64,000 nt of DNA, from contig NZ_WEZF01000011.1 of the NCBI RefSeq assembly GCF_009177065.1, forward strand, positions 1 through 64,000, written 5' to 3'. A program made the position numbers and the translations under genes. The stretch is from Tautonia marina. Its GTDB lineage: Bacteria > Planctomycetota > Planctomycetia > Isosphaerales > Isosphaeraceae. Of the stretch, positions 1 to 64,000 are shown piece after piece; the stretch's first letter is position 1; each line of letters starts with the position of its first letter. A model generated the notes under the pieces. The model was not told the DNA's origin. It ran no database searches and saw nothing but the letters and a program-made list of their open reading frames with translations.

Positions 1-124
1 TCTCCTCGGGACATCGAAGCAACGCCGAGCGGTGCAGACGCTGGACCGCCGCTTCGGCCGCAACCCGACGGCCTATCTCCAATCGCTTGAGGATTCCCTG
101 ATCAAACAGGCTTTACCACCCTAG
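1..124 (+). CDS. C-terminal end of a gene cut by the window edge
   Basis: An open frame enters from the left edge (codons from base 2) and ends at TAG 122-124, giving about 40 residues that finish in SLIKQALPP. The fragment is charged and helical-looking (QRRAVQTLDRRFGRN). I do not recognise the family. It lies outside the recombinase on the opposite strand, so it may be cargo of the same integrated element or its chromosomal flank; this window cannot tell which. Confidence 0.35.
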   Translation, partial: LLGTSKQRRAVQTLDRRFGRNPTAYLQSLEDSLIKQALPP

Positions 125-340
125 TTTTTTAATTCCCCACGAATGGCAAGCGCGGAGTTCACGGTGATCCGGCCCGCTCGAACTCGTTGGGGGACTGATA
201 CCCCGAGGAAGAATGCCTTCGGATTCGGCAAGAGAACACTTCAATTTACTCAAAGACAATCACTTTTCCTTCCGTTCTCGTGGCGTCGTCCTCATGGTGG
301 ATCAGCTCCTTTTTCAACGAGGCGAAGAAGCTGGCAGTGG

Positions 341-1231
341 TCAAGCAATCCGGACCCGCCGGGCCGCCTTCCGGACGATCTCATCATGATCGTCCCAGTG
401 CCCGTAAACCGGATCGACCATCCGGGCATCACGGTGCCCCATCAAGGCCGCCGTCTCCGACGACGTGTTTCCCGCCTTCAGGCTCGCCTTGCCGAAGAGG
501 TTCCGGAGCCCGTAGCTGGTCACTCCCGGCGACGGACCGATCCCGTCACGGAGTCGCTTGAAGCGCCAGGCGATCGCGTGACGGGTCCTGGGGTTGCCGC
601 CCCAGTTGCGGAAGATCGGCCCGGTGGGCCATTGCGTGCAGAGACGACGGCGAATCTCCGCGACGCGATCGTTGATCGGTACGCGTCGATCGCGGACCCC
701 GGTCTTCCCCCGCGTCTTGTTCAGCACGAGCCAGACCATGGCGTCGAGGTCGACTCGATCCGCCTCAAGGGTCAACACCTCGTGGGGCCGACAACCGGTC
801 TCCCAGAGCGCCATCAGCAGGTCGCGAAACGGTTGGTCGCCGGCGCCCGCGATGAGAGCACGCACCTCATCCTCGGTCGGCACCAACTCGCGCCGCAGGG
901 GCGTTGGTCGTTCCATCCGCTCGATCGGATTGGTGCGCAGCAGGCCGGCCTTGCGGCCCCAGGAGAAGGCCGCCTTGACTGCGGTGATGGCGTTGAACCG
1001 CGTCGTGGCATTCCAGGACAGGCTCGGGGCCTCGGCCCAGCGCTGGACGTCAATCGGCCGAACTTCTTCCGGACGACGGGCCCCCAGGACCTTGGCGGCC
1101 GGCTTGAGGAAGCGGCGATAGCCGTCATAGGTCGATTGCGATCGCTCCCCGCGTTCGACGCGGCGGGCAACGTCTTCGAGGAACTCATTGAACAGTTCGC
1201 GGACACTGAGCGACCTGGCGATCGGCGCCAT
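341..1231 (-). CDS. Tyrosine site-specific recombinase, catalytic part (reading frame broken at 5' end)
   Basis: Phage-type integrase that would cut and rejoin DNA through a tyrosine-DNA intermediate. Residues 7-100 look like the core-binding SAM-like domain (LSVRELFNEFLEDV). Residues 115-290 are the catalytic domain: Arg148 in GCRPHEVL, a lysine in KTRGKTG near 172-176, the second box as YGLR at 240-243 (the usual His is Tyr), His266 in LMGHRD and the likely nucleophile Tyr276 in VYGHW. At 296 aa it lacks the expected N-terminal arm-type region, which is present just upstream in another frame (separate entry). The 5' side faces the 3' end of tRNA-Phe only about 30 bp beyond that remnant, a classic integration arrangement. 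The frame break suggests a decayed integrase. Family assignment is firm; activity is doubtful. Confidence 0.85.
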   Translation of the reverse strand: MAPIARSLSVRELFNEFLEDVARRVERGERSQSTYDGYRRFLKPAAKVLGARRPEEVRPIDVQRWAEAPSLSWNATTRFNAITAVKAAFSWGRKAGLLRTNPIERMERPTPLRRELVPTEDEVRALIAGAGDQPFRDLLMALWETGCRPHEVLTLEADRVDLDAMVWLVLNKTRGKTGVRDRRVPINDRVAEIRRRLCTQWPTGPIFRNWGGNPRTRHAIAWRFKRLRDGIGPSPGVTSYGLRNLFGKASLKAGNTSSETAALMGHRDARMVDPVYGHWDDHDEIVRKAARRVRIA

Positions 1232-1422
1232 CCACGGTCGGCCAACCGTCGGTAAAGTTCACTCTGAGCCTCTGCCTTGCCTTGATCCTGGCTGCAGAGA
1301 CGCACCTGGACGCCCGCAATTTGGGCGTAATAAGCCTTCCGGGCTTTCCAAAGCCACGGCTTCGGCTCCCTGGAAATCGAACACGGATTCCCCGGATAGC
1401 GTGTCGGGCTACCGTGTTGATT
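1232..1422 (-). pseudogene. Out-of-frame N-terminal remnant of the tyrosine recombinase
   Basis: Read leftward in a frame different from the main recombinase, this stretch encodes PKPWLWKARKAYYAQIAG and then VRLCSQDQGKAEAQSELYRR. This matches the usual start of planctomycete integrases (W-[FLY]-[WR]-K-x-R-x-x-[WY]-Y followed by an alpha-helical Lys/Glu-rich segment). It then slips out of frame near 1215-1245, where LSVRELFNEFLEDV resumes in the frame of the main ORF. The main frame has a TGA a few codons upstream of its ATG. The remnant frame has a TAG at 1423-1425 and no ATG, GTG or TTG between that stop and the conserved block. One or two frameshifts, or a sequencing error, best explain this. 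Confidence 0.6.
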
Positions 1423-1450
1423 CTAGGGGATGATTTGACGTAAGTCCAAG

Positions 1451-1523
1451 TGGGCAGAGCCGGGATCGAACCGGCGACACCAGGATTTTCAGTCCTGTGC
1501 TCTACCAGCTGAGCTATCTGCCC
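1451..1523 (-). tRNA. tRNA-Phe (GAA)
   Basis: On the minus strand the 73 nt fold as a complete cloverleaf: acceptor GGGCAGA pairing with TCTGCCC plus discriminator A, D-arm GCTC/GAGC, anticodon stem CAGGA/TCCTG around loop CTGAAAA with anticodon GAA (plus-strand 1488-1490), and T-arm GCCGGTTCGATCCCGGC. No CCA is encoded. The 3' end faces the recombinase, so the T-arm and acceptor half is the likely attachment core. Confidence 0.97.
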
Positions 1524-2042
1524 TTGAGCGATTCAAGAGAAGTCATGGTACGAGGTTGAAGGAGGCCTGTCAATGGGCTGATTCCGTTGAGACGTAGTGA
1601 TCGTGCTTCAGGTCATCATGGTTCTTAGGCATCGTCACCGTTGTGCGACCGAAACGATCGCTTGAGCATCGATCGAGCCCCGAAACGCTGACAAGGAACC
1701 GGCTGGAATGGCTGGCGAAAGGAACCGTGGTCAGTCGCATAACAGACGGACAGGGGAGACAACCAGAGGGTTCAGTGGAAACCAAAGGAGCGGTTCCAGC
1801 GCAGAAGATCCGCATAGACTCGAGTGACGGAACACCATGACACGGCTGGTCTAACTCAGCGGCCGAATGGGGTGAGTTAAAGCATTCCGCAATGAGCCTC
1901 TCGGGTCTGAAATGCCTTGAAAATGGAGCCATCCAGAAGGCATCAACGCACGTTGAGAGATGACGATCGAGGAAGCCGAAACCGCTGGATGGTTGACACT
2001 CGGCGAGGACTCGGTAGAATCGTGCCATCACACCCGCGAGTC
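1524..2042. other. Gene-poor stretch between two tRNA genes
   Basis: This 519 bp stretch lies between tRNA-Phe and tRNA-Ile. It is visibly less GC-rich than the flanking genes. A leftward open frame of 153 codons (1570-2031) has no recognisable domain, an odd Ser/Cys/His-rich composition and no clear ribosome-binding site, so I do not call it a gene. Its last part must hold the tRNA-Ile promoter. No terminal repeats were found. Confidence 0.5.
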
Positions 2043-2116
2043 GGGCGCATAGCTCAGTTGGTCAGAGCGCACCCCTGATAAGGGTGAGGTCCCAGGTTCG
2101 AATCCTGGTGCGCCCA
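2043..2116 (+). tRNA. tRNA-Ile (GAT)
   Basis: Complete 74 nt cloverleaf: acceptor GGGCGCA/TGCGCCC plus A, D-arm GCTCAGTTGGTCAGAGC, anticodon stem CACCC/GGGTG around loop CTGATAA with anticodon GAT at 2077-2079, and T-arm CCCAGGTTCGAATCCTGG. No CCA is encoded. tRNA-Ile(GAT) often sits inside rRNA operons; here it stands alone and is followed by a terminator. Confidence 0.97.
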
Positions 2117-2161
2117 TTCAAGCCATTCACCAACTCATCATCCCTTAAACGGGATCTTCTC

Positions 2162-2183
2162 AAGCCCCACCTGGGGCTTTTTT
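2162..2183 (+). terminator. Rho-independent terminator of tRNA-Ile
   Basis: AAGCCCC, loop ACCT, GGGGCTT form a perfect 7 bp stem that runs into a T-rich tail ending at 2183. It lies 45 bp after the tRNA 3' end with no gene between, so it ends the tRNA transcript. Confidence 0.85.
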
Positions 2184-2321
2184 CGTGGTTCAGCATTCGA
2201 TCGATCGACGCGATCGTGCGAGAACCGCAGGCGATTGAGACCAGCGCAGCAAACAGGACCGAGCGTTCGTCACGAACGGTCGGCCCTGGCGTGGGATTGG
2301 ATGGAGTTCGGCCGGAGCCGA

Positions 2322-2840
2322 TCAGTCCTCATCCTCGTCGTCGTCGATCTCGTCCTCGTCGTCGATCTCGTCCTCGTCCTCGTCGGGCTCGGAGTCGACT
2401 TCAAGCTCGGCGTCGGGGACGGCCTTGGGGGGAGGAGGGGTGGTGCGGGTGATCGAAGCTCCGAGGCCGGGGGCGTCGTCGGGCATCGGTTCCTTGGCCT
2501 TCTGAACGAAGTAGGTGCCTTTGCCCTTGGCGTTCAGTTCCTCGGCCTTGGCTTCGGCTTCGGCTTTTTGAGAGAAGTCGAAGGTGGCGACAGTCTTGAA
2601 GGCGTCGCTGACGACGTTCCAGACAATGCGCATACGAGCGGCCGGCTTGGCGGCCTTGGTCGTCTTGGCCTTGCTCTTGGCGGGAGCCTTTTTCTTTTTC
2701 GGCTTCCGCTCAACCTCCTCGTCGTCATCCGTGTCATCGACGATGGCGGCGGCGTCATCCTCGACGGGGTCGAGGTCTTCGGCAGCCTCATACTGACGAC
2801 GCAATTCCAAACGATTTTTCGGCTTGCCGGCCATGGGCAT
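2322..2840 (-). CDS. Hypothetical protein with Lys/Ala linker and highly acidic C-terminus
   Basis: 172 aa with three zones. An acidic N-terminal part (10-45) leads into a Lys/Ala/Pro-rich basic stretch (45-68). A short globular core (69-120) reads MRIVWNVVSDAFKTVATFDF and continues to TYFVQKAKEPMP. The tail from about 135 is almost only Asp/Glu with the near-repeat DEDEIDDEDEIDDDEDED. The core resembles short planctomycete proteins of unknown role. The mix of basic linker and acidic tail suggests a nucleic-acid-binding or chaperone-like protein, but that is inference. ATG at 2834 (MAGKPKNR) is an equally good start. It lies between tRNA-Ile and a response regulator, all separately oriented units. 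Confidence 0.75.
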   Translation of the reverse strand: MPMAGKPKNRLELRRQYEAAEDLDPVEDDAAAIVDDTDDDEEVERKPKKKKAPAKSKAKTTKAAKPAARMRIVWNVVSDAFKTVATFDFSQKAEAEAKAEELNAKGKGTYFVQKAKEPMPDDAPGLGASITRTTPPPPKAVPDAELEVDSEPDEDEDEIDDEDEIDDDEDED

Positions 2841-2987
2841 GATCCTTCGTCGGGGCGATGGCCACTACAGTCGGCGATCAGAAGGCGAGCGGCACGGATT
2901 CGGCGTCCGGATACCGTTGGCCAACACGTTTCAGCGGGCATTCTAACCAAGCAAGAGCGTGATTGCCTAGGCACCCCGACCGCCGGT

Positions 2988-3371
2988 TCAGGCGGCTCGA
3001 CCCAGCCACCGACCGACGTGTTCCAGAAGCACTTCGGGATGATACGGTTTGGTCAGGTAGTGATCGATTCCCAGCAATCGCAAGGCGATTTCGTGTTCGT
3101 TCAGCACCGCGGCGCTGCAGATGATTACCGGATGCTGCGGCCATCGACCTCGCAGGCATCGGCAGACATCGACCCCTGAGAGCCGGGGTAAATTCAAATC
3201 GACCAGCGCGAGGTCGAACGGGCCATCCTCGTCGATTCGCCGCAGCGCCTCGGGGCCGTCGGCGGCCTCAACCACGGAAAAGCCCGAGCTTTGCAAGAAC
3301 TGTGAGACGAGGGTACGCAACAGGTCCTCGTCTTCGACGAGCAGTAGCGTGCCGTCGCGATCCGTCGGCAT
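2988..3371 (-). CDS. Single-domain response regulator (CheY-like)
   Basis: 127 aa, the length of one receiver domain, with no output domain. Visible residues: acidic pocket Glu13/Asp14 (LLLVEDED), phospho-acceptor Asp58 (LALVDLNLPRLSG), switch Ser86 (IICSA) and Lys108 (YLTKPYHPE). The start at 3371 follows a strong AAGGAGGG Shine-Dalgarno; the open frame runs farther upstream but that part has unlikely composition. It probably relays phosphate from a histidine kinase to a partner protein. No kinase lies next to it, so the partner is unknown. The leftward small membrane protein 136 bp upstream may be cotranscribed. Confidence 0.92.
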   Translation of the reverse strand: MPTDRDGTLLLVEDEDLLRTLVSQFLQSSGFSVVEAADGPEALRRIDEDGPFDLALVDLNLPRLSGVDVCRCLRGRWPQHPVIICSAAVLNEHEIALRLLGIDHYLTKPYHPEVLLEHVGRWLGRAA

Positions 3372-3507
3372 CGGCGATCCCTCCTTGGAGCATCCTTGCC
3401 CCAGGCGGTACTCTAGCGACCGAAGCGATCCGCGCCCACTCGGGAATCTCAAAAGGGCGTGCGCCGACCATTGATCCGACCCGCTGCCACGGGTTTTCCC
3501 GCCCTGG

Positions 3508-3807
3508 TCACACCACCCTCGAATCGGCCCGGTGCGTGATCGAAACCGAGACCGCGAGGTGCCCCGGAGGACCTGGGAGGTTCGGGAAACGGTCCGGATG
3601 AAGCTCGTCTGCCTGATCCGAGGTCGTCCGAGGCCGACGATCGACCCCGAGAACCTGGCAGAGCCAGGCGATGACCACATGCTTCGTCACGCTCAGGCCG
3701 AGCAAGCCGGCCAGCGTGCCGAATCGAAAGAGCCAGAGATTCAGCGCGACACCCGCCACCACGATCAACAGGGCAGTCACGCTCAATTGAAACGGCAAGC
3801 GTTGCAT
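3508..3807 (-). CDS. Small membrane protein, unknown function
   Basis: 99 aa. Residues 8-26 (LSVTALLIVVAGVALNLWL) form one clear transmembrane helix and 31-52 a second, more amphipathic one. The remaining 45 residues are polar and Pro/Arg-rich. No family recognised. A TATAAT-like CATAAT lies only about 10 bp upstream of the ATG on this strand, which would fit a leaderless or very short-leader transcript. It is divergent from the complex I operon, so the roughly 300 bp between them must hold both promoters. Confidence 0.6.
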   Translation of the reverse strand: MQRLPFQLSVTALLIVVAGVALNLWLFRFGTLAGLLGLSVTKHVVIAWLCQVLGVDRRPRTTSDQADELHPDRFPNLPGPPGHLAVSVSITHRADSRVV

Positions 3808-4106
3808 GACTGTATTATGGGCCTCTCCGGGCCGACCGGAAAGGGAGCGACTGGAACGAGATCGGCCCTCAGACTACAATTCGTCGCGCATGGTCGGCCT
3901 CATCGTCCTTTGGTGTTTGCAGGCGCCGCGAACCTCGTGGGAACGAGCATCAAACCGAAGGCCGGGCCGCCATGCGATCCGAACCAAGACGCCTCGAATG
4001 GCGTCTGGTCAATCTGTTGACGTTGCCGTTTCCGTCCGATCCGCCGCCCGACGCGGCTCCGGGCCTCAACGCCCCCGTCCCTCGCCGAAGTCAGGGCAAC
4101 CGACCC

Positions 4107-6827
4107 ATGCCGACCCCACCACGCCCGACTCCCGATCGCCTCGAATGGTCGATCCCGATCGATCCGGTCTTGCAGCAAGAGCTGGAACGTCACGTCCTGG
4201 TCACGAGCTGGGACAAGCTGCTCGGCATGGTCGACACCGTCTATAACTGGGGGAGGCGATCGGCCCTTTGGCCCCTTGGCTTCGGCCTGGCCTGCTGCGC
4301 CATTGAGATGATCTGCACCGCCAGCAGCCGGTTCGACATCGCCCGGTTCGGAGCCGAGGTCTTCCGAGGCAGCCCCCGTCAGGCCGACGTGATGATCGTC
4401 TCCGGCACCGTCACCAAGACGATGATGCCGGTCATCGCCCGCCTCTACGACCAGATGCCCGAGCCGAAATACGTCATCAGCATGGGGGCCTGTGCCTCCG
4501 GCGGTGGGCCGTTCAAGGAAGGGTACAACGTCGTCTCGGGAATCGACAAGTATCTTCCCGTCGATGTCTATGTCCCCGGCTGCCCGCCGACTCCGCAGGC
4601 GCTCCTGAATGGCCTGATCACGCTCCAGAAGAAGATCGACGGCGAGCGCCTCGACATCCCCGCGATCGGTCGCAAGGGGAACACCCCCTGGTACGATCCC
4701 GAGGTCGAGCGTGACATCCCCGTGCCCGTCCTCGGCCCCGACCTGATCGACGTCCGCACCCTCGAACTGACGGCCGAGCGCACCGCCGCCGGTCTGATTG
4801 AGGCCCGGGAGGCGACCCTCGAACGCCCCTTGAAAATCCCCGCGCCTCAGCCCGAAGCTCCCGAGCCTGAGGCAGAACCTGAAGCCCCCGCCAAGCCCGA
4901 CGCCTCCGCCCCCCGGCCGATGAGCAAGATCGATTTGATCCGCGCCAAAGCCCGCGGCGAGGCCATTCCCGAAGGAGCCGAGGCCGCCGCCGCTCCCGCC
5001 GCGAAGAAGCCCGCCGGCAAGCCCGCAAAGAAGGTCAAGGTGGCCGAGGCCCGCCCGAGCCTTGTCTGGCTCGGAGACTCGGCTTTGAAGGAGCTGGCCG
5101 ACCGCCTCAATGCCGAATTCGGCGACGGCACCGCGACGATCATCCGCGCCGCCCTCCTGATTCCCGCCGAGAAACTGCTCGACGTGGCCAGATTCCTCCG
5201 CGACCGCAACCCGATCCGCTACGACTACCTCGCGAGCCTCCAGAGCGTCCACTACGACGACTGCATCGAGGTCGTCTACCAAGTCGACAGTATCGAAACC
5301 CCCGGCTCGTTGATCGCCCTCCGCGTGCGAACCAGCGAGGCCGAAGGGGCAGGGGAGGTCCCCTCGGTCGTCTCCGTCTGGCCCGGGGCCGATTTCCAGG
5401 AGCGCGAAGTCTACGACATGATGGGCGTCCGCTTCACCGGGCACCCGAACCTGACGCGCATCCTCATGTGGGAAGGCTTCGCCTATTACCCGCTCCGCAA
5501 GGATTACCTTGAACCGTACTACGAAGGCCCGGCCAAGGTCTTTCCGAGCCGCATCGAGGACGGCCAGGGGCACCACTTCCGCGCCGAGGAGTTCAACCCC
5601 CACGGCACGAACCTCAAGATTCCCCAGTCGTTCCGAAACTGGGACAGCTTCGACTCCGCCCTCGACCCCAAGGGGATCGGCCTGACCCCCCTGGGAGACG
5701 GGGTTGATCTGCAAGGGCTCGACACCGACCAGTTCATGCTCAGCATGGGGCCGCAGCACCCTTCGACCCACGGCGTCTTCCGGATGAACCTCCGGATCGA
5801 CGGTGAGACGATCGTCGGCCTGAAGCCCGTCATGGGCTACATGCATCGCAACCATGAAAAGATCGGCGAACGCAACACGTTCCTGATGAACTTCCCGTTC
5901 ACCGATCGGCTCGACTATCTCACCTCAATGGGCAACAACTTCGGCTATGCCCTGGCCATTGAGCAACTGATGGGAGACGACGCGAAGGTCCCCGAACGGG
6001 CCGAGTACCTCCGCGTCATCATGGCCGAGCTGACCCGGATCGCCAGCCACATGTGGTCGATCGGCTTCCTGCTCAACGACCTCGGCGCCTTCTTCACCCC
6101 GGCCCTCTACGCGATTGAGGAGCGCGAGTTGATCCTCGACCTGTTCGAGTGGGTCGCCGGCAGCCGAATGATGTGCAATTACTTCCGCTTCGGCGGCGTC
6201 GCCTTCGACCTGCCCCCCGGTTGGGCCGAGCGCTGCCGGGGGATCGTCAACGACCGGCTCGACAAGAAGATTGACGAGCTTGACCGCCTCCTGTCGGAGA
6301 ATGAAATCCTCAAGGACCGCACCAGGGGGATCGGCGTCATCACCCAAGAGCAGGCCATCGCCTATTCCACGGCCGGGCCAGTTCTTCGGGCCTCCAACGT
6401 CCCTTACGACATCCGCCGCGCCGCGCCGTACTCCATCTACGACCGCTTCGACTTCAAGGTCATCAGCACGACCAATGGCGACGTTTATGACCGCTACCTG
6501 ATCCGCCTACTCGAAATGCGCGAGAGCGTCCGCATCCTCAAGCAGGCCCTCCGCGACTTGCCCGACGGCCCGATCCTCCCCGGCAAAAAGAGCTATCAGA
6601 TCAAGGTCCCCGTCGGCGAGGCCTACTCCCGCGTCGAGAACCCCAAGGGAGAGCTCGGCTACTATGTCGTCGCTGACGGCGGCCCGACCGCCTACCGCTA
6701 CCACGTCCGCAGCCCGAGCTTCATCAACCTGACGGCGCTCGAAACCATGTGCCTCGGCCACACCGTCGCCGACGTGGTCGGCATCCTCGGCAGCCTCGAC
6801 ATTGTGCTGGGAGAGGTGGATCGGTGA
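4107..6827 (+). CDS. nuoBCD: NADH-quinone oxidoreductase subunits B, C and D fused in one polypeptide
   Basis: 906 aa from ATG 4107; the frame stays open from 3972, but NuoB homology begins after 4107. Residues 15-200 are NuoB with the N2 cluster cysteines Cys63-Cys64 (GLACCAIEM), Cys129 (MGACASGG) and Cys159 (VPGCPPTP). Residues about 245-315 are an Ala/Pro/Glu/Lys linker. Residues about 318-515 are NuoC, with the signature [18 protein letters not shown]. From about 540 to the end is Nuo[15 protein letters not shown] near the quinone site and the typical C-terminus DIVLGEVDR. Together these form the quinone-reducing Q-module of complex I at the cytoplasmic membrane face. NuoCD fusion is well known; fusion with NuoB is much less common. 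It is the first gene of the operon, 7 bp before the next gene. Confidence 0.96.
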
Positions 6828-6834
6828 GGATCAC

Positions 6835-7209
6835 ATGACGAAGCGGCGACGGCTCTTCCTGGCCCTGGTGTCGATCGGGGCGGTTGTGTCCTTGATCGTC
6901 ACGTTCGAACGCGTGCGGATTCGTCGCGACGTGATCCAGGTACTGACCGTTCCCACGGAACCGACCTTGAGCGTAGCCTTCGTCCATCGCTACTCTCGGA
7001 TCGACCCTCATGGCGATTATCGACTCGAATTCGACAATGACCTGCACTATTGGTTCTTCGATCTTCATCCCTGGCCCGATCCGGCCCGATCCTCTCCGGA
7101 GGTTTTCAGGGGCCGCTTGTCGACGAACTTCGACGGCAACAAACTTGAAATTCACGGCCCACACGATTTCATGTTCTGGACCTCAGGATTGGGACAAAAG
7201 CAACCCTGA
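6835..7209 (+). CDS. Small membrane-anchored protein inside the complex I operon
   Basis: 124 aa from ATG 6835, 7 bp after the nuoBCD stop. An in-frame ATG at 6802 would overlap nuoBCD. After a basic start (MTKRRR), residues 6-24 form one transmembrane helix; the remainder is a soluble domain rich in aromatic residues (YRLEFDNDLHYWFFDLHPWP). I do not recognise the family. The close spacing suggests cotranscription with nuoBCD and nuoI. It could be an accessory or assembly factor, or an unrelated insertion; nothing in the sequence decides. Confidence 0.6.
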   Translation: MTKRRRLFLALVSIGAVVSLIVTFERVRIRRDVIQVLTVPTEPTLSVAFVHRYSRIDPHGDYRLEFDNDLHYWFFDLHPWPDPARSSPEVFRGRLSTNFDGNKLEIHGPHDFMFWTSGLGQKQP

Positions 7210-7282
7210 GTAGACTTTCATTTTCAAGTCTCCCGAACTGCGGCCGCACACCGGATTCGCCGTGGCGTGAAAGGTTGGAACA

Positions 7283-8038
7283 ATGAACGGGTTCAGGAGG
7301 ATCATGGGGACATTCTTCGGGGCGATCGGCTCGATCATCTCGGCCGTGGTGGGGCTCTGGCCGTTCGGCAAGGGGATGATCACCGGCCACCTGGTGACAA
7401 TGCGACGATTCCTCCGCACCTTCACCGTCGGCCACGGGGCAACCACCGCGAGGCACGGCGGCGGCGACCTGCCGATCGACCTCTGGTGGAAACGCCCTGA
7501 ATACCGGCGCGGGCCGGTCGTCGATCAGGGGCCGGACACCGAAGGACTGTTCACCGTCGAGTACCCCGACGAACGCCTGCCGACCCGCGAACGCTTCCGC
7601 GTCTTGCCTGTGCTGATCTACGACGATGAGGACGGCAACGTCCGCTGCACCAGTTGCAATATCTGCGCGAAGGTCTGCCCGCCGCAGTGCATCTGGATGT
7701 CCCAGGCCAAGAACACCAAGGGGAACGTCGTCCCGCTCCCCGAGGAGTTTTACATCGACATGGACGTCTGCATGAACTGCGGTCTCTGCGCCGAGTATTG
7801 CCCATTCGACGCCATCAAGATGGACCAGAACTTCGAGCTGTCGAACTACGAACGGCACCAGTCGCACATCTACTCGCTTCAGGATCTGCTCGTCTCCAGC
7901 GCCTACTACGCCGAGACGCACCCCGAAGCCTGGGCCAGTCCCGAGGAAACCGCCGAGCGGGCCAAGGTTGAGAAGAAGAAGACCCAGCGCCTTCAGAAGG
8001 CGCTCACGGCTCCCCAACCTGCCGAAGCCGGAGCGTAA
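7283..8038 (+). CDS. nuoI: NADH-quinone oxidoreductase subunit I (2x[4Fe-4S] ferredoxin)
   Basis: 251 aa, longer than the usual 160-180. Two classical cluster motifs carry electrons through complex I towards N2: CTSCNICAKVCP (Cys122, 125, 128, 132) and CMNCGLCAEYCP (Cys163, 166, 169, 173). The N-terminal helix region (MTGHLVTMRRFLR-like at 33-46) is the membrane-surface amphipathic part. The extra length is about 50 residues before the clusters and a Lys/Glu/Ala tail after 215 (AERAKVEKKKTQRLQKAL). It follows nuoBCD and one small gene. Confidence 0.96.
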   Translation: MNGFRRIMGTFFGAIGSIISAVVGLWPFGKGMITGHLVTMRRFLRTFTVGHGATTARHGGGDLPIDLWWKRPEYRRGPVVDQGPDTEGLFTVEYPDERLPTRERFRVLPVLIYDDEDGNVRCTSCNICAKVCPPQCIWMSQAKNTKGNVVPLPEEFYIDMDVCMNCGLCAEYCPFDAIKMDQNFELSNYERHQSHIYSLQDLLVSSAYYAETHPEAWASPEETAERAKVEKKKTQRLQKALTAPQPAEAGA

Positions 8039-8195
8039 CCGCCATCAAGCACCCTCCAGATCGCTTGCCCAAAGCCTTGGCCTACGCAACCACCGCCCCG
8101 GGTCGCTACAATGTTCGCCAAGCCGCCGGCCCCTTGTGTGGCCCCGCCGGCGCGGATACGATCGCCCCGCCATCCGCTAGGAGTCCGATTCGCCA

Positions 8196-8501
8196 ATGTT
8201 TTTGAAACAGCCTGAACCCCAGTACGTGCCTGGAACCCGGGTGCGGGTCGTGCAGTTTGTCCGCGTCGGCCATCGCCGCTGGAAGACCGAAGCCATCGGC
8301 ACCGTCGAAGGCGAGGGGCTGCGCCCGGTCGGCGGCATGGAGATGGGCGGCAAGGCCCTCTACTGCCACCAGCCGACCCTGCGTCTTCGCCGCGACGACG
8401 GCGAGATCACCGAGGTCGCGCTCGACGAGAACACTCGCGTCGAATCGCTCGACGACCCCGCCACCACCTCGGCCAGCGGACCCCCTCCGCAGTCGGTCTG
8501 A
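8196..8501 (+). CDS. Hypothetical 101 aa protein between nuoI and nuoA
   Basis: Begins MFLKQPEPQYVPGTRVRVVQFVRVGHRRW, preceded by a GGAG about 14 bp upstream. The sequence alternates beta-strand-like segments (RVRVVQFV, WKTEAIGTVEGEG, PTLRLRRDDGEITEVAL) and ends in a Pro/Ser-rich tail, suggesting a small beta-barrel (SH3-like) fold. Its family is not known to me. Intergenic gaps of 157 bp before and 188 bp after are large for this operon, so it may have its own promoter. Confidence 0.65.
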   Translation: MFLKQPEPQYVPGTRVRVVQFVRVGHRRWKTEAIGTVEGEGLRPVGGMEMGGKALYCHQPTLRLRRDDGEITEVALDENTRVESLDDPATTSASGPPPQSV

Positions 8502-8689
8502 ACCGTTCTCGTGGTGACGCCGTCCCGCGTCGTCGCTCGCCACCGAACCGATCGATCGGCCGGGGCCTCGCTTCGGGAATCGCCCCGGTCGTGGTGCGTG
8601 ATCCCGCGTCCGAGCCACGCCTGGCCCGGCCGAAGGCCCCGGGTCGACTTCGGCTGATCCCCTTGTTTTGATGTGAAGGACCGCTCGCG

Positions 8690-9061
8690 ATGATCCCGAA
8701 CTACGGCTTCATCGGCCTCCTGCTGTTTGCGGCGATCGGCTTTGCCGTGGGTCCGCTCGTGCTGGTGGCGCTCATCGCCCCTCGCAAGCGGTCGGTCGAA
8801 AAGGGGGAGACCTACGAGTGCGGCGTCCGGACGACCGGCGAGACCTGGGTCCGCTTCCGCTTGCAGTATTACATCTACGCCATCCTGTTCGTCGTCTTCG
8901 ACATCGAGACGGTGTTCCTCTACCCCTGGGCCGTCAGCTACCTCGGCCTGGCCGAAATGGGATTCGGGCTGTTCGTCCTGGTGGAAATGGTGATCTTCCT
9001 GGCCATGCTCGCCGTGGGCCTGGCCTATGCGTGGGCGTCCGGCGACCTTCGCTGGGTGTAA
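8690..9061 (+). CDS. nuoA: NADH-quinone oxidoreductase subunit A
   Basis: 123 aa, normal family length. Three transmembrane helices (about 6-29, 62-83, 88-112). Diagnostic motifs: YECGVRTTGETWVRFRLQYY with the conserved Cys in the loop near the quinone cavity, and the acidic IFVVFDIETVFLYPWA-like segment (VVFDIETVFLYPW). Membrane-arm subunit that packs against NuoH, J and K. Followed 49 bp later by nuoH. Confidence 0.97.
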   Translation: MIPNYGFIGLLLFAAIGFAVGPLVLVALIAPRKRSVEKGETYECGVRTTGETWVRFRLQYYIYAILFVVFDIETVFLYPWAVSYLGLAEMGFGLFVLVEMVIFLAMLAVGLAYAWASGDLRWV

Positions 9062-9110
9062 CTCAACCGGGATCGCGACAGAGACTCCCGCCCGAAGGAG
9101 AGAAGGCTCC

Positions 9111-10424
9111 GTGATCGCCCCGCTGCTGGACCCGGTGTTCCTGCTGGCTTTTGCCGATGACGGTCTGCGACCGGCTGGGCTTGACGGGCCTGCCTGGCTT
9201 TACTGGCTCGGCTGGCTCCTGGTCTTCCTCGTCGTCTTCCCGGGGATTGTCGCCTACATCGTCCTGGCCGAGCGCAAGCTCGCCGGGCGGTTTCAGGACC
9301 GCATCGGCCCGAACCGGGTCGGTCCGTTCGGCCTCTTGCAGCCGATCGCCGATGCCATCAAGCTCGTGACCAAGGAGAACCTCGTCCCCCGATCAGCCGA
9401 CGCCTTCGTTCACCTGCTCGCACCGGTCTTGCTGATGGTCTCCTCCTTCCTGGTGCTGGCGGTCATTCCGTTCGGAGTTCGATCGACCGCTCGGGACATG
9501 ATCCCGTTCGGCATCGCCGAAGCCCCGGATGAAGCCTCCCGCTGGTATCCTGGCCTCGCGGCCGTCGATACGGCCTCAGGGCTGCTTTACCTGATCGCCG
9601 CGGCCAGCCTTTCGGTGCTCGGCATCTTCCTGGCCGGCTGGTCGAGCCGCAACAAGTTTGCCCTGATCGGCTCGATGCGGGGAGTGGCGCAGCTCGTCTC
9701 GTACGAGATTCCGCAGGTGCTTTCCCTCGTCCCGGTCATCCTCTGGACGGGGAGTTTGAGCCTCGTCGGCATCTTCAACGCCCAGCTCGACCAGGGGTGG
9801 TTCCTCTTCTCGCCGCCGGGGATCGCCGCCTTCGTGCTCCTGCTCATCGCCAGCATTGCCGAGGTCAATCGCGCTCCGTTCGACTTGCCCGAGGCCGAGT
9901 CGGAGATCATCGCCGGCTACCATACCGAGTATTCCGGCATGCGGTTCGGCCTCTTCTTCCTGGCCGAGTACCTGGCGATCTTCGGCATCTCGTGCGTGGC
10001 CGTCGCCCTCTTTCTCGGCGGCGGGACCTTGCCGGGAACGACCTGGCCGCTCGGGTCGATCGACTCGGTGATCCTGGCCAATGTCATCCTGATCGGCATC
10101 TTCGGCGTGAAGGTCGCCCTGATGATCTTCCTCGTCTTCTGGATCCGGGCCACCTTGCCCCGGATGCGAGTCGACCGCCTGATGAACTTCGCCTGGAAGG
10201 TCCTGATCCCGCTCTGCCTGGTCAACATCCTCGTGGCCGCCGCCTGGCTGGAGCTGGGCGTCCGGCGCGATCGGCCGTTGCTCGGCTGGCTCGTCACCCT
10301 GCCGGTCCTGATCGTCGCCATCGCCGGATTCGTCAGACTCTCCCGATCCGGAGGCCACGCGCCGGTCCTGGGCAAAACAACCCTGGCGCAACCGACTCCC
10401 ACCCCCTCGGGCTCCCTGCGATGA
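9111..10424 (+). CDS. nuoH: NADH-quinone oxidoreductase subunit H
   Basis: 437 aa from GTG 9111, which has GAAGGAG about 10 bp upstream; the frame is open from 9027 but that part overlaps nuoA. About eight transmembrane helices. Signatures include [20 protein letters not shown] and the acidic quinone-channel loop [15 protein letters not shown] followed by GYHTEYSGM. NuoH joins the Q-module to the proton-pumping arm. A Ser/Thr/Pro-rich tail follows the last helix. nuoJ starts 28 bp downstream. Confidence 0.97.
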
Positions 10425-10452
10425 GCCGAACCGCCACCGAGGACGCACGACC

Positions 10453-12240
10453 GTGAGCCCCCTTCAGCTCATCTTCCTGATCGTTTCGACCGTTGGCCTT
10501 TTGACGGCCCTGGGGACGGTGCTTGCCCGGAACCTCGTGCATGCGGCTCTGTTCCTGGTCGCCTTTTTCTTCACGGTCGCCTGTCAGTTCGTCCTGCTGG
10601 AGGCCGAGTTCCTCGCGGCGATGCAGGTGCTCATCTACATCGGGGCCGTTTCCATCCTCCTGCTGTTCGGGATCATGCTCACCCGGAACATCCAGGGAGA
10701 CGAGACGACGGGCGGTCACTGGGGGTGGAAGCTCCCGGCCGGCATCGTCGCCTTCGGGGTGCTCGGTGTCTTGCTGTTCGGGATCACGGCCGAACGTGGC
10801 CGACCGGGTCAGGAGTCGTGGGTCCGCATTAACTCCCGTCCCGGCGGGGTGAACCCCCGGATCGGCGGGCCAGACTCGCTCGCCCTGGCTTACAGCCCCA
10901 CAGGCCAGTTCATCGCCTCGGCCGACGCCGATGGACGTATCCGCCTCTGGACGATCGCCGGGCAACAACGATCAGTCCTGCACCTGGAGGGCCTCGCTCC
11001 CTCGGCCGTCACCTTCAGCCCCGACGCCTCACTGATCGCCGCGGCCGACGGCCAGGGTCGGGTCCGCGCCTGGCAAACCCTCAGCAACCGAACCATCCTC
11101 GACCGCTCCGGAGGCCTCCCCGGCTCCATCACGTCCGTGGCCGTCAGCCCCCCTCAATTCGAGGACGAAGGGGCGAACCTCATGGTCGCCACCGGCGGCG
11201 CTGACGGGATCGTCCGGGTCTGGGTCGGCCCTGATCCGGTCGAGATCGAGGCCCACAACGGCGCCGTGCTCGCCATGACCTTCACCTCCGAAGGGCACCT
11301 GGTCACCGCCGGGTCCGACCGCCGCGTCGTCACCTGGAACCTTCTGACCGGCGAATCGACCTCCATTCCTTCGTCCAGTGAAGGCCGGCCAATCGGCGCC
11401 CTGACGCTCGGCCTGGTGCCCCCTCCCGAGCCGGTTGCCTCCGATCCCCAGGGACCTCCACCGCCTCCGCCTCCTCCTCCGGCCGCGGGAGGGGTCTCTG
11501 GCCCCCTGGTGGCTGTCGCTTCGCTCGTCAGCGGCGAGCCGGGCCGATGGGATCTTCGGGTCCTGAACATTCCCGACCGCGCCGAGGTTACCCGTGTTGA
11601 GGGCCTGTCCGGCATTCCGATCGCCGTCTCCGTGGCCAGCGACGCCCGGCGGGTCGCCGCCCTCGTCTTGCCCGCTCCATCATCGGACAGCAACACCGAC
11701 ACCGAAGCCGACGAGAACGAGTCCCTCCCCACCGTCCAGGTCTGGCCGCTCGATCCCGAGGTCGCCCGTCGCGAACCGGTTGCGGTTGATTTGCCCGAGC
11801 CGGTTGGTCCCTTCTCGCAGATGGCCGCGGGTCCTCAAAGCGTTCGGCTGGCCCTGGCCCCCGAAGACGGCCCCATTCGCTTTTACGACGATCGGGACGG
11901 CGTCTGGACGGCATCCCGCAGTCCGACCAGCACCACGGCCACCGTCATCGCCGACATGCCCCGAGCCGTCGGCATGGAACTGATGACCCGATCGGTCGTC
12001 CCCTTCGAGGTCGCCGGCCTGATGCTGACGGCCGCCCTCGTTGGCGCCATCGTCCTGGCCCGCCAGGAACGCCGCGATGCGCCGAAGCTGCCCGACCCCC
12101 TGGCCGATCGCCTCGCATCGGGCCGGCCGATTCCCCCGAGCGGCCTAACCGGCGAGCCCGAACCGTCCCTGGCCGGTGCTTCCGAAGGTTCCCGAACCCC
12201 CGGCCGCTCCGAATCTCCCGGCGCAAGGTCCCCCCAATGA
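10453..12240 (+). CDS. nuoJ: NADH-quinone oxidoreductase subunit J with WD40-type propeller inserted before its last helix
   Basis: 595 aa against about 170-200 for ordinary NuoJ. Residues 1-112 are the first four NuoJ helices (4-24, 28-50, 54-77, 93-112), including VLIYIGAVSILLLFGIML with the conserved pi-bulge region. Residues about 125-500 are foreign to NuoJ. They hold WD40-like repeats: LALAYSPTGQFIASADADG...IRLWT (142-167), AVTFSPDASLIAAADGQG...VRAW (185-207), VATGGADGIVRVW (245-257), LVTAGSDRRVVTWN (283-296), then less regular blades broken by a ten-Pro run (335-343) and an acidic loop (411-424). NuoJ resumes at 504: AVGMELMTRSVVPFEVAGLM then AALVGAIVLARQE, the typical last helix. Both NuoJ halves are in one frame, so this is an insertion, not two genes. 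With the known five-helix topology the propeller would sit on the outer side. Stop overlaps nuoK start (ATGA). Confidence 0.93.
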   Translation: MSPLQLIFLIVSTVGLLTALGTVLARNLVHAALFLVAFFFTVACQFVLLEAEFLAAMQVLIYIGAVSILLLFGIMLTRNIQGDETTGGHWGWKLPAGIVAFGVLGVLLFGITAERGRPGQESWVRINSRPGGVNPRIGGPDSLALAYSPTGQFIASADADGRIRLWTIAGQQRSVLHLEGLAPSAVTFSPDASLIAAADGQGRVRAWQTLSNRTILDRSGGLPGSITSVAVSPPQFEDEGANLMVATGGADGIVRVWVGPDPVEIEAHNGAVLAMTFTSEGHLVTAGSDRRVVTWNLLTGESTSIPSSSEGRPIGALTLGLVPPPEPVASDPQGPPPPPPPPPAAGGVSGPLVAVASLVSGEPGRWDLRVLNIPDRAEVTRVEGLSGIPIAVSVASDARRVAALVLPAPSSDSNTDTEADENESLPTVQVWPLDPEVARREPVAVDLPEPVGPFSQMAAGPQSVRLALAPEDGPIRFYDDRDGVWTASRSPTSTTATVIADMPRAVGMELMTRSVVPFEVAGLMLTAALVGAIVLARQERRDAPKLPDPLADRLASGRPIPPSGLTGEPEPSLAGASEGSRTPGRSESPGARSPQ

Positions 12241-12575
12241 TCAGCAGTGGCGACATCCCCCTGAGCTGGTTCCTGATCTTCGCGGCCGCCGCCTTCGCCA
12301 TCGGCCTGTTCGGCGTGCTCTCTCGGCGCAACGCCATCGCCCTGTTGATGGCCGTCGAGATCATGCTCAACGCGGCCAATATCAACCTTGTCGCCTTCTG
12401 GCGGTTCAACGACGCGACCAGGCCCGAAGGCGGGCCGATCTCCGGCGTCATGCTGGCGATCTTCGTCATCACGCTCGCCGCGGCCGAGGTCGCTGTCGGC
12501 ATCGCCCTGATCCTGCTCTGTTACCGCCGCTGGCTCGCCGCCGACGTGGACCGTTACGACAGCATGGCGGGTTAA
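12237..12575 (+). CDS. nuoK: NADH-quinone oxidoreductase subunit K
   Basis: 112 aa, normal length, three helices. The two membrane glutamates of the proton path are in LLMAVEIMLNAANINL and LAAAEVAVGIALIL. Its ATG overlaps the nuoJ stop by 4 bp, so it is translationally coupled to the chimeric nuoJ; this argues that the chimera is expressed as part of the complex. Next is nuoN, 101 bp on, where most operons have nuoL and nuoM. Confidence 0.97.
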   Translation: MISSGDIPLSWFLIFAAAAFAIGLFGVLSRRNAIALLMAVEIMLNAANINLVAFWRFNDATRPEGGPISGVMLAIFVITLAAAEVAVGIALILLCYRRWLAADVDRYDSMAG

Positions 12576-12676
12576 CCGCCGACTCGACGTTGACTCGAAC
12601 CGATCGGCCGAGCCTTTCCTCGGCCGATCCTTCCCGAACGACCTTCCCCATTGTCCCCCGCGATCGGACCCCTCCC

Positions 12677-14401
12677 ATGCCCGCTTTTGCCGCCGAGCCG
12701 GTGAACCTCGGCCAGCTCTGGTCCCTGGCGGCTCCGCTCTGGCTGACCTTCTGGGGACTCGTCGTTCTGCTACTCGACGTCGCCTTGATGCGAGGCGCGT
12801 CGAGCCCTTCCCGCCGCAAACGGCTTGGCCTACTGTCCCTGCTCGGGCCGATCGGTGTGCTCGTCCTTCTGCTCACCCCCTTGCTCGTGCCCTCGGAGGT
12901 GGTCTCCGACCCCGATCCGACCCTCTTTTACGGCACGATCGCTGGCGACCTGCTCACCCAGTCATTCCACGCCCTGATCGCTCTCTTGCTGGCGATGGTG
13001 CTCGGCCTTTCCCTGACCTGGGACTTCACCGAGCACTGGGGACCGTATTACGCCCTGATGCTCTGGGCAGGCGTCGGCATGATGATCCTCGTCTCGGCCG
13101 AGGAGTTGCTCATCCTCCTCATCAGCCTGGAGATGATGACGATCTGCCTCTACCTCGCCTCTGCCTTTGAAAAATCACGCCTGCGGTCGTCCGAAGCGGG
13201 GATGAAATACTTCGTCTACGGCTCGGTCTGCTCGGCCCTCTTCCTGTTCGGCCTGAGCCTGATCTACGGTCTGACGGGCACAACCCACCTCGACGGCATC
13301 CGCAAGGTCCTGCTCGACCGCGTCGGGGGTGAGGTGTCGCTCGGGCTCGCCGGAGATGTCCTTGGCGGCACGGCCGTCCTGCTCGTCCTCGTCGGCTTCG
13401 GCTTCAAGATCGCCGCCGTCCCGTTTCACCAGTGGGCCCCCGACACCTACGAAGGTGCCCCGGCCCCCGTCTCGGCCTGGATTGCCTCCGGGTCGAAGGT
13501 CGCCGGCTTCGTCGCCCTGATGAAAGTCTTCTTGCACGCCCTCGGCCCCTGGGCCGGCACCGCTGGAACCGAGGGCGCCGGTGGCTGGGTTTTGATCCTC
13601 GCCCTGATCGCGGCCATCACGATGACCTTCGGCAACCTCGCCGCCCTCGGGCAGCGGAACCTCAAGCGCTTGCTCGCCTATTCTTCGATCGCCCACGCCG
13701 GGTACATCCTGGTCGGTGTCGTGGCCGCGGCCGTGACGATTCGGGTCGGCTCAACTCGCGGAGAAACGGCCGGCTCGGTCCTGTTCTATCTGGTCATCTA
13801 CAGCCTGACGACCGTCGGCGCCTTTGCCGTGGCCGCCTGGCTCGCCTCCGACAAGGGTCGAGACGACATCGACGATCTGAACGGTCTGGGCTTCTCCTCG
13901 CCCGGCCTGGCGGCCTGCATCGTCGTCTTGATGCTCTCGTTGATCGGCATGCCGCCAACGGCCGGTTTTTTTGCCAAGCTCTACCTCTTTCTGGAAGTGC
14001 TCAACGCCGATCCGACCGCCCGCCCGTTGCTGCTGACCCTGGTGGCTCTGGCCCTGGTCAACTCGGTGATCTCGGCCTTCTACTATGCCCGGGTCCTCCG
14101 CGCCATGTTCCTCCGCCAAGGAGACCGCGCCCCGAAGCCCGCGACGAGGGGGGTTGCCTGGCCGATCGGTCTGGCCACCCTGGTCGCCTTGGGCTTCGGC
14201 CTGGCCCCCACCCCCTTGCTCGACGCCATGCGAACGGCCGGTAGCTCGATGCTCGCCATCACCTTGCCCGCGACCGACCTCGACCGCGATCGTGAGCGTT
14301 CCGCCCCCGCTGCGATCCCCTCCGCGGCCACTGCCAATCCCGAGTCCGCCCCCACCTTCGCCCCCGCTCCCCGGATCGCGACCGCCCACCGCCGTCCGTG
14401 A
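12677..14401 (+). CDS. nuoN: NADH-quinone oxidoreductase subunit N
   Basis: 574 aa from ATG 12677; the frame is open upstream but overlaps nuoK. Antiporter-like proton-pumping subunit with about 14 helices. Signatures: AEELLILLISLEMMTICLYL (TM5 Glu), YFVYGSVCSALFLFG, FGFKIAAVPFHQWAPDTYEG with the key Lys, and LKRLLAYSSIAHAGYIL. The last 50 residues are Pro/Ala/Ser-rich and outside the family fold. It is the only antiporter-like subunit here, as NuoL and NuoM genes are missing from the operon. Confidence 0.96.
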   Translation: MPAFAAEPVNLGQLWSLAAPLWLTFWGLVVLLLDVALMRGASSPSRRKRLGLLSLLGPIGVLVLLLTPLLVPSEVVSDPDPTLFYGTIAGDLLTQSFHALIALLLAMVLGLSLTWDFTEHWGPYYALMLWAGVGMMILVSAEELLILLISLEMMTICLYLASAFEKSRLRSSEAGMKYFVYGSVCSALFLFGLSLIYGLTGTTHLDGIRKVLLDRVGGEVSLGLAGDVLGGTAVLLVLVGFGFKIAAVPFHQWAPDTYEGAPAPVSAWIASGSKVAGFVALMKVFLHALGPWAGTAGTEGAGGWVLILALIAAITMTFGNLAALGQRNLKRLLAYSSIAHAGYILVGVVAAAVTIRVGSTRGETAGSVLFYLVIYSLTTVGAFAVAAWLASDKGRDDIDDLNGLGFSSPGLAACIVVLMLSLIGMPPTAGFFAKLYLFLEVLNADPTARPLLLTLVALALVNSVISAFYYARVLRAMFLRQGDRAPKPATRGVAWPIGLATLVALGFGLAPTPLLDAMRTAGSSMLAITLPATDLDRDRERSAPAAIPSAATANPESAPTFAPAPRIATAHRRP

Positions 14402-14437
14402 TCGCTCCCTCACACCATCCCTTCGAGGACCGGCACC

Positions 14438-16225
14438 GTGCACGACGACTCCGAGACCGGCCCCGAGGTCGACGCCTGGGAACTCTTCGCTCTGGCCGCC
14501 TGCCAGCCGCTCCGAGGCCATCCGAACTGCTTCGTCGCCCCGCAGCTCGACCCCTCCGCCGCCGTCCGGGCGCTCAAGACCTACCTCCGCCCGAGGCCCG
14601 ACGAGCTCTTGCTGGCGATCATCGAGCAGCCGGGCCCGACCGGCCCCGTCCCCGCCTGCACGATCACCTCGCAACGCGTTTGCTGGCCCGGCGGCGACTC
14701 CCCCCGATCCGGTCACGCCCTTGCCTTCGACGAGCTTCCCGAATCGGTCCGGGTCGTCGGCAGCCTCGACACGACCCTCGACCTCGGCCACCGGCACTCC
14801 CTCCCCCTGCGATCCACCGAATCCAACGACGCGGCCGAGGCCCTGGCCGGTGTGCTCTCCACCCTCTCCCAGGCTCGACGCTCGGGCGATCTTGCCGGCT
14901 CGACCTCTCGCGACGCCCTGAACCGTGCCCGGGCCGAGATCGGCCACGTCGTCCGGCAAGCCGCCGCCTTGCATCAGGTGGATGGCGAGGTCCGCTCCTT
15001 CCAGGCCGACGTGCAGGCCGCCACGCCTCGGGTGGTGGTCACTCCCACGCTCATCGCCTCCTGCCTGATCGTCTTCGTGGCGATGGTCCTCTCGGGGATC
15101 TCGATCCTCAGCCCGAGCGTCCCGTCCCTGATTGCCTGGGGAGGCAACGTCGGCGCGGCCGTGGCGATCGACGGCCAGTTCTGGAGGCTCCTGACCTCCG
15201 TCTTCCTCCACGGCGGCATCATCCACCTGGCGGTCAACCTCTGGGTCCTCTCCCGAATCGGCCCGCTGGTGGAACGCCTGTACGGCAACGTCGGGTTTGC
15301 CTTGCTCTACCTGGCCGCCGGGCTGGGCGGGGCTCTGGCCAGTGCCTGGTGGCATCCGCTGGTCGTCAGTGTTGGGGCCTCGGGGGCGATCTTCGGCCTG
15401 ATCGGCGGTCTTGGGGCCTTCCTGCTCTCACACCGGGCGGCCATCCCGGCGCCGGTCGTCGCCAGTGTGCGGGGAGGGGTGATCGCCTTCGTTGTCTACA
15501 ACACCCTGTTCGGTCTGGCGATCCCGGGCATCGACAACGCCGCGCACCTCGGCGGCCTGGCCTCCGGATTCGTCGCCGGCCTGCTCCTCCAGCGCCCCTG
15601 GCCGGTCGCTCGCCCCACGGCCGGTCTGATCCGGCAACTGCTCGGCGGGCTGGCGGTCGCCTCGGCCTTGCTGCTGCTGGGTCAGTTCGTTAATGCTCAG
15701 GTCCGTCGCAATCCGGAAATCCTCGCACTGCTCGATCAGGAACTCCGCAAACCGTTGCGCGACTACCAAAACCTGGCCGAGGCCATGCGCCCGTCGCTCC
15801 AGCGTTTCGACACGATCAATACCGAACTCGACGACCTGCTCAATCGGATGCGCCAGACTCCCACCATCGAACCCACCGATCGCGCCCAGATCGACTCCTT
15901 GCTTGCCGAGGGAGACGCCAACCAGGCCGCTCTCTCTCAGATCGAGGCCGACGACCCCGACCTCCTCGCCATGCGAGACGCCATCCTCGCCGCCCAGGAG
16001 GCCCTGAACCGCTCGCTCCAGGCCCTCGCTCGTCACCTCGACCAGCCAGCCGAACACCCCGCGCTCGATGCCCCCGACGGCTTCCTCACCCTGCGCAACG
16101 AGAGCATCGAACAGGTCAACCGGTTCCAGCGACGCCGTCAAAACTACCTGAAAACGCACGGCCTCGTCGAAGTGCCCCCAGACGCCGCCGACGACGACGA
16201 AGCCCCGGATCCCCCGGCTCCGTGA
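14438..16225 (+). CDS. Rhomboid-family intramembrane serine protease with long C-terminal coiled coil
   Basis: 595 aa from GTG 14438 with GAGGA about 8 bp upstream. Residues 1-190 form a soluble N-terminal domain of unknown type. Residues 200-420 are the rhomboid membrane core: HGGIIHLAVNLW (His258, Asn267), catalytic Ser315 in GASGAIFG, catalytic His370 in DNAAHLGGLASG. Residues 420-575 are polar and heptad-like (DNA-free coiled-coil look, LLDQELRKPLRDYQNLAEAM) and end in an acidic Pro-rich tail. Rhomboids cut single-pass membrane proteins within the bilayer. It starts 36 bp after nuoN, so it may be read through from the complex I operon. The family is secure; the substrate is unknown. Confidence 0.9.
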   Translation: MHDDSETGPEVDAWELFALAACQPLRGHPNCFVAPQLDPSAAVRALKTYLRPRPDELLLAIIEQPGPTGPVPACTITSQRVCWPGGDSPRSGHALAFDELPESVRVVGSLDTTLDLGHRHSLPLRSTESNDAAEALAGVLSTLSQARRSGDLAGSTSRDALNRARAEIGHVVRQAAALHQVDGEVRSFQADVQAATPRVVVTPTLIASCLIVFVAMVLSGISILSPSVPSLIAWGGNVGAAVAIDGQFWRLLTSVFLHGGIIHLAVNLWVLSRIGPLVERLYGNVGFALLYLAAGLGGALASAWWHPLVVSVGASGAIFGLIGGLGAFLLSHRAAIPAPVVASVRGGVIAFVVYNTLFGLAIPGIDNAAHLGGLASGFVAGLLLQRPWPVARPTAGLIRQLLGGLAVASALLLLGQFVNAQVRRNPEILALLDQELRKPLRDYQNLAEAMRPSLQRFDTINTELDDLLNRMRQTPTIEPTDRAQIDSLLAEGDANQAALSQIEADDPDLLAMRDAILAAQEALNRSLQALARHLDQPAEHPALDAPDGFLTLRNESIEQVNRFQRRRQNYLKTHGLVEVPPDAADDDEAPDPPAP

Positions 16226-16327
16226 TCCCCCCTTGGCAACCGATCACCCCCAACGCGACAATGAACCCGGCGATCTCGTTTCACCAGGGTTCTCTTTCTT
16301 CCCCACCTTCGCCCGAAACCCAAGACC

Positions 16328-16762
16328 ATGGCCATCGTCCAGACGTTCGAGGCGTGCCTGCAAAGCCCCTATCTTCGCCGGGATGACTCGGCCGCCGATC
16401 GCGTCGGTGAGCTGCTCAACCGCGCCGCCGACCGGCTCGATGCCGCCGCCAACATCCAGGCCAATCCCAAAGGGGACCCGACCGACCTCTGCCTGATGAG
16501 CTACGAGGCCATGTTCTGCTGCCTCCGCGCCCTCGTCTATCAAAAAGGCTACCGAGAGGCCGGGCTCCGCTGCCTGATCCTCGCCTGCGAAGGACTCTAC
16601 GTTCGTCCCGGCCTGCTCGATGCCCAGCACCTCCGCACCTTCGAACGGGCCCAGGCCCTCCGGTTGGCCCCCGACGAGGCCCTCGACGCCGCTTCGGCCT
16701 TCGTCAAGCAGACCCTGGAGTTACTCCGCTCCGACGAACCATCCGACGCCGTCCGGCCTTGA
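16328..16762 (+). CDS. Small all-helical protein, HEPN/TPR-like, unknown function
   Basis: 144 aa, predicted nearly all helix: SAADRVGELLNRAADRLDAA, then YEAMFCCLRALVYQKGYREA and GLRCLILACEGLYV. The pattern of helices with an early Tyr-Glu-Ala and Leu-rich pairs resembles HEPN proteins, but the HEPN RNase motif R-x4-6-H is not seen. It follows the rhomboid gene by 102 bp on the same strand. Function is not assigned. Confidence 0.7.
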   Translation: MAIVQTFEACLQSPYLRRDDSAADRVGELLNRAADRLDAAANIQANPKGDPTDLCLMSYEAMFCCLRALVYQKGYREAGLRCLILACEGLYVRPGLLDAQHLRTFERAQALRLAPDEALDAASAFVKQTLELLRSDEPSDAVRP

Positions 16763-16900
16763 CCATCCGGCCCGGATCTGACAGAACACCCCTTCCACCC
16801 CGTGCCGAGCGAACCGCCCTCGCCACCCCTTTCGAAGGCGATCGACGGTTCGCAACGCCCGGGGGCGGGACGGAATCGCGGTGAACACCGCTGAGTCCTC

Positions 16901-18496
16901 ATGGATGGGGAGTCCGGCATGGGCAGCCAGGAGTCGAGGCCCGCGACCACGCGGAGCAATCTTCCGCCGCATCGCTGGCATCGCGTCGAGGATCCGGATC
17001 GGGAGGCCGTCGTCGGGGCGTACGAGGCGGTCATCGCCGGCGCCGGCCCGGCGGGCCTGACCGCCGCCCTCGAACTGACCCGGCACGGCCGCCGTTGCGT
17101 CGTGGTCGAGGCCGATCCGCACCTCGTCGGCGGCATCAGTCGTACCGATGTTTATAAAGGCTACCGCTTCGACATCGGCGGCCACCGCTTCTTTTCCAAA
17201 AGTCCCGAGGTCAACGCCTTCTGGGACGAGGTCCTCGGCGACCAGTTCCTCCGCCGTCCTCGCCTGAGCCGCATCTACTACGATCGCAAATTCTTTCACT
17301 ACCCGCTCCGCCCGGTCGACGCCCTTCGCAAGCTCGGCCCCATCCGGTCGGCCCGCATCCTCGCCAGCTACCTCAAGGCCCGGATGAAGCCGATCGAGCC
17401 CGAACGCAGCTTCGAAGACTGGATCGTCAACCGCTTCGGCCGCACCCTCTTCGACATTTTCTTCAAGACCTACACCGAAAAGGTCTGGGGGATGCCCACC
17501 TCCGCCATCTCGGCCGACTGGGCCGCCCAGCGCATCAAGGGGCTCAGCCTCATCAAGGCCGCGCTCAGTGCCCTCCGCATCGGCCTGCCCAGCCGGGGCG
17601 GCGAGGTCGTCAAGACACTCATCGAGGAATTCAAATATCCCCGCCTCGGCCCCGGCCAGATGTGGGAAGCCGTCCGCGACCGTGTCCAGGACGGCGGCGG
17701 TTCCGTCCAGCTCGGCCGTCGCGTCGACCGCATCGAGCACGACGGCCGCTCGATCAACGCCTTCGTCAGCGTCGATCCCGAGGGCCGCACCACCCGCTAT
17801 CTCGGTCGGCACTTCCTCTCGACCATGCCGATCCGCCACCTCATCAACGCCATGAGCCCCGCCGCCCCCGACGAGGTCCGCGAGGCCGCTTCCGGGCTCC
17901 GCTATCGCGACTTCCTCACCGTCGTCCTCATTGTTAACCGCGCCGAGACATTCCCTGATACGTGGATCTATGTCCATGATCCTTGCGTCCGACTCGGCCG
18001 CGTCCAGAACTTCAAGAACTGGTCGCCCGAGATGGTGCCCGACCCGAACACCTCGAGCCTCGGCCTCGAATACTTCTGCTTCGAAGGGGATGACCTCTGG
18101 GGCATGAGTGACACCGACCTGATCGACCTCGGCCGCCGCGAGATCGACACCATCGGCCTCGTCCCGGCCTCCTCCGTCATCGACGGCTGCGTCGTCCGGA
18201 TGCCCAAGGCCTACCCCGTCTACGACGACTCCTACCGCGACCGCGTGGCCATCATCCGCCGCTGGCTCTCCCGGTTCGACAACCTCGAACTCGCCGGCCG
18301 CAACGGAATGCACAAGTACAACAATCAAGACCACTCGATGATGACTGCCCTCCTGGCCGCGCGGAACATCCTCGGCCTCGGCTCGTACGACACCTGGAAG
18401 GTCAACACCGACGCCGAATACCACGAGGAAGGCGGTGACGACGCCTCCGCCGACCTCGCCGGTCGCGCCGTCCCCCGCCGGGTCGAGGCCGCCTGA
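16901..18496 (+). CDS. NAD(P)/FAD-dependent amine-oxidase-like oxidoreductase
   Basis: 531 aa. The FAD dinucleotide motif is [10 protein letters not shown] at 47-56 with the ribose-binding acidic residue Glu70 (CVVVEAD). Next is [15 protein letters not shown], typical of the HemY/UDP-galactopyranose mutase-like group that occurs in polysaccharide gene sets. The second FAD contact is near the C-terminus ([20 protein letters not shown]). It probably acts on a nucleotide sugar or polyprenyl-linked substrate; the true substrate cannot be read. About 40 residues precede the FAD motif, so a later start is possible. It is convergent with the next gene across an inverted repeat. Confidence 0.88.
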
Positions 18497-18566
18497 ACCC
18501 GGCCTCGGTTCCCTCGCTCCTGACTCATTCCCGATCGAGCGCGATGCAGAACACAGAAAGCCTCTT

Positions 18567-18694
18567 GAGCCACGAATGACGCACAGATGAAACACGGATC
18601 AGAATCAAGGCATAGAAAAGGGGTGGCCTTGGTGGTCCGGTCGTGTCAATGAAGCAAGAACCATTGACCGCCATCCGTGTTTCATCCGTGGCTC
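18567..18694. repeat. Inverted repeat between convergent genes
   Basis: Arms at 18567-18599 and 18673-18694 share GAGCCACG and the perfect 14-mer GATGAAACACGGAT; the left arm has 11 extra bases between the two blocks. The 73 bp between the arms would form the loop. It lies exactly between the stop codons of two convergent genes. This could end transcription from both sides or be a copy of a dispersed repeat family. Confidence 0.7.
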
Positions 18695-18717
18695 ATTGTT
18701 CTGCGATCTGTTTCACG

Positions 18718-21699
18718 TCACTCCTGTTCGGTCAGGGGCACCACCCCATCCATGTACCTCCAGTTCTTCAAGTAATCCAGCAAGTCGGCCATTTCCTGAA
18801 CCGTGAGATCCTGCTCGATCCCCTCGGGCATCAGCGAAACGCCGTCCGATTGAATCTCGTCGATCTCCTGTTTCAGGATCGTCTCGGTCTGCCCTTCCGC
18901 CCTCAGAAGTGTGAGGGCCGAGGCCGTTTCCGACGCGATCAGGCCGCCAAGCACCTGGCCATCTACCGTGGCCACCGTGTAGCTCACATAATTCGCATCA
19001 ATTGCCTCATTCGGGTTCAAGATATCCGAAAGCAAGGCCGCCTTGGTCCGGGTTCTGGTATCGCCGATGTCCGGGCCGACGACCACCCCTTGATCTTCCA
19101 ACCGGTGACAGGTCGTGCAAAGCCTTCGGAACACCTCGCGTCCCCGATGCGGATCAGCGGGCATCTCAATCGCCGCTCGATAGTTCTCCAGCACTGCCGC
19201 CCGTTCCGCGGGCAGGCTCGACGCCAGCAACGATCGCGCCCGGTCGCGCACCTCGGGCGTCGGATGATCGCGCAGGCGGCGGCTCTGATTCGCATCCAGA
19301 TCTCTGGGAGCAAGTATTCCTTGCTCCATCGCATCCAGCAGCGCACCGGCCCGATCCGATCGCGCCACCATCCCCTGGGCCACTTCACGACGCACCGCCG
19401 GAGTCAGACTCCGCCACGGTTCCAGCAAGCGATCGGCCACCTCCGGCTCAACCCGAGCCGCCAGCGCCTGGGCCGCGGCGATCCGCAAGACTTGATCCGG
19501 TTCCTCCACCAAGAGCCGCGAAAGCGAATCGGCGGCCACCTCCCAGGGGGCGTGGGCCAGTAACCGGATCGCATCGCGCCGCGCGGCTGGATCGGCGTCG
19601 GCATCCTCGGCCGTCTCGGCAAACCCGGCCAGGGCCTGGGCGGTGCGATCGGCAACCGCTTCCGGCAACTGATCAAGGATGCTCCCGAGCCGCGTTCCTC
19701 GTCGCCCCAACCCTTCGGCCAGACCATTCAGGCCGGCCATTCGCCAACGCTCGGCATCCTGGTCAATCTGCCAGAGGGCCTCCAGCACCTCGGCACACTC
19801 CGCCGGATCACGATGGGTGCCCACGAGTGCCGTCAGCTCCTGGAGCAGCGTCAACCGCCCTTCGTCCGTCTCCTCGGCCTGATTGTGAGGCGCGTCGAGC
19901 AGGGTCAGCAGCAACGCCCCGGCCCGGCCCGGCACCGCGCTGCCCACGGCGGCCCGCGTCCAGCGATCTCCAGCCCCAAGCCGGGCAATGGTCGCCAGTG
20001 GATCGAGAATCACATCATCATCTACAAACCCGAGCCCCAGCGCGGCCTGAAACCGGACCCGAGCATCATCATCGTTGGCCAGGTCGATCACCGCATCGAG
20101 CAGCTTGCGTTCCTCGGAGAGTCGACGCTCAGCCAGCAATGCCCCTTGCTCACGGAGCCTTGCGTCATCGTCGCGGAGCAACCCGAGTAGCGTTTCCTTG
20201 TCCAGTTCCCCGGCATGCTCCAGCAGCCAGGCGGCCTGGGCGCGGCCTTGGGGGGTCTTCGACGCTCGCGCCAGGTCCCGAAGTGGGGCGATCGCCGCCG
20301 GGTCCTGCCGTTGGAGAAGCAAGCGCTCGGCTGTCGTGCGCCACCAGCCGTCGGGGTGGTCGAGCAACGCGACCAGTTCCGCGGTCGAGGCGTCCCCGAG
20401 CTTCGGCGTCTCCGGCCGATCGACCCGCGATTCCGGGACGATCCTCCAGATCCGGCCGCGATCCTTCCCGTCGAGCAGGTCCGGGCGTTCCCTCAATTCG
20501 GGGGGCATCCATTGAGGATGCTCAATGACGGCCCGGTACATATCAACAACATACAGCGCTCCATCGGGGCCATGCGCCATGGAGACGGGTCGGCACCAGA
20601 GGTCGGTACTGGCGAAGAACTCGACTCCCTTGCGCGGCGGTGACCACGAGAACGCCGCCCCCTCCGGCGTAAGCACTTCCTGATGCACCAGGCTCCCCGT
20701 CGGCTCACAGGTGAACACTGATCCCTGATACGACTCGGGCAGCAGATCACCGCGATAGACCGTCACGCCGCAGGCTGCACTGAAACTGCCGATGTGTAAC
20801 GACGAGGTGGTAAACTGCTCAACCAGGGGGAACACCTCGGCGGCTCCTCCGGCCGTCTGATCGTCAGAGGCTCGACCGGGGGCGGGGAGATCGGGGTTTC
20901 GTCGCGCGTAGCGGTCTTCCAGGATGATCGGCACCAGATGGTTCCGGTTGGTGCAGACGAATCGCCGGCCCCAGTCGTCGAAGGTCAGGCCGTACTGCCC
21001 CATGCCCGCGATCGGCTCGGCTCGATCGTGTACCAGATCGAAGCGGAAATCCCGACCGCTCAAATCGATCGGTTCGGCGTCGTCATCCCCGGCGCGACGG
21101 ACCTGACCGCCTCGCAAGCCGTTTGCCACATAAATCCAACCGTCGATCCCGAGGGTCGGATGACTGACACGAAGCTGGGGATTCTCAACCGCGAACCCCT
21201 CGTACAGAACCTCGCGGACATCAGCCTGCCCGTCGCCGTTCGTATCTCGAAGCCAGACCACATGAGGGGCTGCCGTCACAATGGCTCCGTCCTTCCAGGG
21301 CAAGACTCCGTTGGCAAAGAGCAGCTCATCGGCAAACACTCGAGACGTTTCGAAGAATCCATCACCGTCTCGGTCTTCGAGAATCTTGAGTTGCCCCTCT
21401 GGCGGTTCCCCGGGGGCCGGCCCGTTTGGGTAGTCGCGCATCTCGACGACCCAGAGTCGCCCGTCCTCGTCGAAGGCCATCGCCACGGGGCTGGTGATCT
21501 GAGGCTCGGCCGCAACCAGTTCGACCCGAAGGCCGGGATCGACGTGGATCGTCTTCCGGGCTTCCTCCGGTTCAAGCGGCCCCTTGCGCGAATCCTCTTG
21601 CTGGGCAAGGGCCGCAGCTCCAGCCACGACCACAAGCAACCCAAGCGACCCCGCAAAGCACGGCCCCACAGCTCGACGTCCAGTAAATGGAATTTTCAT
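18718..21699 (-). CDS. Exported dehydrogenase/HEAT-repeat/cytochrome c protein (PVC type)
   Basis: 993 aa. A signal peptide (about 1-33, LGLLVVVAGAAALAQQ) is followed by a membrane-bound-dehydrogenase/sorbosone-dehydrogenase-like beta-propeller (about 45-420; VAMAFDEDGRLWVVEMRDYP). Next comes an alpha-helical HEAT-repeat zone (about 440-820), then a c-type cytochrome domain with heme motif CTTCH inside REVFRRLCTTCHRLEDQG, and IQSDGVSLMPEG near the end where the axial Met would be. This order defines a family expanded in planctomycetes, thought to oxidise sugars or other carbohydrates in the periplasm; the substrate is unknown. It starts 6 bp after the stop of the ceramidase-like gene on the same strand, so the two form an operon. 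Confidence 0.93.
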   Translation of the reverse strand: MKIPFTGRRAVGPCFAGSLGLLVVVAGAAALAQQEDSRKGPLEPEEARKTIHVDPGLRVELVAAEPQITSPVAMAFDEDGRLWVVEMRDYPNGPAPGEPPEGQLKILEDRDGDGFFETSRVFADELLFANGVLPWKDGAIVTAAPHVVWLRDTNGDGQADVREVLYEGFAVENPQLRVSHPTLGIDGWIYVANGLRGGQVRRAGDDDAEPIDLSGRDFRFDLVHDRAEPIAGMGQYGLTFDDWGRRFVCTNRNHLVPIILEDRYARRNPDLPAPGRASDDQTAGGAAEVFPLVEQFTTSSLHIGSFSAACGVTVYRGDLLPESYQGSVFTCEPTGSLVHQEVLTPEGAAFSWSPPRKGVEFFASTDLWCRPVSMAHGPDGALYVVDMYRAVIEHPQWMPPELRERPDLLDGKDRGRIWRIVPESRVDRPETPKLGDASTAELVALLDHPDGWWRTTAERLLLQRQDPAAIAPLRDLARASKTPQGRAQAAWLLEHAGELDKETLLGLLRDDDARLREQGALLAERRLSEERKLLDAVIDLANDDDARVRFQAALGLGFVDDDVILDPLATIARLGAGDRWTRAAVGSAVPGRAGALLLTLLDAPHNQAEETDEGRLTLLQELTALVGTHRDPAECAEVLEALWQIDQDAERWRMAGLNGLAEGLGRRGTRLGSILDQLPEAVADRTAQALAGFAETAEDADADPAARRDAIRLLAHAPWEVAADSLSRLLVEEPDQVLRIAAAQALAARVEPEVADRLLEPWRSLTPAVRREVAQGMVARSDRAGALLDAMEQGILAPRDLDANQSRRLRDHPTPEVRDRARSLLASSLPAERAAVLENYRAAIEMPADPHRGREVFRRLCTTCHRLEDQGVVVGPDIGDTRTRTKAALLSDILNPNEAIDANYVSYTVATVDGQVLGGLIASETASALTLLRAEGQTETILKQEIDEIQSDGVSLMPEGIEQDLTVQEMADLLDYLKNWRYMDGVVPLTEQE

Positions 21700-21705
21700 G
21701 ATCGT

Positions 21706-23106
21706 TTACTCCTTGATTGCTTTGCCATGCAATGTTTTGAGCAATTGAACCGCGGTATCGACCAGCATCTCGCCCGATCCTTCCGCACAACGAGCGCTCA
21801 CGACCTCGTAATTTCCCTGGTTGTATGCCCTGCGAGACGGGATATAACCGATCGACCCGTTCGCAAGCTCGGCAATGATCGTATGCTGAAACGGCGAATC
21901 CTGCTTGATCTCCAGCCCCAGCTCGACAAAAATTTCGCCTGGCAACGACACCCAGGCAATCACGTCGCCGAGCGCAATCACCTGAACCTCGACCGAGTTC
22001 GGCTTGCCGTCCCGAGCGGCCACGTCAAGCACCTTGTAGGCGTTGACCGTTTCCAGAAAACTCGGCTGGGGAGTCGAGCCCGAGCGGTGCCGCTCGACCA
22101 CGGCTTCCGCCGCCGGCACATCTTCCGGAGAGATCTCCGGCAAGGGAAGCGCCACCATCTCCCGATCGACCCGAAGCGTCACCTCGTCTACCGTTTCCAG
22201 CTTCGGCCAGTTCCGAAGGACCTCGGCAGCCAGTATGATTCCCATGCGGGCGGCGTTCTCGAATCCCTTCTGCGGCTCGGCCCAGAAAACATCGATATGA
22301 TTAATATCTCCGCAACACCCCGCCGTGAAGACCGTCACCACGTCCGGCCCCTTGAATTCGGCAATCAGCTTCGACAGGGTGTACGGCAGGTCGGCCGAGA
22401 TGGCCGGGCCTCCCACGTTGTCCAGGTGCACGGCATAGTTCACGTAGACCGCGAGCGGGTCACCATCGAGCGACTCGAAGTAAACGATCGGCACGCCGGG
22501 GTCGATCACGCCCGCCGGCTTCACGATTCTCGGATTTCGCTTGCCCGGGTTCCAGCCGACGGTTCCGTCAATCATATGAAAACGTCGATTGAAGGCAATC
22601 GACGACTCGCTCCCCCGAGCGGCCCGAGCCGTCGCGGGCACCTTCGCCTTGTCGGCCCGGCGCACGGCCTCGGCAATCTTCGCCGGCAGGCTCTCTCGGT
22701 AGCTGCGTGACAGATCCGAACCGCCCCCAAGCGATTGCGAGCGGCGGGATTGATCGGCGATGACCGGCCCGGTGTGGGCATGGGTCGCACTGATCATCAC
22801 ATGAGCACCCGGAATCCCGGTTGCTTCCTCAATCGCTTGCCGGGCATCGGCAACCAGGTCGCGCGTCGTCGTAATGACATCCAGCGCGACGAGCGCGGCT
22901 CTCATGTCGCCCGACTCGACGACGATCGCCTTGGCGTAAAGGTCGTCGTGCACATCCTCTGCGGCTCGTTCGAAATAGTAACCCGCCATCGGCGTCCCAG
23001 GAGGGGGGGTAATCACCTCCTGCGCGGCACCGACCCGAAGCTCCTCGGCCGAGGCCAACCCTGTGATCCCCAGCATCAGGGCCGCCAGAAGCAACCGCGT
23101 CATCAA
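21706..23106 (-). CDS. Exported protein with neutral/alkaline ceramidase N-terminal-like domain
   Basis: 466 aa with a clear signal peptide (MTRLLLAALMLGITGLASA). The body starts LRVGAAQEVITPPPGTPMAGYYFERAAE, typical of the neutral ceramidase N-terminal-like family, with the zinc-binding segment SATHAHTGP and later AGCCGDINHIDVFW. True ceramidases are longer, with a C-terminal Ig-like domain that is absent here. Planctomycetes have many such paralogs, often next to cytochrome/dehydrogenase genes as here; an amide hydrolase is likely, ceramide itself is not shown. First gene of a two-gene leftward operon. Confidence 0.9.
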   Translation of the reverse strand: MMTRLLLAALMLGITGLASAEELRVGAAQEVITPPPGTPMAGYYFERAAEDVHDDLYAKAIVVESGDMRAALVALDVITTTRDLVADARQAIEEATGIPGAHVMISATHAHTGPVIADQSRRSQSLGGGSDLSRSYRESLPAKIAEAVRRADKAKVPATARAARGSESSIAFNRRFHMIDGTVGWNPGKRNPRIVKPAGVIDPGVPIVYFESLDGDPLAVYVNYAVHLDNVGGPAISADLPYTLSKLIAEFKGPDVVTVFTAGCCGDINHIDVFWAEPQKGFENAARMGIILAAEVLRNWPKLETVDEVTLRVDREMVALPLPEISPEDVPAAEAVVERHRSGSTPQPSFLETVNAYKVLDVAARDGKPNSVEVQVIALGDVIAWVSLPGEIFVELGLEIKQDSPFQHTIIAELANGSIGYIPSRRAYNQGNYEVVSARCAEGSGEMLVDTAVQLLKTLHGKAIKE

Positions 23107-23471
23107 AGCATCCTCCGAACCTGTTCAGACGTTTGAATCCGAGAACCTGCCGAACCGTCCACGACCACGACGAGCCGGGGGTCCGCTCCATGCGCCATCG
23201 TAAACCGTCGAGCGTTGGGGAGGTAGGCGCTGCCGATGGCGAGGCCGTTCGGATCGAGTGGGTACTCTGTCCATCACCGGCCGATTGGACCGAGTGCGGT
23301 GGTTTGATTTCGGCTCAAAAGGTTTGACCAGGGTGGGTGCGGCGACTTAGGATTCCCGATGGCGGAACCCATCTCTCTTTCTCACAACTCGATGAGCCTC
23401 GCGGGCCCGACCGACATCATCGTGATCGACGGCCGGCCGCTCGACTCGTAGAAAAAAAAGGGGGCATCATC
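23107..23471. other. Divergent intergenic region
   Basis: 365 bp between the leftward ceramidase-like gene and the rightward small gene at 23472. It must hold both promoters. No clear sigma-70 box pair, palindrome or RNA element was seen. The frame of the right gene is open from 23337, but the upstream residues look random. Confidence 0.4.
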
Positions 23472-23795
23472 ATGCCTCTGTTCGAGGTGGAAACGACATC
23501 GCACATCATGATCGCGTGCGTCGACGGTGACTCGGCCGCGCGAGCCTTCGCCGAGGAAAACTATCCGGGTGAGGAGGTGCTGCGCGTCACGCACCGTCCG
23601 CGTGACGCCTGGGTGATCTCCAAGCGGTTGCTGGGGATCGAGGGAGGGATCGACCCGTGTACGAAGGCACGCGAGTGCCTGGCCAACGCGCGGGGAGACA
23701 AGTTGCACGCCGTCCGGCTGTACATGCAGCAAACGGGCACCGATCTGGATGAAGCCCGCAAGGTGATCGAGTCGAACATGTCCCTCGGCTGGTAA
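23472..23795 (+). CDS. Small protein with ribosomal L7/L12 C-terminal-like segment
   Basis: 107 aa from ATG 23472. Residues 1-60 look like an alpha/beta domain (ETTSHIMIACVDGDSAARAF). Residues 75-102 read DKLHAVRLYMQQTGTDLDEA RKVIE, closely following the K-x2-A-[IV]-[KR]-x-[VL]-[RKY]-x3-[GT]-x-[GD]-L-x-EA-[KR] pattern of the L7/L12 C-terminal domain and of small proteins that borrow it. In L7/L12 this face recruits GTPase factors; a similar role here is inference. A conserved planctomycete gene by appearance. Followed by a hairpin and then glgC. Confidence 0.78.
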   Translation: MPLFEVETTSHIMIACVDGDSAARAFAEENYPGEEVLRVTHRPRDAWVISKRLLGIEGGIDPCTKARECLANARGDKLHAVRLYMQQTGTDLDEARKVIESNMSLGW

Positions 23796-23824
23796 GCGAC
23801 CAAACCGTTCATGGACCTGATTGG

Positions 23825-23868
23825 GGCGGGTCCTGGCCGCGTGCGCCGCGCACCCATCCAGACCCGCC
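23825..23868 (+). terminator. Nested hairpin after the L7/L12-C-like gene
   Basis: GGCGGGTC(C)TGG pairs with CCAGACCCGCC (11 bp with one bulged C). Inside it GTGCG-CCG-CGCAC forms a second hairpin. No T-run follows, so it is terminator-like only by strength and position, 30 bp past the stop. Confidence 0.5.
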
Positions 23869-24029
23869 TCAAGGGACGATCGACTCCTGAAGATCCGGGC
23901 GCTTTTGGCTCCCACCGGTCGAGCCTGATCCCGCCTTCGGGTAGACTGGAGGTACGGTACGTCGGATGCTCGGGTCGGTCCTCTTGGCGAGATACCGCGC
24001 CGATCCGACTCGCCTGGGGATTTCCTGTC

Positions 24030-25328
24030 ATGACTCGCAATAATGTGACCTGCCTGATTCTGGGGGGAGGCCGAGGCACCCGGCTCTTTCCGCTGACCGC
24101 CCTGCGGAGCAAGCCCGCCGTGCCGATCGCCGGCAAGTACCGGCTGATCGACATCCCCATCTCCAACTGCATCTATTCTGGCCTGAACCGGATGTATGTG
24201 CTGACGCAGTTCAATTCGTTGAGCTTGCATCGACACATCACCAATACGTACAAGTTTGATGGCTTCGGCGGCGGCTTTGTCGAGATTCTGGCCGCGCAGC
24301 AGACGATGGAGAACCAGGAGTGGTATCAAGGAACGGCCGACGCGGTGCGTCAGAACCTTGAGCTGCTCAAGGACGAGTTGAGCGATCTGGTCCTGATTCT
24401 CTCCGGAGACCAGCTTTACCGCATGGACTTCCAGGAGATGATCCGCCTGCACCACGAAACCAGGTCGGTGGCCACCATCGCCGCCTTGCCCGTCGATGAG
24501 CAGGAGGCGACCGCCTGCGGCATCATGCAGATTCAGCCGGATGGCCAGGTGCATAACTTCCTCGAAAAACCGAAGACCCGCGACGCACTCGACTCGGTTC
24601 GCACCGACCCGAAGTGGCTGGAAGGCCAGGGCATCCGGGCCGGCAATCGCTCGTATCTGGCGAGCATGGGCATTTACCTCTTTAACCGTGACGTGCTGGT
24701 CGACTTGCTCAACCGCATGGACGTGGACGACTTCGGCAAGGGGGTCTTCCCCGCCGCCATCGCCGACCCCAACATGCGGGTTCAGATCTTCCCCTTCGAC
24801 GGCTACTGGGAAGACATCGGGACCATCGGTGCCTTCCACAAGGCGAACATCGACCTGACCCGCGTGGACGCTCCGTTCGACTTCGCGGCCGACAACAAGA
24901 CGATCTTCACCCGGCCGCGGTTCATGGCCCCCTCGAAGGTCAACGGCGCGACCCTGACGCGCTGCCTGATCGCCGACGGGGCAGCCATCGGCAAGGGGTC
25001 GGTCCTGGAGCACTCGATCGTCGGCCTCCGGACCCAGATTGGCGAGAACGTCACAATCCGCAACTCCTACGTCATGGGGGCCGACGTCTTCGAAGGCCAG
25101 CGAGGCATCGAGAAAAACCAGAAGGAAGGCCGGCCGAACATCGGCGTGGGTGACGATTCGATCATCGAGGATGCGATCATCGACAAGAACGCCCGGGTCG
25201 GCCGGGGGGTTCGCATCCGCAAGCAGCCGAGGGATCAGGAAGTCGATCATGAGGGCCTGTACTATGTTCGAGACGGGATCGTGGTGGTGCCCAAGTTCGC
25301 CGTGATCCCCGACGGGACGGAGATCTGA
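24030..25328 (+). CDS. glgC: Glucose-1-phosphate adenylyltransferase
   Basis: 432 aa from ATG 24030. It makes ADP-glucose from ATP and glucose-1-phosphate, the committed step to glycogen. The N-terminal nucleotidyltransferase domain has LILGGGRGTRLFPLTALRSKPAVP, the substrate loop GTADAVRQN, the metal Asp in LILSGDQLYRMD, and FLEKP. The C-terminal third is a left-handed beta-helix (VLEHSIVGLRTQIGENVTIR). The activator-site arginine/lysine pattern in the N-terminal region is present. No other glycogen gene is nearby; the neighbours are a kinase and accA. Confidence 0.96.
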   Translation: MTRNNVTCLILGGGRGTRLFPLTALRSKPAVPIAGKYRLIDIPISNCIYSGLNRMYVLTQFNSLSLHRHITNTYKFDGFGGGFVEILAAQQTMENQEWYQGTADAVRQNLELLKDELSDLVLILSGDQLYRMDFQEMIRLHHETRSVATIAALPVDEQEATACGIMQIQPDGQVHNFLEKPKTRDALDSVRTDPKWLEGQGIRAGNRSYLASMGIYLFNRDVLVDLLNRMDVDDFGKGVFPAAIADPNMRVQIFPFDGYWEDIGTIGAFHKANIDLTRVDAPFDFAADNKTIFTRPRFMAPSKVNGATLTRCLIADGAAIGKGSVLEHSIVGLRTQIGENVTIRNSYVMGADVFEGQRGIEKNQKEGRPNIGVGDDSIIEDAIIDKNARVGRGVRIRKQPRDQEVDHEGLYYVRDGIVVVPKFAVIPDGTEI

Positions 25329-25499
25329 TTTCCTTCCTGGCCGATCGAACCGAACCGAGCCGACCCGCGTTGTACCAGGCGGCGGGTTTGGTAAGATCGA
25401 CAGACGCTCAACGTTTCGACCTGCCCCGGGCCGCCCCGCTTCCTGACGTTCAGGAGCCCTTGCGAAGGCGGCCCGCGGCCTCGCCGCCGAGGAGGGCCC

Positions 25500-26390
25500 G
25501 TGGCCACCGGAACCACCACGACCGGCGAAGACCGGATCGGTAACTATCGGATCGTCCGGGTCCTCCAGATGGGACAGAACTCCGTCATCATGGAGGTCGT
25601 CCAGGAAGGTTCCGGCCGACGCTTCGCCCTGAAAGAACTGCTCGAAAGCCGATCGAGCGACCCGGCCGAACGGCGAGCCCTGGCCTTCGAGGCCAAGCTC
25701 GGCCAGATGTTCACCCACCCGAACCTCATCCGGGTGCACGAGTTCGTCAACGCCAAGCCCTCGCCGTACTTCGTCATGGACTACTTCCCGGGCATGACCC
25801 TTCGCCTGGTCATCGGCAAGCCCCAGGAGTACTCCCTGCCGCCCGGTCGGCCCCACTCGGTGCTGCGTCAAGCGGCCGAGGCGCTGGCCTACATGCACGA
25901 ACAAGGCTGGGCCCACCGCGACGTCAAGCCCGAGAACATCCTCATCAACCGCTCGGGCGAGGTTCGGGTCATCGACTACGCCCTGGCCAAGAAGATCCCG
26001 ACCGGACTCGCCAAGCTCTTTTCCGGAAAGCCTCCCAGGGAAGGAACTTACAGCTACATCTCTCCCGATGTGATCCGCCGGCTTCCTCCTTCGGCCGCGG
26101 CCGACATCTACAGCTTCGGCATCACCTGTTACGAGGTGGCGACCGGTCGGCAGCCCTTCCGGGCCAACTCGCCGATGGAGCTGCTCAACAAGCACATGAA
26201 GGAGAAGCCCATCCCGCCGATCGCTCACAACAAGAACGTCACCAAAGAATTCTCCGACTTGGTCTTGAAGATGCTCGCCAAAAAACCCGACGATCGTCTC
26301 AAAGATTTGCGGGAATTCCTGGCCGCCTTCAACCGCATGAGGATCTTCAAGGACGACCCTGACCCCATGGCCGACCGCTTCTCCATGTGA
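25500..26390 (+). CDS. Divergent soluble Ser/Thr protein kinase
   Basis: 296 aa from GTG 25500 with GAGGAGG just upstream. The fold is Hanks-type: Lys45 (RFALKELL), Glu in the C-helix (AFEAKLG), HRDVKPENIL (139-148), Asp159 in VIDYALAKK, APE replaced by SPD, and ADIYSFGI. Two departures from the norm are seen: the Gly-rich loop is VLQMGQNSVIMEV, with one Gly instead of GxGxxG, and DFG is DYA. The catalytic Lys, HRD-Asp, Asn and DYA-Asp remain, so activity is possible. It has no transmembrane helix or sensor domain, unlike most planctomycete kinases. It lies between glgC and accA, so carbon-storage or lipid control is conceivable but unproven. Confidence 0.92.
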   Translation: MATGTTTTGEDRIGNYRIVRVLQMGQNSVIMEVVQEGSGRRFALKELLESRSSDPAERRALAFEAKLGQMFTHPNLIRVHEFVNAKPSPYFVMDYFPGMTLRLVIGKPQEYSLPPGRPHSVLRQAAEALAYMHEQGWAHRDVKPENILINRSGEVRVIDYALAKKIPTGLAKLFSGKPPREGTYSYISPDVIRRLPPSAAADIYSFGITCYEVATGRQPFRANSPMELLNKHMKEKPIPPIAHNKNVTKEFSDLVLKMLAKKPDDRLKDLREFLAAFNRMRIFKDDPDPMADRFSM

Positions 26391-26524
26391 TCGCCGGGGA
26401 ATTCCGCCGACTGCGCTCGCTTCGCCTCGGAATCCGATCCGACTCGAACCCAATTGAACCGACCCAGACCAGACCCCGCCGGCCCCCCCGGCGAACGGCC
26501 CGCGCCAGGAGGAGGCGGCCGACC

Positions 26525-27652
26525 ATGCCCCCCGTGACCAACCCGAACACCAATACCCAGGCCCCCAATCAGTACCGCCTCCCCTTCGAGGCCCCCATCT
26601 TCGAGATGGAGGCCCGACTGGCCGAGCTTGAAGCCCGGCAATCCCAGGGAGACGGTTCCGGCCTGTCCGATCAGATTCGCACGATCCGGCGCGAGCTGAT
26701 CGGCCTGAAACGGGCGATCTTCGCCAACCTGACCCCCTGGGAGACGGTCCAGGTCTCTCGGCACCAGCTCCGGCCCCAGTCGCGTGATTACCTGGAGCTG
26801 ATCTTCGACCAGTTCCTGGAGCTCCACGGCGATCGCGCCGTGGGAGACGACCCGGCCATGGTCACCGGCTTCGCCCACCTCGGCGAGAAGAAGCTGATGT
26901 TCGTCGGCCACCAGAAAGGCCGCGACCTGGCCGAGCGAACCGCCTGCAACTTCGGCTGTGCCCATCCCGAAGGCTACCGCAAAGCCTTGCGAGCCATGAG
27001 GTTGGCCGAACGGCACCAGTTGCCGATCGTCTGCCTGATCGACACGCCCGGAGCCTATCCCGGCATCCAGGCCGAGGAGCGAGGGCAGGCCGCCATCATC
27101 GCCGAGAACCTGATGGCGATGAGCCAGATCGACACGCCGATCGTCTGTGTCGTCATCGGCGAAGGGGGCTCTGGAGGCGCCCTGGGCATCGGCATCGGCG
27201 ACCGGGTGGGCATGATGGAGCACTCGTACTACTCCGTCATCAGCCCCGAAGGCTGCGCCACAATCCTCTGGAAGACCGCCGAGCGGAAGGACCGCGCCGC
27301 CGAGGCCCTGAAGATGACCGGCCGCGACCTCTTGCGGTTTGGAATCATCGACGAGGTGGTCGAGGAACCCCCCGGCGGTGCCCACCGCGACCCCCGAGGG
27401 GCCGCCATTGCCCTGAAAGGGTTCCTGACCCGGTCACTCCGCAAGATCGCCGAGATCCCCCGCGATCAACTGCTCGAACACCGTTACCAGAAGTTCCGCC
27501 GCATTGGCGAGTTCTTCGAGGACGTTCCCGAGCCGATCGCCTCCGAGGCTGAAGCCAAAGCCACGGCTGGGGCAGAGGGGGAACCTCCTCAGGCAACCGC
27601 CCCCCCCTCGTCCGTCAACGGAACCTCGGTCCCCCCGCCGACTTCGTCCTGA
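26525..27652 (+). CDS. accA: Acetyl-CoA carboxylase carboxyltransferase subunit alpha
   Basis: 375 aa from ATG 26525, after AGGAGGAGG. With AccD it transfers carboxyl from biotin to acetyl-CoA to make malonyl-CoA. Signatures: helical start LPFEAPIFEMEARLAELEAR, DYLELIFDQFLELHGDRAVGDDPA, LIDTPGAYPGIQAEERGQ, GEGGSGGALGIGIGD and the end LLEHRYQKFRRIG. The usual protein ends near residue 320; about 50 Ala/Pro/Glu-rich residues follow. accD is not in the window, which is normal for bacteria with separate loci. It is 134 bp after the kinase gene. Confidence 0.96.
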   Translation: MPPVTNPNTNTQAPNQYRLPFEAPIFEMEARLAELEARQSQGDGSGLSDQIRTIRRELIGLKRAIFANLTPWETVQVSRHQLRPQSRDYLELIFDQFLELHGDRAVGDDPAMVTGFAHLGEKKLMFVGHQKGRDLAERTACNFGCAHPEGYRKALRAMRLAERHQLPIVCLIDTPGAYPGIQAEERGQAAIIAENLMAMSQIDTPIVCVVIGEGGSGGALGIGIGDRVGMMEHSYYSVISPEGCATILWKTAERKDRAAEALKMTGRDLLRFGIIDEVVEEPPGGAHRDPRGAAIALKGFLTRSLRKIAEIPRDQLLEHRYQKFRRIGEFFEDVPEPIASEAEAKATAGAEGEPPQATAPPSSVNGTSVPPPTSS

Positions 27653-27802
27653 GACGTTGAGGAACCGGGGTCTTTGGGCTCGCCTTCCGAGGTGATTCGT
27701 GTGGGTGGAGGTGGCGGGGGATTGCGCCGCCCCCGTCGCGCTGCGACCACCTCCTGTCTGTCCCCCAGGGGCACAAAGATGGCAGCCCCCCAAACCGTTG
27801 CG

Positions 27803-27900
27803 GGTGCGCGGGTGGTGCGCGGCTCGGTGCGCTCAAGGCAGATTTCGGAACGGGTTCCCAATCCACGAGTTCGGGAAATATCTCCCGTTCGTTTCGGGAA
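27803..27900. repeat. Phased heptamer module, copy 1
   Basis: GGTGCGC occurs at 27803, 27814 and 27826 (steps of 11 and 12 bp, about one helical turn each). The 16-mer CCGTTCGTTTCGGGAA follows at 27885-27900, 53 bp from the last heptamer end to the 16-mer start. A partial echo of the 16-mer, TTCGGGAA, lies at about 27870. Same-face spacing suggests a protein-binding array. Confidence 0.75.
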
Positions 27901-28072
27901 TTCGCCCGGCGTCATCCGAGCGAGGAAGGAACCGAGAAGGGTGAGCCGCGATCGTCCGGTCATCGGCCTTCCGACACTCGCCGGTCGGGCGGGGACGATG
28001 CGGTGTCTCGGGCGGTTCCCAACGAGGGCTTGGTTCCGTGATCGATCACCCGATCGCTCGCTCGGGGGGCGT

Positions 28073-28181
28073 GGTGCGCACGCGGTGCGCCTGGTGGTGC
28101 GCGATCGGTGCGCCAGAGCCAAACAACGCAACTGCTTGTCAAAGAACAGATTCAGCCGATTGACACCGTTCGTTTCGGGAA
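28073..28181. repeat. Phased heptamer module, copy 2
   Basis: GGTGCGC at 28073, 28084, 28096 and 28107 (steps 11, 12, 11). The same 16-mer CCGTTCGTTTCGGGAA lies at 28166-28181, again 53 bp from the last heptamer end. The last three heptamers and the 16-mer are displaced 281-282 bp from copy 1, but the 53 bp in between differ. A TTGACA hexamer (28160-28165) directly precedes the 16-mer in this copy; no matching -10 was found. Confidence 0.75.
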
Positions 28182-28390
28182 ATCAAGGGTGCGGATCGTC
28201 GGGGCGGTCAGGAGAGGGCTACGACACACACACTCTCTCATCCAACAAGAGAAAGACGCGGCATCGTGGGCTCTTCTTTAATGATCAGGAAATCGGGCCA
28301 GGCCAAGCACAGAAAACCGGGACGATCGGGGAAGGAACACAAATCCTTGATCGCATGAAGCGACGCAACAGATCACGGAGGAGCTGGCGT

Positions 28391-28414
28391 GCCCTGGGAC
28401 CGAGGGACCAGGGC
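28391..28414. other. GC-rich hairpin
   Basis: GCCCTGG and CCAGGGC form a perfect 7 bp stem with a 10 nt loop, followed by CTTTCG. It is terminator-like on the plus strand but without a real T-run. It may mark the end of an unannotated transcript from the upstream non-coding region. Confidence 0.4.
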
Positions 28415-28887
28415 CTTTCGTCGGCGAGTGGCTCGGGTGAACGCAAGGGCTCGGGGGCCGGACCTGGAACCGGTTTTGGGGAAGGACGAGGGGAGCGCGT
28501 TCGCAATCGGAATTACGAACTAGAGTGCTTGGAGAGTGAGGCTCGATGACCCGGTGCGGTTCGTCTGCCATGCGTGGATTCACCCGGCTTGTTCCCGAGA
28601 GCGATCGGGACGCGGGTAAAGCGAGCCGGGGGAATCGAGCGCCGCTCGAAGCCGTGGACAGGGGGAGCGAGACGCGGTGAAGTCGATCGATCGTTCGACG
28701 GCTCGCTCACCCGACCTCCGGCCGAACGCTGCTCCTTGAATCGGATCGGCAGTCGCGGACGACGGTTTCGCATCCTCGCTCGGCTTGCGGTGAGCGGGCC
28801 AGAGTGATCGGGCGAGCCCTCCTCGCTCAGCCGGAACTGCAAGGGCAGTGCGATCATCGGGCCGAGGGGAGTTGGAGTTGAGCAGAC

Positions 28888-29250
28888 ATGGCAGAGCGCC
28901 TGGGCCGTGACCAAGAACCTGAGGTCTTTGAGCGACTGCAACGGCTCGCCCTGCACGAGCGTCGTCGTCGCTGGGACAGCACACGCAACGCACTGGCGGC
29001 CGGCTCCGGTGATCTGGAGGAGAAGGGCCAGGCTCCCTCGATGCCTTCGGACATGCTCATCGAGCGGTTTGAATGGATCGAATGTCAGATGACCATGCTG
29101 GCGAAGGAGCTGAGACGGGTCGAGCATCGCTCGAAGATGATCGCCTTGCGGGCTCGGATCGCGGTGTTGCTCGGGTTGGTGACGGCGATTGCCTGCATGG
29201 GGCTTTGGAGCGGCACCCTCCACGCCTGGTTCATGAGCTTGCCGGAATAG
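28888..29250 (+). CDS. Small protein with helical N-terminus and one membrane helix
   Basis: 120 aa; GGGGAG about 17 bp upstream. Residues 8-80 are charged and helical (EVFERLQRLALHERRRRW; IECQMTMLAKELRRVEHRSK, coiled-coil-like). Residues 86-106 (ARIAVLLGLVTAIACMGLW) are a transmembrane helix near the C-terminus. No family recognised. It is convergent with the histidine kinase gene. Confidence 0.6.
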   Translation: MAERLGRDQEPEVFERLQRLALHERRRRWDSTRNALAAGSGDLEEKGQAPSMPSDMLIERFEWIECQMTMLAKELRRVEHRSKMIALRARIAVLLGLVTAIACMGLWSGTLHAWFMSLPE

Positions 29251-29313
29251 GGCAACGCTCGATCGAAGCTCGATGGCTCGGCGAGGGGGTGGGGCTGAAG
29301 GCGGCTCGTACCG

Positions 29314-30909
29314 TCAGACCGGGTCGGAGGGGGGGGCATCCTCCCGGTGACGAAGGGCGAGCACGCGCTCCAGGCTCTCGGCCTCAACCGGCTTGGTCAG
29401 GAACAGGTCGAAGCGCGTGTCCTGCTCGGGAGGGGTCTCTCCCGATCGCTGACCAGGGCTGAAGCCGGTCAGGGCAACGATCAAGGGTCGTGCCGCCCCT
29501 GCGGAGGCGATCAGACGCTGCGCCACGTCTCGGCCATCGAAATCCGGGAGGCCGAGATCGAGCAAGACCAGATCGGGACGCATGGATTCCGCCTCGGTCA
29601 GGGCCGAGGCGCCGTCGAACGCCACGCGGACCTCGTGCCCATCCTGTTCAAGCAAGAGGGCCAGCAACCGGGCGGCGTCTCGTTCGTCGTCCACGATAAG
29701 AATGCGTCTGGGTGACGAGGGCAGGGCGGCCCCGCCCGCGGCGGTCGGCTCGGAGGCTGGGGAGCCTGGCGTTTCGGAGGCTTGCCGAACGAGCGGGAGG
29801 CGAATGGTGAAGGTGCTTCCCTGGCCGATTCCATCGCTCTGAGCGGAGATGGTGCCGCCGTGGCGTTCGACCAGATTACGGACCAGTGCCAGCCCGATTC
29901 CGAGCCCCCGGCCGTTGTGTTCCGGAGCCTGGGCGAACAGATCGAACAGATGCGGCAGAAAGTCGGGAGCGATTCCCGCCCCGTTGTCCCGAACCTGGAT
30001 GACCGCCTGGTCCTGCTCTCGATCGGCGATCACCTCGATCAAGGCGCCGGGCTCGGAGTACTTCACGGCGTTGGTGATGAGGTTGACCAGGATCTGCTCC
30101 AGGCGGGTCGGATCGGCCTCGACGGTCATCGGGTCGGGAGGGAGCGACAGGGCCAGACGGTGCCGCGACTCGTCGACCAGCGACCGGGTTGAGGAGACCG
30201 CGGAGGTGATGACCTCGGTCAACGAGACGAAGGATCGACGGATCTCCAGGTCTCCGCGGGTGACGCGGGCCACGTCGAGCATGTCGTCCATCAACCGGGT
30301 CATGGTCAGGACCCCCCGGCTGATGCCATCGACCGCATCGGAAAGATCGCCCTGAGGGGGAGCGCAGAGCTTGGCCAGTTGCAGGCCGACGGCGATCGTG
30401 CCGAGCGGGTTGCGCAGCTCGTGGCCGAGCACGCCGAGAAATTCGTTGAGCCGCTGGTGGGCCTGCTGAAGCTGGACGGCCTGATGCTCGACATAGGCGA
30501 CCACGGCCTGAGCGATGGCATCATCGATATGGACACCGATGGCGACGACCTGCTCGAACGAGGGATTGTGCCCGAGCTGCTGTTGCAGACGTTCGAGAAT
30601 GACGATCCGGAGGAGCTGATAGTCGATGACGACATCCTGAAGCTCCCAGCCGTCTTTCCAGCGAAACCGCCCGTGTTCGATGGCCTCGTGACGCGGCGAG
30701 TCGTCGTCGCCGGTGAGATCGTCACCCAGGGCGATGAGGAACTCGGGCAAGTGGTCGCGCAGCTCCTCCCGATGAGCACCGGGGCGACCGTGTCCCTGGG
30801 CGATGGCACGCTCGGCCCAGGTGTCGAGAATCGCCTCGGCATCTCGGCGAAGAATCGCGCCGAGATCGGCGTGATTTCGATCTCGGATCGCATGCGTCGA
30901 AGGGGTCAT
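29314..30909 (-). CDS. Hybrid sensor histidine kinase/response regulator
   Basis: 531 aa, no membrane segment. Residues 15-145 resemble the RsbR N-terminal/RsbRD sensor helices (AEAILDTWAERAIAQ; DHLPEFLIALGDDL). The HisKA domain has phospho-acceptor His163 in LGVLGHELRNPLG. HATPase motifs follow: LVNLITNAVKYSEPG, VRDNGAGI, and GRGLGIGLALVRNLVE. A Pro/Ser linker leads to a C-terminal receiver domain with ILIVDDERDAA, the Asp in LVLLDLGLPDFDG, and FLTKPVE. A cytoplasmic stress or metabolic sensor is likely. The single-domain regulator at 2988-3371 could be a partner but is far away. Confidence 0.93.
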   Translation of the reverse strand: MTPSTHAIRDRNHADLGAILRRDAEAILDTWAERAIAQGHGRPGAHREELRDHLPEFLIALGDDLTGDDDSPRHEAIEHGRFRWKDGWELQDVVIDYQLLRIVILERLQQQLGHNPSFEQVVAIGVHIDDAIAQAVVAYVEHQAVQLQQAHQRLNEFLGVLGHELRNPLGTIAVGLQLAKLCAPPQGDLSDAVDGISRGVLTMTRLMDDMLDVARVTRGDLEIRRSFVSLTEVITSAVSSTRSLVDESRHRLALSLPPDPMTVEADPTRLEQILVNLITNAVKYSEPGALIEVIADREQDQAVIQVRDNGAGIAPDFLPHLFDLFAQAPEHNGRGLGIGLALVRNLVERHGGTISAQSDGIGQGSTFTIRLPLVRQASETPGSPASEPTAAGGAALPSSPRRILIVDDERDAARLLALLLEQDGHEVRVAFDGASALTEAESMRPDLVLLDLGLPDFDGRDVAQRLIASAGAARPLIVALTGFSPGQRSGETPPEQDTRFDLFLTKPVEAESLERVLALRHREDAPPSDPV

Positions 30910-31456
30910 CGAGTCACGAACCTCGTCGAGAGGGAGGGAGGAATCCTCCAGAGGGCAATCCGCACCATAAGGATCATCGAGCGCATGGCGCGAGGATCGT
31001 CAACCAGTGATCCGAGCAACCCAAATCCGCCACAAGCCCAAGGAAATCACCGTGGCGGCACCAAGCAGGGTAACGACTCATCATACCCCCATCCGTAAGG
31101 CTTTGGGAATCCCCCCCGCGGCGAGGTCCGGACGATTGCAACGTCCCGAGACAGGCCTTGGTGCAAAGACACTCTGCCGTGCTTGAGCGGGTCGGGCAGA
31201 GACCTTGCGGTTCGAGCGGGCGGTGTACCCCTCACCTGGCCTTCGGCCACCCTCTCCCCCGCAAAGCGAGGGAGAGGGAGGATCTGCATTGCTCGCCCTC
31301 GCGTTCACACGCTCGCCCTTTTTTCAGCAAGCGAACAGGTTGATCGTGTCCCTCTTCCCGACACGGGGCCGAACCTGAGACAATCGGCAGAGAGCCGCAA
31401 CCGCCCGCGGCACAGGGCTTGACCACCAACCCACCGCCAAGGAGTGGACCCGAACG
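30910..31456. other. Divergent intergenic region with REP-like hairpin
   Basis: 547 bp between the leftward histidine kinase and the rightward S46 peptidase. Besides both promoters (not resolved) it holds one GC-rich dispersed-repeat-like hairpin (31250-31278). Short open frames here have no domain or believable start. Confidence 0.5.
31250..31278. repeat. REP-like hairpin, copy 1
   Basis: CCCTCTCCC and GGGAGAGGG (9 bp) flank a CCGCAAAGCGA loop; CCCTCACC stands 16 bp before it. The same building blocks occur at 57095-57135 in the other orientation. Confidence 0.7.
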
Positions 31457-33547
31457 ATGACTCTGAGACGAAGGATGGCCCTGATCGGGCTGCTGACGAT
31501 CATGACGACGGCTTCGCAATCCCCGGCCGACGAGGGGATGTGGGTGTTCAACAACCTGCCGCTCAACCAGTTGAAGGCGAAGTACGGCTTCGAACCAACG
31601 GAGGAGTGGATCACCCGCATTCGATCGTCGGCCGTACGCTTCAACAACGGCGGGTCGGGATCGTTCGTCTCGGCCGACGGCCTGGTGATGACCAACCACC
31701 ACGTTGCCGCCGACACGCTTCAAAAGCTGAGCACGGCGGAGAATGATTACTACCGGGTCGGGTTCCTCGCCGAAACGCGCGAGGCCGAGCTTCCCGCGCC
31801 CGACCTTGAGCTGAACGTCACCGTGGCCATCGAGGACGTGACCGACCGGGTCAACGCGGCCGTGACCGCGTCGATGTCGGACGCCGAGGCCGCCGCGGCC
31901 CGTCGCTCGGCGATGGCGAACATCGAGCAGGAAGCGTCGAAGGCCAACGGCCTGCGGAACGATGTGGTCACCCTGTACCAAGGAGGACAATATCATCTTT
32001 ACACATACAAGAAGTACACCGACGTTCGGCTCGTGTTCGCCCCGGAATTCGACGTAGCCTTCTTCGGTGGGGATGAAGACAACTTCGAATATCCCCGCTA
32101 TTGCCTCGACGTGGCCTTTGTGCGGGCCTACGAGGATGGCAAGCCGGCCCAGCCCGAGCACTACCTGCGCTGGAGCGAGAAGGGATCAGAGGCAGGGGAC
32201 CTCGTCTTCGTGGCCGGCCACCCCGGCCGGACGAGCCGGTTGAACACGGTGGCGCACCTGGAATACTTCCGCGACACCGGCTTCCCGTTCCTGCTCGACC
32301 TGATCCGCAACCGCGAGGCGTCTCTCTCATCCTTTAGCGAGCGCGGCGAGGAAGAAGCACGGCAGGCCAAGGAAGACCTGTTCGGCTACCAGAACAGCCG
32401 CAAGGCCCGGCTGGGAGGGTATCAGGGGTTGCGCGACGAAACCTTCATGCGTCGCAAGCAAGAGGCCGAACAGGCACTCCGCGATCAGATTGCGTCTGAT
32501 CCGAAATCGGCCGAAGCGTACGCAGATGCCTGGGACAAGATCGCCGCGTCTCGGCGCGTGGCCGCCGAGAATCTGGTGACGTACAACATGCTGGAACGGG
32601 CTCAGGCATTCGAGTCTCGCCTGTTTCAGATTGCTCGGACCCTCGTCCGCCTGGCCGCCGAGCAAGAAAAACCGAACGAGGATCGCCTGCAGGAGTACCG
32701 CGAGACGGCCTTGCCGTCGCTGTTCCTCGGCCTTTATTCCGAGGCGCCGATTTACCCCGAGTACGAAATCTTCCGCCTAACCAACGCCTTGACGTACTGG
32801 CGAGACACCGTCGGCGCGGACGATCCGGTGGTTCAGCGCGTGCTCGGCAATCGCGAACCGGAGGAGGTCGCCCGGACCCTGGTCGAAGGGACCAAGGTTG
32901 GCGATGTGAAGGCTCGCAAGGCCCTTGCCAAAGGAGGCTCGGAGGCGATCGCCGCCAGCGACGACCCGATGATCGCGCTGGCCGTGGCCGTTGATCCCGA
33001 GTCAAGGGCCGTGCGGAAGGTGTGGGAAGACGAGGTCGAGGGGGTCGAGTCGGCCCAGTACGGCCGGATCGCCAAGGCGTTGTTTGAGAGCCTCGGCGAC
33101 GCGATCTACCCGGATGCCACCTTCACCCTTCGCCTGGCCTACGGCACCGTGGTCGGATGGGAGGAAGACGGCGAGACCATCCCGCCGTTCACGCAGGTCG
33201 AGGGTCTGTTTGAGAAGGCGGAGGCCAAGGGGAACGTCGAGCCGTACCACGTGCCCGAATCGTGGGTCGAAGCGAAGGATTCGGGACGGCTTGACCTGTC
33301 GACGCCGATGAATTTCGTCTCGACGGCCGACATCATCGGCGGCAATTCCGGGAGCCCGGTCGTGGATCGCGAGGGAAATGTTGTCGGATTGATCTTCGAT
33401 GGCAATATCCACTCGTTGATTCTTGACTTCGGCTACGACGACACGCTCGCCCGGGCCGTTTCGGTCGATTCTCGGGTGATTGCCGAGGCGTTGAAGTCGG
33501 TCTATCAGGCGAATGCCCTGCTTGACGAACTGACCGGCGGCAAGTGA
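31457..33547 (+). CDS. S46-family dipeptidyl peptidase (DPP7/DPP11 type), exported
   Basis: 696 aa with signal peptide (MALIGLLTIMTTASQSPADE). S46 enzymes remove dipeptides from the N-terminus of peptides in the periplasm. Catalytic His82 is in VMTNHHVAAD, and Ser631 in GGNSGSPVVDREG. The substrate-pocket position after the serine reads FDGN (Gly649); Gly there marks DPP7-like enzymes preferring hydrophobic or aliphatic P1, while DPP11 has Arg. This specificity is inference from the family. The length matches the family's roughly 700 aa. It stands alone, convergent with the RNA-repair-type gene. Confidence 0.93.
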   Translation: MTLRRRMALIGLLTIMTTASQSPADEGMWVFNNLPLNQLKAKYGFEPTEEWITRIRSSAVRFNNGGSGSFVSADGLVMTNHHVAADTLQKLSTAENDYYRVGFLAETREAELPAPDLELNVTVAIEDVTDRVNAAVTASMSDAEAAAARRSAMANIEQEASKANGLRNDVVTLYQGGQYHLYTYKKYTDVRLVFAPEFDVAFFGGDEDNFEYPRYCLDVAFVRAYEDGKPAQPEHYLRWSEKGSEAGDLVFVAGHPGRTSRLNTVAHLEYFRDTGFPFLLDLIRNREASLSSFSERGEEEARQAKEDLFGYQNSRKARLGGYQGLRDETFMRRKQEAEQALRDQIASDPKSAEAYADAWDKIAASRRVAAENLVTYNMLERAQAFESRLFQIARTLVRLAAEQEKPNEDRLQEYRETALPSLFLGLYSEAPIYPEYEIFRLTNALTYWRDTVGADDPVVQRVLGNREPEEVARTLVEGTKVGDVKARKALAKGGSEAIAASDDPMIALAVAVDPESRAVRKVWEDEVEGVESAQYGRIAKALFESLGDAIYPDATFTLRLAYGTVVGWEEDGETIPPFTQVEGLFEKAEAKGNVEPYHVPESWVEAKDSGRLDLSTPMNFVSTADIIGGNSGSPVVDREGNVVGLIFDGNIHSLILDFGYDDTLARAVSVDSRVIAEALKSVYQANALLDELTGGK

Positions 33548-33617
33548 TCGATTCCGAGCGCCGGCCCCCCTGGGCGGATGAGGCGGGGGCCGGCGCCGGT
33601 CTGGTCGCGATGAAGGA

Positions 33618-34967
33618 TTACGAAGACGGTTCGGTCGGGAGCGAATCGGGATCGACGGGGCGACGGCTGGTCCGGAAGGGACGTTTCGACACGCAATACT
33701 CGCGAGCGGCTGGAACGGAGACGGCCTCCAGCTCGGGGTAGCGCAGGGCGGTCAGGTGACCACCGAAGACGCAACCCGTGTCGATGTTGACCGATTGTCG
33801 AATCCACTCCGGCTCGGGGACCGGCGTGTGGCCGTACACCACCAGGGCTCGGCCGTGGTAGTTCTTCGCCCATTTCAGGCGAACGGGCAGACCGTACTGA
33901 TCGACCTCGCCCGTCGTTTCGCCGTAGAGAGCGAAGCCGCGAACGCCCGGAGATTCTCGGCCGTGCATCGGTTTCGGTAATCCGGCATGAGCGACGATGA
34001 GGCGGCCTCGATCAAGCACATAATGGTGCGTCATGCCACCGAAGAAATCGATCAAACCCTCGACGGTCGTTTCCCGGATGCCCCAAGGGAGCAGTTCAAT
34101 CTCGGCCAGGGTCTGCTCCAGACCGTGGGCGACCCGGACGTTCCGCCCACGCAGCTTGCGCAAAAGTTTATCGTCGTGATTGCCCACCACGCACAGGCCC
34201 GAGCCGTAGGCGACCATGTTGCGAACGATGCGAACGGTGTCGAGAATCCGAGGGCCCCGATCGACCAGGTCCCCCACGAAGACGGCGATCCGGCCGTCTG
34301 GGTGCTTGTAGATGGGGCCGGGCCAGGCGGGCTCAATGGATTGCGAAGCGACCTCGTAGCCGAGCCGGTCGAGCAGTTGCTCCAATTCATCGGCACAGCC
34401 GTGCACGTCGCCGAACAGGTCGAACGGTCCACGATCGTCCCGGCGGTCGCTTGGAAGGGGAACGCGTCGGATCGAAACCGATTCGATCTGATCCACGCTC
34501 GAAAGCGTGAGGATTCGATCGAACCCTTCGCGCGAAAGATCGGCAATCGACCGCGACAGTTGTTCGCGATGGCGGTGGACGATTTCGGCTTCGATCCGCC
34601 GATCGGTCCGCGATTGGGCCCGATCGAGCAGAAGGGTTTCGGGCAGATCGAAGACCAGAGCAATCGGCTCGACGTGGTGAGTACGGGCCAATCGAACCAA
34701 CGACGATCGGGCCGATGCGCGGACGTTCGTGGCATCGACGACGGTCAGGCGTCCCCGAGCCAGGCGGCGGTCGACGATCAGGTGAAGCAGGTCGAAGGCA
34801 TCGGCCGTGGCGAGCTGGTTATTCGGGTCGTCGGACACCAGGGCTCGGCAATCGTCGGACGAGACGACCTCGGTCGGTCGGAAATGACGGCGAGCGAAGG
34901 TGCTCTTCCCGGAACCAGTTGGTCCCACCAGGACGACGAGGCAACGTCTCGGAATCGTCAGGATCAC
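33618..34967 (-). CDS. Polynucleotide kinase-phosphatase lacking the ligase domain
   Basis: 449 aa from GTG 34967. The frame is open to 35093, but family members start at the LTIPxxxLVVLVG strand, and the longer form would abut the divergent gene's start. The N-terminal 5'-OH kinase domain has P-loop GPTGSGKST (15-23) and VVDATNVRASAR. The C-terminal metallophosphoesterase domain has GDVHGC, GDLVDRGP, VVGNHDDKLLRK and YGHTPVPEP. Bacterial Pnkp with these two domains usually continues into an adenylyltransferase/ligase domain (about 850 aa in total); here the protein ends at PTEPSS after the phosphatase. It would heal RNA or DNA ends but not seal them. No Hen1 partner is adjacent. Confidence 0.88.
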   Translation of the reverse strand: MILTIPRRCLVVLVGPTGSGKSTFARRHFRPTEVVSSDDCRALVSDDPNNQLATADAFDLLHLIVDRRLARGRLTVVDATNVRASARSSLVRLARTHHVEPIALVFDLPETLLLDRAQSRTDRRIEAEIVHRHREQLSRSIADLSREGFDRILTLSSVDQIESVSIRRVPLPSDRRDDRGPFDLFGDVHGCADELEQLLDRLGYEVASQSIEPAWPGPIYKHPDGRIAVFVGDLVDRGPRILDTVRIVRNMVAYGSGLCVVGNHDDKLLRKLRGRNVRVAHGLEQTLAEIELLPWGIRETTVEGLIDFFGGMTHHYVLDRGRLIVAHAGLPKPMHGRESPGVRGFALYGETTGEVDQYGLPVRLKWAKNYHGRALVVYGHTPVPEPEWIRQSVNIDTGCVFGGHLTALRYPELEAVSVPAAREYCVSKRPFRTSRRPVDPDSLPTEPSS

Positions 34968-35094
34968 AACAATGTCCCGCTCGAAACGATGAGTGATCGA
35001 CCCGGCTCCATGCTTGACGAGGCCGCGCCGGGAGGTTCTCATGAAGGCATCGGGCCCTCCCATTTTCCCGAGATTTTCTCTGGAGTCCAACACG

Positions 35095-36435
35095 ATGCGA
35101 TCGATTCAGCGCCGAGATTTCCTCCAGGCGTCGGCCGCCAGCCTGGCCGCCCTGACCGCCTCGAACGCCTCACGAGCTTCTGCCGAGCCCCGATCTGCTC
35201 CGAGGAGAACCAGCGCGAACGATTCGCTGAACGTGGCCGTCGTTGGGGTCCGAGGTCGGGGGATGGACCACGTCCGAGGGTTCCTGAACCAGAAAGATCA
35301 GGGCGTGCGCGTGACCACGGTCTGCGACGTTGACGAGAACGTCGTTGGCAACGCCATGAAGGCGATCGAGGCCGCGAACGGATCGGCACCATCGCTCGTG
35401 AAGGATGTTCGCGCAGTCCTCGACGACCCGGCGATTGACATCATCTCCGTCGCCACGCCGAACCACTGGCACAGCCTCATGGGCATCTGGGCCTGTCAGG
35501 CCGGAAAAGATGCTTATGTCGAGAAGCCGGTGAGCCACAATGTGTGGGAAGGCCGAAAACTGGTCGAGGCGGCAAGGAAATATGACCGAATCGTCCAGTG
35601 CGGCACCCAGTGCCGGAGCCATAAGGGGATTCAGGACGCGATCAAGTTCCTGCGCGAGGGGGGCATCGGTAAGGTCTACATGGCCAAGGGGCTCTGCTAC
35701 AAGCCCCGCGGCTCGATCGGCCACGGCTCATTCCAACCGGTGCCGAAAGAACTCGACTACGACCTCTGGACCGGCCCGGCCGAATTCCACAAGCCTGGCG
35801 ATCCGAGCGTCTACAACCCGAACATTCTGCACTACAACTGGCACTGGGTCTGGAACACCGGCAACGGCGACCTGGGGAACCAGGGCATCCACCAGATGGA
35901 CCTGGCCCGCTGGGGCATCGGCAAGAACGAATTCCCGAAGACCGTAATGTCGGCAGGCGGCCGATACGGCTACGAAGATGACGGCGAAACCGCCAACACT
36001 CAGACCGTCAACTTTGAATATGACGATGTTTTGCTGCAATTTGAGGTGCGCGGCCTGCCCACCAACGACGAGCAAGGGGTGAAGGTCGGCGACATCTTCT
36101 ACGGGACCGAGGGGATTCTGACGCTCGACAGCTACACCTCGTGGCAAACGTTCTTCGGCCACAAGATGGAGCCGGGCCCGAAGGGGACGGGCGGCGGCGA
36201 CCACTACGCCAACTTCATCGAAGCTGTTCGCACCCGAGACCGATCGATCCTCAATGCCGAGATCGAGGAAGGCCACCTGTCGAGTGCCTTCTGCCACCTC
36301 GGCAACATCGCGCTGCGACTCGGCCGCAAGCTGCACATCGACGTCGAGAATGAGGCGTTCCTCGACGATCCGGAAGCCAACGCGATGCTCACCCGAGAGT
36401 ACCGGGCGCCGTATGTCGTGCCCGATCAGGTCTGA
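35095..36435 (+). CDS. Tat-exported Gfo/Idh/MocA oxidoreductase
   Basis: 446 aa from ATG 35095. It starts with a twin-arginine signal (SIQRRDFLQASAASLAALTA). The Rossmann start VAVVGVRGRGMDHVRG binds NAD(P). The family Lys is in DAYVEKPVSHN. The C-terminal beta-sheet domain shows GNQGIHQMDLARWGIG with the His/Asp pair. This expanded planctomycete family acts on sugars or cyclitols in the periplasm; the substrate is not known. It is divergent from the kinase-phosphatase and followed by a hairpin. Confidence 0.93.
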   Translation: MRSIQRRDFLQASAASLAALTASNASRASAEPRSAPRRTSANDSLNVAVVGVRGRGMDHVRGFLNQKDQGVRVTTVCDVDENVVGNAMKAIEAANGSAPSLVKDVRAVLDDPAIDIISVATPNHWHSLMGIWACQAGKDAYVEKPVSHNVWEGRKLVEAARKYDRIVQCGTQCRSHKGIQDAIKFLREGGIGKVYMAKGLCYKPRGSIGHGSFQPVPKELDYDLWTGPAEFHKPGDPSVYNPNILHYNWHWVWNTGNGDLGNQGIHQMDLARWGIGKNEFPKTVMSAGGRYGYEDDGETANTQTVNFEYDDVLLQFEVRGLPTNDEQGVKVGDIFYGTEGILTLDSYTSWQTFFGHKMEPGPKGTGGGDHYANFIEAVRTRDRSILNAEIEEGHLSSAFCHLGNIALRLGRKLHIDVENEAFLDDPEANAMLTREYRAPYVVPDQV

Positions 36436-36468
36436 TCGGTCAACGACTCCGACCTCTGCCTGAACCGA

Positions 36469-36502
36469 CGGGATTCCAGGTCATTATTGATCTGGAATCC
36501 CG
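36469..36502. terminator. Bidirectional terminator-like hairpin
   Basis: CGGGATTCCAG and CTGGAATCCCG form a perfect 11 bp stem, loop about 12 nt, between the convergent stops at 36435 and 36524. The T-run on the plus side is short (ATTCGTTTT). Confidence 0.75.
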
Positions 36503-36523
36503 ATTCGTTTTGGGACGAGACGA

Positions 36524-37369
36524 CTATCCCACCTTGGGCAGCATTCGACGCACGACCGACGGCACGATCGGCACGTGCCGGGCAACCCGACGAAGCTGGC
36601 GGGCAACGGTCAGACTCGTGGTCCCCAGATCCTCGTACAGAGAAAGCCGGGCGAGTGCCTCGTCTCGCTCGCGCCGAAGGGTTTCAAGCTCGACCACATG
36701 CTCAAACGAGATGTAATCGTCGAGCACATTGACCGGCGATCGGAAATGCGAAAGCAAGTGCCGATCTTCCAGCCGCAGATAATACCGATTCAGCCCATCG
36801 AAAGCGGCCCGAACGTAATCGACCGCAAGCAAGATCGGCTCCCACAGCTCGGGCTGGATGGTGGCTTCGATGACGAGCACCCGAGGACGCCAGCGCCGCC
36901 AGTCGGCCCCTCGAATGACGGCAAGTTCGTGCCCTTCCACATCAATTTTAAGAAAGTCGATGGTTCGATCACCCACATAACGCTTGCAAAGGGTTGCAAG
37001 GGTGATCACCTCAACCGATCGTTCGACATAGGCATAGCCGTGCAATCTCAGCCCGGCAGCGAAGTCGACATCAAGCGTTGACATGCCGAGGGAATCGGCC
37101 GGCTCGTGCAGGGTCATCGTCCCTTCATGATCGGAGATCGCAAGGGAGAGATTGACGTCGTTCGGACGCTCGGCCTGGAGCATTTCCCAGACGCGAGCGA
37201 CCGGTTCGACATTGACGCCCGTCCATCCACGATCCGAGAAATGCCTTGTGACCGAATGCAGCGTGGGATGATTCGCTCCCACATCGACATAAAAGCCCCG
37301 GTCCGTGTCAGGGAAGACGCGTCGAAGGAGAACGTCTTCCGCATTTTGCGCGTAAGAGATCATGGGCAT
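36524..37369 (-). CDS. FkbM-family methyltransferase
   Basis: 281 aa. It opens ISYAQNAEDVLLRRVFP, a hallmark of FkbM methyltransferases tied to glycan or lipid synthesis. The SAM site is FYVDVGANHPTLHSVT; the acidic ribose contact is in VNVEP and the later motif is TIDFLKIDVEGHELAVIRGA. It methylates O-groups, probably on a sugar. The C-terminal 60 residues are helical. Its start overlaps the stop of the glycosyltransferase gene upstream by 10 bp, so the two are coupled; it is the last gene of the leftward glycan cluster. Confidence 0.92.
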   Translation of the reverse strand: MPMISYAQNAEDVLLRRVFPDTDRGFYVDVGANHPTLHSVTRHFSDRGWTGVNVEPVARVWEMLQAERPNDVNLSLAISDHEGTMTLHEPADSLGMSTLDVDFAAGLRLHGYAYVERSVEVITLATLCKRYVGDRTIDFLKIDVEGHELAVIRGADWRRWRPRVLVIEATIQPELWEPILLAVDYVRAAFDGLNRYYLRLEDRHLLSHFRSPVNVLDDYISFEHVVELETLRRERDEALARLSLYEDLGTTSLTVARQLRRVARHVPIVPSVVRRMLPKVG

Positions 37370-38601
37370 GGGACGCTCTCGGGAGTTGAAGACCGGGACC
37401 GAGGATCGACCGAGAATCCGCTTGCGGCTCGATCGTACGAACGCCGTGAACGGGGAGGTTCGTTCCAGGCCCAGGCATTACGCCGAGCCCAGGCAGACGT
37501 GAGCAACTGCCACTTGCGATCGGCGAGTGCGTTCCAATCGAACAGCGACTCTAACCGTGGGCGATCCGCGCGAGCGGTGGCAATCGCGGCGGAAGGGTGA
37601 GTCAGAACCCGGTGAACGACTTTCATCGTCCCTTCGGGATCATCGAGCGGGCAGAAGTGCGCCCCAGGACAGTCGCCGAATAGACTTTCGGTCGTGTCCA
37701 GACGCCCCAGCACCACCGGGGTTCCGCTGGCAAGCGCTTCGAGAATGGGCAGGCCGAAGGCTTCTACATCGGAAAGCAATAGGAGCGCCCTGCTCGATCG
37801 ATAGGCAGCCCGCAACTCCGCCTCGCTGACATAGCCGCGTAGTTCGACGAAGGGGCGAAGGGAAGCGGGAATCCGATCTGCCGATGCCTCACTCCGATTG
37901 CCAATCACAACAAGGCGATACTCAGGCCACCGGTGGATGACCTGCTCAAACACTCGAATGACACGATCAAAACGTTTGCGAATCTCGGCCAGATCACCCA
38001 CAAAGAGCAATTGGGGAGGGCGATCAGACGGACCAAGGTCGAACGTCTCGAAGTCGCACCCGAGGGGCAAGGCCACGCAATTGACACGTCCGGGGGCGAG
38101 CCGTTGCAAGGCTCGGCATTCGGACGGCGAATCGGCCAGGACCAGATCGGATCGTTCGATCACGCGGCGATGAATCGCGGCGACAGTCGCCTCTTGCTCG
38201 GGCGTCATGGGAACCGTCCAGAGCGGCTGATCATGGGGTGTATAACACAGCACGGTCCGGTCGTCGATGTGATTCAGGACTGCTCGCCCGGTGGCCGCGT
38301 TGGCGAAACCGACCAGTTCGATCGCGTCCCATCGGGAGGTTCTGATAACCTCTGGCAAGTGCTCGTTGAGCGGTTCCACGCAATCCGATTCAAACCGGTG
38401 AGGTCCGACACACAAGGGAATCCCAAGCGGAGAGGCGAACTCCCAAACGCGACGCAGGGAGTTGGGATCCCGGTCATCCATCGCGAACGTCACGTCCACC
38501 CAATCCTGCAACCGCCTCACCAGTTCGAAAATGGCCCGACCGATGCCAGAATACATCTGGTTCGTCGTGGGAATGGCAATCAGAACGCGGAAGCGTTCCA
38601 T
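37360..38601 (-). CDS. GT4-type glycosyltransferase
   Basis: 413 aa from ATG 38601 (FRVLIAIPTTNQMYSGIGRA); the frame opens at 38703, and Met at 38625 is also possible. GT-B fold: the C-terminal half has LLFVGDLAEIRKRFDRVIRV and the EX7E-like donor site in LLLLSDVEAFGLPILEALASG. The central part holds YTPHDQPLW and LVLADSPSECRALQRL, typical of family 4. It transfers a sugar from a nucleotide donor to a surface glycan; donor unknown. The last 40 residues are Arg/Ser-rich and not conserved-looking. Confidence 0.9.
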   Translation of the reverse strand: MERFRVLIAIPTTNQMYSGIGRAIFELVRRLQDWVDVTFAMDDRDPNSLRRVWEFASPLGIPLCVGPHRFESDCVEPLNEHLPEVIRTSRWDAIELVGFANAATGRAVLNHIDDRTVLCYTPHDQPLWTVPMTPEQEATVAAIHRRVIERSDLVLADSPSECRALQRLAPGRVNCVALPLGCDFETFDLGPSDRPPQLLFVGDLAEIRKRFDRVIRVFEQVIHRWPEYRLVVIGNRSEASADRIPASLRPFVELRGYVSEAELRAAYRSSRALLLLSDVEAFGLPILEALASGTPVVLGRLDTTESLFGDCPGAHFCPLDDPEGTMKVVHRVLTHPSAAIATARADRPRLESLFDWNALADRKWQLLTSAWARRNAWAWNEPPRSRRSYDRAASGFSVDPRSRSSTPESVPCP

Positions 38602-38759
38602 CGATGAGGGGGTTCGACCCGCCATGTCAGTATCGGTCGGTTCGCGCCTAGAGACGGAACCAGCAAAGGGCTTCGCAACACGTGGGCACAGGGTCGTGGA
38701 CATGAGCGATCGACCGAGGTTCGAGAATGGGGTTGCGTGTCATCGGAGCGAGTCAAAGC

Positions 38760-39218
38760 TCACATGGAACGACCATCATCAACCGAGGAATTCTCAGAGA
38801 TGCGCCTGTTCGAGTATTCTTTGAACGTACTGACATGAGGCGCCGAGAGATTATTGGCCGTGTCAACCCGGCAGCCCGGCGCGGGAACGGCTCGCCCGGC
38901 AGCGTCTGGGGTTTGGATCCGGGCGAGATGATCTTCAATACTCGCGAGCCGACGAGCCATAGCCACGGCATCCCAGCGAAACGCATCGGCTGCGGCCGAT
39001 CGTTGGCTGAGTGCCTCGACCTGGCCAGTCAGGTGATCAATCTGGGTCTGGAGGTCGCGATACAGCGCTTCTTGATGAAAGAACATGGGGCGAAGAAGCC
39101 TGCGCACCAGGCGACGGGCAAGACCAAGCACGCGCTTCGGTCCCTTCGCATCGTCGATACCCGCGTTGTAAAAGGCGAAGTCTCGCACGAGGAATCGGGC
39201 CTCCCTGATCAGGACCAA
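38760..39218 (-). CDS. Small helical protein in the glycan cluster
   Basis: 152 aa. Residues 25-100 are helical and coiled-coil-like: VLGLARRLVRRLLRPMFFHQ, then LYRDLQTQIDHLTGQVEALS and MARRLASIEDHLARIQ. The last 45 residues look disordered. It resembles the coiled-coil tails found on surface-glycan glycosyltransferases and methyltransferases, here on its own. Same strand as its neighbours; gaps are 56 and 158 bp. Role unknown, possibly scaffolding. Confidence 0.6.
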   Translation of the reverse strand: MVLIREARFLVRDFAFYNAGIDDAKGPKRVLGLARRLVRRLLRPMFFHQEALYRDLQTQIDHLTGQVEALSQRSAAADAFRWDAVAMARRLASIEDHLARIQTPDAAGRAVPAPGCRVDTANNLSAPHVSTFKEYSNRRISENSSVDDGRSM

Positions 39219-39274
39219 AGAATGTTGGGAAACGCTCAGGATTCTCCGACATTCCGAAGGAGAACCTGTCAGAT

Positions 39275-40549
39275 TCAGGCCGCTTCGGCCACGAGCGATT
39301 CGGCCAGACCTTCCGCGAGCCGAGCGAGACGGACCGCATCGGCCGGGGTTCCAGGCGAGGACTCAGATCTGGTCCTGGCGGAATCTTCAAGCAATTGCAC
39401 GAGGCGAGGCGCCAGACCATCGACATGAAAATCGCGCCAGGTCGATGCTCGGGAACGCTCGGCAATGGTCTGGGAGTCGATACGGCGCTCCAGCACGTCG
39501 AGAAACACCTGGGCAAGGGCGGAGGCGGTGGGTTCGACCTTCAGACAGTGGACCCCGTGAACGAGCCACTCGGCCAGGCCACAACTCTGGGAGATGAGGG
39601 GGAGGCACGCGCCGTGAGCCGCGGCCTCGATCGGGCCGATGCCGAATGGTTCTCGCTCCCAGGTCGGAAAAGCGAAGATCTCGTACTCACGGTATCGAGC
39701 GATCAGATCACCGTGATCGAGCGGCCCGAGGAATCGGACACGGTCCTCGACGCCGTGCTGCTGCACCAGGGCCGGGTAGTGGTTTTCATCAACATCGGCG
39801 ATGGCTCCAATCAGATCGAGTTCGACCGACCAGCGCTCCTTCCGGACAAGGCCGACCGCTTCGATCAGCAGGTCGATTCCTTTGTATGGGGTCAATCGTC
39901 CGGCCGATACGACCTTCAGTGGACCGTTCCGTACCCTACGACGGGGCAGGGGGTTCGGATGACCGTCGATCCAGTAGGGAAGCAATTCGACACGCCCGTT
40001 GAGTGGAACCCCCTGGCCTTCGATTTCCTCAACCAGTCGGGAGCTGACCGCGATAAACGTTCCTCGCATCTCTGCGCCGAAGCGATCGGCCAGGGCAGGA
40101 ACGACCTTGCCCCAAACCGAGCAGCAATACGAGGGAACCGCATCGCCCAGTTGCCAGGCCCAGGGCACACCCAGATGGTTCAGGGTCGCCATCAATCCAA
40201 GCCCGCCAAGACCAGTCAGGTTATGCACATAGGCAACATCGGGCTGAAACCGTCCGACCGTATCAGCGAGCACATGCACATTCGCGGAGTTGATCAGCCG
40301 CGATTGCACGTCCATCAACCGCTGAACCACGGGGGGTCGGCGATTCATGGTGTGTTGGTTCCAGATGTCCGTGATCGTGAACCCTCGGCGCACCCCTTCC
40401 TGTGGTGGAACAAAGGAGCGGCCCGAAGCGGTCAGGACAAGGACCTCATGCCCAAGCCGACGCAAGGCCTCGACGGCCTGAGCGCAGGCCACCTCGTAGC
40501 CGCCGACGACCTCGGGAGGATAAAAGTTTGAAAGAACGAGAATCTTCAC
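39275..40549 (-). CDS. GT4-type glycosyltransferase
   Basis: 424 aa. The N-terminus MKILVLSNFYPPEVVGGYEV is the classic family-4 acceptor-domain start with the GG loop. The donor domain shows VVSAGRLTPYKGIDLLIEAV (Lys and Arg contacts) and the acidic switch FAFPTWEREPFGIGPIEAAA. A helical tail follows. Its ATG overlaps the stop of the next upstream gene by 4 bp (40546-40549), so the two transferases are translationally coupled and probably act in sequence on one glycan. Confidence 0.93.
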   Translation of the reverse strand: MKILVLSNFYPPEVVGGYEVACAQAVEALRRLGHEVLVLTASGRSFVPPQEGVRRGFTITDIWNQHTMNRRPPVVQRLMDVQSRLINSANVHVLADTVGRFQPDVAYVHNLTGLGGLGLMATLNHLGVPWAWQLGDAVPSYCCSVWGKVVPALADRFGAEMRGTFIAVSSRLVEEIEGQGVPLNGRVELLPYWIDGHPNPLPRRRVRNGPLKVVSAGRLTPYKGIDLLIEAVGLVRKERWSVELDLIGAIADVDENHYPALVQQHGVEDRVRFLGPLDHGDLIARYREYEIFAFPTWEREPFGIGPIEAAAHGACLPLISQSCGLAEWLVHGVHCLKVEPTASALAQVFLDVLERRIDSQTIAERSRASTWRDFHVDGLAPRLVQLLEDSARTRSESSPGTPADAVRLARLAEGLAESLVAEAA

Positions 40550-41670
40550 GATGCCCGCTCCTTCCGCACCGACCGGGTTTCGAGCAGTTCGTCATAGAGC
40601 GCGGCGAGCTTCGCACCGGCAACGGTGAGGTCAAAGGCTCGCAGGACCTCGCGCCGGGCTTCCCGACCAATCCGGGCGACGGTTTCGGGCTCGTTCGCCA
40701 GGCGACGCAGGAGCGTGGTCAGTTCGTCTGGGGTGTCGAACAGGTAGCCGCTTTGATAGGGCTTGATGAATTCGGGCATGGCCGCGACCCGCGAGGCGAT
40801 GGGGACGGTCTCGCAGCTCATCGCTTCCAGCAAGGTCAGGCCCATCAACTCAGGGGCTCGGTAGCGACGATTGTAACAATCGACATAGACCGACGGGAGG
40901 ACATTACACCAGGCCCTCGCGTAGAGGTCGCGGACGGTCGAGTCGTCGGCATCGGTGACGAAGGTCACGTCCTTACCCACGGACAGGCGACGGAGCAAGG
41001 CGAAGTAGTCGGGATCGTAGGGTCGCCCGCAAACGGTCAGGGGCAATTCGGGGGGAAGGGCCGCGATGAGTCGATCGATTCCCTTGTGAGCGAGCAACCG
41101 GCCCACGTAAAGGACCCGATCGCGGGGGGGACGAGGTTCAGGAGGAGCGAATCGGGCGGCATCCACACCGCCTCGGATGACGACGACGGGGGTCGGCGTG
41201 CGGAACAGGGATGCACCAAAAGACGAGTACGCAACGATTCGATCGGCCAGTTCCAGGCTTCCGAGCGATGCCCCCAGCCAACTGGAATGGCCACCGTGGT
41301 CGGAGGCACAGGTGGGTTTGTGCTGCTGCTGGGCCGCAAGCAGGCCGAACTCGCCAGATCGGCTGAAGGCCATATGCACATGCACGAGATCGGCCTCGGC
41401 AATTGCGGCAGGCAGTTCCCACGAGACGGCGTCGAGCGGATCGACGGGCCGCCGGGAGACGGGAAGGACGCGGAGGGTCACGCCGGGGCGGAGTTCGCGC
41501 CGGGCGGGAGCCACGCCGTAGGAGATGAGATCGACCTCGTAGCGCCCGCCGGTGGCTTCGACCAGTCCGGCGGCCATGTTGGTCGCGTAGCGCTCACCAC
41601 CGCCAAGGCATGAGGCCTCGTCGAAGTAAAGCGGGGTCAGAAAGGCGACCTTCCGTGTCGCGTGAGCCAT
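40546..41670 (-). CDS. GT4-type glycosyltransferase
   Basis: 374 aa. The start KVAFLTPLYFDEASCLGGGERYATN has the GGGE loop of family 4. The donor site is VLYVGRLLAHKGIDRLIAAL, with LPSVYVDCYNRRYRAPELMG and LLEAMSCETVPIAS as the acidic/EX7E-like region. The lower half is most like WecA-downstream mannosyl- or galactosyltransferases, but the sugar cannot be told. First gene of the leftward glycan cluster, about 107 bp after the adenylate kinase stop with a hairpin in between. Confidence 0.93.
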   Translation of the reverse strand: MAHATRKVAFLTPLYFDEASCLGGGERYATNMAAGLVEATGGRYEVDLISYGVAPARRELRPGVTLRVLPVSRRPVDPLDAVSWELPAAIAEADLVHVHMAFSRSGEFGLLAAQQQHKPTCASDHGGHSSWLGASLGSLELADRIVAYSSFGASLFRTPTPVVVIRGGVDAARFAPPEPRPPRDRVLYVGRLLAHKGIDRLIAALPPELPLTVCGRPYDPDYFALLRRLSVGKDVTFVTDADDSTVRDLYARAWCNVLPSVYVDCYNRRYRAPELMGLTLLEAMSCETVPIASRVAAMPEFIKPYQSGYLFDTPDELTTLLRRLANEPETVARIGREARREVLRAFDLTVAGAKLAALYDELLETRSVRKERAS

Positions 41671-41733
41671 CGCGCGGCGGTCCCTCTGCGCGGTGGGGAG
41701 GATTCAAGTCGTTCCGGGACGATCCGGGGCGGT

Positions 41734-41760
41734 CGCGGCGAGCGGATCGGGCTCGCCGCG
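41734..41760. other. Intergenic hairpin between adenylate kinase and glycan cluster
   Basis: CGCGGCGAGC and GCTCGCCGCG form a perfect 10 bp stem with loop GGATCGG. It lies just after the adk-like stop on the minus strand and 64 bp before the first glycosyltransferase. It could end the adk transcript or stop part of it before the cluster. No T-run is present. Confidence 0.55.
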
Positions 41761-41777
41761 CAGGAGAACCCAGGAGG

Positions 41778-42497
41778 CTAGCCAACCGTTGAGGGGGTTC
41801 TATCCGGATCGGTCGTGTCGGTCAAGCCGGATCGTTGGCCGTTCTCGTGGCTCGATTCGGCGGGCGATCCCACGTCTAGCGGGGTGGAAAACTGGCGGAT
41901 CTTCTCCATCTCGCAGAGCCGCTGAATGATGTCCATATGAACCTTCAGGGGTGACTGCGAGGCATTAATTTCGTAGATGATCGACGGGTCGTAGAACTGG
42001 AGGGTCTGAAACGTCTCTTCGTGGTAGACCTGAAGCCGACGTTGAACGACCTCTTCGTTAATGTCGTCGAGCCGGTTTTCGCGGAGGGCTCGGGCGGCAA
42101 GGCGATCCTTGGCCTTGTCGATGTCGGAGATCATCAGGTGGAAAATCTGGATAACGTCGAGAACATCGTCGAGCATCCCGGCCTGCTCAAAGTTACGCGG
42201 CAAGCCATCGAGCACCAGGGTGGTGCATCCGGGGGTCACCTCGTCCTGAAGCATGAGAATCTGGAGGTGACGTTTCCAGATGCGGATGGTCAAATCGTCT
42301 GGCACAAGCAAGCCGCGCGAGGTGTACGAGACGACCTCTCGACCCAGATCGCCATGCTTGGGGAGCCTGCGGAACAGGTCGCCGCTGGAAATGTGTACGA
42401 CCCCGGGCAGGTGGCCGAGCACAACGCCTTGCGTTCCCTTGCCGCTGCCTGGCATACCGAAGAGAAGGATGGTCCGGAACTTGTCGGGCAGGGCCAT
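41778..42497 (-). CDS. Adenylate kinase-family nucleoside monophosphate kinase
   Basis: 239 aa. P-loop GMPGSGKGTQ (14-23). ISSGDLFR and LVLDGLPRNFEQ are the AMP-site motifs of adenylate kinase. The LID is of the short, zinc-free kind (NRLDDINEEVVQRRLQVYHE). The last 45 residues are Ser/Asp-rich and extra to the fold. It converts AMP plus ATP to 2 ADP or a related reaction. A housekeeping copy usually lies near secY or map; this may be a second copy. Confidence 0.85.
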   Translation of the reverse strand: MALPDKFRTILLFGMPGSGKGTQGVVLGHLPGVVHISSGDLFRRLPKHGDLGREVVSYTSRGLLVPDDLTIRIWKRHLQILMLQDEVTPGCTTLVLDGLPRNFEQAGMLDDVLDVIQIFHLMISDIDKAKDRLAARALRENRLDDINEEVVQRRLQVYHEETFQTLQFYDPSIIYEINASQSPLKVHMDIIQRLCEMEKIRQFSTPLDVGSPAESSHENGQRSGLTDTTDPDRTPSTVG

Positions 42498-42662
42498 GAG
42501 ACGACCTCACGCGATCGGAGAAGCGGCGAGGGGTCGGCAAGACGGCTGAGTCACGAGCCCGACGAAAACTCCGGCCGATCTTCCGGGGTTAGGCCGTCGT
42601 CGGGGCTTGCCAACCCGAACGTTCCCCTGCAAGTTTACACCATTTGACCGAGAAACCCAACC

Positions 42663-43307
42663 GTGATGACCACCGGTTTACCCTCCTCCGCACCCACCCG
42701 GATCTTGCTGCTTCGCCACGCGATGACCGCCGCCCCCGATCGCTTTCACGGGGCCGAATCCGATATCGGACTCGGCCCCGAAGGGCACCGGCAGGCTCTG
42801 ACCGCCGCCGAAGCCCTCGCTCGGCTGCGCCCTCATGCCGTGTACAGCTCGGGAATGAGGCGGGCTCGCGAAACGGCCGAACCCATTGCCCAGCGGTGCG
42901 GATTGGCTCCGGGAATCATTGCCGAGTTGCATGAGCGACGGATGGGCTCGATGTCGAACGCAACGATCGCCGAGGTCCGTGCCGAGGTCGATCAGTTTAT
43001 TCAGCGATGGGGCGCAGGAGACATCGACGCCGCCCACCCCGGAGCCGAATCGTACCGGGAACTGCGCGATCGGGTTGTGCCGCCGTTTCAGGCCCTGGCC
43101 GAGCGTCATCGGGGCGAAACCATCATCACTGTGCTTCATGGCGTGGTGATTCGTGTCCTGATTACTTCACTTGTCGAATCGTTCTCGCCGGCCGACTACC
43201 ACCGCATTGCCATTCGTCACGTTGCGGTGAACGATCTCCGCTACAACGACCAGGGTTGGAGGATTGCCGGGATGGACCGCGATGCCGGGGCCCTCGTCTT
43301 CCCCTGA
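42663..43307 (+). CDS. Histidine phosphatase family protein
   Basis: 214 aa. The RHG-type motif is ILLLRHAMT (RHA rather than RHG) with the nucleophile His. Second box: YSSGMRRARETAEPIA; the acid residue is near ELHERRMGSM; last His in TVLHGVVIRVL. The group includes phosphoglycerate mutase-like and alpha-ribazole phosphatase enzymes; the substrate is not readable. Divergent from the adenylate kinase. Confidence 0.9.
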   Translation: MMTTGLPSSAPTRILLLRHAMTAAPDRFHGAESDIGLGPEGHRQALTAAEALARLRPHAVYSSGMRRARETAEPIAQRCGLAPGIIAELHERRMGSMSNATIAEVRAEVDQFIQRWGAGDIDAAHPGAESYRELRDRVVPPFQALAERHRGETIITVLHGVVIRVLITSLVESFSPADYHRIAIRHVAVNDLRYNDQGWRIAGMDRDAGALVFP

Positions 43308-43309
43308 CC

Positions 43310-43333
43310 CGCCGTGCCGTCCGTGGCACGGCG
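43310..43333. terminator. Bidirectional terminator-like hairpin
   Basis: CGCCGTGCC and GGCACGGCG form a perfect 9 bp stem with loop GTCCGT, 2 bp after the phosphatase stop and 42 bp before the convergent gene's stop. It lacks a T-run. Confidence 0.65.
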
Positions 43334-43374
43334 TGACGTGATGACCGCGTAACGGGAATCGCCCGCGGTTCGGT

Positions 43375-44442
43375 TCACTTCGCGGCGGCCTTGTCGATGT
43401 CGTCCCAGCTCAGGTTCGCGAACACTTCCTTCGCCGAGTCGCCGACCAGCTTGCTGCTCTCGACGAGGGGCTTCGTGGCGACGGACGGATCGGCGGCCTG
43501 GGCGACGGGGATGGGGGTCAGCATGGCATCAAACTGCCGATAGATCTCCTTCTGTCGTTCGGTCTTGGCGCGGCCGAAGCGCAGGTTGTAGGCGTGCATA
43601 AAGCCGACCAGATCCGCCATTGTCCCTTGCTCATACGACTGAATCATGCGGTAGACGGCCCCCCCTTGCGGGTCTTCGAGCAATCGAATCATCCCGGCGA
43701 GGGTGCGGAGGAACTGGTCGGCATCGTCGGCCCCAACCACGGGGAACCCTTTTTGCTCGTTCTTGAGCACGGTGCGGAGCGTGTTCAGCGCGGCGTCGAT
43801 CTCTGATCGGGTCGTGTCGGAGATGGAGCCGTCGAGGTCTTCGGCCAGAGCGGCGGTCACGGCCTTCGAGAACGCTTCTCGGGGTTGTTCAAACTCCTCT
43901 TCCCGGAGCAACGGAGGCCACCCGTCTTCCTGCGTCAGAATCGACAAACAGGCGGTGATGGGTTCCGAGGCATTTTCAAACGGGAGATCGCGGAGAACGT
44001 CGGCACCAAGCGGAATGGCCGCAAGGGCATCGTGTGTGGCGTCGGTCGGGAAATCGAGGATCTGATCAACTGTTTGATTGAGCAAAATCCCAGCCTCGAC
44101 CAGCCCCTCTCGGTTGAGGATTGCGGATTCCACCGCCTGACGATCGCGCTGCTGGGCGTCTCGAATCTCCTTGGCCTTGCGGGCTTCAGAGATTGTCTGG
44201 TTCCATTTGGCATAGGCTTCGGCCCGGAGCTTGCTGGCCTCGGCCGCCTTGACCTGGTAATCCGCCTGGGCTCGCATGTAATAGCCACTTCCGCGAAGGT
44301 AATCGGCTCCGGGGTCTCGCCCCCCCGTTCCAAAACCACCCCAACCTCCGCGCATCATCGCACCAGGATAGATCTGGGCGGAAACCGGAGCGGAAACGCT
44401 TGTGAGAAGTACCAACATCACGAAACCACGCACGAGCGACAT
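43375..44442 (-). CDS. Exported hypothetical protein
   Basis: 355 aa from ATG 44442 (MSLVRGFVMLVLLTSVSAPVSAQ is the signal peptide); an earlier ATG at 44493 gives a less likely start. A Gly-rich stretch (GGWGGFGTGGRDPG) follows. Then a long helical region (AQADYQVKAAEASKLRAEAYAKWNQ and ISEARKAKEIRDAQQ), and a mixed domain to the end. Of planctomycete type, but I cannot assign a family. It is leftward, between a phosphatase and the M28 peptidase gene, which reads the same way. Confidence 0.78.
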   Translation of the reverse strand: MSLVRGFVMLVLLTSVSAPVSAQIYPGAMMRGGWGGFGTGGRDPGADYLRGSGYYMRAQADYQVKAAEASKLRAEAYAKWNQTISEARKAKEIRDAQQRDRQAVESAILNREGLVEAGILLNQTVDQILDFPTDATHDALAAIPLGADVLRDLPFENASEPITACLSILTQEDGWPPLLREEEFEQPREAFSKAVTAALAEDLDGSISDTTRSEIDAALNTLRTVLKNEQKGFPVVGADDADQFLRTLAGMIRLLEDPQGGAVYRMIQSYEQGTMADLVGFMHAYNLRFGRAKTERQKEIYRQFDAMLTPIPVAQAADPSVATKPLVESSKLVGDSAKEVFANLSWDDIDKAAAK

Positions 44443-44538
44443 ACGACTCTCCCTGGGATCACGCAACACCGATCTCGAACGCGATTCCAACATGGAACGC
44501 TCCTCCCTGTACCTTAAGACATAATCCGCACGCCGTGG

Positions 44539-45807
44539 TCATCCTTCCTGAGCCGATTGAAGCGGCATTGGAAGCGGTGGATCACCCGAAGGGTGAAGCC
44601 GAACGGCCCAGGTCCAGGCAAGATGCGAGGCCAACCGTGCCGATCGCATCAAGGAATCGCGACAAATCAAATGCAACCCGTCGTGTCGCGTATGCAGTGA
44701 TGCGGAGGTGCCAACCACATCGCCGAGCAGACTGACGGCAGCGAGCCCGGCCGCGGCAAACGGTTCGTGGTCCATGCCCGCGCCCAGAACTCGGAACCGG
44801 GAGGTGGGAATCTGCTGGGCCTCGGCCACGGTTTCGGCCAGGGTCACGGCGATCGGCGATCCGGCAAGCCAGACTCGGTCGCCCGCCCCCACGCTTTCCA
44901 GGTTGATCAGCAGCGTCGGTCGTTCCCGGAGCCACCACTCATGGCGCTGGAGGAAGGCGCGGGCACCGTCGAGCCCGACTTCCTCGGCCCCCGTGGCCAG
45001 AAAAACGGCATCGACTGGGGCATCGGCCCTGGGCTCCCACGATCGAGCTAGCTCCAGCAAGACCGCCAGGCCCGACCCGTTATCCAGCGCCCCCGGGCTG
45101 CGATTCCCCGAAGCATTACACATCAAGGCGATCAGACAACCGTTGATAAATCCCCCCAGGAGAATAAGGGGCGTGAACCCGATCGCCTCCCCCCCCAGCA
45201 ACATCCTTGCGAGAGAAGCACCCGCCAGAATCAAACATCCCACCGTCGACGACACAACCAGGGCAACCCGGAAACCGGTCGGCAAGCGCTGCGACTTCGA
45301 ATCGTAATGTGCCAAAAAGACGACCCGAGCCGGAGCGGCTTCGGCGTCGTTGTCCCTCGACGGCCAGACCACCAGATTGTCCGACCAGACCCGGGCCCGC
45401 AACCGATCGGCGAGGGATCGGGTCACGATCCAGGGAGCGTTGACGAGGTATCCGGCGGCCAGAGCACACAGTCCGGTGATCAGCGGCCATCGGGTCGCCA
45501 GGATCACGCCGATCGTCACCAGCACACTCGCGCCGGAGAATGCCAGCACGCTCCCGACCCTTCGAGCGGTCGTGCCGACCGGGAAGCGCTCACGGACGAC
45601 CGGACGGCCGGATCGAGCCAGGGCACGCTCGACCAACCGCGCGGCCAGTCGCTCTCCTTGCGAACCGACCGCGCGAGGGAACGCAAGCCGATGGATCAGC
45701 CGAAGGGCACGATCGGGCTGGAACGGGCAAACCATCGCCCTATCCGTCACATCGGACACAGAAACTGTCACCAACGGCGAGGTTTTTCGAGAGGGATTCA
45801 TAACCAA
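44539..45807 (-). CDS. Membrane-linked M28-family zinc peptidase
   Basis: 422 aa. About four transmembrane helices near residues 85-130 and 180-235 interrupt the region before and inside the peptidase part. Metal and catalytic residues: HYDS in VVFLAHYDSKSQ (His and the catalytic-acid Asp), Asp in SPGALDNGSG, the Glu pair in LATGAEEVGLDG, and His in SLHTRHDGLHL. These co-catalytic zinc aminopeptidases remove N-terminal residues. Helices inserted within M28 proteins occur but are not the basic form. Reads leftward towards the exported protein. Confidence 0.88.
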   Translation of the reverse strand: MVMNPSRKTSPLVTVSVSDVTDRAMVCPFQPDRALRLIHRLAFPRAVGSQGERLAARLVERALARSGRPVVRERFPVGTTARRVGSVLAFSGASVLVTIGVILATRWPLITGLCALAAGYLVNAPWIVTRSLADRLRARVWSDNLVVWPSRDNDAEAAPARVVFLAHYDSKSQRLPTGFRVALVVSSTVGCLILAGASLARMLLGGEAIGFTPLILLGGFINGCLIALMCNASGNRSPGALDNGSGLAVLLELARSWEPRADAPVDAVFLATGAEEVGLDGARAFLQRHEWWLRERPTLLINLESVGAGDRVWLAGSPIAVTLAETVAEAQQIPTSRFRVLGAGMDHEPFAAAGLAAVSLLGDVVGTSASLHTRHDGLHLICRDSLMRSARLASHLAWTWAVRLHPSGDPPLPMPLQSAQEG

Positions 45808-45889
45808 TCATGCCATGTCGATCCGACCCGGGCAACTCCAGGCCGGATCGACGTGGCGACTTCCGTTCCCTCCGATCGACATTGCCCAA

Positions 45890-48800
45890 TCAGTAGGCCT
45901 TGTCGACCTGCACTCCCTTGCCTCCTCCTTCCTGGAATCGCTGTTCGAGGCGTTCCATTTGCCGGAGCTGATTCGAGCGATTTTGCAGGCGAAGGTTTTC
46001 TTCGAGCGAGGCTTCCGCCGGCTCGGTCGGTTCAGGAGTTGGGACCGGGGTTTCGGGAGGCCCAACCGGGGAAACACCTCGGTAGAAGGCGTATTGATCG
46101 CCGTCACGACGGGCAACTGCCGTGACCTGACCGCGAACCCCTTCGGCCACGAAAACACCGCGCAGATCGGTTTCTCCACTGAAGAACCGCTCATTGCCCG
46201 ATCCGATCACGCGAACCTGCACGCCTGGCAGAAATTCGCCGGTCTTGGCGAGACGAACGGTCACGCGAACACGACCGGCCTCTCGTTCTTCCAGCACGTC
46301 CAGCTCCAGGGGACTGACCAGCGCGATGCCCGAGGCATAGCGATCGTCTCCTCGAATCATGACCAGATACGCCCCCTCCGATTCGACCGGCAAGGCAATG
46401 TCGGTCGATCGGGCATCGAAGTCGATCCCCTCCGAGAGGGGAACGGTCGTCTCAACCAGGGGGGTAATCCCCGCCAGGTCGATCCCGGCGATGTCGTCGA
46501 GGCTGCGGCGGGTCAGGTACAACCGCATCAGGTCCACCGGATAGACCGTGACCGCGGCCTCCTTGATGTTGCGCGAGTGGAGTGAGACAGACGGCTCGTC
46601 CGCCGGGTTGTCGTCGTCGAGGAAGGCACGAACGACCCCATCGCCACCGGCCGCGGCCTCGGGAGCCCCGGACGGATGAATCTCGGTGATCTCGGGAAGT
46701 TCCAGCTCCTCTCGGGTCAGTTGTCGGATGGACCCGGCGGCGTCGGTGAAGCGGTCGGCGACCTGCTCGTAGTAGGAAACGGCCTTCGAGGCGTCGCGGC
46801 GGGCGTGGAAGATCTGGCCGAGGATATAAAGCGCCTGCCATTTGTTCGGGCTGGGAATCTCGGCCCCGCGGTCGTCCCGATAGGTGGCGGCGGCAATCGT
46901 CTCGGCCACAGCGATGGCGCGGTCGTATTGACCGAGGCGGAAGCGGCCGAGGGCCTCGGAATAGCGGAAGCTATCGAGATAGTTGCTTTTCTGGAAGCGA
47001 TCGGCGAACCGCTCGGCCAGCGTCACCACGGTTTCATGATCGTTCAGGTCGAGATACGTGTTGACCAGGGCCAGGCTCGCCTCGTCGGCCATTGGGCTGT
47101 CGGGAGTCTGGGCGAGGAAGGTTCGCACCAGGCGAATTGACTGCAAGAGCAACTGCGGCGGGGCCACCTCGGCGTCGAGCAGGGTTTGACGAAGGCTCGG
47201 ATCCTCGCCGGCCCGGATCGCCAGATCCGCCACGACCTGAGAGAGTGCGAAGAAATCACTCTCGATCGACGCGGTCTTCGGCGAGGTTCGCCAGAGGTCG
47301 AGTAAATACGCAACCGATTCCAACGGGCGGTCGCGCTGGCGAAGCACCTCACCCACGCGAGCGTCTTCGAGGTAGCTCGCCTCGGCCGTGGCTCGCCAGA
47401 CGAGATAGGCACGTTCCGACTCACCGATCGCTCGATACGAGCGACCCACGGCGGCGATCTCCTCAAAGGGGATCACGATCTCGGGGGCCTTTTCGCGGAG
47501 AATCTCGAAGAACTGGACGATTGGCCGGGGTTGGTCGAGCCGAATGTGCGCGGTCAGGAGCATCCGGGCGGCCTGTCGGGCGATGTCGTCGCGGAGCGTG
47601 TATCCGGACCAGAGCGTCCCCAGCGCCTCGGCCGCCTCGGCGAACCGATCATCCTCAAACAGGGCCGAGCCCCGGGCGAACAGCTCATCCGGGGTTGGTC
47701 GGTAGGGATCGGTCGAGGATCGGCCGGGTTCCAGCACGGTCAGATTCGTCGGTTCGCCCAGGTGAGCACGGCCCGGATCGTAGGCGCTCCGGATCGAAGG
47801 GGGCAGGGCACGGAACGTCCCCGAAAGGTTGCCGAAGACGTCGTACGAGGTCGTCCCCGGGTATTGATCGGGGGCGAAGAAGAGGGTCAACAGACCGTCG
47901 TTCACTTCATAATGCGAGGCACTGGTCTGGATCGAATCTTCGACCAGCATCACGCCGGCGGGCAAAGGTTCCTCGATCACGAGGAACTCGCGTTCCCAGG
48001 TCGGCTGGCCCGATCGGGTGTACCGGCTAGCCGACAGTTCCACACGAGCCCGACCGCCGAGGGCCACTTGCGACACCTCGTTGCGGAAGGTCTGCGGGTT
48101 GACCGCCACCGAGAACCCCGTGGGCAGCGGCTTGCCCTCGAACTCCGGCGCCGCGGCCAGCACCACGCGGCGATCGATCACGAAGGAACGATTGCGCCGA
48201 TCTTGATCCGGCCCGAACTCTCGGGTGAAACCGGTGAGGGTCACGGCATAGCCGAACGTTCCTCGTCCCTCCAGGTTGAAGCGGACGCGATTGCGAGCGG
48301 CAGGGTCGATCGCCTTGCGAGGAACGCGAATCGCCTGGCCTTCGGAACGTCCGGAGACTTCGACGCGGTGGACTTCTTCGTCATTGACGGTGATCACCAG
48401 GCGATAATTGTCTCCCGCGGCGTCGGCCTCGCCGAAGACTCGGCTCAGCGCGGCGATCGCCGGTCCTTTCGCCTTGTACGGGTTCCAGCCGAACCCGACC
48501 CGCTGCGCCAGGAGCCAGGCGGCGGCCTGATCGACCTCTGCGGCATCCGGTCGCACGCGAGCATAGGCCAGCGTGACCAAGGCCGTGACCTCGGTGGTGG
48601 CCTGATGGAAGGGGTGGCGGGTGTCTGCCTCCCAGTAGCGTTGCAGCGGGGCACCGGGTTCGGGCGCGGTCGTCTTCGATCGGGGGCCGAGCACGCCGAG
48701 CACCTCGGCGGCGAGACTCGATCGATCGAGGTTTGCAAACGTCAACGCTAAAAACGCCAGCGCACTGTTGGAGAGATCCTGGCGATCGCGGTTCAGGCGG

Positions 48801-51800
48801 TTGGCCTGCTCGAAGCCGCCGCGTCCTCGGGTGCTCAGGGCGTGGAGCAGGGCGGCCCGCGTCTCGCGATCGCCCGCATCGAGCTGCGCGAACTGCTGTT
48901 CCAGCCAGACGACCGCCCGATCCGCCACCGAGCGATCGCTGAGCAAGCCCACCGACTCCGCCATCGAGAGCGACCAGAGGACCGAGCTTGACGTGAGCCG
49001 ATCGCTCGCAGCGGGCGATTCCGGCCGTGACGGCACCCACGGCCAGCCGCCGTCGTCGTTTTGCAGACCGACCAGCTCGGCCACCAGCCCCCGGATGCGA
49101 CCAGCCAGCCGGGCGGCCTCGGGCGCATCGGTCCCGCCGACCTTGCGGAGATACACCAGGGCCTCGGTTGCGGCCATCAGATCCGACGCCCGGTCGGCCA
49201 CCGAGCTCGACGGCGGCAAGCAAATGCGGGCCAGGTCGGGGTCCATGCGGCCCGATCGGAGCCAGAACTGCTGGCCGAGGGCCACTTCAATCAACAGCCG
49301 TTGAACCGAAGGCGAGAGGGTAATGAGCATCTCGGGAGCGTCGTAGCGGCGTCCCTTCGGCAGTTCGAGGAAGACGGTGGCATCGTCTCGGCTCGATCCC
49401 GAGGCCGAGGCAATCGCCTGCACGCCCCAGGGACGAACGGGAACGGTGGTCGCAATCTCGTCGGCCCGGTCGCCGGCCCGAGCGGTCAGGGTCAGCTCGA
49501 TTGATGTCGCATCGGGAATCGGGATCGGGTCGAACAGGACCTCAGTCACGCCATCGCCGTCCACCTCGATCGTTTTCGGATCCACGCGATCCTGGCCGGT
49601 CGCATACGAGGCCAGTTGCAGCTCGACTCGCCCCTTCACCCCCGAGTGATGCACCCGGGCGAGGAACCGAGGTTGGTCCCCTTCGGTCAGGATGCTCGGC
49701 ACACTCAGCTCAACGAAGAAATCCTGAGCCACCTGTACGTCGGCCGTCGTTTGCCCGGCGAGCGTGTCGGCTCCGGTCACACCGCGCGCCGAGAACTCGT
49801 AGCGCGAGAGGGCCGTCGGCGCGGTGAGAGTCACTCGGGCCGTGCCGTCGTCGCCGGTGACGATGCTCGGGTTCCAGTAGGCGGTTTCGACGAACTGCTG
49901 ACGGGTGACGGGCGCGGCTCCGTCGAGACGCCCCGCACCCCGGGTCGCAGCCTTTTCCAGACCGAGGTATCCCAACTCGTAACGAGCAGGGGCGTTCTCG
50001 CGTAACCGGCGCCCCAGGACTATCCCCTCCTCTCCCATCATGGGAGCTGCGGCATCCGCCGCGACCGCACCGAAGTTTTCGGCCGCAATCCCGGGCATGG
50101 CAGGAGCCGCAGCAGGAGCGGCAAACATGCCATCTGGACCTGGCATGCCTCCCATGCCTCCCATTCCTCCTCCCATGCCCATCATCTGACCGGCCTGCTG
50201 ACGGGCGCTTTCCGCCTCGCGATCTGCGAGGGCTGCGAGTTCCAGCCGCTGCTGTTCTTCAAGCAGGGCATCGGCGATCGGCTCCGTCTGAGGCGCGTAG
50301 CGGAAGGTGTTGGTCGCCTCGGTCGCAAACGCTCCGGTGCGAACCTGATCATAGAAGAACGGGCCGATCGGCGGGTGCGGGTCGTCGAACAGCCGCAACA
50401 AGGCCCGATCGACGAGCGCGAGCGACAGCTCCGCCTTCACGGGATTGCCCAGCTGGTCGGTCGCGGTCACAACGACCTCAAAGTCTTCACCGGGTCCGAC
50501 ACGCTCTTTCGCCGGCTCGATCGTCACCCGGAGATCCCGCTGTAGAGTGATCTCGGTCTGCGTGGTGTGGAAGGCCGACTCGGCCATGCGGGCCGCGGCC
50601 AATGTGACGTTCGGGAACTGGGCATTGTTCGCCTCCCAGGAAACGACGTTCTCACCGTCGTCGAGGGTGACGATGCGATAGTCGAGGATGCGATCGGCCT
50701 CCCAGGTCACGAGCGCAGGGCCGGTGCCCGATCGATTATTCAAATTCACCTCGGCCCGCTCACCCACCTTGAAGGTCAGGCGATCGGCCAGGATGCGAAG
50801 CTTCTCGGAATCTTCCGAGCCGGAAATCGTCAACGCCCGTTCGGCAACGATCGGGTTCCCGAAGCGGTCGGTTCCCGAAGCTCGAAGGACGTACGAACCG
50901 CCTTTGGGATCGTTGATAACCAGGTCAACCGAGGCGGCCCCGGTGGATTCATCGGTGACGAATTTCCGGATCTCAACCCGCCGCTCGGCCATCACCCCCC
51001 GCTCACCGACCCGCTTGAGAATCGCCAGCTCCAGCGCGGTCTCGATCGGATCGCCGAGGGCATCGATCGTGCGGACGTTAAGCGGGAACGATTCGCCGTC
51101 GAGGTAAACATCGCGGGTGGTAGACAGGTCGATCCGGAAGCCTCGGACGGCCAGCATGGCCGATCCGGTCACAGCCACTCCTTCCTCGGGCAACCGGCCG
51201 ATGATCACCAACGGCTGTTCCTCGCCGAATCCGGTCGTCTCAAACGAAAATTCATATTCGCCGTTCTCGTCGGTTTCACCCGAGAGTGTGCGGCCGTCGG
51301 GCAATTCCACCAGGATCGATCGGCCCGCCAGGGGGGTGCCATACTGATAGCGGGCGACCGCCTTCCCCTCGACCGTCTCGCCACGGAAGTAAACCGAGCG
51401 CGGCAGATCGATGGTGAGATCGACCTTGCGCAGCTGATACGCCTGCACCTGAAACGCGCCGGAGAAACTGCTCTTGCCCGGCTGTTCCAGCTTCACCTGA
51501 TACGAACCGACCGGGGCCGACGAATCGATCGGGATCGACTCGTGGAAGGTGCCAAAGTCGGAAAGCGTCACCTCCTTCTCGATGATCCGCCGCCCTCGGC
51601 TGTCGATCACCTCCAGGCGATAGCTCGCTCCCGGCACGTGATCATACTGGCCGTCCTTCACCTCCCGGACCACCCCGCGCAGCTCGACCTGCTGACCGGG
51701 TCGGTAAGCCGGCCGATCGGTGTAGAGGAACGCCCTCGGGCTGAGGCCGCGTGCCACCTGCTGCGGCACGCCGAGGCCAGTTCCAGCCACGTGCGGGCCG

Positions 51801-53974
51801 TCGATCACAAGGTAAGAGAGCGGCGCGCCCGGGTCCCTCGGCTGCGGCCAGTCGGCCAGAACCACGCCATCGTCGCCGGTCGTCTCCTCGACGATGACCT
51901 GGCCCCCTTGCGACACCAGGACGCGAGCCCCAGATCGCCCCGACCCCTCGACCATATCCTGCACGAATACAAGCAATTGATCACGCGAGGTCTTGACGAT
52001 CGCATCCAGGTCGCTGCCGATCACCAGGGTCGTCGCCTGGAGCTTCTCCTCGTCGCTGACCTTGATGACGTGGACGCCCGGGACCTCGACCTTGTCGAGC
52101 GTGAACTCATGCTTGATCGGCGCATATTTGGTGAACTCAGGGACCTCGACCGTCCACTCGGCATCAGGAGCAACCAGCCCCACGTCGAGCGATTCGACCC
52201 CCTTCAAGGCGTGCTTCTTGCGGAAGTACGACTCGGGGTTCAGCGTAAAGGCTCGGAAGGTGAGGGATTCGATATTCCTGGTCGTGATCTCCAGGAACGG
52301 CACCTCTCCCGACCGGAACGTCCGAGGGGTGACGACCGTCAGCTCGGTCGATTCCATGGTAAGAATGCGTTGCCTGGCCCGCGACTGCCAGGGCTCGACG
52401 GCCACGCGTTTGTAGCGTTCGATGGCCTGTTCGGGCTGTCGGCGTTCGACTTCCAGCACCTCACCGATGCGATACTGAGCGTGGCCACTCGGCTCGGTGC
52501 CGGGAAACTTGCCGATGAGCGTCTCCCAGGCGGCAATCGCCTCGTCAAACCGCTCTTGCTGGGCGAAGCTCTCACCAATCTGCCACAGGAGATCCGGCAC
52601 CCTCGGATCAAGCGGATACTGATTCACAAACTGCCGGAACGAGGCCCGGGCGTCGTCAAACTGTTCCTTGCGCAACTGATCGTTGGCGATCATGAGTTGC
52701 GTGTTGACGATCTCGCGCTGGGCGTCGGCCGATTGCGGACCATCGGGGTACTGGGCCAGATAGCCCCGGAAGGCGTCGATCGCCTCGGGATAGCGTTCTT
52801 GCTGCCGAAGGACCTGAGCCACCTGAAAGGCGACGGTCATCCGAAGCTCGGCCAGGTCGTCGCGCGCGGCGTCGGTCGTCACGCGGAACGCTTCCTCGGT
52901 GAGGAAGGCGCGGAAGGCGTCGAGCGCCCGCTGGCTCTGGCCGCGAAACTGGGCCGAGGTCCCGATCCAGGCCGCGGCCTTCACGGCTTGCTCGTGCTCC
53001 GGGAAGGCGTCGAGATAGCGTTTCAGGGCGGCAATGCCGAGGTCGAGGCTCGTGTCGTCGGGCGGCTGAGGAATGCCGTAGGTCCGGGCGATCTGGAACA
53101 GGGCGTCGGCCCGCACATCGACGGCGCTCTGATCTCCCTCCAGATCGCGGGCAAGGTCGGTCCAGGTCAGACGGGCCGGAAGGGTCTGCCCCAGGGCAAG
53201 CTGGGCCTCTCCCAGATGGAACCGGGCTCGGGCGAGGTCGTCACCTTCGGGAAAGGATTCAATGTAATCTTGAAATTCTTCCACGGCGCGTCCGTGGTTC
53301 CCGCTTTGCTGGCTGGCCAGACCCATACGGAAGCGAATCCGGGCACGCAGCTCGGCCCCTTTCGCCAGCGATCGGGCCTGATCGAGCAGGGCGTGCGCGG
53401 CCTCGGGATCGGGCGTGGCGGAAGGTTGCTCGGGCTTGAGCAGGCGATCGGCGAAGGCCACGTACACGCCGGCCAGACTGTCCTTCCGCGCCGGGTCGAG
53501 CAAGGTTTCGACCTGGGCTCGGGCCAGAGCCTCGGCCTGTTCGGGGCGATTGGCGGCCAGTTCGGTGGAGGCCAGTTCCGAGCGGAGCTTGGCCGACCAT
53601 CGGCCGTCGGGGTCGGCGTCAAGGGCGGCCGTCAAGACATCTCGGGCCTGATCCGGCTGTTGGTTGAGTCGGAGCGCCACCCCTCGAATCCAGGCGGCAT
53701 AGGCGCGACGGTCGGCGTCAGCGTCGTCGGCCGATCCCCAATCGTCGAGTAAGGCGGCGGCCTCGGCGTACTGGCCTTCTTGCAGGCGATCGACAATCGC
53801 GCCGGGCAAATCGGGAGCGATCGGTTCGATCACCTGCCGGGCGTCTGGCACCCGCAGGGCCTCGGCGTTCGAGGCGTCCTTCAGGGCTTCCCCTCCCTGT
53901 CGCGCGGAGACGGCAATGGCTCCCGACAACACCAGGGTCATCGAGACGACGGCTCGGCCGTGCCAGTTCCTCAT
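45890..53974 (-). CDS. Giant exported alpha-2-macroglobulin-like protein with TPR arrays at both ends
   Basis: 2,694 aa. Signal peptide (1-24), then TPR-like helical repeats to about 535 (ALKRYLDAFPEHEQAVKAAA; AIDAFRGYLAQYPDG). From about 540 the macroglobulin domains start (LTVVTPRTFRSGEVPFLEIT), with the MG2 signature FLYTDRPAYRPGQQVELRG. A Met/Gly/Ala/Pro-rich loop (about 1262-1300) lies where the bait region is expected. Next is the A2M box WNPSIVTGDDGTARVTLTAP, then a helical thioester-domain-like toroid without any CGEQ motif. After about 2050 a second TPR zone and a second MG1-like domain follow (SVSLHSRNIKEAAVTVYPVD). A2M proteins trap proteases; without the thioester it cannot link covalently. 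It has its own upstream hairpin. Confidence 0.9.
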   Translation of the reverse strand: MRNWHGRAVVSMTLVLSGAIAVSARQGGEALKDASNAEALRVPDARQVIEPIAPDLPGAIVDRLQEGQYAEAAALLDDWGSADDADADRRAYAAWIRGVALRLNQQPDQARDVLTAALDADPDGRWSAKLRSELASTELAANRPEQAEALARAQVETLLDPARKDSLAGVYVAFADRLLKPEQPSATPDPEAAHALLDQARSLAKGAELRARIRFRMGLASQQSGNHGRAVEEFQDYIESFPEGDDLARARFHLGEAQLALGQTLPARLTWTDLARDLEGDQSAVDVRADALFQIARTYGIPQPPDDTSLDLGIAALKRYLDAFPEHEQAVKAAAWIGTSAQFRGQSQRALDAFRAFLTEEAFRVTTDAARDDLAELRMTVAFQVAQVLRQQERYPEAIDAFRGYLAQYPDGPQSADAQREIVNTQLMIANDQLRKEQFDDARASFRQFVNQYPLDPRVPDLLWQIGESFAQQERFDEAIAAWETLIGKFPGTEPSGHAQYRIGEVLEVERRQPEQAIERYKRVAVEPWQSRARQRILTMESTELTVVTPRTFRSGEVPFLEITTRNIESLTFRAFTLNPESYFRKKHALKGVESLDVGLVAPDAEWTVEVPEFTKYAPIKHEFTLDKVEVPGVHVIKVSDEEKLQATTLVIGSDLDAIVKTSRDQLLVFVQDMVEGSGRSGARVLVSQGGQVIVEETTGDDGVVLADWPQPRDPGAPLSYLVIDGPHVAGTGLGVPQQVARGLSPRAFLYTDRPAYRPGQQVELRGVVREVKDGQYDHVPGASYRLEVIDSRGRRIIEKEVTLSDFGTFHESIPIDSSAPVGSYQVKLEQPGKSSFSGAFQVQAYQLRKVDLTIDLPRSVYFRGETVEGKAVARYQYGTPLAGRSILVELPDGRTLSGETDENGEYEFSFETTGFGEEQPLVIIGRLPEEGVAVTGSAMLAVRGFRIDLSTTRDVYLDGESFPLNVRTIDALGDPIETALELAILKRVGERGVMAERRVEIRKFVTDESTGAASVDLVINDPKGGSYVLRASGTDRFGNPIVAERALTISGSEDSEKLRILADRLTFKVGERAEVNLNNRSGTGPALVTWEADRILDYRIVTLDDGENVVSWEANNAQFPNVTLAAARMAESAFHTTQTEITLQRDLRVTIEPAKERVGPGEDFEVVVTATDQLGNPVKAELSLALVDRALLRLFDDPHPPIGPFFYDQVRTGAFATEATNTFRYAPQTEPIADALLEEQQRLELAALADREAESARQQAGQMMGMGGGMGGMGGMPGPDGMFAAPAAAPAMPGIAAENFGAVAADAAAPMMGEEGIVLGRRLRENAPARYELGYLGLEKAATRGAGRLDGAAPVTRQQFVETAYWNPSIVTGDDGTARVTLTAPTALSRYEFSARGVTGADTLAGQTTADVQVAQDFFVELSVPSILTEGDQPRFLARVHHSGVKGRVELQLASYATGQDRVDPKTIEVDGDGVTEVLFDPIPIPDATSIELTLTARAGDRADEIATTVPVRPWGVQAIASASGSSRDDATVFLELPKGRRYDAPEMLITLSPSVQRLLIEVALGQQFWLRSGRMDPDLARICLPPSSSVADRASDLMAATEALVYLRKVGGTDAPEAARLAGRIRGLVAELVGLQNDDGGWPWVPSRPESPAASDRLTSSSVLWSLSMAESVGLLSDRSVADRAVVWLEQQFAQLDAGDRETRAALLHALSTRGRGGFEQANRLNRDRQDLSNSALAFLALTFANLDRSSLAAEVLGVLGPRSKTTAPEPGAPLQRYWEADTRHPFHQATTEVTALVTLAYARVRPDAAEVDQAAAWLLAQRVGFGWNPYKAKGPAIAALSRVFGEADAAGDNYRLVITVNDEEVHRVEVSGRSEGQAIRVPRKAIDPAARNRVRFNLEGRGTFGYAVTLTGFTREFGPDQDRRNRSFVIDRRVVLAAAPEFEGKPLPTGFSVAVNPQTFRNEVSQVALGGRARVELSASRYTRSGQPTWEREFLVIEEPLPAGVMLVEDSIQTSASHYEVNDGLLTLFFAPDQYPGTTSYDVFGNLSGTFRALPPSIRSAYDPGRAHLGEPTNLTVLEPGRSSTDPYRPTPDELFARGSALFEDDRFAEAAEALGTLWSGYTLRDDIARQAARMLLTAHIRLDQPRPIVQFFEILREKAPEIVIPFEEIAAVGRSYRAIGESERAYLVWRATAEASYLEDARVGEVLRQRDRPLESVAYLLDLWRTSPKTASIESDFFALSQVVADLAIRAGEDPSLRQTLLDAEVAPPQLLLQSIRLVRTFLAQTPDSPMADEASLALVNTYLDLNDHETVVTLAERFADRFQKSNYLDSFRYSEALGRFRLGQYDRAIAVAETIAAATYRDDRGAEIPSPNKWQALYILGQIFHARRDASKAVSYYEQVADRFTDAAGSIRQLTREELELPEITEIHPSGAPEAAAGGDGVVRAFLDDDNPADEPSVSLHSRNIKEAAVTVYPVDLMRLYLTRRSLDDIAGIDLAGITPLVETTVPLSEGIDFDARSTDIALPVESEGAYLVMIRGDDRYASGIALVSPLELDVLEEREAGRVRVTVRLAKTGEFLPGVQVRVIGSGNERFFSGETDLRGVFVAEGVRGQVTAVARRDGDQYAFYRGVSPVGPPETPVPTPEPTEPAEASLEENLRLQNRSNQLRQMERLEQRFQEGGGKGVQVDKAY

Positions 53975-54365
53975 GGCTGACGCTCCTTGTTGTGTCCAGC
54001 CTTGATGGTTTGCGATGCCTCATCGCAAACCGGTTCGATCGACCGCGCCGGTTGGGACCGGCACCCCGAGGACGTGGCCTTCAGTGTACCACGCCACGCC
54101 CCTTTGATCTCACAACGCATGACCACGGGGATGTCTTAGGTCACACTCCGAAGGGATTCGATCGGGAGCGCATTCGACCAGCCACCGGGGCAGGGGACCG
54201 GAACGCCTCGGAGGCGCCGCGAGCCGATCGGCCGTTGCCTCGAATTCCGCCAGACCGTACAACAAGGACGATGAACCGGCCGAGATCTGCGGAAAACCCT
54301 CCAAAGAATCGTTCGACCGAGCCAAGCTGAGCCAAGCAAGCGTCCCGCCCCGGAGCCGCACCACG
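53975..54365. other. Divergent intergenic region
   Basis: 391 bp between the leftward macroglobulin gene and the rightward hydrolase. It contains the perfect hairpin at 54007-54031. No clear promoter boxes or RNA element were otherwise seen. Confidence 0.5.
54007..54031. promoter_or_regulatory. Perfect short-loop palindrome before the macroglobulin gene
   Basis: GGTTTGCGATG, loop CCT, CATCGCAAACC: an 11 bp perfect stem with a 3 nt loop, 33-57 bp upstream of the giant gene's ATG. It may be a dimer-protein operator or a leader hairpin in its mRNA. A bare terminator is less likely because no gene ends here. Confidence 0.6.
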
Positions 54366-55409
54366 ATGTACCGTCAGCCCGATTCTTCGCTCAAGGCACC
54401 GACTTACGACGACCACACGGACCTCACTGTGGTGATCGATGGCCAGGGGGAATCCCACCCCGTCGCCTCGCCGAGCGATTGGGACGTGAGGCGGGCACAC
54501 ATCCTGTTTCACCTTCAGGAGGTCATGGGCCCGATGCCCGGAGGCGAGCGCCGCGTCCCCCTGGCTCCTGAGTACGGTGAGAAGGTTGCCGAAGACGGCT
54601 ATACGCGCATTCACGTTACCTATGCCAGCGAGCCGGGCGACCGCGTGCCGGCCTGGCTGTCCATCCCCAACGGCGAGGCCCCCGAGGGAGGCTTCCCGGC
54701 CATGATCTGCCTGCACCAGACGGTCCGGTCGGGCAAGGACGAGCCGGTCGGGGTCGATGCGCGGCCCAATCGCTCGTCGGCCAAGGAACTGGCCGAGCGC
54801 GGTTACGTCGTTCTGACCCCCGACTACCCGAACTTCGGCGAGTACACGGTCGATCCCTACGCCCTCGGCTACGCCAGCGCCTCGATGAAGGGGATCTGGA
54901 ACCACATGCGGGGGATCGACCTTTTGGCCAGCCGTCCCGAGGTCGCGTCTGACCGCATCGGCGCCATCGGCCACTCGCTCGGCGGGCACAACTCGATCTT
55001 CCTGGCCGTCTTCGACGACCGCGTGAAGGCGATTGTCTCCTCCTGCGGCTACAACAGCTTCCCCTATTATTATGAAGGGAAGATCGCCGGCTGGTCGCAC
55101 AAGGGGTACATGCCGCGGATCGTCTCGAAATTCGGCACCGACCCGGCGCGGATGCCGTTTGATTTTCCCGAACTGATTGGCGCGCTGGCTCCCCGGCCGT
55201 TCTTCTCGAATTCGCCGCTGCGGGATGCGAACTTCGAGGTCAAGGGGGTCCGCGTCTGCATCGCGGCGGCCACGCCGATCTACGAGCTGCTCGGGGCTCC
55301 CGATCACCTGGTCGTCGAATACCCGGACGACGAGCACGACTTCCCGCCCGACGTCCGAGAGCGGTCGTACCAGTTCCTCGACCATCACCTGGGCAACCCC
55401 CGGGCGTGA
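54366..55409 (+). CDS. Alpha/beta hydrolase (dienelactone hydrolase/acetyl esterase-like)
   Basis: 347 aa without a signal peptide. The nucleophile elbow is GHSLGG in RIGAIGHSLGGHNSIF. The His of the triad is in EYPDDEHDFPPDVR; the acid residue lies in the segment before it. The oxyanion part is PAMICLHQTVRSGKDEPVG. An N-terminal cap region (1-100) precedes the core. Related proteins remove acetyl or other ester groups from carbohydrates; the substrate is unknown. It is followed 199 bp later by a sigma-54-type regulator. Confidence 0.88.
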   Translation: MYRQPDSSLKAPTYDDHTDLTVVIDGQGESHPVASPSDWDVRRAHILFHLQEVMGPMPGGERRVPLAPEYGEKVAEDGYTRIHVTYASEPGDRVPAWLSIPNGEAPEGGFPAMICLHQTVRSGKDEPVGVDARPNRSSAKELAERGYVVLTPDYPNFGEYTVDPYALGYASASMKGIWNHMRGIDLLASRPEVASDRIGAIGHSLGGHNSIFLAVFDDRVKAIVSSCGYNSFPYYYEGKIAGWSHKGYMPRIVSKFGTDPARMPFDFPELIGALAPRPFFSNSPLRDANFEVKGVRVCIAAATPIYELLGAPDHLVVEYPDDEHDFPPDVRERSYQFLDHHLGNPRA

Positions 55410-55608
55410 TCGCATGAGCACGCGAAGGGGGTCAAACGTCTTGACAGGGGGCCTCCGACGCACGATAGTCAGGTACAACGTATCGCATGATGCGCCACCG
55501 GGCGGGGTCTTCCCGCCCGTCGCCGGATCGGGGCCGGAGTGCCCCGAGTGGCGAAGCCGGGCCTGCCCAGGAGGGGCCCGGGGGCCTGCTCAACCGGGAT
55601 GAAGCGCC

Positions 55609-57054
55609 ATGGATCGACGCATCCTCGTGGTCGATGATAGCGAGCTGACCTGCCAGCAGCTCTCGTTGCTGCTCAGCCGACCCGATCGCCGGATCAAGGT
55701 CGTCACGAACGGCACCGAGGCCCTCGAACGGATCGTCGACGGCAAGTTCTCGCTCGTGCTCACCGACCTGCGGATGGACGGCCGGGGGATTGACGGGCTC
55801 GACCTGATCCGCGAGATCCGCCAGCGCGATCTCCCCGTCACGGTCATCGTCATGACCGCCTTCGCCTCGATCGACGTGGCCGTCGAGGCCATGAAGCTCG
55901 GCGCCTACGACTTCCTCACCAAACCGATCGACCCGGATCAGGTCCAGGTTCTCGTCGAGCGCGCCCTGGCCGACCGGAGTCTGCTCGACGAGGTGAACGA
56001 CGCCCGCGACCGGCTCCGCCAGCGGTTCGGCTTTCACAACCTGCTCGGCACCAGCCCCGGCATGCGCGATGTGTTCGAGCGGGTCGAGCGCGTCGCCTCG
56101 GCCCACTGCAACGTCCTGATCACGGGAGAGACCGGCACCGGCAAGGAGCTGGTCGCCCAGGCCCTGCACCTGGCCGACGCCACCCGATCCGGCCCGCTCG
56201 TCGCCGTCAACTGCGCGGCCCTGCCCGAGCCGTTGCTCGAAAGCGAGCTGTTCGGCCACGAGAAAGGGGCCTTCACCGGGGCCGACCGCCGCAAGCAAGG
56301 CCGGTTCGAGCTGGCCGAAGGGGGAACCCTCTTTCTCGACGAGATCGGCGAGCTGCCCCTTGGCGTGCAGGCGAAGCTCCTGCGCGTCCTGCAGGACGGC
56401 ACCTTCGAGCGCGTCGGCGGCACCGAGACGTTGCAGGTCAACACCCGCATCCTCGCCGCGACCAACGTGGACCTGAAACGGGCCGTGTCCGAGGGAACCT
56501 TCCGCGAGGATCTTTTCTTCCGGCTCAACGTCGTCACCGTCAGCTTGCCGCCGCTCCGCGATCGCCCGGAAGACATCCCGCTATTGGTCGATCACTTCCT
56601 CGACCTGCTCCGCGAGCGCGGGTATCCGAAAAAGAGCTTCGCCCGAGAAACCCTGAGCCGGATGGCCCGATACGACTGGCCGGGCAATGTCCGGGAGCTG
56701 GAGCATCTGGTCGAGCAACTGGCGATCACCGCCCCGGGCGAGGTCGTTCGCGTCGAGCACCTGCCCCCTTACCTCGCCGAAGGCCCCGACGAGGGCGCGC
56801 TCGACCTCAGCTTCGACGTCCGCCGCCCGTTGCACGAGATTACCCGAGAGCTGACCGAACGGATCGAACGCTCCTACCTCTGCGGCGTCCTCGAACGCTA
56901 CCGAGGCCGCATCGACCGCTCGGCCGCCCACAGCGGCCTCTCGCGCCGGAGCATCAGCGAAAAGCTTCGCATCCACGCCATCGACAAGGCCGACTTCAAG
57001 CCCCGCTCCTCGTCCTCGTCCTCGGCACGCCGAAGCGTCGCAGTCGGAGACTAA
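55609..57054 (+). CDS. NtrC-family sigma-54-dependent response regulator
   Basis: 481 aa. The receiver domain has Asp9/Asp10 and phospho-acceptor Asp53 (LVLTDLRMDG), with FLTKPIDPD. The AAA+ domain has Walker A GETGTGKE, the sigma-54 contact loop GAFTGADRRKQGRFE, Walker B LFLDEIGELP and the sensor II region WPGNVRELEHL. The C-terminal Fis-type HTH (GRIDRSAAHSGLSRRSISEK) binds upstream sequences. It drives transcription from -24/-12 promoters when phosphorylated. No cognate kinase gene is adjacent. The last 15 residues are Ser/Arg-rich. Confidence 0.95.
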   Translation: MDRRILVVDDSELTCQQLSLLLSRPDRRIKVVTNGTEALERIVDGKFSLVLTDLRMDGRGIDGLDLIREIRQRDLPVTVIVMTAFASIDVAVEAMKLGAYDFLTKPIDPDQVQVLVERALADRSLLDEVNDARDRLRQRFGFHNLLGTSPGMRDVFERVERVASAHCNVLITGETGTGKELVAQALHLADATRSGPLVAVNCAALPEPLLESELFGHEKGAFTGADRRKQGRFELAEGGTLFLDEIGELPLGVQAKLLRVLQDGTFERVGGTETLQVNTRILAATNVDLKRAVSEGTFREDLFFRLNVVTVSLPPLRDRPEDIPLLVDHFLDLLRERGYPKKSFARETLSRMARYDWPGNVRELEHLVEQLAITAPGEVVRVEHLPPYLAEGPDEGALDLSFDVRRPLHEITRELTERIERSYLCGVLERYRGRIDRSAAHSGLSRRSISEKLRIHAIDKADFKPRSSSSSSARRSVAVGD

Positions 57055-57094
57055 CCGGAGCCTCCGCCCGATTCGCTGACCGATCCGTTCCGGC

Positions 57095-57120
57095 CCCTCT
57101 CCCCGCGAGCGGGGAGAGGG
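57095..57120. repeat. REP-like hairpin, copy 2
   Basis: CCCTCTCCCC and GGGGAGAGGG (10 bp) around a GCGAGC loop, followed by TTGGGGTGAGGGG. Its reverse complement lines up with the CCCTCACC...CCCTCTCCC element near 31250. It lies between convergent genes. Confidence 0.75.
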
Positions 57121-57165
57121 TTGGGGTGAGGGGTCCCTGGCGGCTCCGACCCGGTCCCCGAACGA

Positions 57166-58059
57166 TCACTCCTCCGGAATCGGCTGCGAACGATCGTTGC
57201 CGATCAGAACATCCGTATCCGGATACTGCCCGACCCACTCACCCCAGGTGAGCCGTTCCAGGGTTTTGTGCGCCGGCAGCCGGGTGCCGACGTATTCACC
57301 ATTGACGCAGGTCAGGGCCGAGCCGTCGGGCTCCTCCAGCCAGAGACTCTTGGTTTTCCGATCGTAGAACAACGGAACCTTGTCATCGGTCGCGTACCCG
57401 GTGGTGCCGAGCGTTACGGGTGTTCCCTCGATGTCGCGCCGGTAGATGCGGACAGTGTCTGGTCCTCGGGCATAGACAATTGCGATGGGAGTCTCGCCGT
57501 CGACATCGTTGACGATCTCAACCTTCGTCAAGGCCCCCATCGGATAGGCTCTCGGGCCAGACTCCAGCACCACGCCCACCACCTCATTCCGATCGCCGAT
57601 GTTCTGGGCAATCTCCCCATCGGGAGCTTGGAGGATCGGGTAATCGACGCCCGGAATCGAGTCGCGCCCGAAGCCTCCCTGGAGGATCATCGGGTCGAAC
57701 TGCGCGTCGGTCACATCATAAAACTCGGGAGTTTCGCCGTCGCCGATCGAGGCAAAGAGCAGTTTTTTCCCGTCTTCCTCGAAGTGAAATTGAGGTGGTC
57801 GGGAATTGTATTCCTTCCGGTAATTCAGGCCGAGGTATCCGACCGGCGCCGACAGGTCGCGGTCTTCCACCGCAAGCTGATATTCCTTCACCTGTTCATA
57901 CAGGTCGGCCCCGACCAATTTCCAGAACAGGAATCCCCCCAGACCGATGACCGCCAGGCCGATCACGCTTCGTCGCAGCAGTGACGAGGAACGAGAAGGC
58001 GCCGGAGGCGTGGCGGGAGGAGGTGTCGGCGTCGGTTCGACAGGTTGTTGGCTCATCAC
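57166..58059 (-). CDS. DUF3179-family membrane-anchored protein
   Basis: 297 aa. A Pro/Thr/Ser-rich start (1-25) leads to one transmembrane helix (29-47, LRRSVIGLAVIGLGGFLFW); the rest is outside. The body is typical of DUF3179: PVGYLGLNYRKEYNSRPPQF, then RAYPMGALTKVEIVNDVDG with IAIVYARGPDTVRIYRR and ALTCVNGEYVGTRLPA. The biochemical role of the family is unknown. It is the most downstream of four leftward genes (36 bp after the CRTAC1 gene). Confidence 0.85.
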   Translation of the reverse strand: MMSQQPVEPTPTPPPATPPAPSRSSSLLRRSVIGLAVIGLGGFLFWKLVGADLYEQVKEYQLAVEDRDLSAPVGYLGLNYRKEYNSRPPQFHFEEDGKKLLFASIGDGETPEFYDVTDAQFDPMILQGGFGRDSIPGVDYPILQAPDGEIAQNIGDRNEVVGVVLESGPRAYPMGALTKVEIVNDVDGETPIAIVYARGPDTVRIYRRDIEGTPVTLGTTGYATDDKVPLFYDRKTKSLWLEEPDGSALTCVNGEYVGTRLPAHKTLERLTWGEWVGQYPDTDVLIGNDRSQPIPEE

Positions 58060-58095
58060 AGTTCGCCTTCGGAACGGGAATCGAAGGAAATCGGA

Positions 58096-59892
58096 TCAGT
58101 CCTGAAACGGACGACTCGTCATGGTCGGGCCGTCCTGATGGATCGTCAAGCACGTCTTGACGTCAAGGTTGTCGAAGCGGTCTTCCGAGCCGTCGGGCCA
58201 TCGGACCCGCAGCCGGTCGATGGTCGAGGCGTTGCCCAGCCCGAAATGCAACCGAACATCCGACGCGGCCAGAATACTCCCACCGCGGCGAACCGTCCCT
58301 TTGAACGTGCGGCCCCCGGCCTCCAACTCGACCCGGGCCCCAATCGCCTCCAGGTTCGGCCGGCGGCCGACCAGCCGGAGCATCACTGCCGACCCTTCGG
58401 ATGATCCTTCGTTGATCAGCATGCGCAAGGGGCCGTCGATGGTCGAGATCACCAGGTCGAGATCACCGTCGTTGTCCAGATCGCCGACGGCCACCGCTCG
58501 ACCCGACCGAATGGAGTCCAGGTCGGGCCCCCACGAGGCTGTCACCTCTTCCAGCGTTCTCCCCTCTCGATTGCGCAGGAAGATCGCCGGCATGTCGTAG
58601 TGGGCATCGGGCACGTTGGGATAGACGTGCCCGTTGGCCTGAAACAGGTCGGGCCAACCGTCGGCATCGAAATCGGCCAGTACCAGCCCCCAGCCGACGA
58701 ACCCGCCCGTCAGCCCCCAGAGCGAGAAATCGCTCGCACGATCCGCGTAGAGATGATCGCCGAGGTTCGCGTACACGCGGCTCCCTTCCTGCCGGAAGTT
58801 GCTCAGGGCCAGGTCGAGCCGTCCATCGCCGTCGAGGTCGGCCACATCGACGGCCATGCTCCCTTCGGCAATTCCATAGGTGTTGTACGCGACTCCGGCC
58901 GGAACGCCGATCTCCTCGAAGCGCCCCTCGCCCAGGCCTCGGAACAGCTCATTGGCATGGGTATCGTTGGTCACGTACAAATCCAGATGCCCGTCTTCGT
59001 TCAGATCGACCAGCAGGGCCGACATCCCCTTGTTCGGCGCCCGAAGCAGCCCGGCCCGCTCGGTCCAGTCCTCAAACGTACCGTCCCCCCGGTTCCGCCA
59101 GAGCCGGTCGGTCTGGCCCGGCAAGGTCGCCGGTCCCTGGAAGACCGGCACACCGGGCAAATAATCGTTCAGGGCAGGGGGGTGAAGGGGATCGACCTCC
59201 AGGTAGTTCGTTACATAAAGGTCAACCCATCCATCTTCGTCCACATCTCCCCAGGTGGCCGAAACGCCCCAGCTCGGGTCGTCGATCCCGGCGGCTCGGG
59301 TCACATCCTCGAACGTGCCGTCTCCCCGGTTCCGCCAGAGCGTGTCGGGACCATGCTGCACCACGATCAGGTCCGGGAAGCCGTCGGCGTCGAAATCGGC
59401 CACGGCCACCCCCTGGGCCCATCCGGTGTGCCGAAGACCCGAAATTTGGGTCGTGTCCGACCATTGTCCGGGGCCGTCGTTGCGGAACAGCCAGGGACCA
59501 CCGGCCGACCGCACCGCTCCCTCCCGAACCTCGCTCCCACCGGCGACAAAGAGATCGAGATCGCCGTCGGTGTCCATGTCGAACAGGGCGACTCCCGTCC
59601 CGATCGCGTCGAGTACGCAATGCTTTCGCGGGTCGCCGGATCGCGTCACCACGTCGATCCCGAACTCAGGGGCACGGTCCACGAACCAGGGGCCGACCTC
59701 AGGCTTCGAAATCGGAGCCCGAGCCGGTCTTGCTCCGCTCCGATCACCAACAGCGCCATCGGTCGCCTTGCGACACCCGAGCATCGTCAGCAGAACCGCC
59801 CCGACCCCGAACACCAAAAAACGATGGAGGAAGGCCCGAGTCGGCCTTCCCCCTGGGAGCAAACCCATACAATGACACTCCCTCGATCTCAT
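58096..59892 (-). CDS. CRTAC1-family lipoprotein (VCBS repeats plus ASPIC/UnbV)
   Basis: 598 aa. The N-terminus has a hydrophobic stretch and lipobox (FLVFGVGAVLLTMLGCRK), so it is likely a lipoprotein; ATG at 59868 is an alternative start. FG-GAP/VCBS repeats with Ca-binding-like D-x-D-x-DG motifs follow (FDMDTDGDLDLFVAGG; DVDEDGWVDLYVTNY; DLDGDGRLDLALSNF). The end is the ASPIC/UnbV domain (EAIGARVELEAGGRTFKGTV). Probably an extracellular binding propeller; a typical planctomycete family. Part of a leftward group with the small lipoprotein and DUF1559 genes. Confidence 0.92.
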   Translation of the reverse strand: MRSRECHCMGLLPGGRPTRAFLHRFLVFGVGAVLLTMLGCRKATDGAVGDRSGARPARAPISKPEVGPWFVDRAPEFGIDVVTRSGDPRKHCVLDAIGTGVALFDMDTDGDLDLFVAGGSEVREGAVRSAGGPWLFRNDGPGQWSDTTQISGLRHTGWAQGVAVADFDADGFPDLIVVQHGPDTLWRNRGDGTFEDVTRAAGIDDPSWGVSATWGDVDEDGWVDLYVTNYLEVDPLHPPALNDYLPGVPVFQGPATLPGQTDRLWRNRGDGTFEDWTERAGLLRAPNKGMSALLVDLNEDGHLDLYVTNDTHANELFRGLGEGRFEEIGVPAGVAYNTYGIAEGSMAVDVADLDGDGRLDLALSNFRQEGSRVYANLGDHLYADRASDFSLWGLTGGFVGWGLVLADFDADGWPDLFQANGHVYPNVPDAHYDMPAIFLRNREGRTLEEVTASWGPDLDSIRSGRAVAVGDLDNDGDLDLVISTIDGPLRMLINEGSSEGSAVMLRLVGRRPNLEAIGARVELEAGGRTFKGTVRRGGSILAASDVRLHFGLGNASTIDRLRVRWPDGSEDRFDNLDVKTCLTIHQDGPTMTSRPFQD

Positions 59893-59900
59893 GCGAGATC

Positions 59901-60071
59901 TTACATCTCACCCCCGTATTCCTTGGTCGCCTCCTTCTCGGCTTCCTCGAAATCAATCTCATCAATCTCGACCGGCGGCGGCGGCTTCTCACCACAACCG
60001 GGAAGGCTCAGGACCGCCATCAGGGAGGCACCAATCATGAAACCGAGCGCGTTTCGTCGGAAAAATTGCAT
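59901..60071 (-). CDS. 56-residue lipoprotein
   Basis: ATG at 60071, TAA at 59901-59903. After MQFFRRN a hydrophobic stretch (ALGFMIGASLMAVLSLPGC) ends in lipobox LPGC. The mature part is Pro-rich (GEKPPPPVEI) and then acidic (DEIDFEEAEKEATK), ending GGEM. Small lipoproteins of this design are common right after DUF1559 genes in planctomycetes, as here (185 bp downstream of one). Its role is unknown. Confidence 0.8.
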   Translation of the reverse strand: MQFFRRNALGFMIGASLMAVLSLPGCGEKPPPPVEIDEIDFEEAEKEATKEYGGEM

Positions 60072-60255
60072 CGCGACGTGAACCTTTCAAGGAATTTCGA
60101 ACGAGGAAAATCTCCGAGCAATGCATGACAACCCTGCCTGATTGCACCAATCAGAGCTGAGCCATGCATGGGACGACCCTCCCCACCCCGAGCGATCGGG
60201 ATGGGAATGGGTCGTGAACCAATCGCTGCGCGTGCGTGGGCCAATCCGCTCGCAA

Positions 60256-61278
60256 TCAGAACTGATCGGAGCTGACCACCTCACCGCCAACCCGGGTGCT
60301 CAGGGCCATCCAGGTCGGCAGCGCGACCGTTTCTTTGAAGAACTTCACACTGCCGTCGGCCATCACCGCGTTGGCGCCGCCCGGGTGATACGACGAGGCA
60401 GGCTTCATGATGAACCACCAGTCCGACGGACGGCAGCAGGTCTGATTCGGGGTCCGAATCGAGTTGAACCAGTTGCGCCAGATCGAACCTTCGACCCAGG
60501 CGTAACCTTTGTATCGCCACGATCCGCCCCAGGGAATCTCCCCAGAGCCCCAGTCAATCTGATTGCACGCTGTCACCGCCTCTTGAACCGTCGAGGTATT
60601 GCTCAGACCAACCGCCTGGTAGCAGTCCGAGACCTTCGTCCGGGCCGCTCCCACCACCAGCGGGCCATTGGCCACCTCGGCGCACAGCAGGGTGTTGCTG
60701 GTGCCGTCCTTGATCGATGCGAAGTTGACCAGGCTCAAGGCGTTGTTCGGCAGACCGCCGATGGTCGCCTCGGTACTATTGTTCCGCCCGTACGATCGGC
60801 CGAACAGGCCGTCCCACTGCTGGGTGCGAGGATACCACGTTCCCGAGTTCCAGGCGTAATTCGAGGCCCAGAACTGAAATGCGTCACTGGCGTACTCGGT
60901 GTAAATTTCTGAGGGGCACACGTAGGCACTGATCTTGGTCCGGCCCACGGTAATGGTCGCCGGGTCGGTCCAGATCCAGCGCACGCCCAGGTTGAAGTTG
61001 AACGAGTCGTACACCTGGGTCTGCTCCAGGAACGGCAGCAACCCCACCTGAGGCGACAGCCCGCCGGGCATCTCGCCCATCGGGAACGCTCCCCAGGTGT
61101 CATGATAGTTGTGCACCGCCAACCCGATCTGCTTCAGGTTATTCGTGCACTGGGCCCGGCGAGCCGCTTCACGCGCACTCTGCACGGCCGGCAACAGCAA
61201 GGCGATCAAGACACCGATAATGGCGATGACCACCAATAACTCGATCAACGTGAAGCCGCGACGTTCTCGATGATACAA
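60256..61278 (-). CDS. DUF1559 prepilin-like protein
   Basis: 340 aa from TTG 61278, which has AGGAGAG about 6 bp upstream; the open frame extends to 61494 but no family homology lies there. The type IV prepilin N-terminus is [20 protein letters not shown], with the cleavage Gly before Phe. A pattern follows typical of DUF1559: [20 protein letters not shown], then a long beta-rich middle. Its C-terminus has the H-X9-DG motif in [19 protein letters not shown]. Probably pseudopilin-like and surface exposed; planctomycetes carry many paralogs. Upstream lies a 522 bp non-coding stretch. Confidence 0.92.
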
Positions 61279-61800
61279 GGTCGCTCTCCTGTCAAAAGGG
61301 ACTCCGAGACAACAGCACGCCTGACGCATGAAGCCAGGAGCATGCCTGACATCACCCATGCGCAACCTACGGACATACTGGCGGAAACGAGCAGGGAGAG
61401 GAAACGACAGACTGTCACCGACAATCGAAACCAGGAGAAATGATTCCGATCGCAAGAACCGGATTCGGGAGAAATGCTGACCGCTGATGGCCATTCCTTG
61501 CCAGATCGAAACCGGTTCAGTTCCAAAAGCGCCTCAAACAATAGCTTCACTGCGTCACGAACGCAAAAGATTTTTTGATCCCCCCGAATTCTTAAACCAC
61601 ATCACCCGAACACACACACTCGCCCCCGACTTCAATCCCAAACCCAGGAACCTCCCCACCCACACCCCGATCTCAGGAGGACAGCGCCCCGGCGCAGTCC
61701 GCAAACCCTTCGCAAAGCTCAATGTCGCCGCTCAAGAAACTCGCACACGTTCAGGTGTTCAACGAAATCACCATTCAACACAAATCATCATCCCTCAGAC
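61279..61800. other. Intergenic region upstream of the DUF1559 gene
   Basis: 522 bp, less GC-rich and with many ACAC/CCCC runs (for example near 61605-61680). No domain-bearing frame, tRNA or palindrome seen. It should hold the promoter of the leftward DUF1559 gene; the gene on its other side also reads leftward and ends here. Confidence 0.45.
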
Positions 61801-64000
61801 TCACAACGCTCCGCTTGTCAGTTGCTCCCGCTGCCAGACCCGACGCCGATACATCACGATCCCCTGGTCGCGCGGTTTCGGCTCATCCAGAATTTGGTGG
61901 AACGGGAGGCGCCGGAACCGCTGATCGAACAGGTCGAGCAACCGCTCACCCGACAGAAGGCGGTCGTTGCGTTGTCGGATCGGCGCCAGGAACTCCACGC
62001 GAGGGTGTTCGTCCGTATTGAGCCGGGTTCCCGGGGCAGGGCGCGGCCAGTCTCCCCCATAAAGGCGGGCCAACGTCTCGGCCGAGTCGAGATACCGCTC
62101 GGGATCGTTCCGCGTATCGGTCAGCAACGGCAGAGTGGCATCGACCCGATTCGGGTCAATCGTCAGCGGTGCCTCGGACCCGATCAACGCCAGCATCGCT
62201 CGGTCCGACGCAAGCTGACCCCACCAAATCGAGGTGCTGGGAAACACCGAGGCGAAGCTATCCGCAATCATCGTCAGCTCGGTCGCCCCAAGCTGGTAGA
62301 GCGGCAACCACAGGCAGAACAGCCCTCCCGGATTGAGCCGCGATCGGGCCAGCCGGAACTGTTCCACCGTGTAGAGATACCCCGCGCGGCTTTCCCAGGG
62401 CACGAACAGGTCAGAGATGATCGCGTCGTAGGTCTTCCCCGAGGCAAGCAGGTCGTGCCGGGCGTCGTCGATTCGAATGGTCACCTTTGGATGACCGACC
62501 ACGCCGAGATTTTCCGGCTCGAAGAAGCGGGCCGTCTCGACCACTTCCGGAATCAACTCGACGATCTCGATCCGATCCACCTGCGGGTGAATCGTCGCCG
62601 CCCCCGAGGTCAGCCCCGTTCCCAGCCCCAGAAACAGGACCTCGCGCGGGTCGGGATGCAACAAGAGCGGCAGGTGCCCCTGCCGCAATTCTCTGACGGT
62701 CGATCGGCCGGTCGACCCCAGCCCGTAATGCAGGTTTTGCCGCAGAATTCGATTCCCGGAGGCCACCTGAACTACCTCGACCAATCCGTACGCCCCCTCC
62801 CAGCCGGCGAGAATCCTGATCCTCGGGTCCGGAGGTAAGGTCCGAACCCGTCCCGGAGCCGTAATCGCAACCCCCCCGAGCCCCACAAGCACCAGAACCA
62901 CCCCGACGGCGGCCAGCCTCCTCCCCGATCGCACCAGAAGCACAACCGGAATCAGCCCAAAAATCAGCGAAAAGACCACGATCGACGGCCACAGCCCCAC
63001 GCTCGGCAGAAAGACGACGCTCGCCAGCAACGCTCCCAGCGCCGCGGCCAGCGCGTTGCCGGCCGTCAGCCAACCCACCACCGCACCGCCTCCCATCCCC
63101 GAGGCTCCGGCCGCCTTCCAGATCCCCGGCAGGACCGCGCCCAGAACGCTCACCGGCGGCAAGACCACCAGAGCCACCAGCCCGAACACCCCGACCAAAT
63201 ACGCGGTGAATGTTGATCCAAATGTGAACGAGTCCAGATTTGTTAACCCAAGAAACACCGGCACCGAGAGCGAAACGCCCGCCGCTCCCAGCCCGGCCGC
63301 GATTCCCAGCAACCGCTCGGCTGACATCCGTCGATGCAACCGAGCCACCGCGGCCGACCCGATCGCCAGACCCGCCAGAAACACCGTCAACACCGCGCCA
63401 AACGTATAGGTACTGTTATGAAAAACCAGGGAGAACATCCGGGTGTAAAGAACCTGCAATCCCAGCGTTCCAAACCCCGAAAGCGCTGCCAGAGCCAACC
63501 AGAACCCAACCGATCCTTTGGAATCCGTGACGCTTTGCCCAGTCAACACCTCCCGTGCTTCCGACTTCGACTCCACCCCCGATTTCGATTCCTGACCACC
63601 CGCGCGCCCCCTGATCGCCATGAGACAGGCGACGATCCCACACCCTCCCGACAGCGCCGCCGCAATCCAGCCACTGCCCCGAACGCCGACGGCGAGCATC
63701 AAGACCGCGGTCGTCAACACCACCCCGACCAGTGCTCCGGCCGTGTTCAGCGCATACGCCAGAGCCACCCGCCCCGGCGCCAGGCGCCGATCGGGCGAAA
63801 GATGCTCGGCCATGAAGGGCAAGCTCGCCCCCAGGCCCACCGTCGCCGGGAGCAGCAAGCCAAACGCCAGCCCCCATCGAATCAACACTTGTACGACCGG
63901 CTCAGGATGAGACAGCCAGGCCGCCCACGAGGATTGCTCGACCGCATCCAGCAGCCTCGGCACCCACGGCACCCATCCCGCCACCACCAGTTCCGCCACG
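61801..64000 (-). CDS. Fused MFS-like membrane/spermidine synthase-like protein, 5' end beyond window
   Basis: At least 732 aa; the gene enters from the right edge. The first half has about ten membrane helices (GLAFGLLLPATVGLGASLPF; TAVLMLAVGVRGSGWIAAAL). The second half is a spermidine synthase-like Rossmann domain: VLFLGLGTGLTSGAATIH, the acidic IEIVELIPEVV, and YDAIISDLFVPWESRAG. It probably binds SAM or decarboxylated SAM, though the polyamine-binding residues are not certain. The gene family is broad, with no proven reaction. The 5' end is missing, so the true start is unknown. Confidence 0.85.
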   Translation of the reverse strand, partial: VAELVVAGWVPWVPRLLDAVEQSSWAAWLSHPEPVVQVLIRWGLAFGLLLPATVGLGASLPFMAEHLSPDRRLAPGRVALAYALNTAGALVGVVLTTAVLMLAVGVRGSGWIAAALSGGCGIVACLMAIRGRAGGQESKSGVESKSEAREVLTGQSVTDSKGSVGFWLALAALSGFGTLGLQVLYTRMFSLVFHNSTYTFGAVLTVFLAGLAIGSAAVARLHRRMSAERLLGIAAGLGAAGVSLSVPVFLGLTNLDSFTFGSTFTAYLVGVFGLVALVVLPPVSVLGAVLPGIWKAAGASGMGGGAVVGWLTAGNALAAALGALLASVVFLPSVGLWPSIVVFSLIFGLIPVVLLVRSGRRLAAVGVVLVLVGLGGVAITAPGRVRTLPPDPRIRILAGWEGAYGLVEVVQVASGNRILRQNLHYGLGSTGRSTVRELRQGHLPLLLHPDPREVLFLGLGTGLTSGAATIHPQVDRIEIVELIPEVVETARFFEPENLGVVGHPKVTIRIDDARHDLLASGKTYDAIISDLFVPWESRAGYLYTVEQFRLARSRLNPGGLFCLWLPLYQLGATELTMIADSFASVFPSTSIWWGQLASDRAMLALIGSEAPLTIDPNRVDATLPLLTDTRNDPERYLDSAETLARLYGGDWPRPAPGTRLNTDEHPRVEFLAPIRQRNDRLLSGERLLDLFDQRFRRLPFHQILDEPKPRDQGIVMYRRRVWQREQLTSGAL

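Follow-up and report, generated by a model that had tools for sequence, protein, structure and literature searches.

Few membrane proteins are as conserved as the core subunits of respiratory complex I. One of these subunits, NuoJ/ND6 (Nqo10, NdhG; PF00499), has five transmembrane helices, a characteristic motif in TM3 and a place in the operon between nuoH and nuoK. In the stretch of Tautonia marina DNA analysed here (64,000 nucleotides, hereafter the window), the nuoJ product has the same five helices, the same TM3 motif and the same gene place, but it departs from the usual compact form, which has no additional folded domain, since it is 595 aa long and carries a WD40-type propeller. The protein shows clear homology to the solved NuoJ/NdhG chains 6hum_G, 8qby_J, 9g83_J and 8e9g_J; the solved relatives matched are 199-252 aa long, whereas the Tautonia protein has ~350 extra residues in the loop between TM4 and TM5. 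The extra domain is no reason to deny homology with NuoJ, compactness being a usual and not a defining feature of this subunit.

WD40 propellers are normally protein-binding platforms and not enzymes. Degenerate blades are common among them, and a canonical motif in every blade is not required. The fold predicted for the Tautonia insert is the same seven-bladed one as in the WD40 domain of PkwA (5yzv) and in the designed protein nvWrap-T (7bie). Those two lie outside any membrane helix bundle, whereas the Tautonia propeller stands within a membrane protein and has degenerate blades 5-7.

Additions to complex I are known from two other settings. The mitochondrial P-side subunits of the intermembrane space (IMS), NDUFA1, NDUFA8, NDUFS5 and NDUFA13, share the face and neighbourhood predicted for the propeller, but they are separate, helical and unrelated polypeptides whereas in Tautonia a domain is built into a core subunit, and the likeness is one of analogy, not of membership. 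The compact insertion loop of Escherichia coli NuoG, of 94 residues (PMC8357420), is likewise a lineage-specific structured insert in a core subunit, but it belongs to the cytoplasmic arm and is much smaller than the Tautonia propeller. The NuoJ and WD40 parts described here are each ordinary; their combination is not, and it represents a new architecture for a complex I core subunit. No report joining NuoJ with WD40, in planctomycetes or elsewhere, was found among open-access papers.

A WD40 propeller before the last helix of NuoJ

The nuoJ gene is one intact frame with a GTG start, overlapping nuoK by an ATGA at 12237 (Table 1). Its place between nuoH and nuoK is supported by synteny in the window and in eight related loci. 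Read from its N terminus, the product starts with NuoJ helices 1-4, continues into a WD40 domain of ~350 residues and ends with the last NuoJ helix followed by a short tail. The Pfam model Oxidored_q3 (PF00499) matched the 595-aa protein at 2.2e-36 and 125 bits (cut-off 33.2 bits), with residues 19-120 as the best stretch and a second stretch also matched. The NCBIfam NuoJ models cover residues 5-113, and the short FpoJ/NuoJ-C models of the same collection cover residues 504-540. When PDB sequences were searched, residues ~7-112 led to NuoJ/NdhG chains and residues ~144-302 to WD40 propellers. AlphaFold2, run on the full protein with an input alignment of 29 rows, placed helices at residues 3-24, 28-48, 53-77, 90-113 and 503-542; a hydropathy plot also gave five. 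Alignment with 28 relatives showed that the TM3 motif around Y62 (QVLIYIGAV) is kept.

Table 1. Coordinates of nuoJ, its parts and the neighbouring genes in the window
Feature	Position	Strand	Evidence
nuoBCD fusion (true start probably near residue 44-50 of the frame)	3972..6827	+	PRK13292, 1e-200; synteny
nuoI	7283..8038	+	NuoI models (NCBIfam)
nuoA	8690..9061	+	Synteny; 63-100% identity at the same position in Isosphaeraceae
nuoH	9108..10424	+	PF00146, 5.1e-110
nuoJ with inserted WD40 propeller	10453..12240	+	Open frame; Pfam; NCBIfam; kept in 4/4 Tautonia genomes
NuoJ transmembrane helices 1-4 (residues 3-113)	10459..10791	+	PF00499; AlphaFold2; hydropathy; alignment with 28 relatives
Linker after TM4 (residues 114-140)	10792..10872	+	19/27 residues invariant in Tautonia
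WD40 propeller, predicted seven blades (residues ~141-487)	10873..11913	+	PF00400; 28 AlphaFold2 strands; Foldseek
Most conserved propeller segment (residues ~350-371, GPLVAVASLVSGEPGRWDLRVL, blade 5)	11500..11565	+	12/15 invariant in its best stretch
Second linker (residues 488-507), ending in ADMPRAVG	11914..11973	+	Alignments
NuoJ last helix TM5 (model residues 503-542; membrane part 514-538)	11959..12078	+	NCBIfam; AlphaFold2; hydropathy
nuoK	12237..12575	+	PF00420, 8.7e-22; overlaps nuoJ by ATGA
nuoN	12680..14401	+	TIGR01770, 9.1e-104
Rhomboid-family gene after nuoN	14438..16225	+	PF01694, 7e-32; GASG and H motifs kept

The insert begins around residue 136-141 and ends around residue 487-497. 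The Pfam WD40 model (PF00400) matched it at 1.2e-18 and 67.1 bits (cut-off 27 bits), although only two stretches passed singly and canonical motifs are not present in all blades: blades 1-4 are canonical, blades 5-7 are degenerate, and a proline-rich loop lies within blade 5. A shuffle control used an exported-looking WD40 protein of planctomycete origin as query, which gave 73 bits to the real insert and at most 7 bits to any of 500 shuffled versions. AlphaFold2 placed propeller strands between residues 142 and ~486 of the full protein, and the model of the isolated domain (residues 129-507, four alignment rows) contained 28 strands with a pTM of 0.74, a number that is compatible with seven four-stranded blades in the prediction. 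Blade 7 had a pLDDT of ~54-63 when the domain was modelled alone and of <50 within the full protein, and the last blade and the closure of the ring are modelled with low confidence. Among Foldseek matches, the top TM-score by target was 0.75, to nvWrap-T (7bie), followed by 0.74 for the PkwA WD40 domain (5yzv), and the E value to a seven-bladed propeller was 7.4e-17.

An earlier note on this DNA had claimed that NuoJ helices, a WD40-like part and the last NuoJ helix share one frame coupled to nuoK by ATGA. Pfam, NCBIfam and AlphaFold2 agree on the former and the overlap is present, confirming that the product is NuoJ with a WD40-type propeller before its last helix. A lack of any WD40 match and of any propeller in the predicted structure, which would have spoken against this, was specifically looked for, and both propeller signs were present. 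The WD40 insert itself has stood, but its size, given at first as about 380 residues, has to be revised to a net gain of ~350.

Distribution and origin of the insert

Four Tautonia species are named at NCBI, and the split NuoJ match was recovered in 4/4 Tautonia genomes (the window's own, G041, G040 and G042, the last being T. sociabilis GM2012). The NuoJ proteins of G041, G040 and G042 are 85, 55 and 58% identical, respectively, to that of the window and have the same architecture. The integrity of the frame had been set beforehand as a test of the earlier claim, and since three relatives carry the same frame in independent assemblies, with nuoK directly after it and with an 8.67 Mb contig in one of the four assemblies, a frameshift or assembly artefact fusing two genes is ruled out for all practical purposes.

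In other Isosphaeraceae, 29 orthologues have the usual short loop, with 78-93 residues separating the end of TM3 from the TM5 motif; the same interval measures 437-458 residues in Tautonia. The insert replaces the middle of the short loop. On one side, RPGGVNP... matches the RPxxx... of ordinary orthologues; on the other, ADMPRAVG is, in our reading of the sequences, the probable counterpart of their NNMxxxVG, a pairing from which the automatic alignment deviates by setting the gap a few residues later. A profile built from the four Tautonia sequences detected no propeller-bearing NuoJ outside the genus in 398 genomes of the class and 392 of the phylum, the best three candidates per genome being scored, a procedure that very divergent cases could escape. 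Judged by these sequence searches, the insert appears confined to the genus Tautonia among the genomes searched. Given the short loop of the 29 orthologues in other Isosphaeraceae, the simplest explanation is that the propeller was gained once, at the base of the genus.

A propeller donor was sought in eight genomes and none clear enough to be named was found, because the best WD40 matches outside NuoJ had 35-41% identity and covered blades 1-4 only. The best matches from the same family, Isosphaeraceae, were long WD40 proteins with 39-41% identity over blades 1-4. Plasmid records contained ordinary WD40 proteins only.

Other inserts occur in the same TM4-TM5 loop. NuoJ proteins of a second type, from other Planctomycetia families (loci L137-L156), carry inserts of ~100-190 aa at the site used in Tautonia, but these belong to a different NuoJ type and lack WD40, with no Pfam or WD40 match above cut-off in the five scanned. 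The inserts of some lineages bear little resemblance to each other. Examples are the frames L150:562-1758:+ and L146:916-1875:-; by eye, most of the inserts look helical and that of L146 looks beta-rich. The second-type NuoJ of one Isosphaeraceae genome (G005, locus L047) has a Gly/Pro-rich insert of ~100 aa in this loop.

Membrane side and possible role of the propeller

NDUFA9 is a matrix-side subunit of mitochondrial complex I. The TMH3-4 loop of ND6 touches NDUFA9 and its TMH4-5 loop touches NDUFA1, on the IMS (P) side (PMC10036122, PMC9977279, PMC8762328), and the TM3-4 and TM4-5 loops of NuoJ are therefore assigned to the N and P sides, respectively. Cysteine is absent from the insert in three of the four Tautonia species and occurs once in the fourth, which fits a periplasmic domain. 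Judged by eye, the N-termini of several of the closest WD40 proteins resemble export signals. On the strength of the topology, the hydropathy, the few cysteines and these exported-looking relatives, the propeller is very likely periplasmic, and the prediction that the TM4-TM5 loop holds it on the P side, near the NuoH/NuoA/NuoJ/NuoK junction, is well supported. The first three of these lines agree with the outer-side position proposed in the earlier note.

Our main reading, to which we assign a probability of roughly 55%, is that the propeller is a P-side accessory domain which, by means of its linkers and blade 5, braces NuoH/A/J/K or holds a partner. It would be a covalently tethered domain and is probably a non-catalytic scaffold for binding or assembly. 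Anchored by both conserved linkers and by the well-kept segment of blade 5, it would sit on the P side of the complex, docked on NuoH/A/K, and its other, fast-changing blades would present a binding surface. So placed, the propeller could act as a brace for the proximal membrane arm, much as IMS accessory subunits do for the mitochondrial complex, or it could keep a periplasmic partner in place. NDUFA1, which meets the ND6 TMH4-5 loop, has been proposed to connect two membrane-arm subassemblies (PMC8762328). The role suggested earlier, holding partners or fixing complex I within the membrane system, is a plausible if putative one. No effect on proton pumping is expected, given the intact TM3 region and the structural variability of TM4 in NuoJ/ND6; the position of ND6-TMH4 varies and was judged functionally unimportant (PMC9977279). 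The role is a proposal from sequence and model, for a protein whose present range is one genus.

The pattern of conservation bears on this reading. Outside the helices, identity among the Tautonia proteins peaks in the two linkers (19/27 and 13/23 residues invariant) and in residues 350-371 of blade 5, a segment that is a candidate docking surface. In the closest pair, the window and G041 (dS 0.3-0.5; 0.50 for the insert), dN/dS was 0.043 for TM1-4, 0 for TM5 and 0.25 for the propeller, which is fast-evolving yet under purifying selection. In the more distant Tautonia pairs, about half of the insert residues differ and the dN/dS of the insert rises to 0.65-0.83, with dS probably compressed by high GC; much of the propeller surface is therefore weakly constrained.

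A narrower version of the accessory-domain reading, one of its branches and not an independent explanation, is that the propeller does not brace the complex but recruits one defined periplasmic or membrane partner, such as another respiratory complex within a supercomplex or an envelope protein. WD40 propellers are established as protein-binding platforms in most cases, and a fast-changing surface could track a changing partner, but, rhomboid aside, no partner gene was gained together with the insert in the operon, and we hold this version only tentatively. The same reserve applies to the possibility that a periplasmic WD40 platform docks a specific partner, as a supercomplex or envelope anchor, by a domain insertion paralleling the separate P-side subunits of mitochondria.

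The main rival to the accessory-domain reading is that the propeller is a tolerated passenger, inserted by chance, folded without a dedicated role and kept mainly since its clean loss is unlikely. It owes this position to the TM4-TM5 loop being an insertion hot spot in Planctomycetia, and the dN/dS of the insert, ~6x that of the NuoJ helices, points the same way. We nevertheless consider it unlikely, as an open, full-length domain has been kept in four species despite differences at about half of its residues, selection in the closest pair is purifying, and the linkers and blade 5 are conserved.

Far less probable is that the rhomboid protease of the same operon cuts NuoJ near the membrane and so releases or rearranges the propeller. 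Only in Tautonia does its gene lie close behind nuoN, and its Ser (GASG) and His motifs are intact, but the argument is one of position, rhomboid genes are common, and the frame in T. sociabilis is shorter (417 aa). Slighter still are the chances that a changed topology puts the propeller on the cytoplasmic side: the linker that follows TM4 contains five Arg, unusual for an outer loop, but Arg also occurs at this place in ordinary orthologues, none of the five helices or their loops is lost, and cysteine is nearly absent from the insert.

Whichever role the propeller has, the presence of a whole folded domain within a core subunit means that NuoJ can take up large cargo in its P-side TM4-TM5 loop, a natural site for tags or tethers. 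The protein also offers a way to ask how respiratory complexes gain accessory parts, and, Tautonia species being in culture, it and its partners are directly testable.

The nuo operon and a second complex I

The gene order nuoBCD-nuoI-orf101-nuoA-nuoH-nuoJ-nuoK-nuoN-orf144 is conserved in the eight related loci compared. The nuo cluster of the window (3972-14401) contains no nuoE, nuoF, nuoG, nuoL or nuoM. A nuoL-nuoM-like pair stands alone on another contig (C2, locus L127), and a second nuo cluster (contig C4, locus L049) has its own ordinary NuoJ, a NuoF and antiporter-like subunits; NuoF-like genes were found only in this second cluster and beside a NiFe hydrogenase. Since the window's cluster is without nuoE/F/G and L/M, and a nuoL-nuoM-like pair lies elsewhere, the propeller-bearing complex may be of the 11-subunit kind, with no NADH module of its own, and receive its L and M subunits from outside the cluster; sharing of NADH-module proteins encoded elsewhere is also conceivable. 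With a second version of complex I present, some complex I activity could survive the loss of the propeller NuoJ.

The rhomboid-family gene between nuoN and orf144 is found at this place in Tautonia only, the other Isosphaeraceae compared having no rhomboid there, and it counts at most as a putative part of the complex I system. For the frame at 6802-7209 (135 aa), in the gap between nuoBCD and nuoI, no counterpart was found, not even in the nearest Tautonia relative, and it is probably not a gene, or a very young one. Between nuoI and nuoA, orf101 (8196-8501, 101 aa) was present in all Isosphaeraceae compared, with 54-93% identity. It had no match in Pfam or NCBIfam and one non-significant match in the PDB (E 0.7), and from its sequence conservation it is possibly a family-specific complex I accessory protein. 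Downstream of the operon, orf144 (16328-16762) showed 57-91% identity in the Isosphaeraceae compared.
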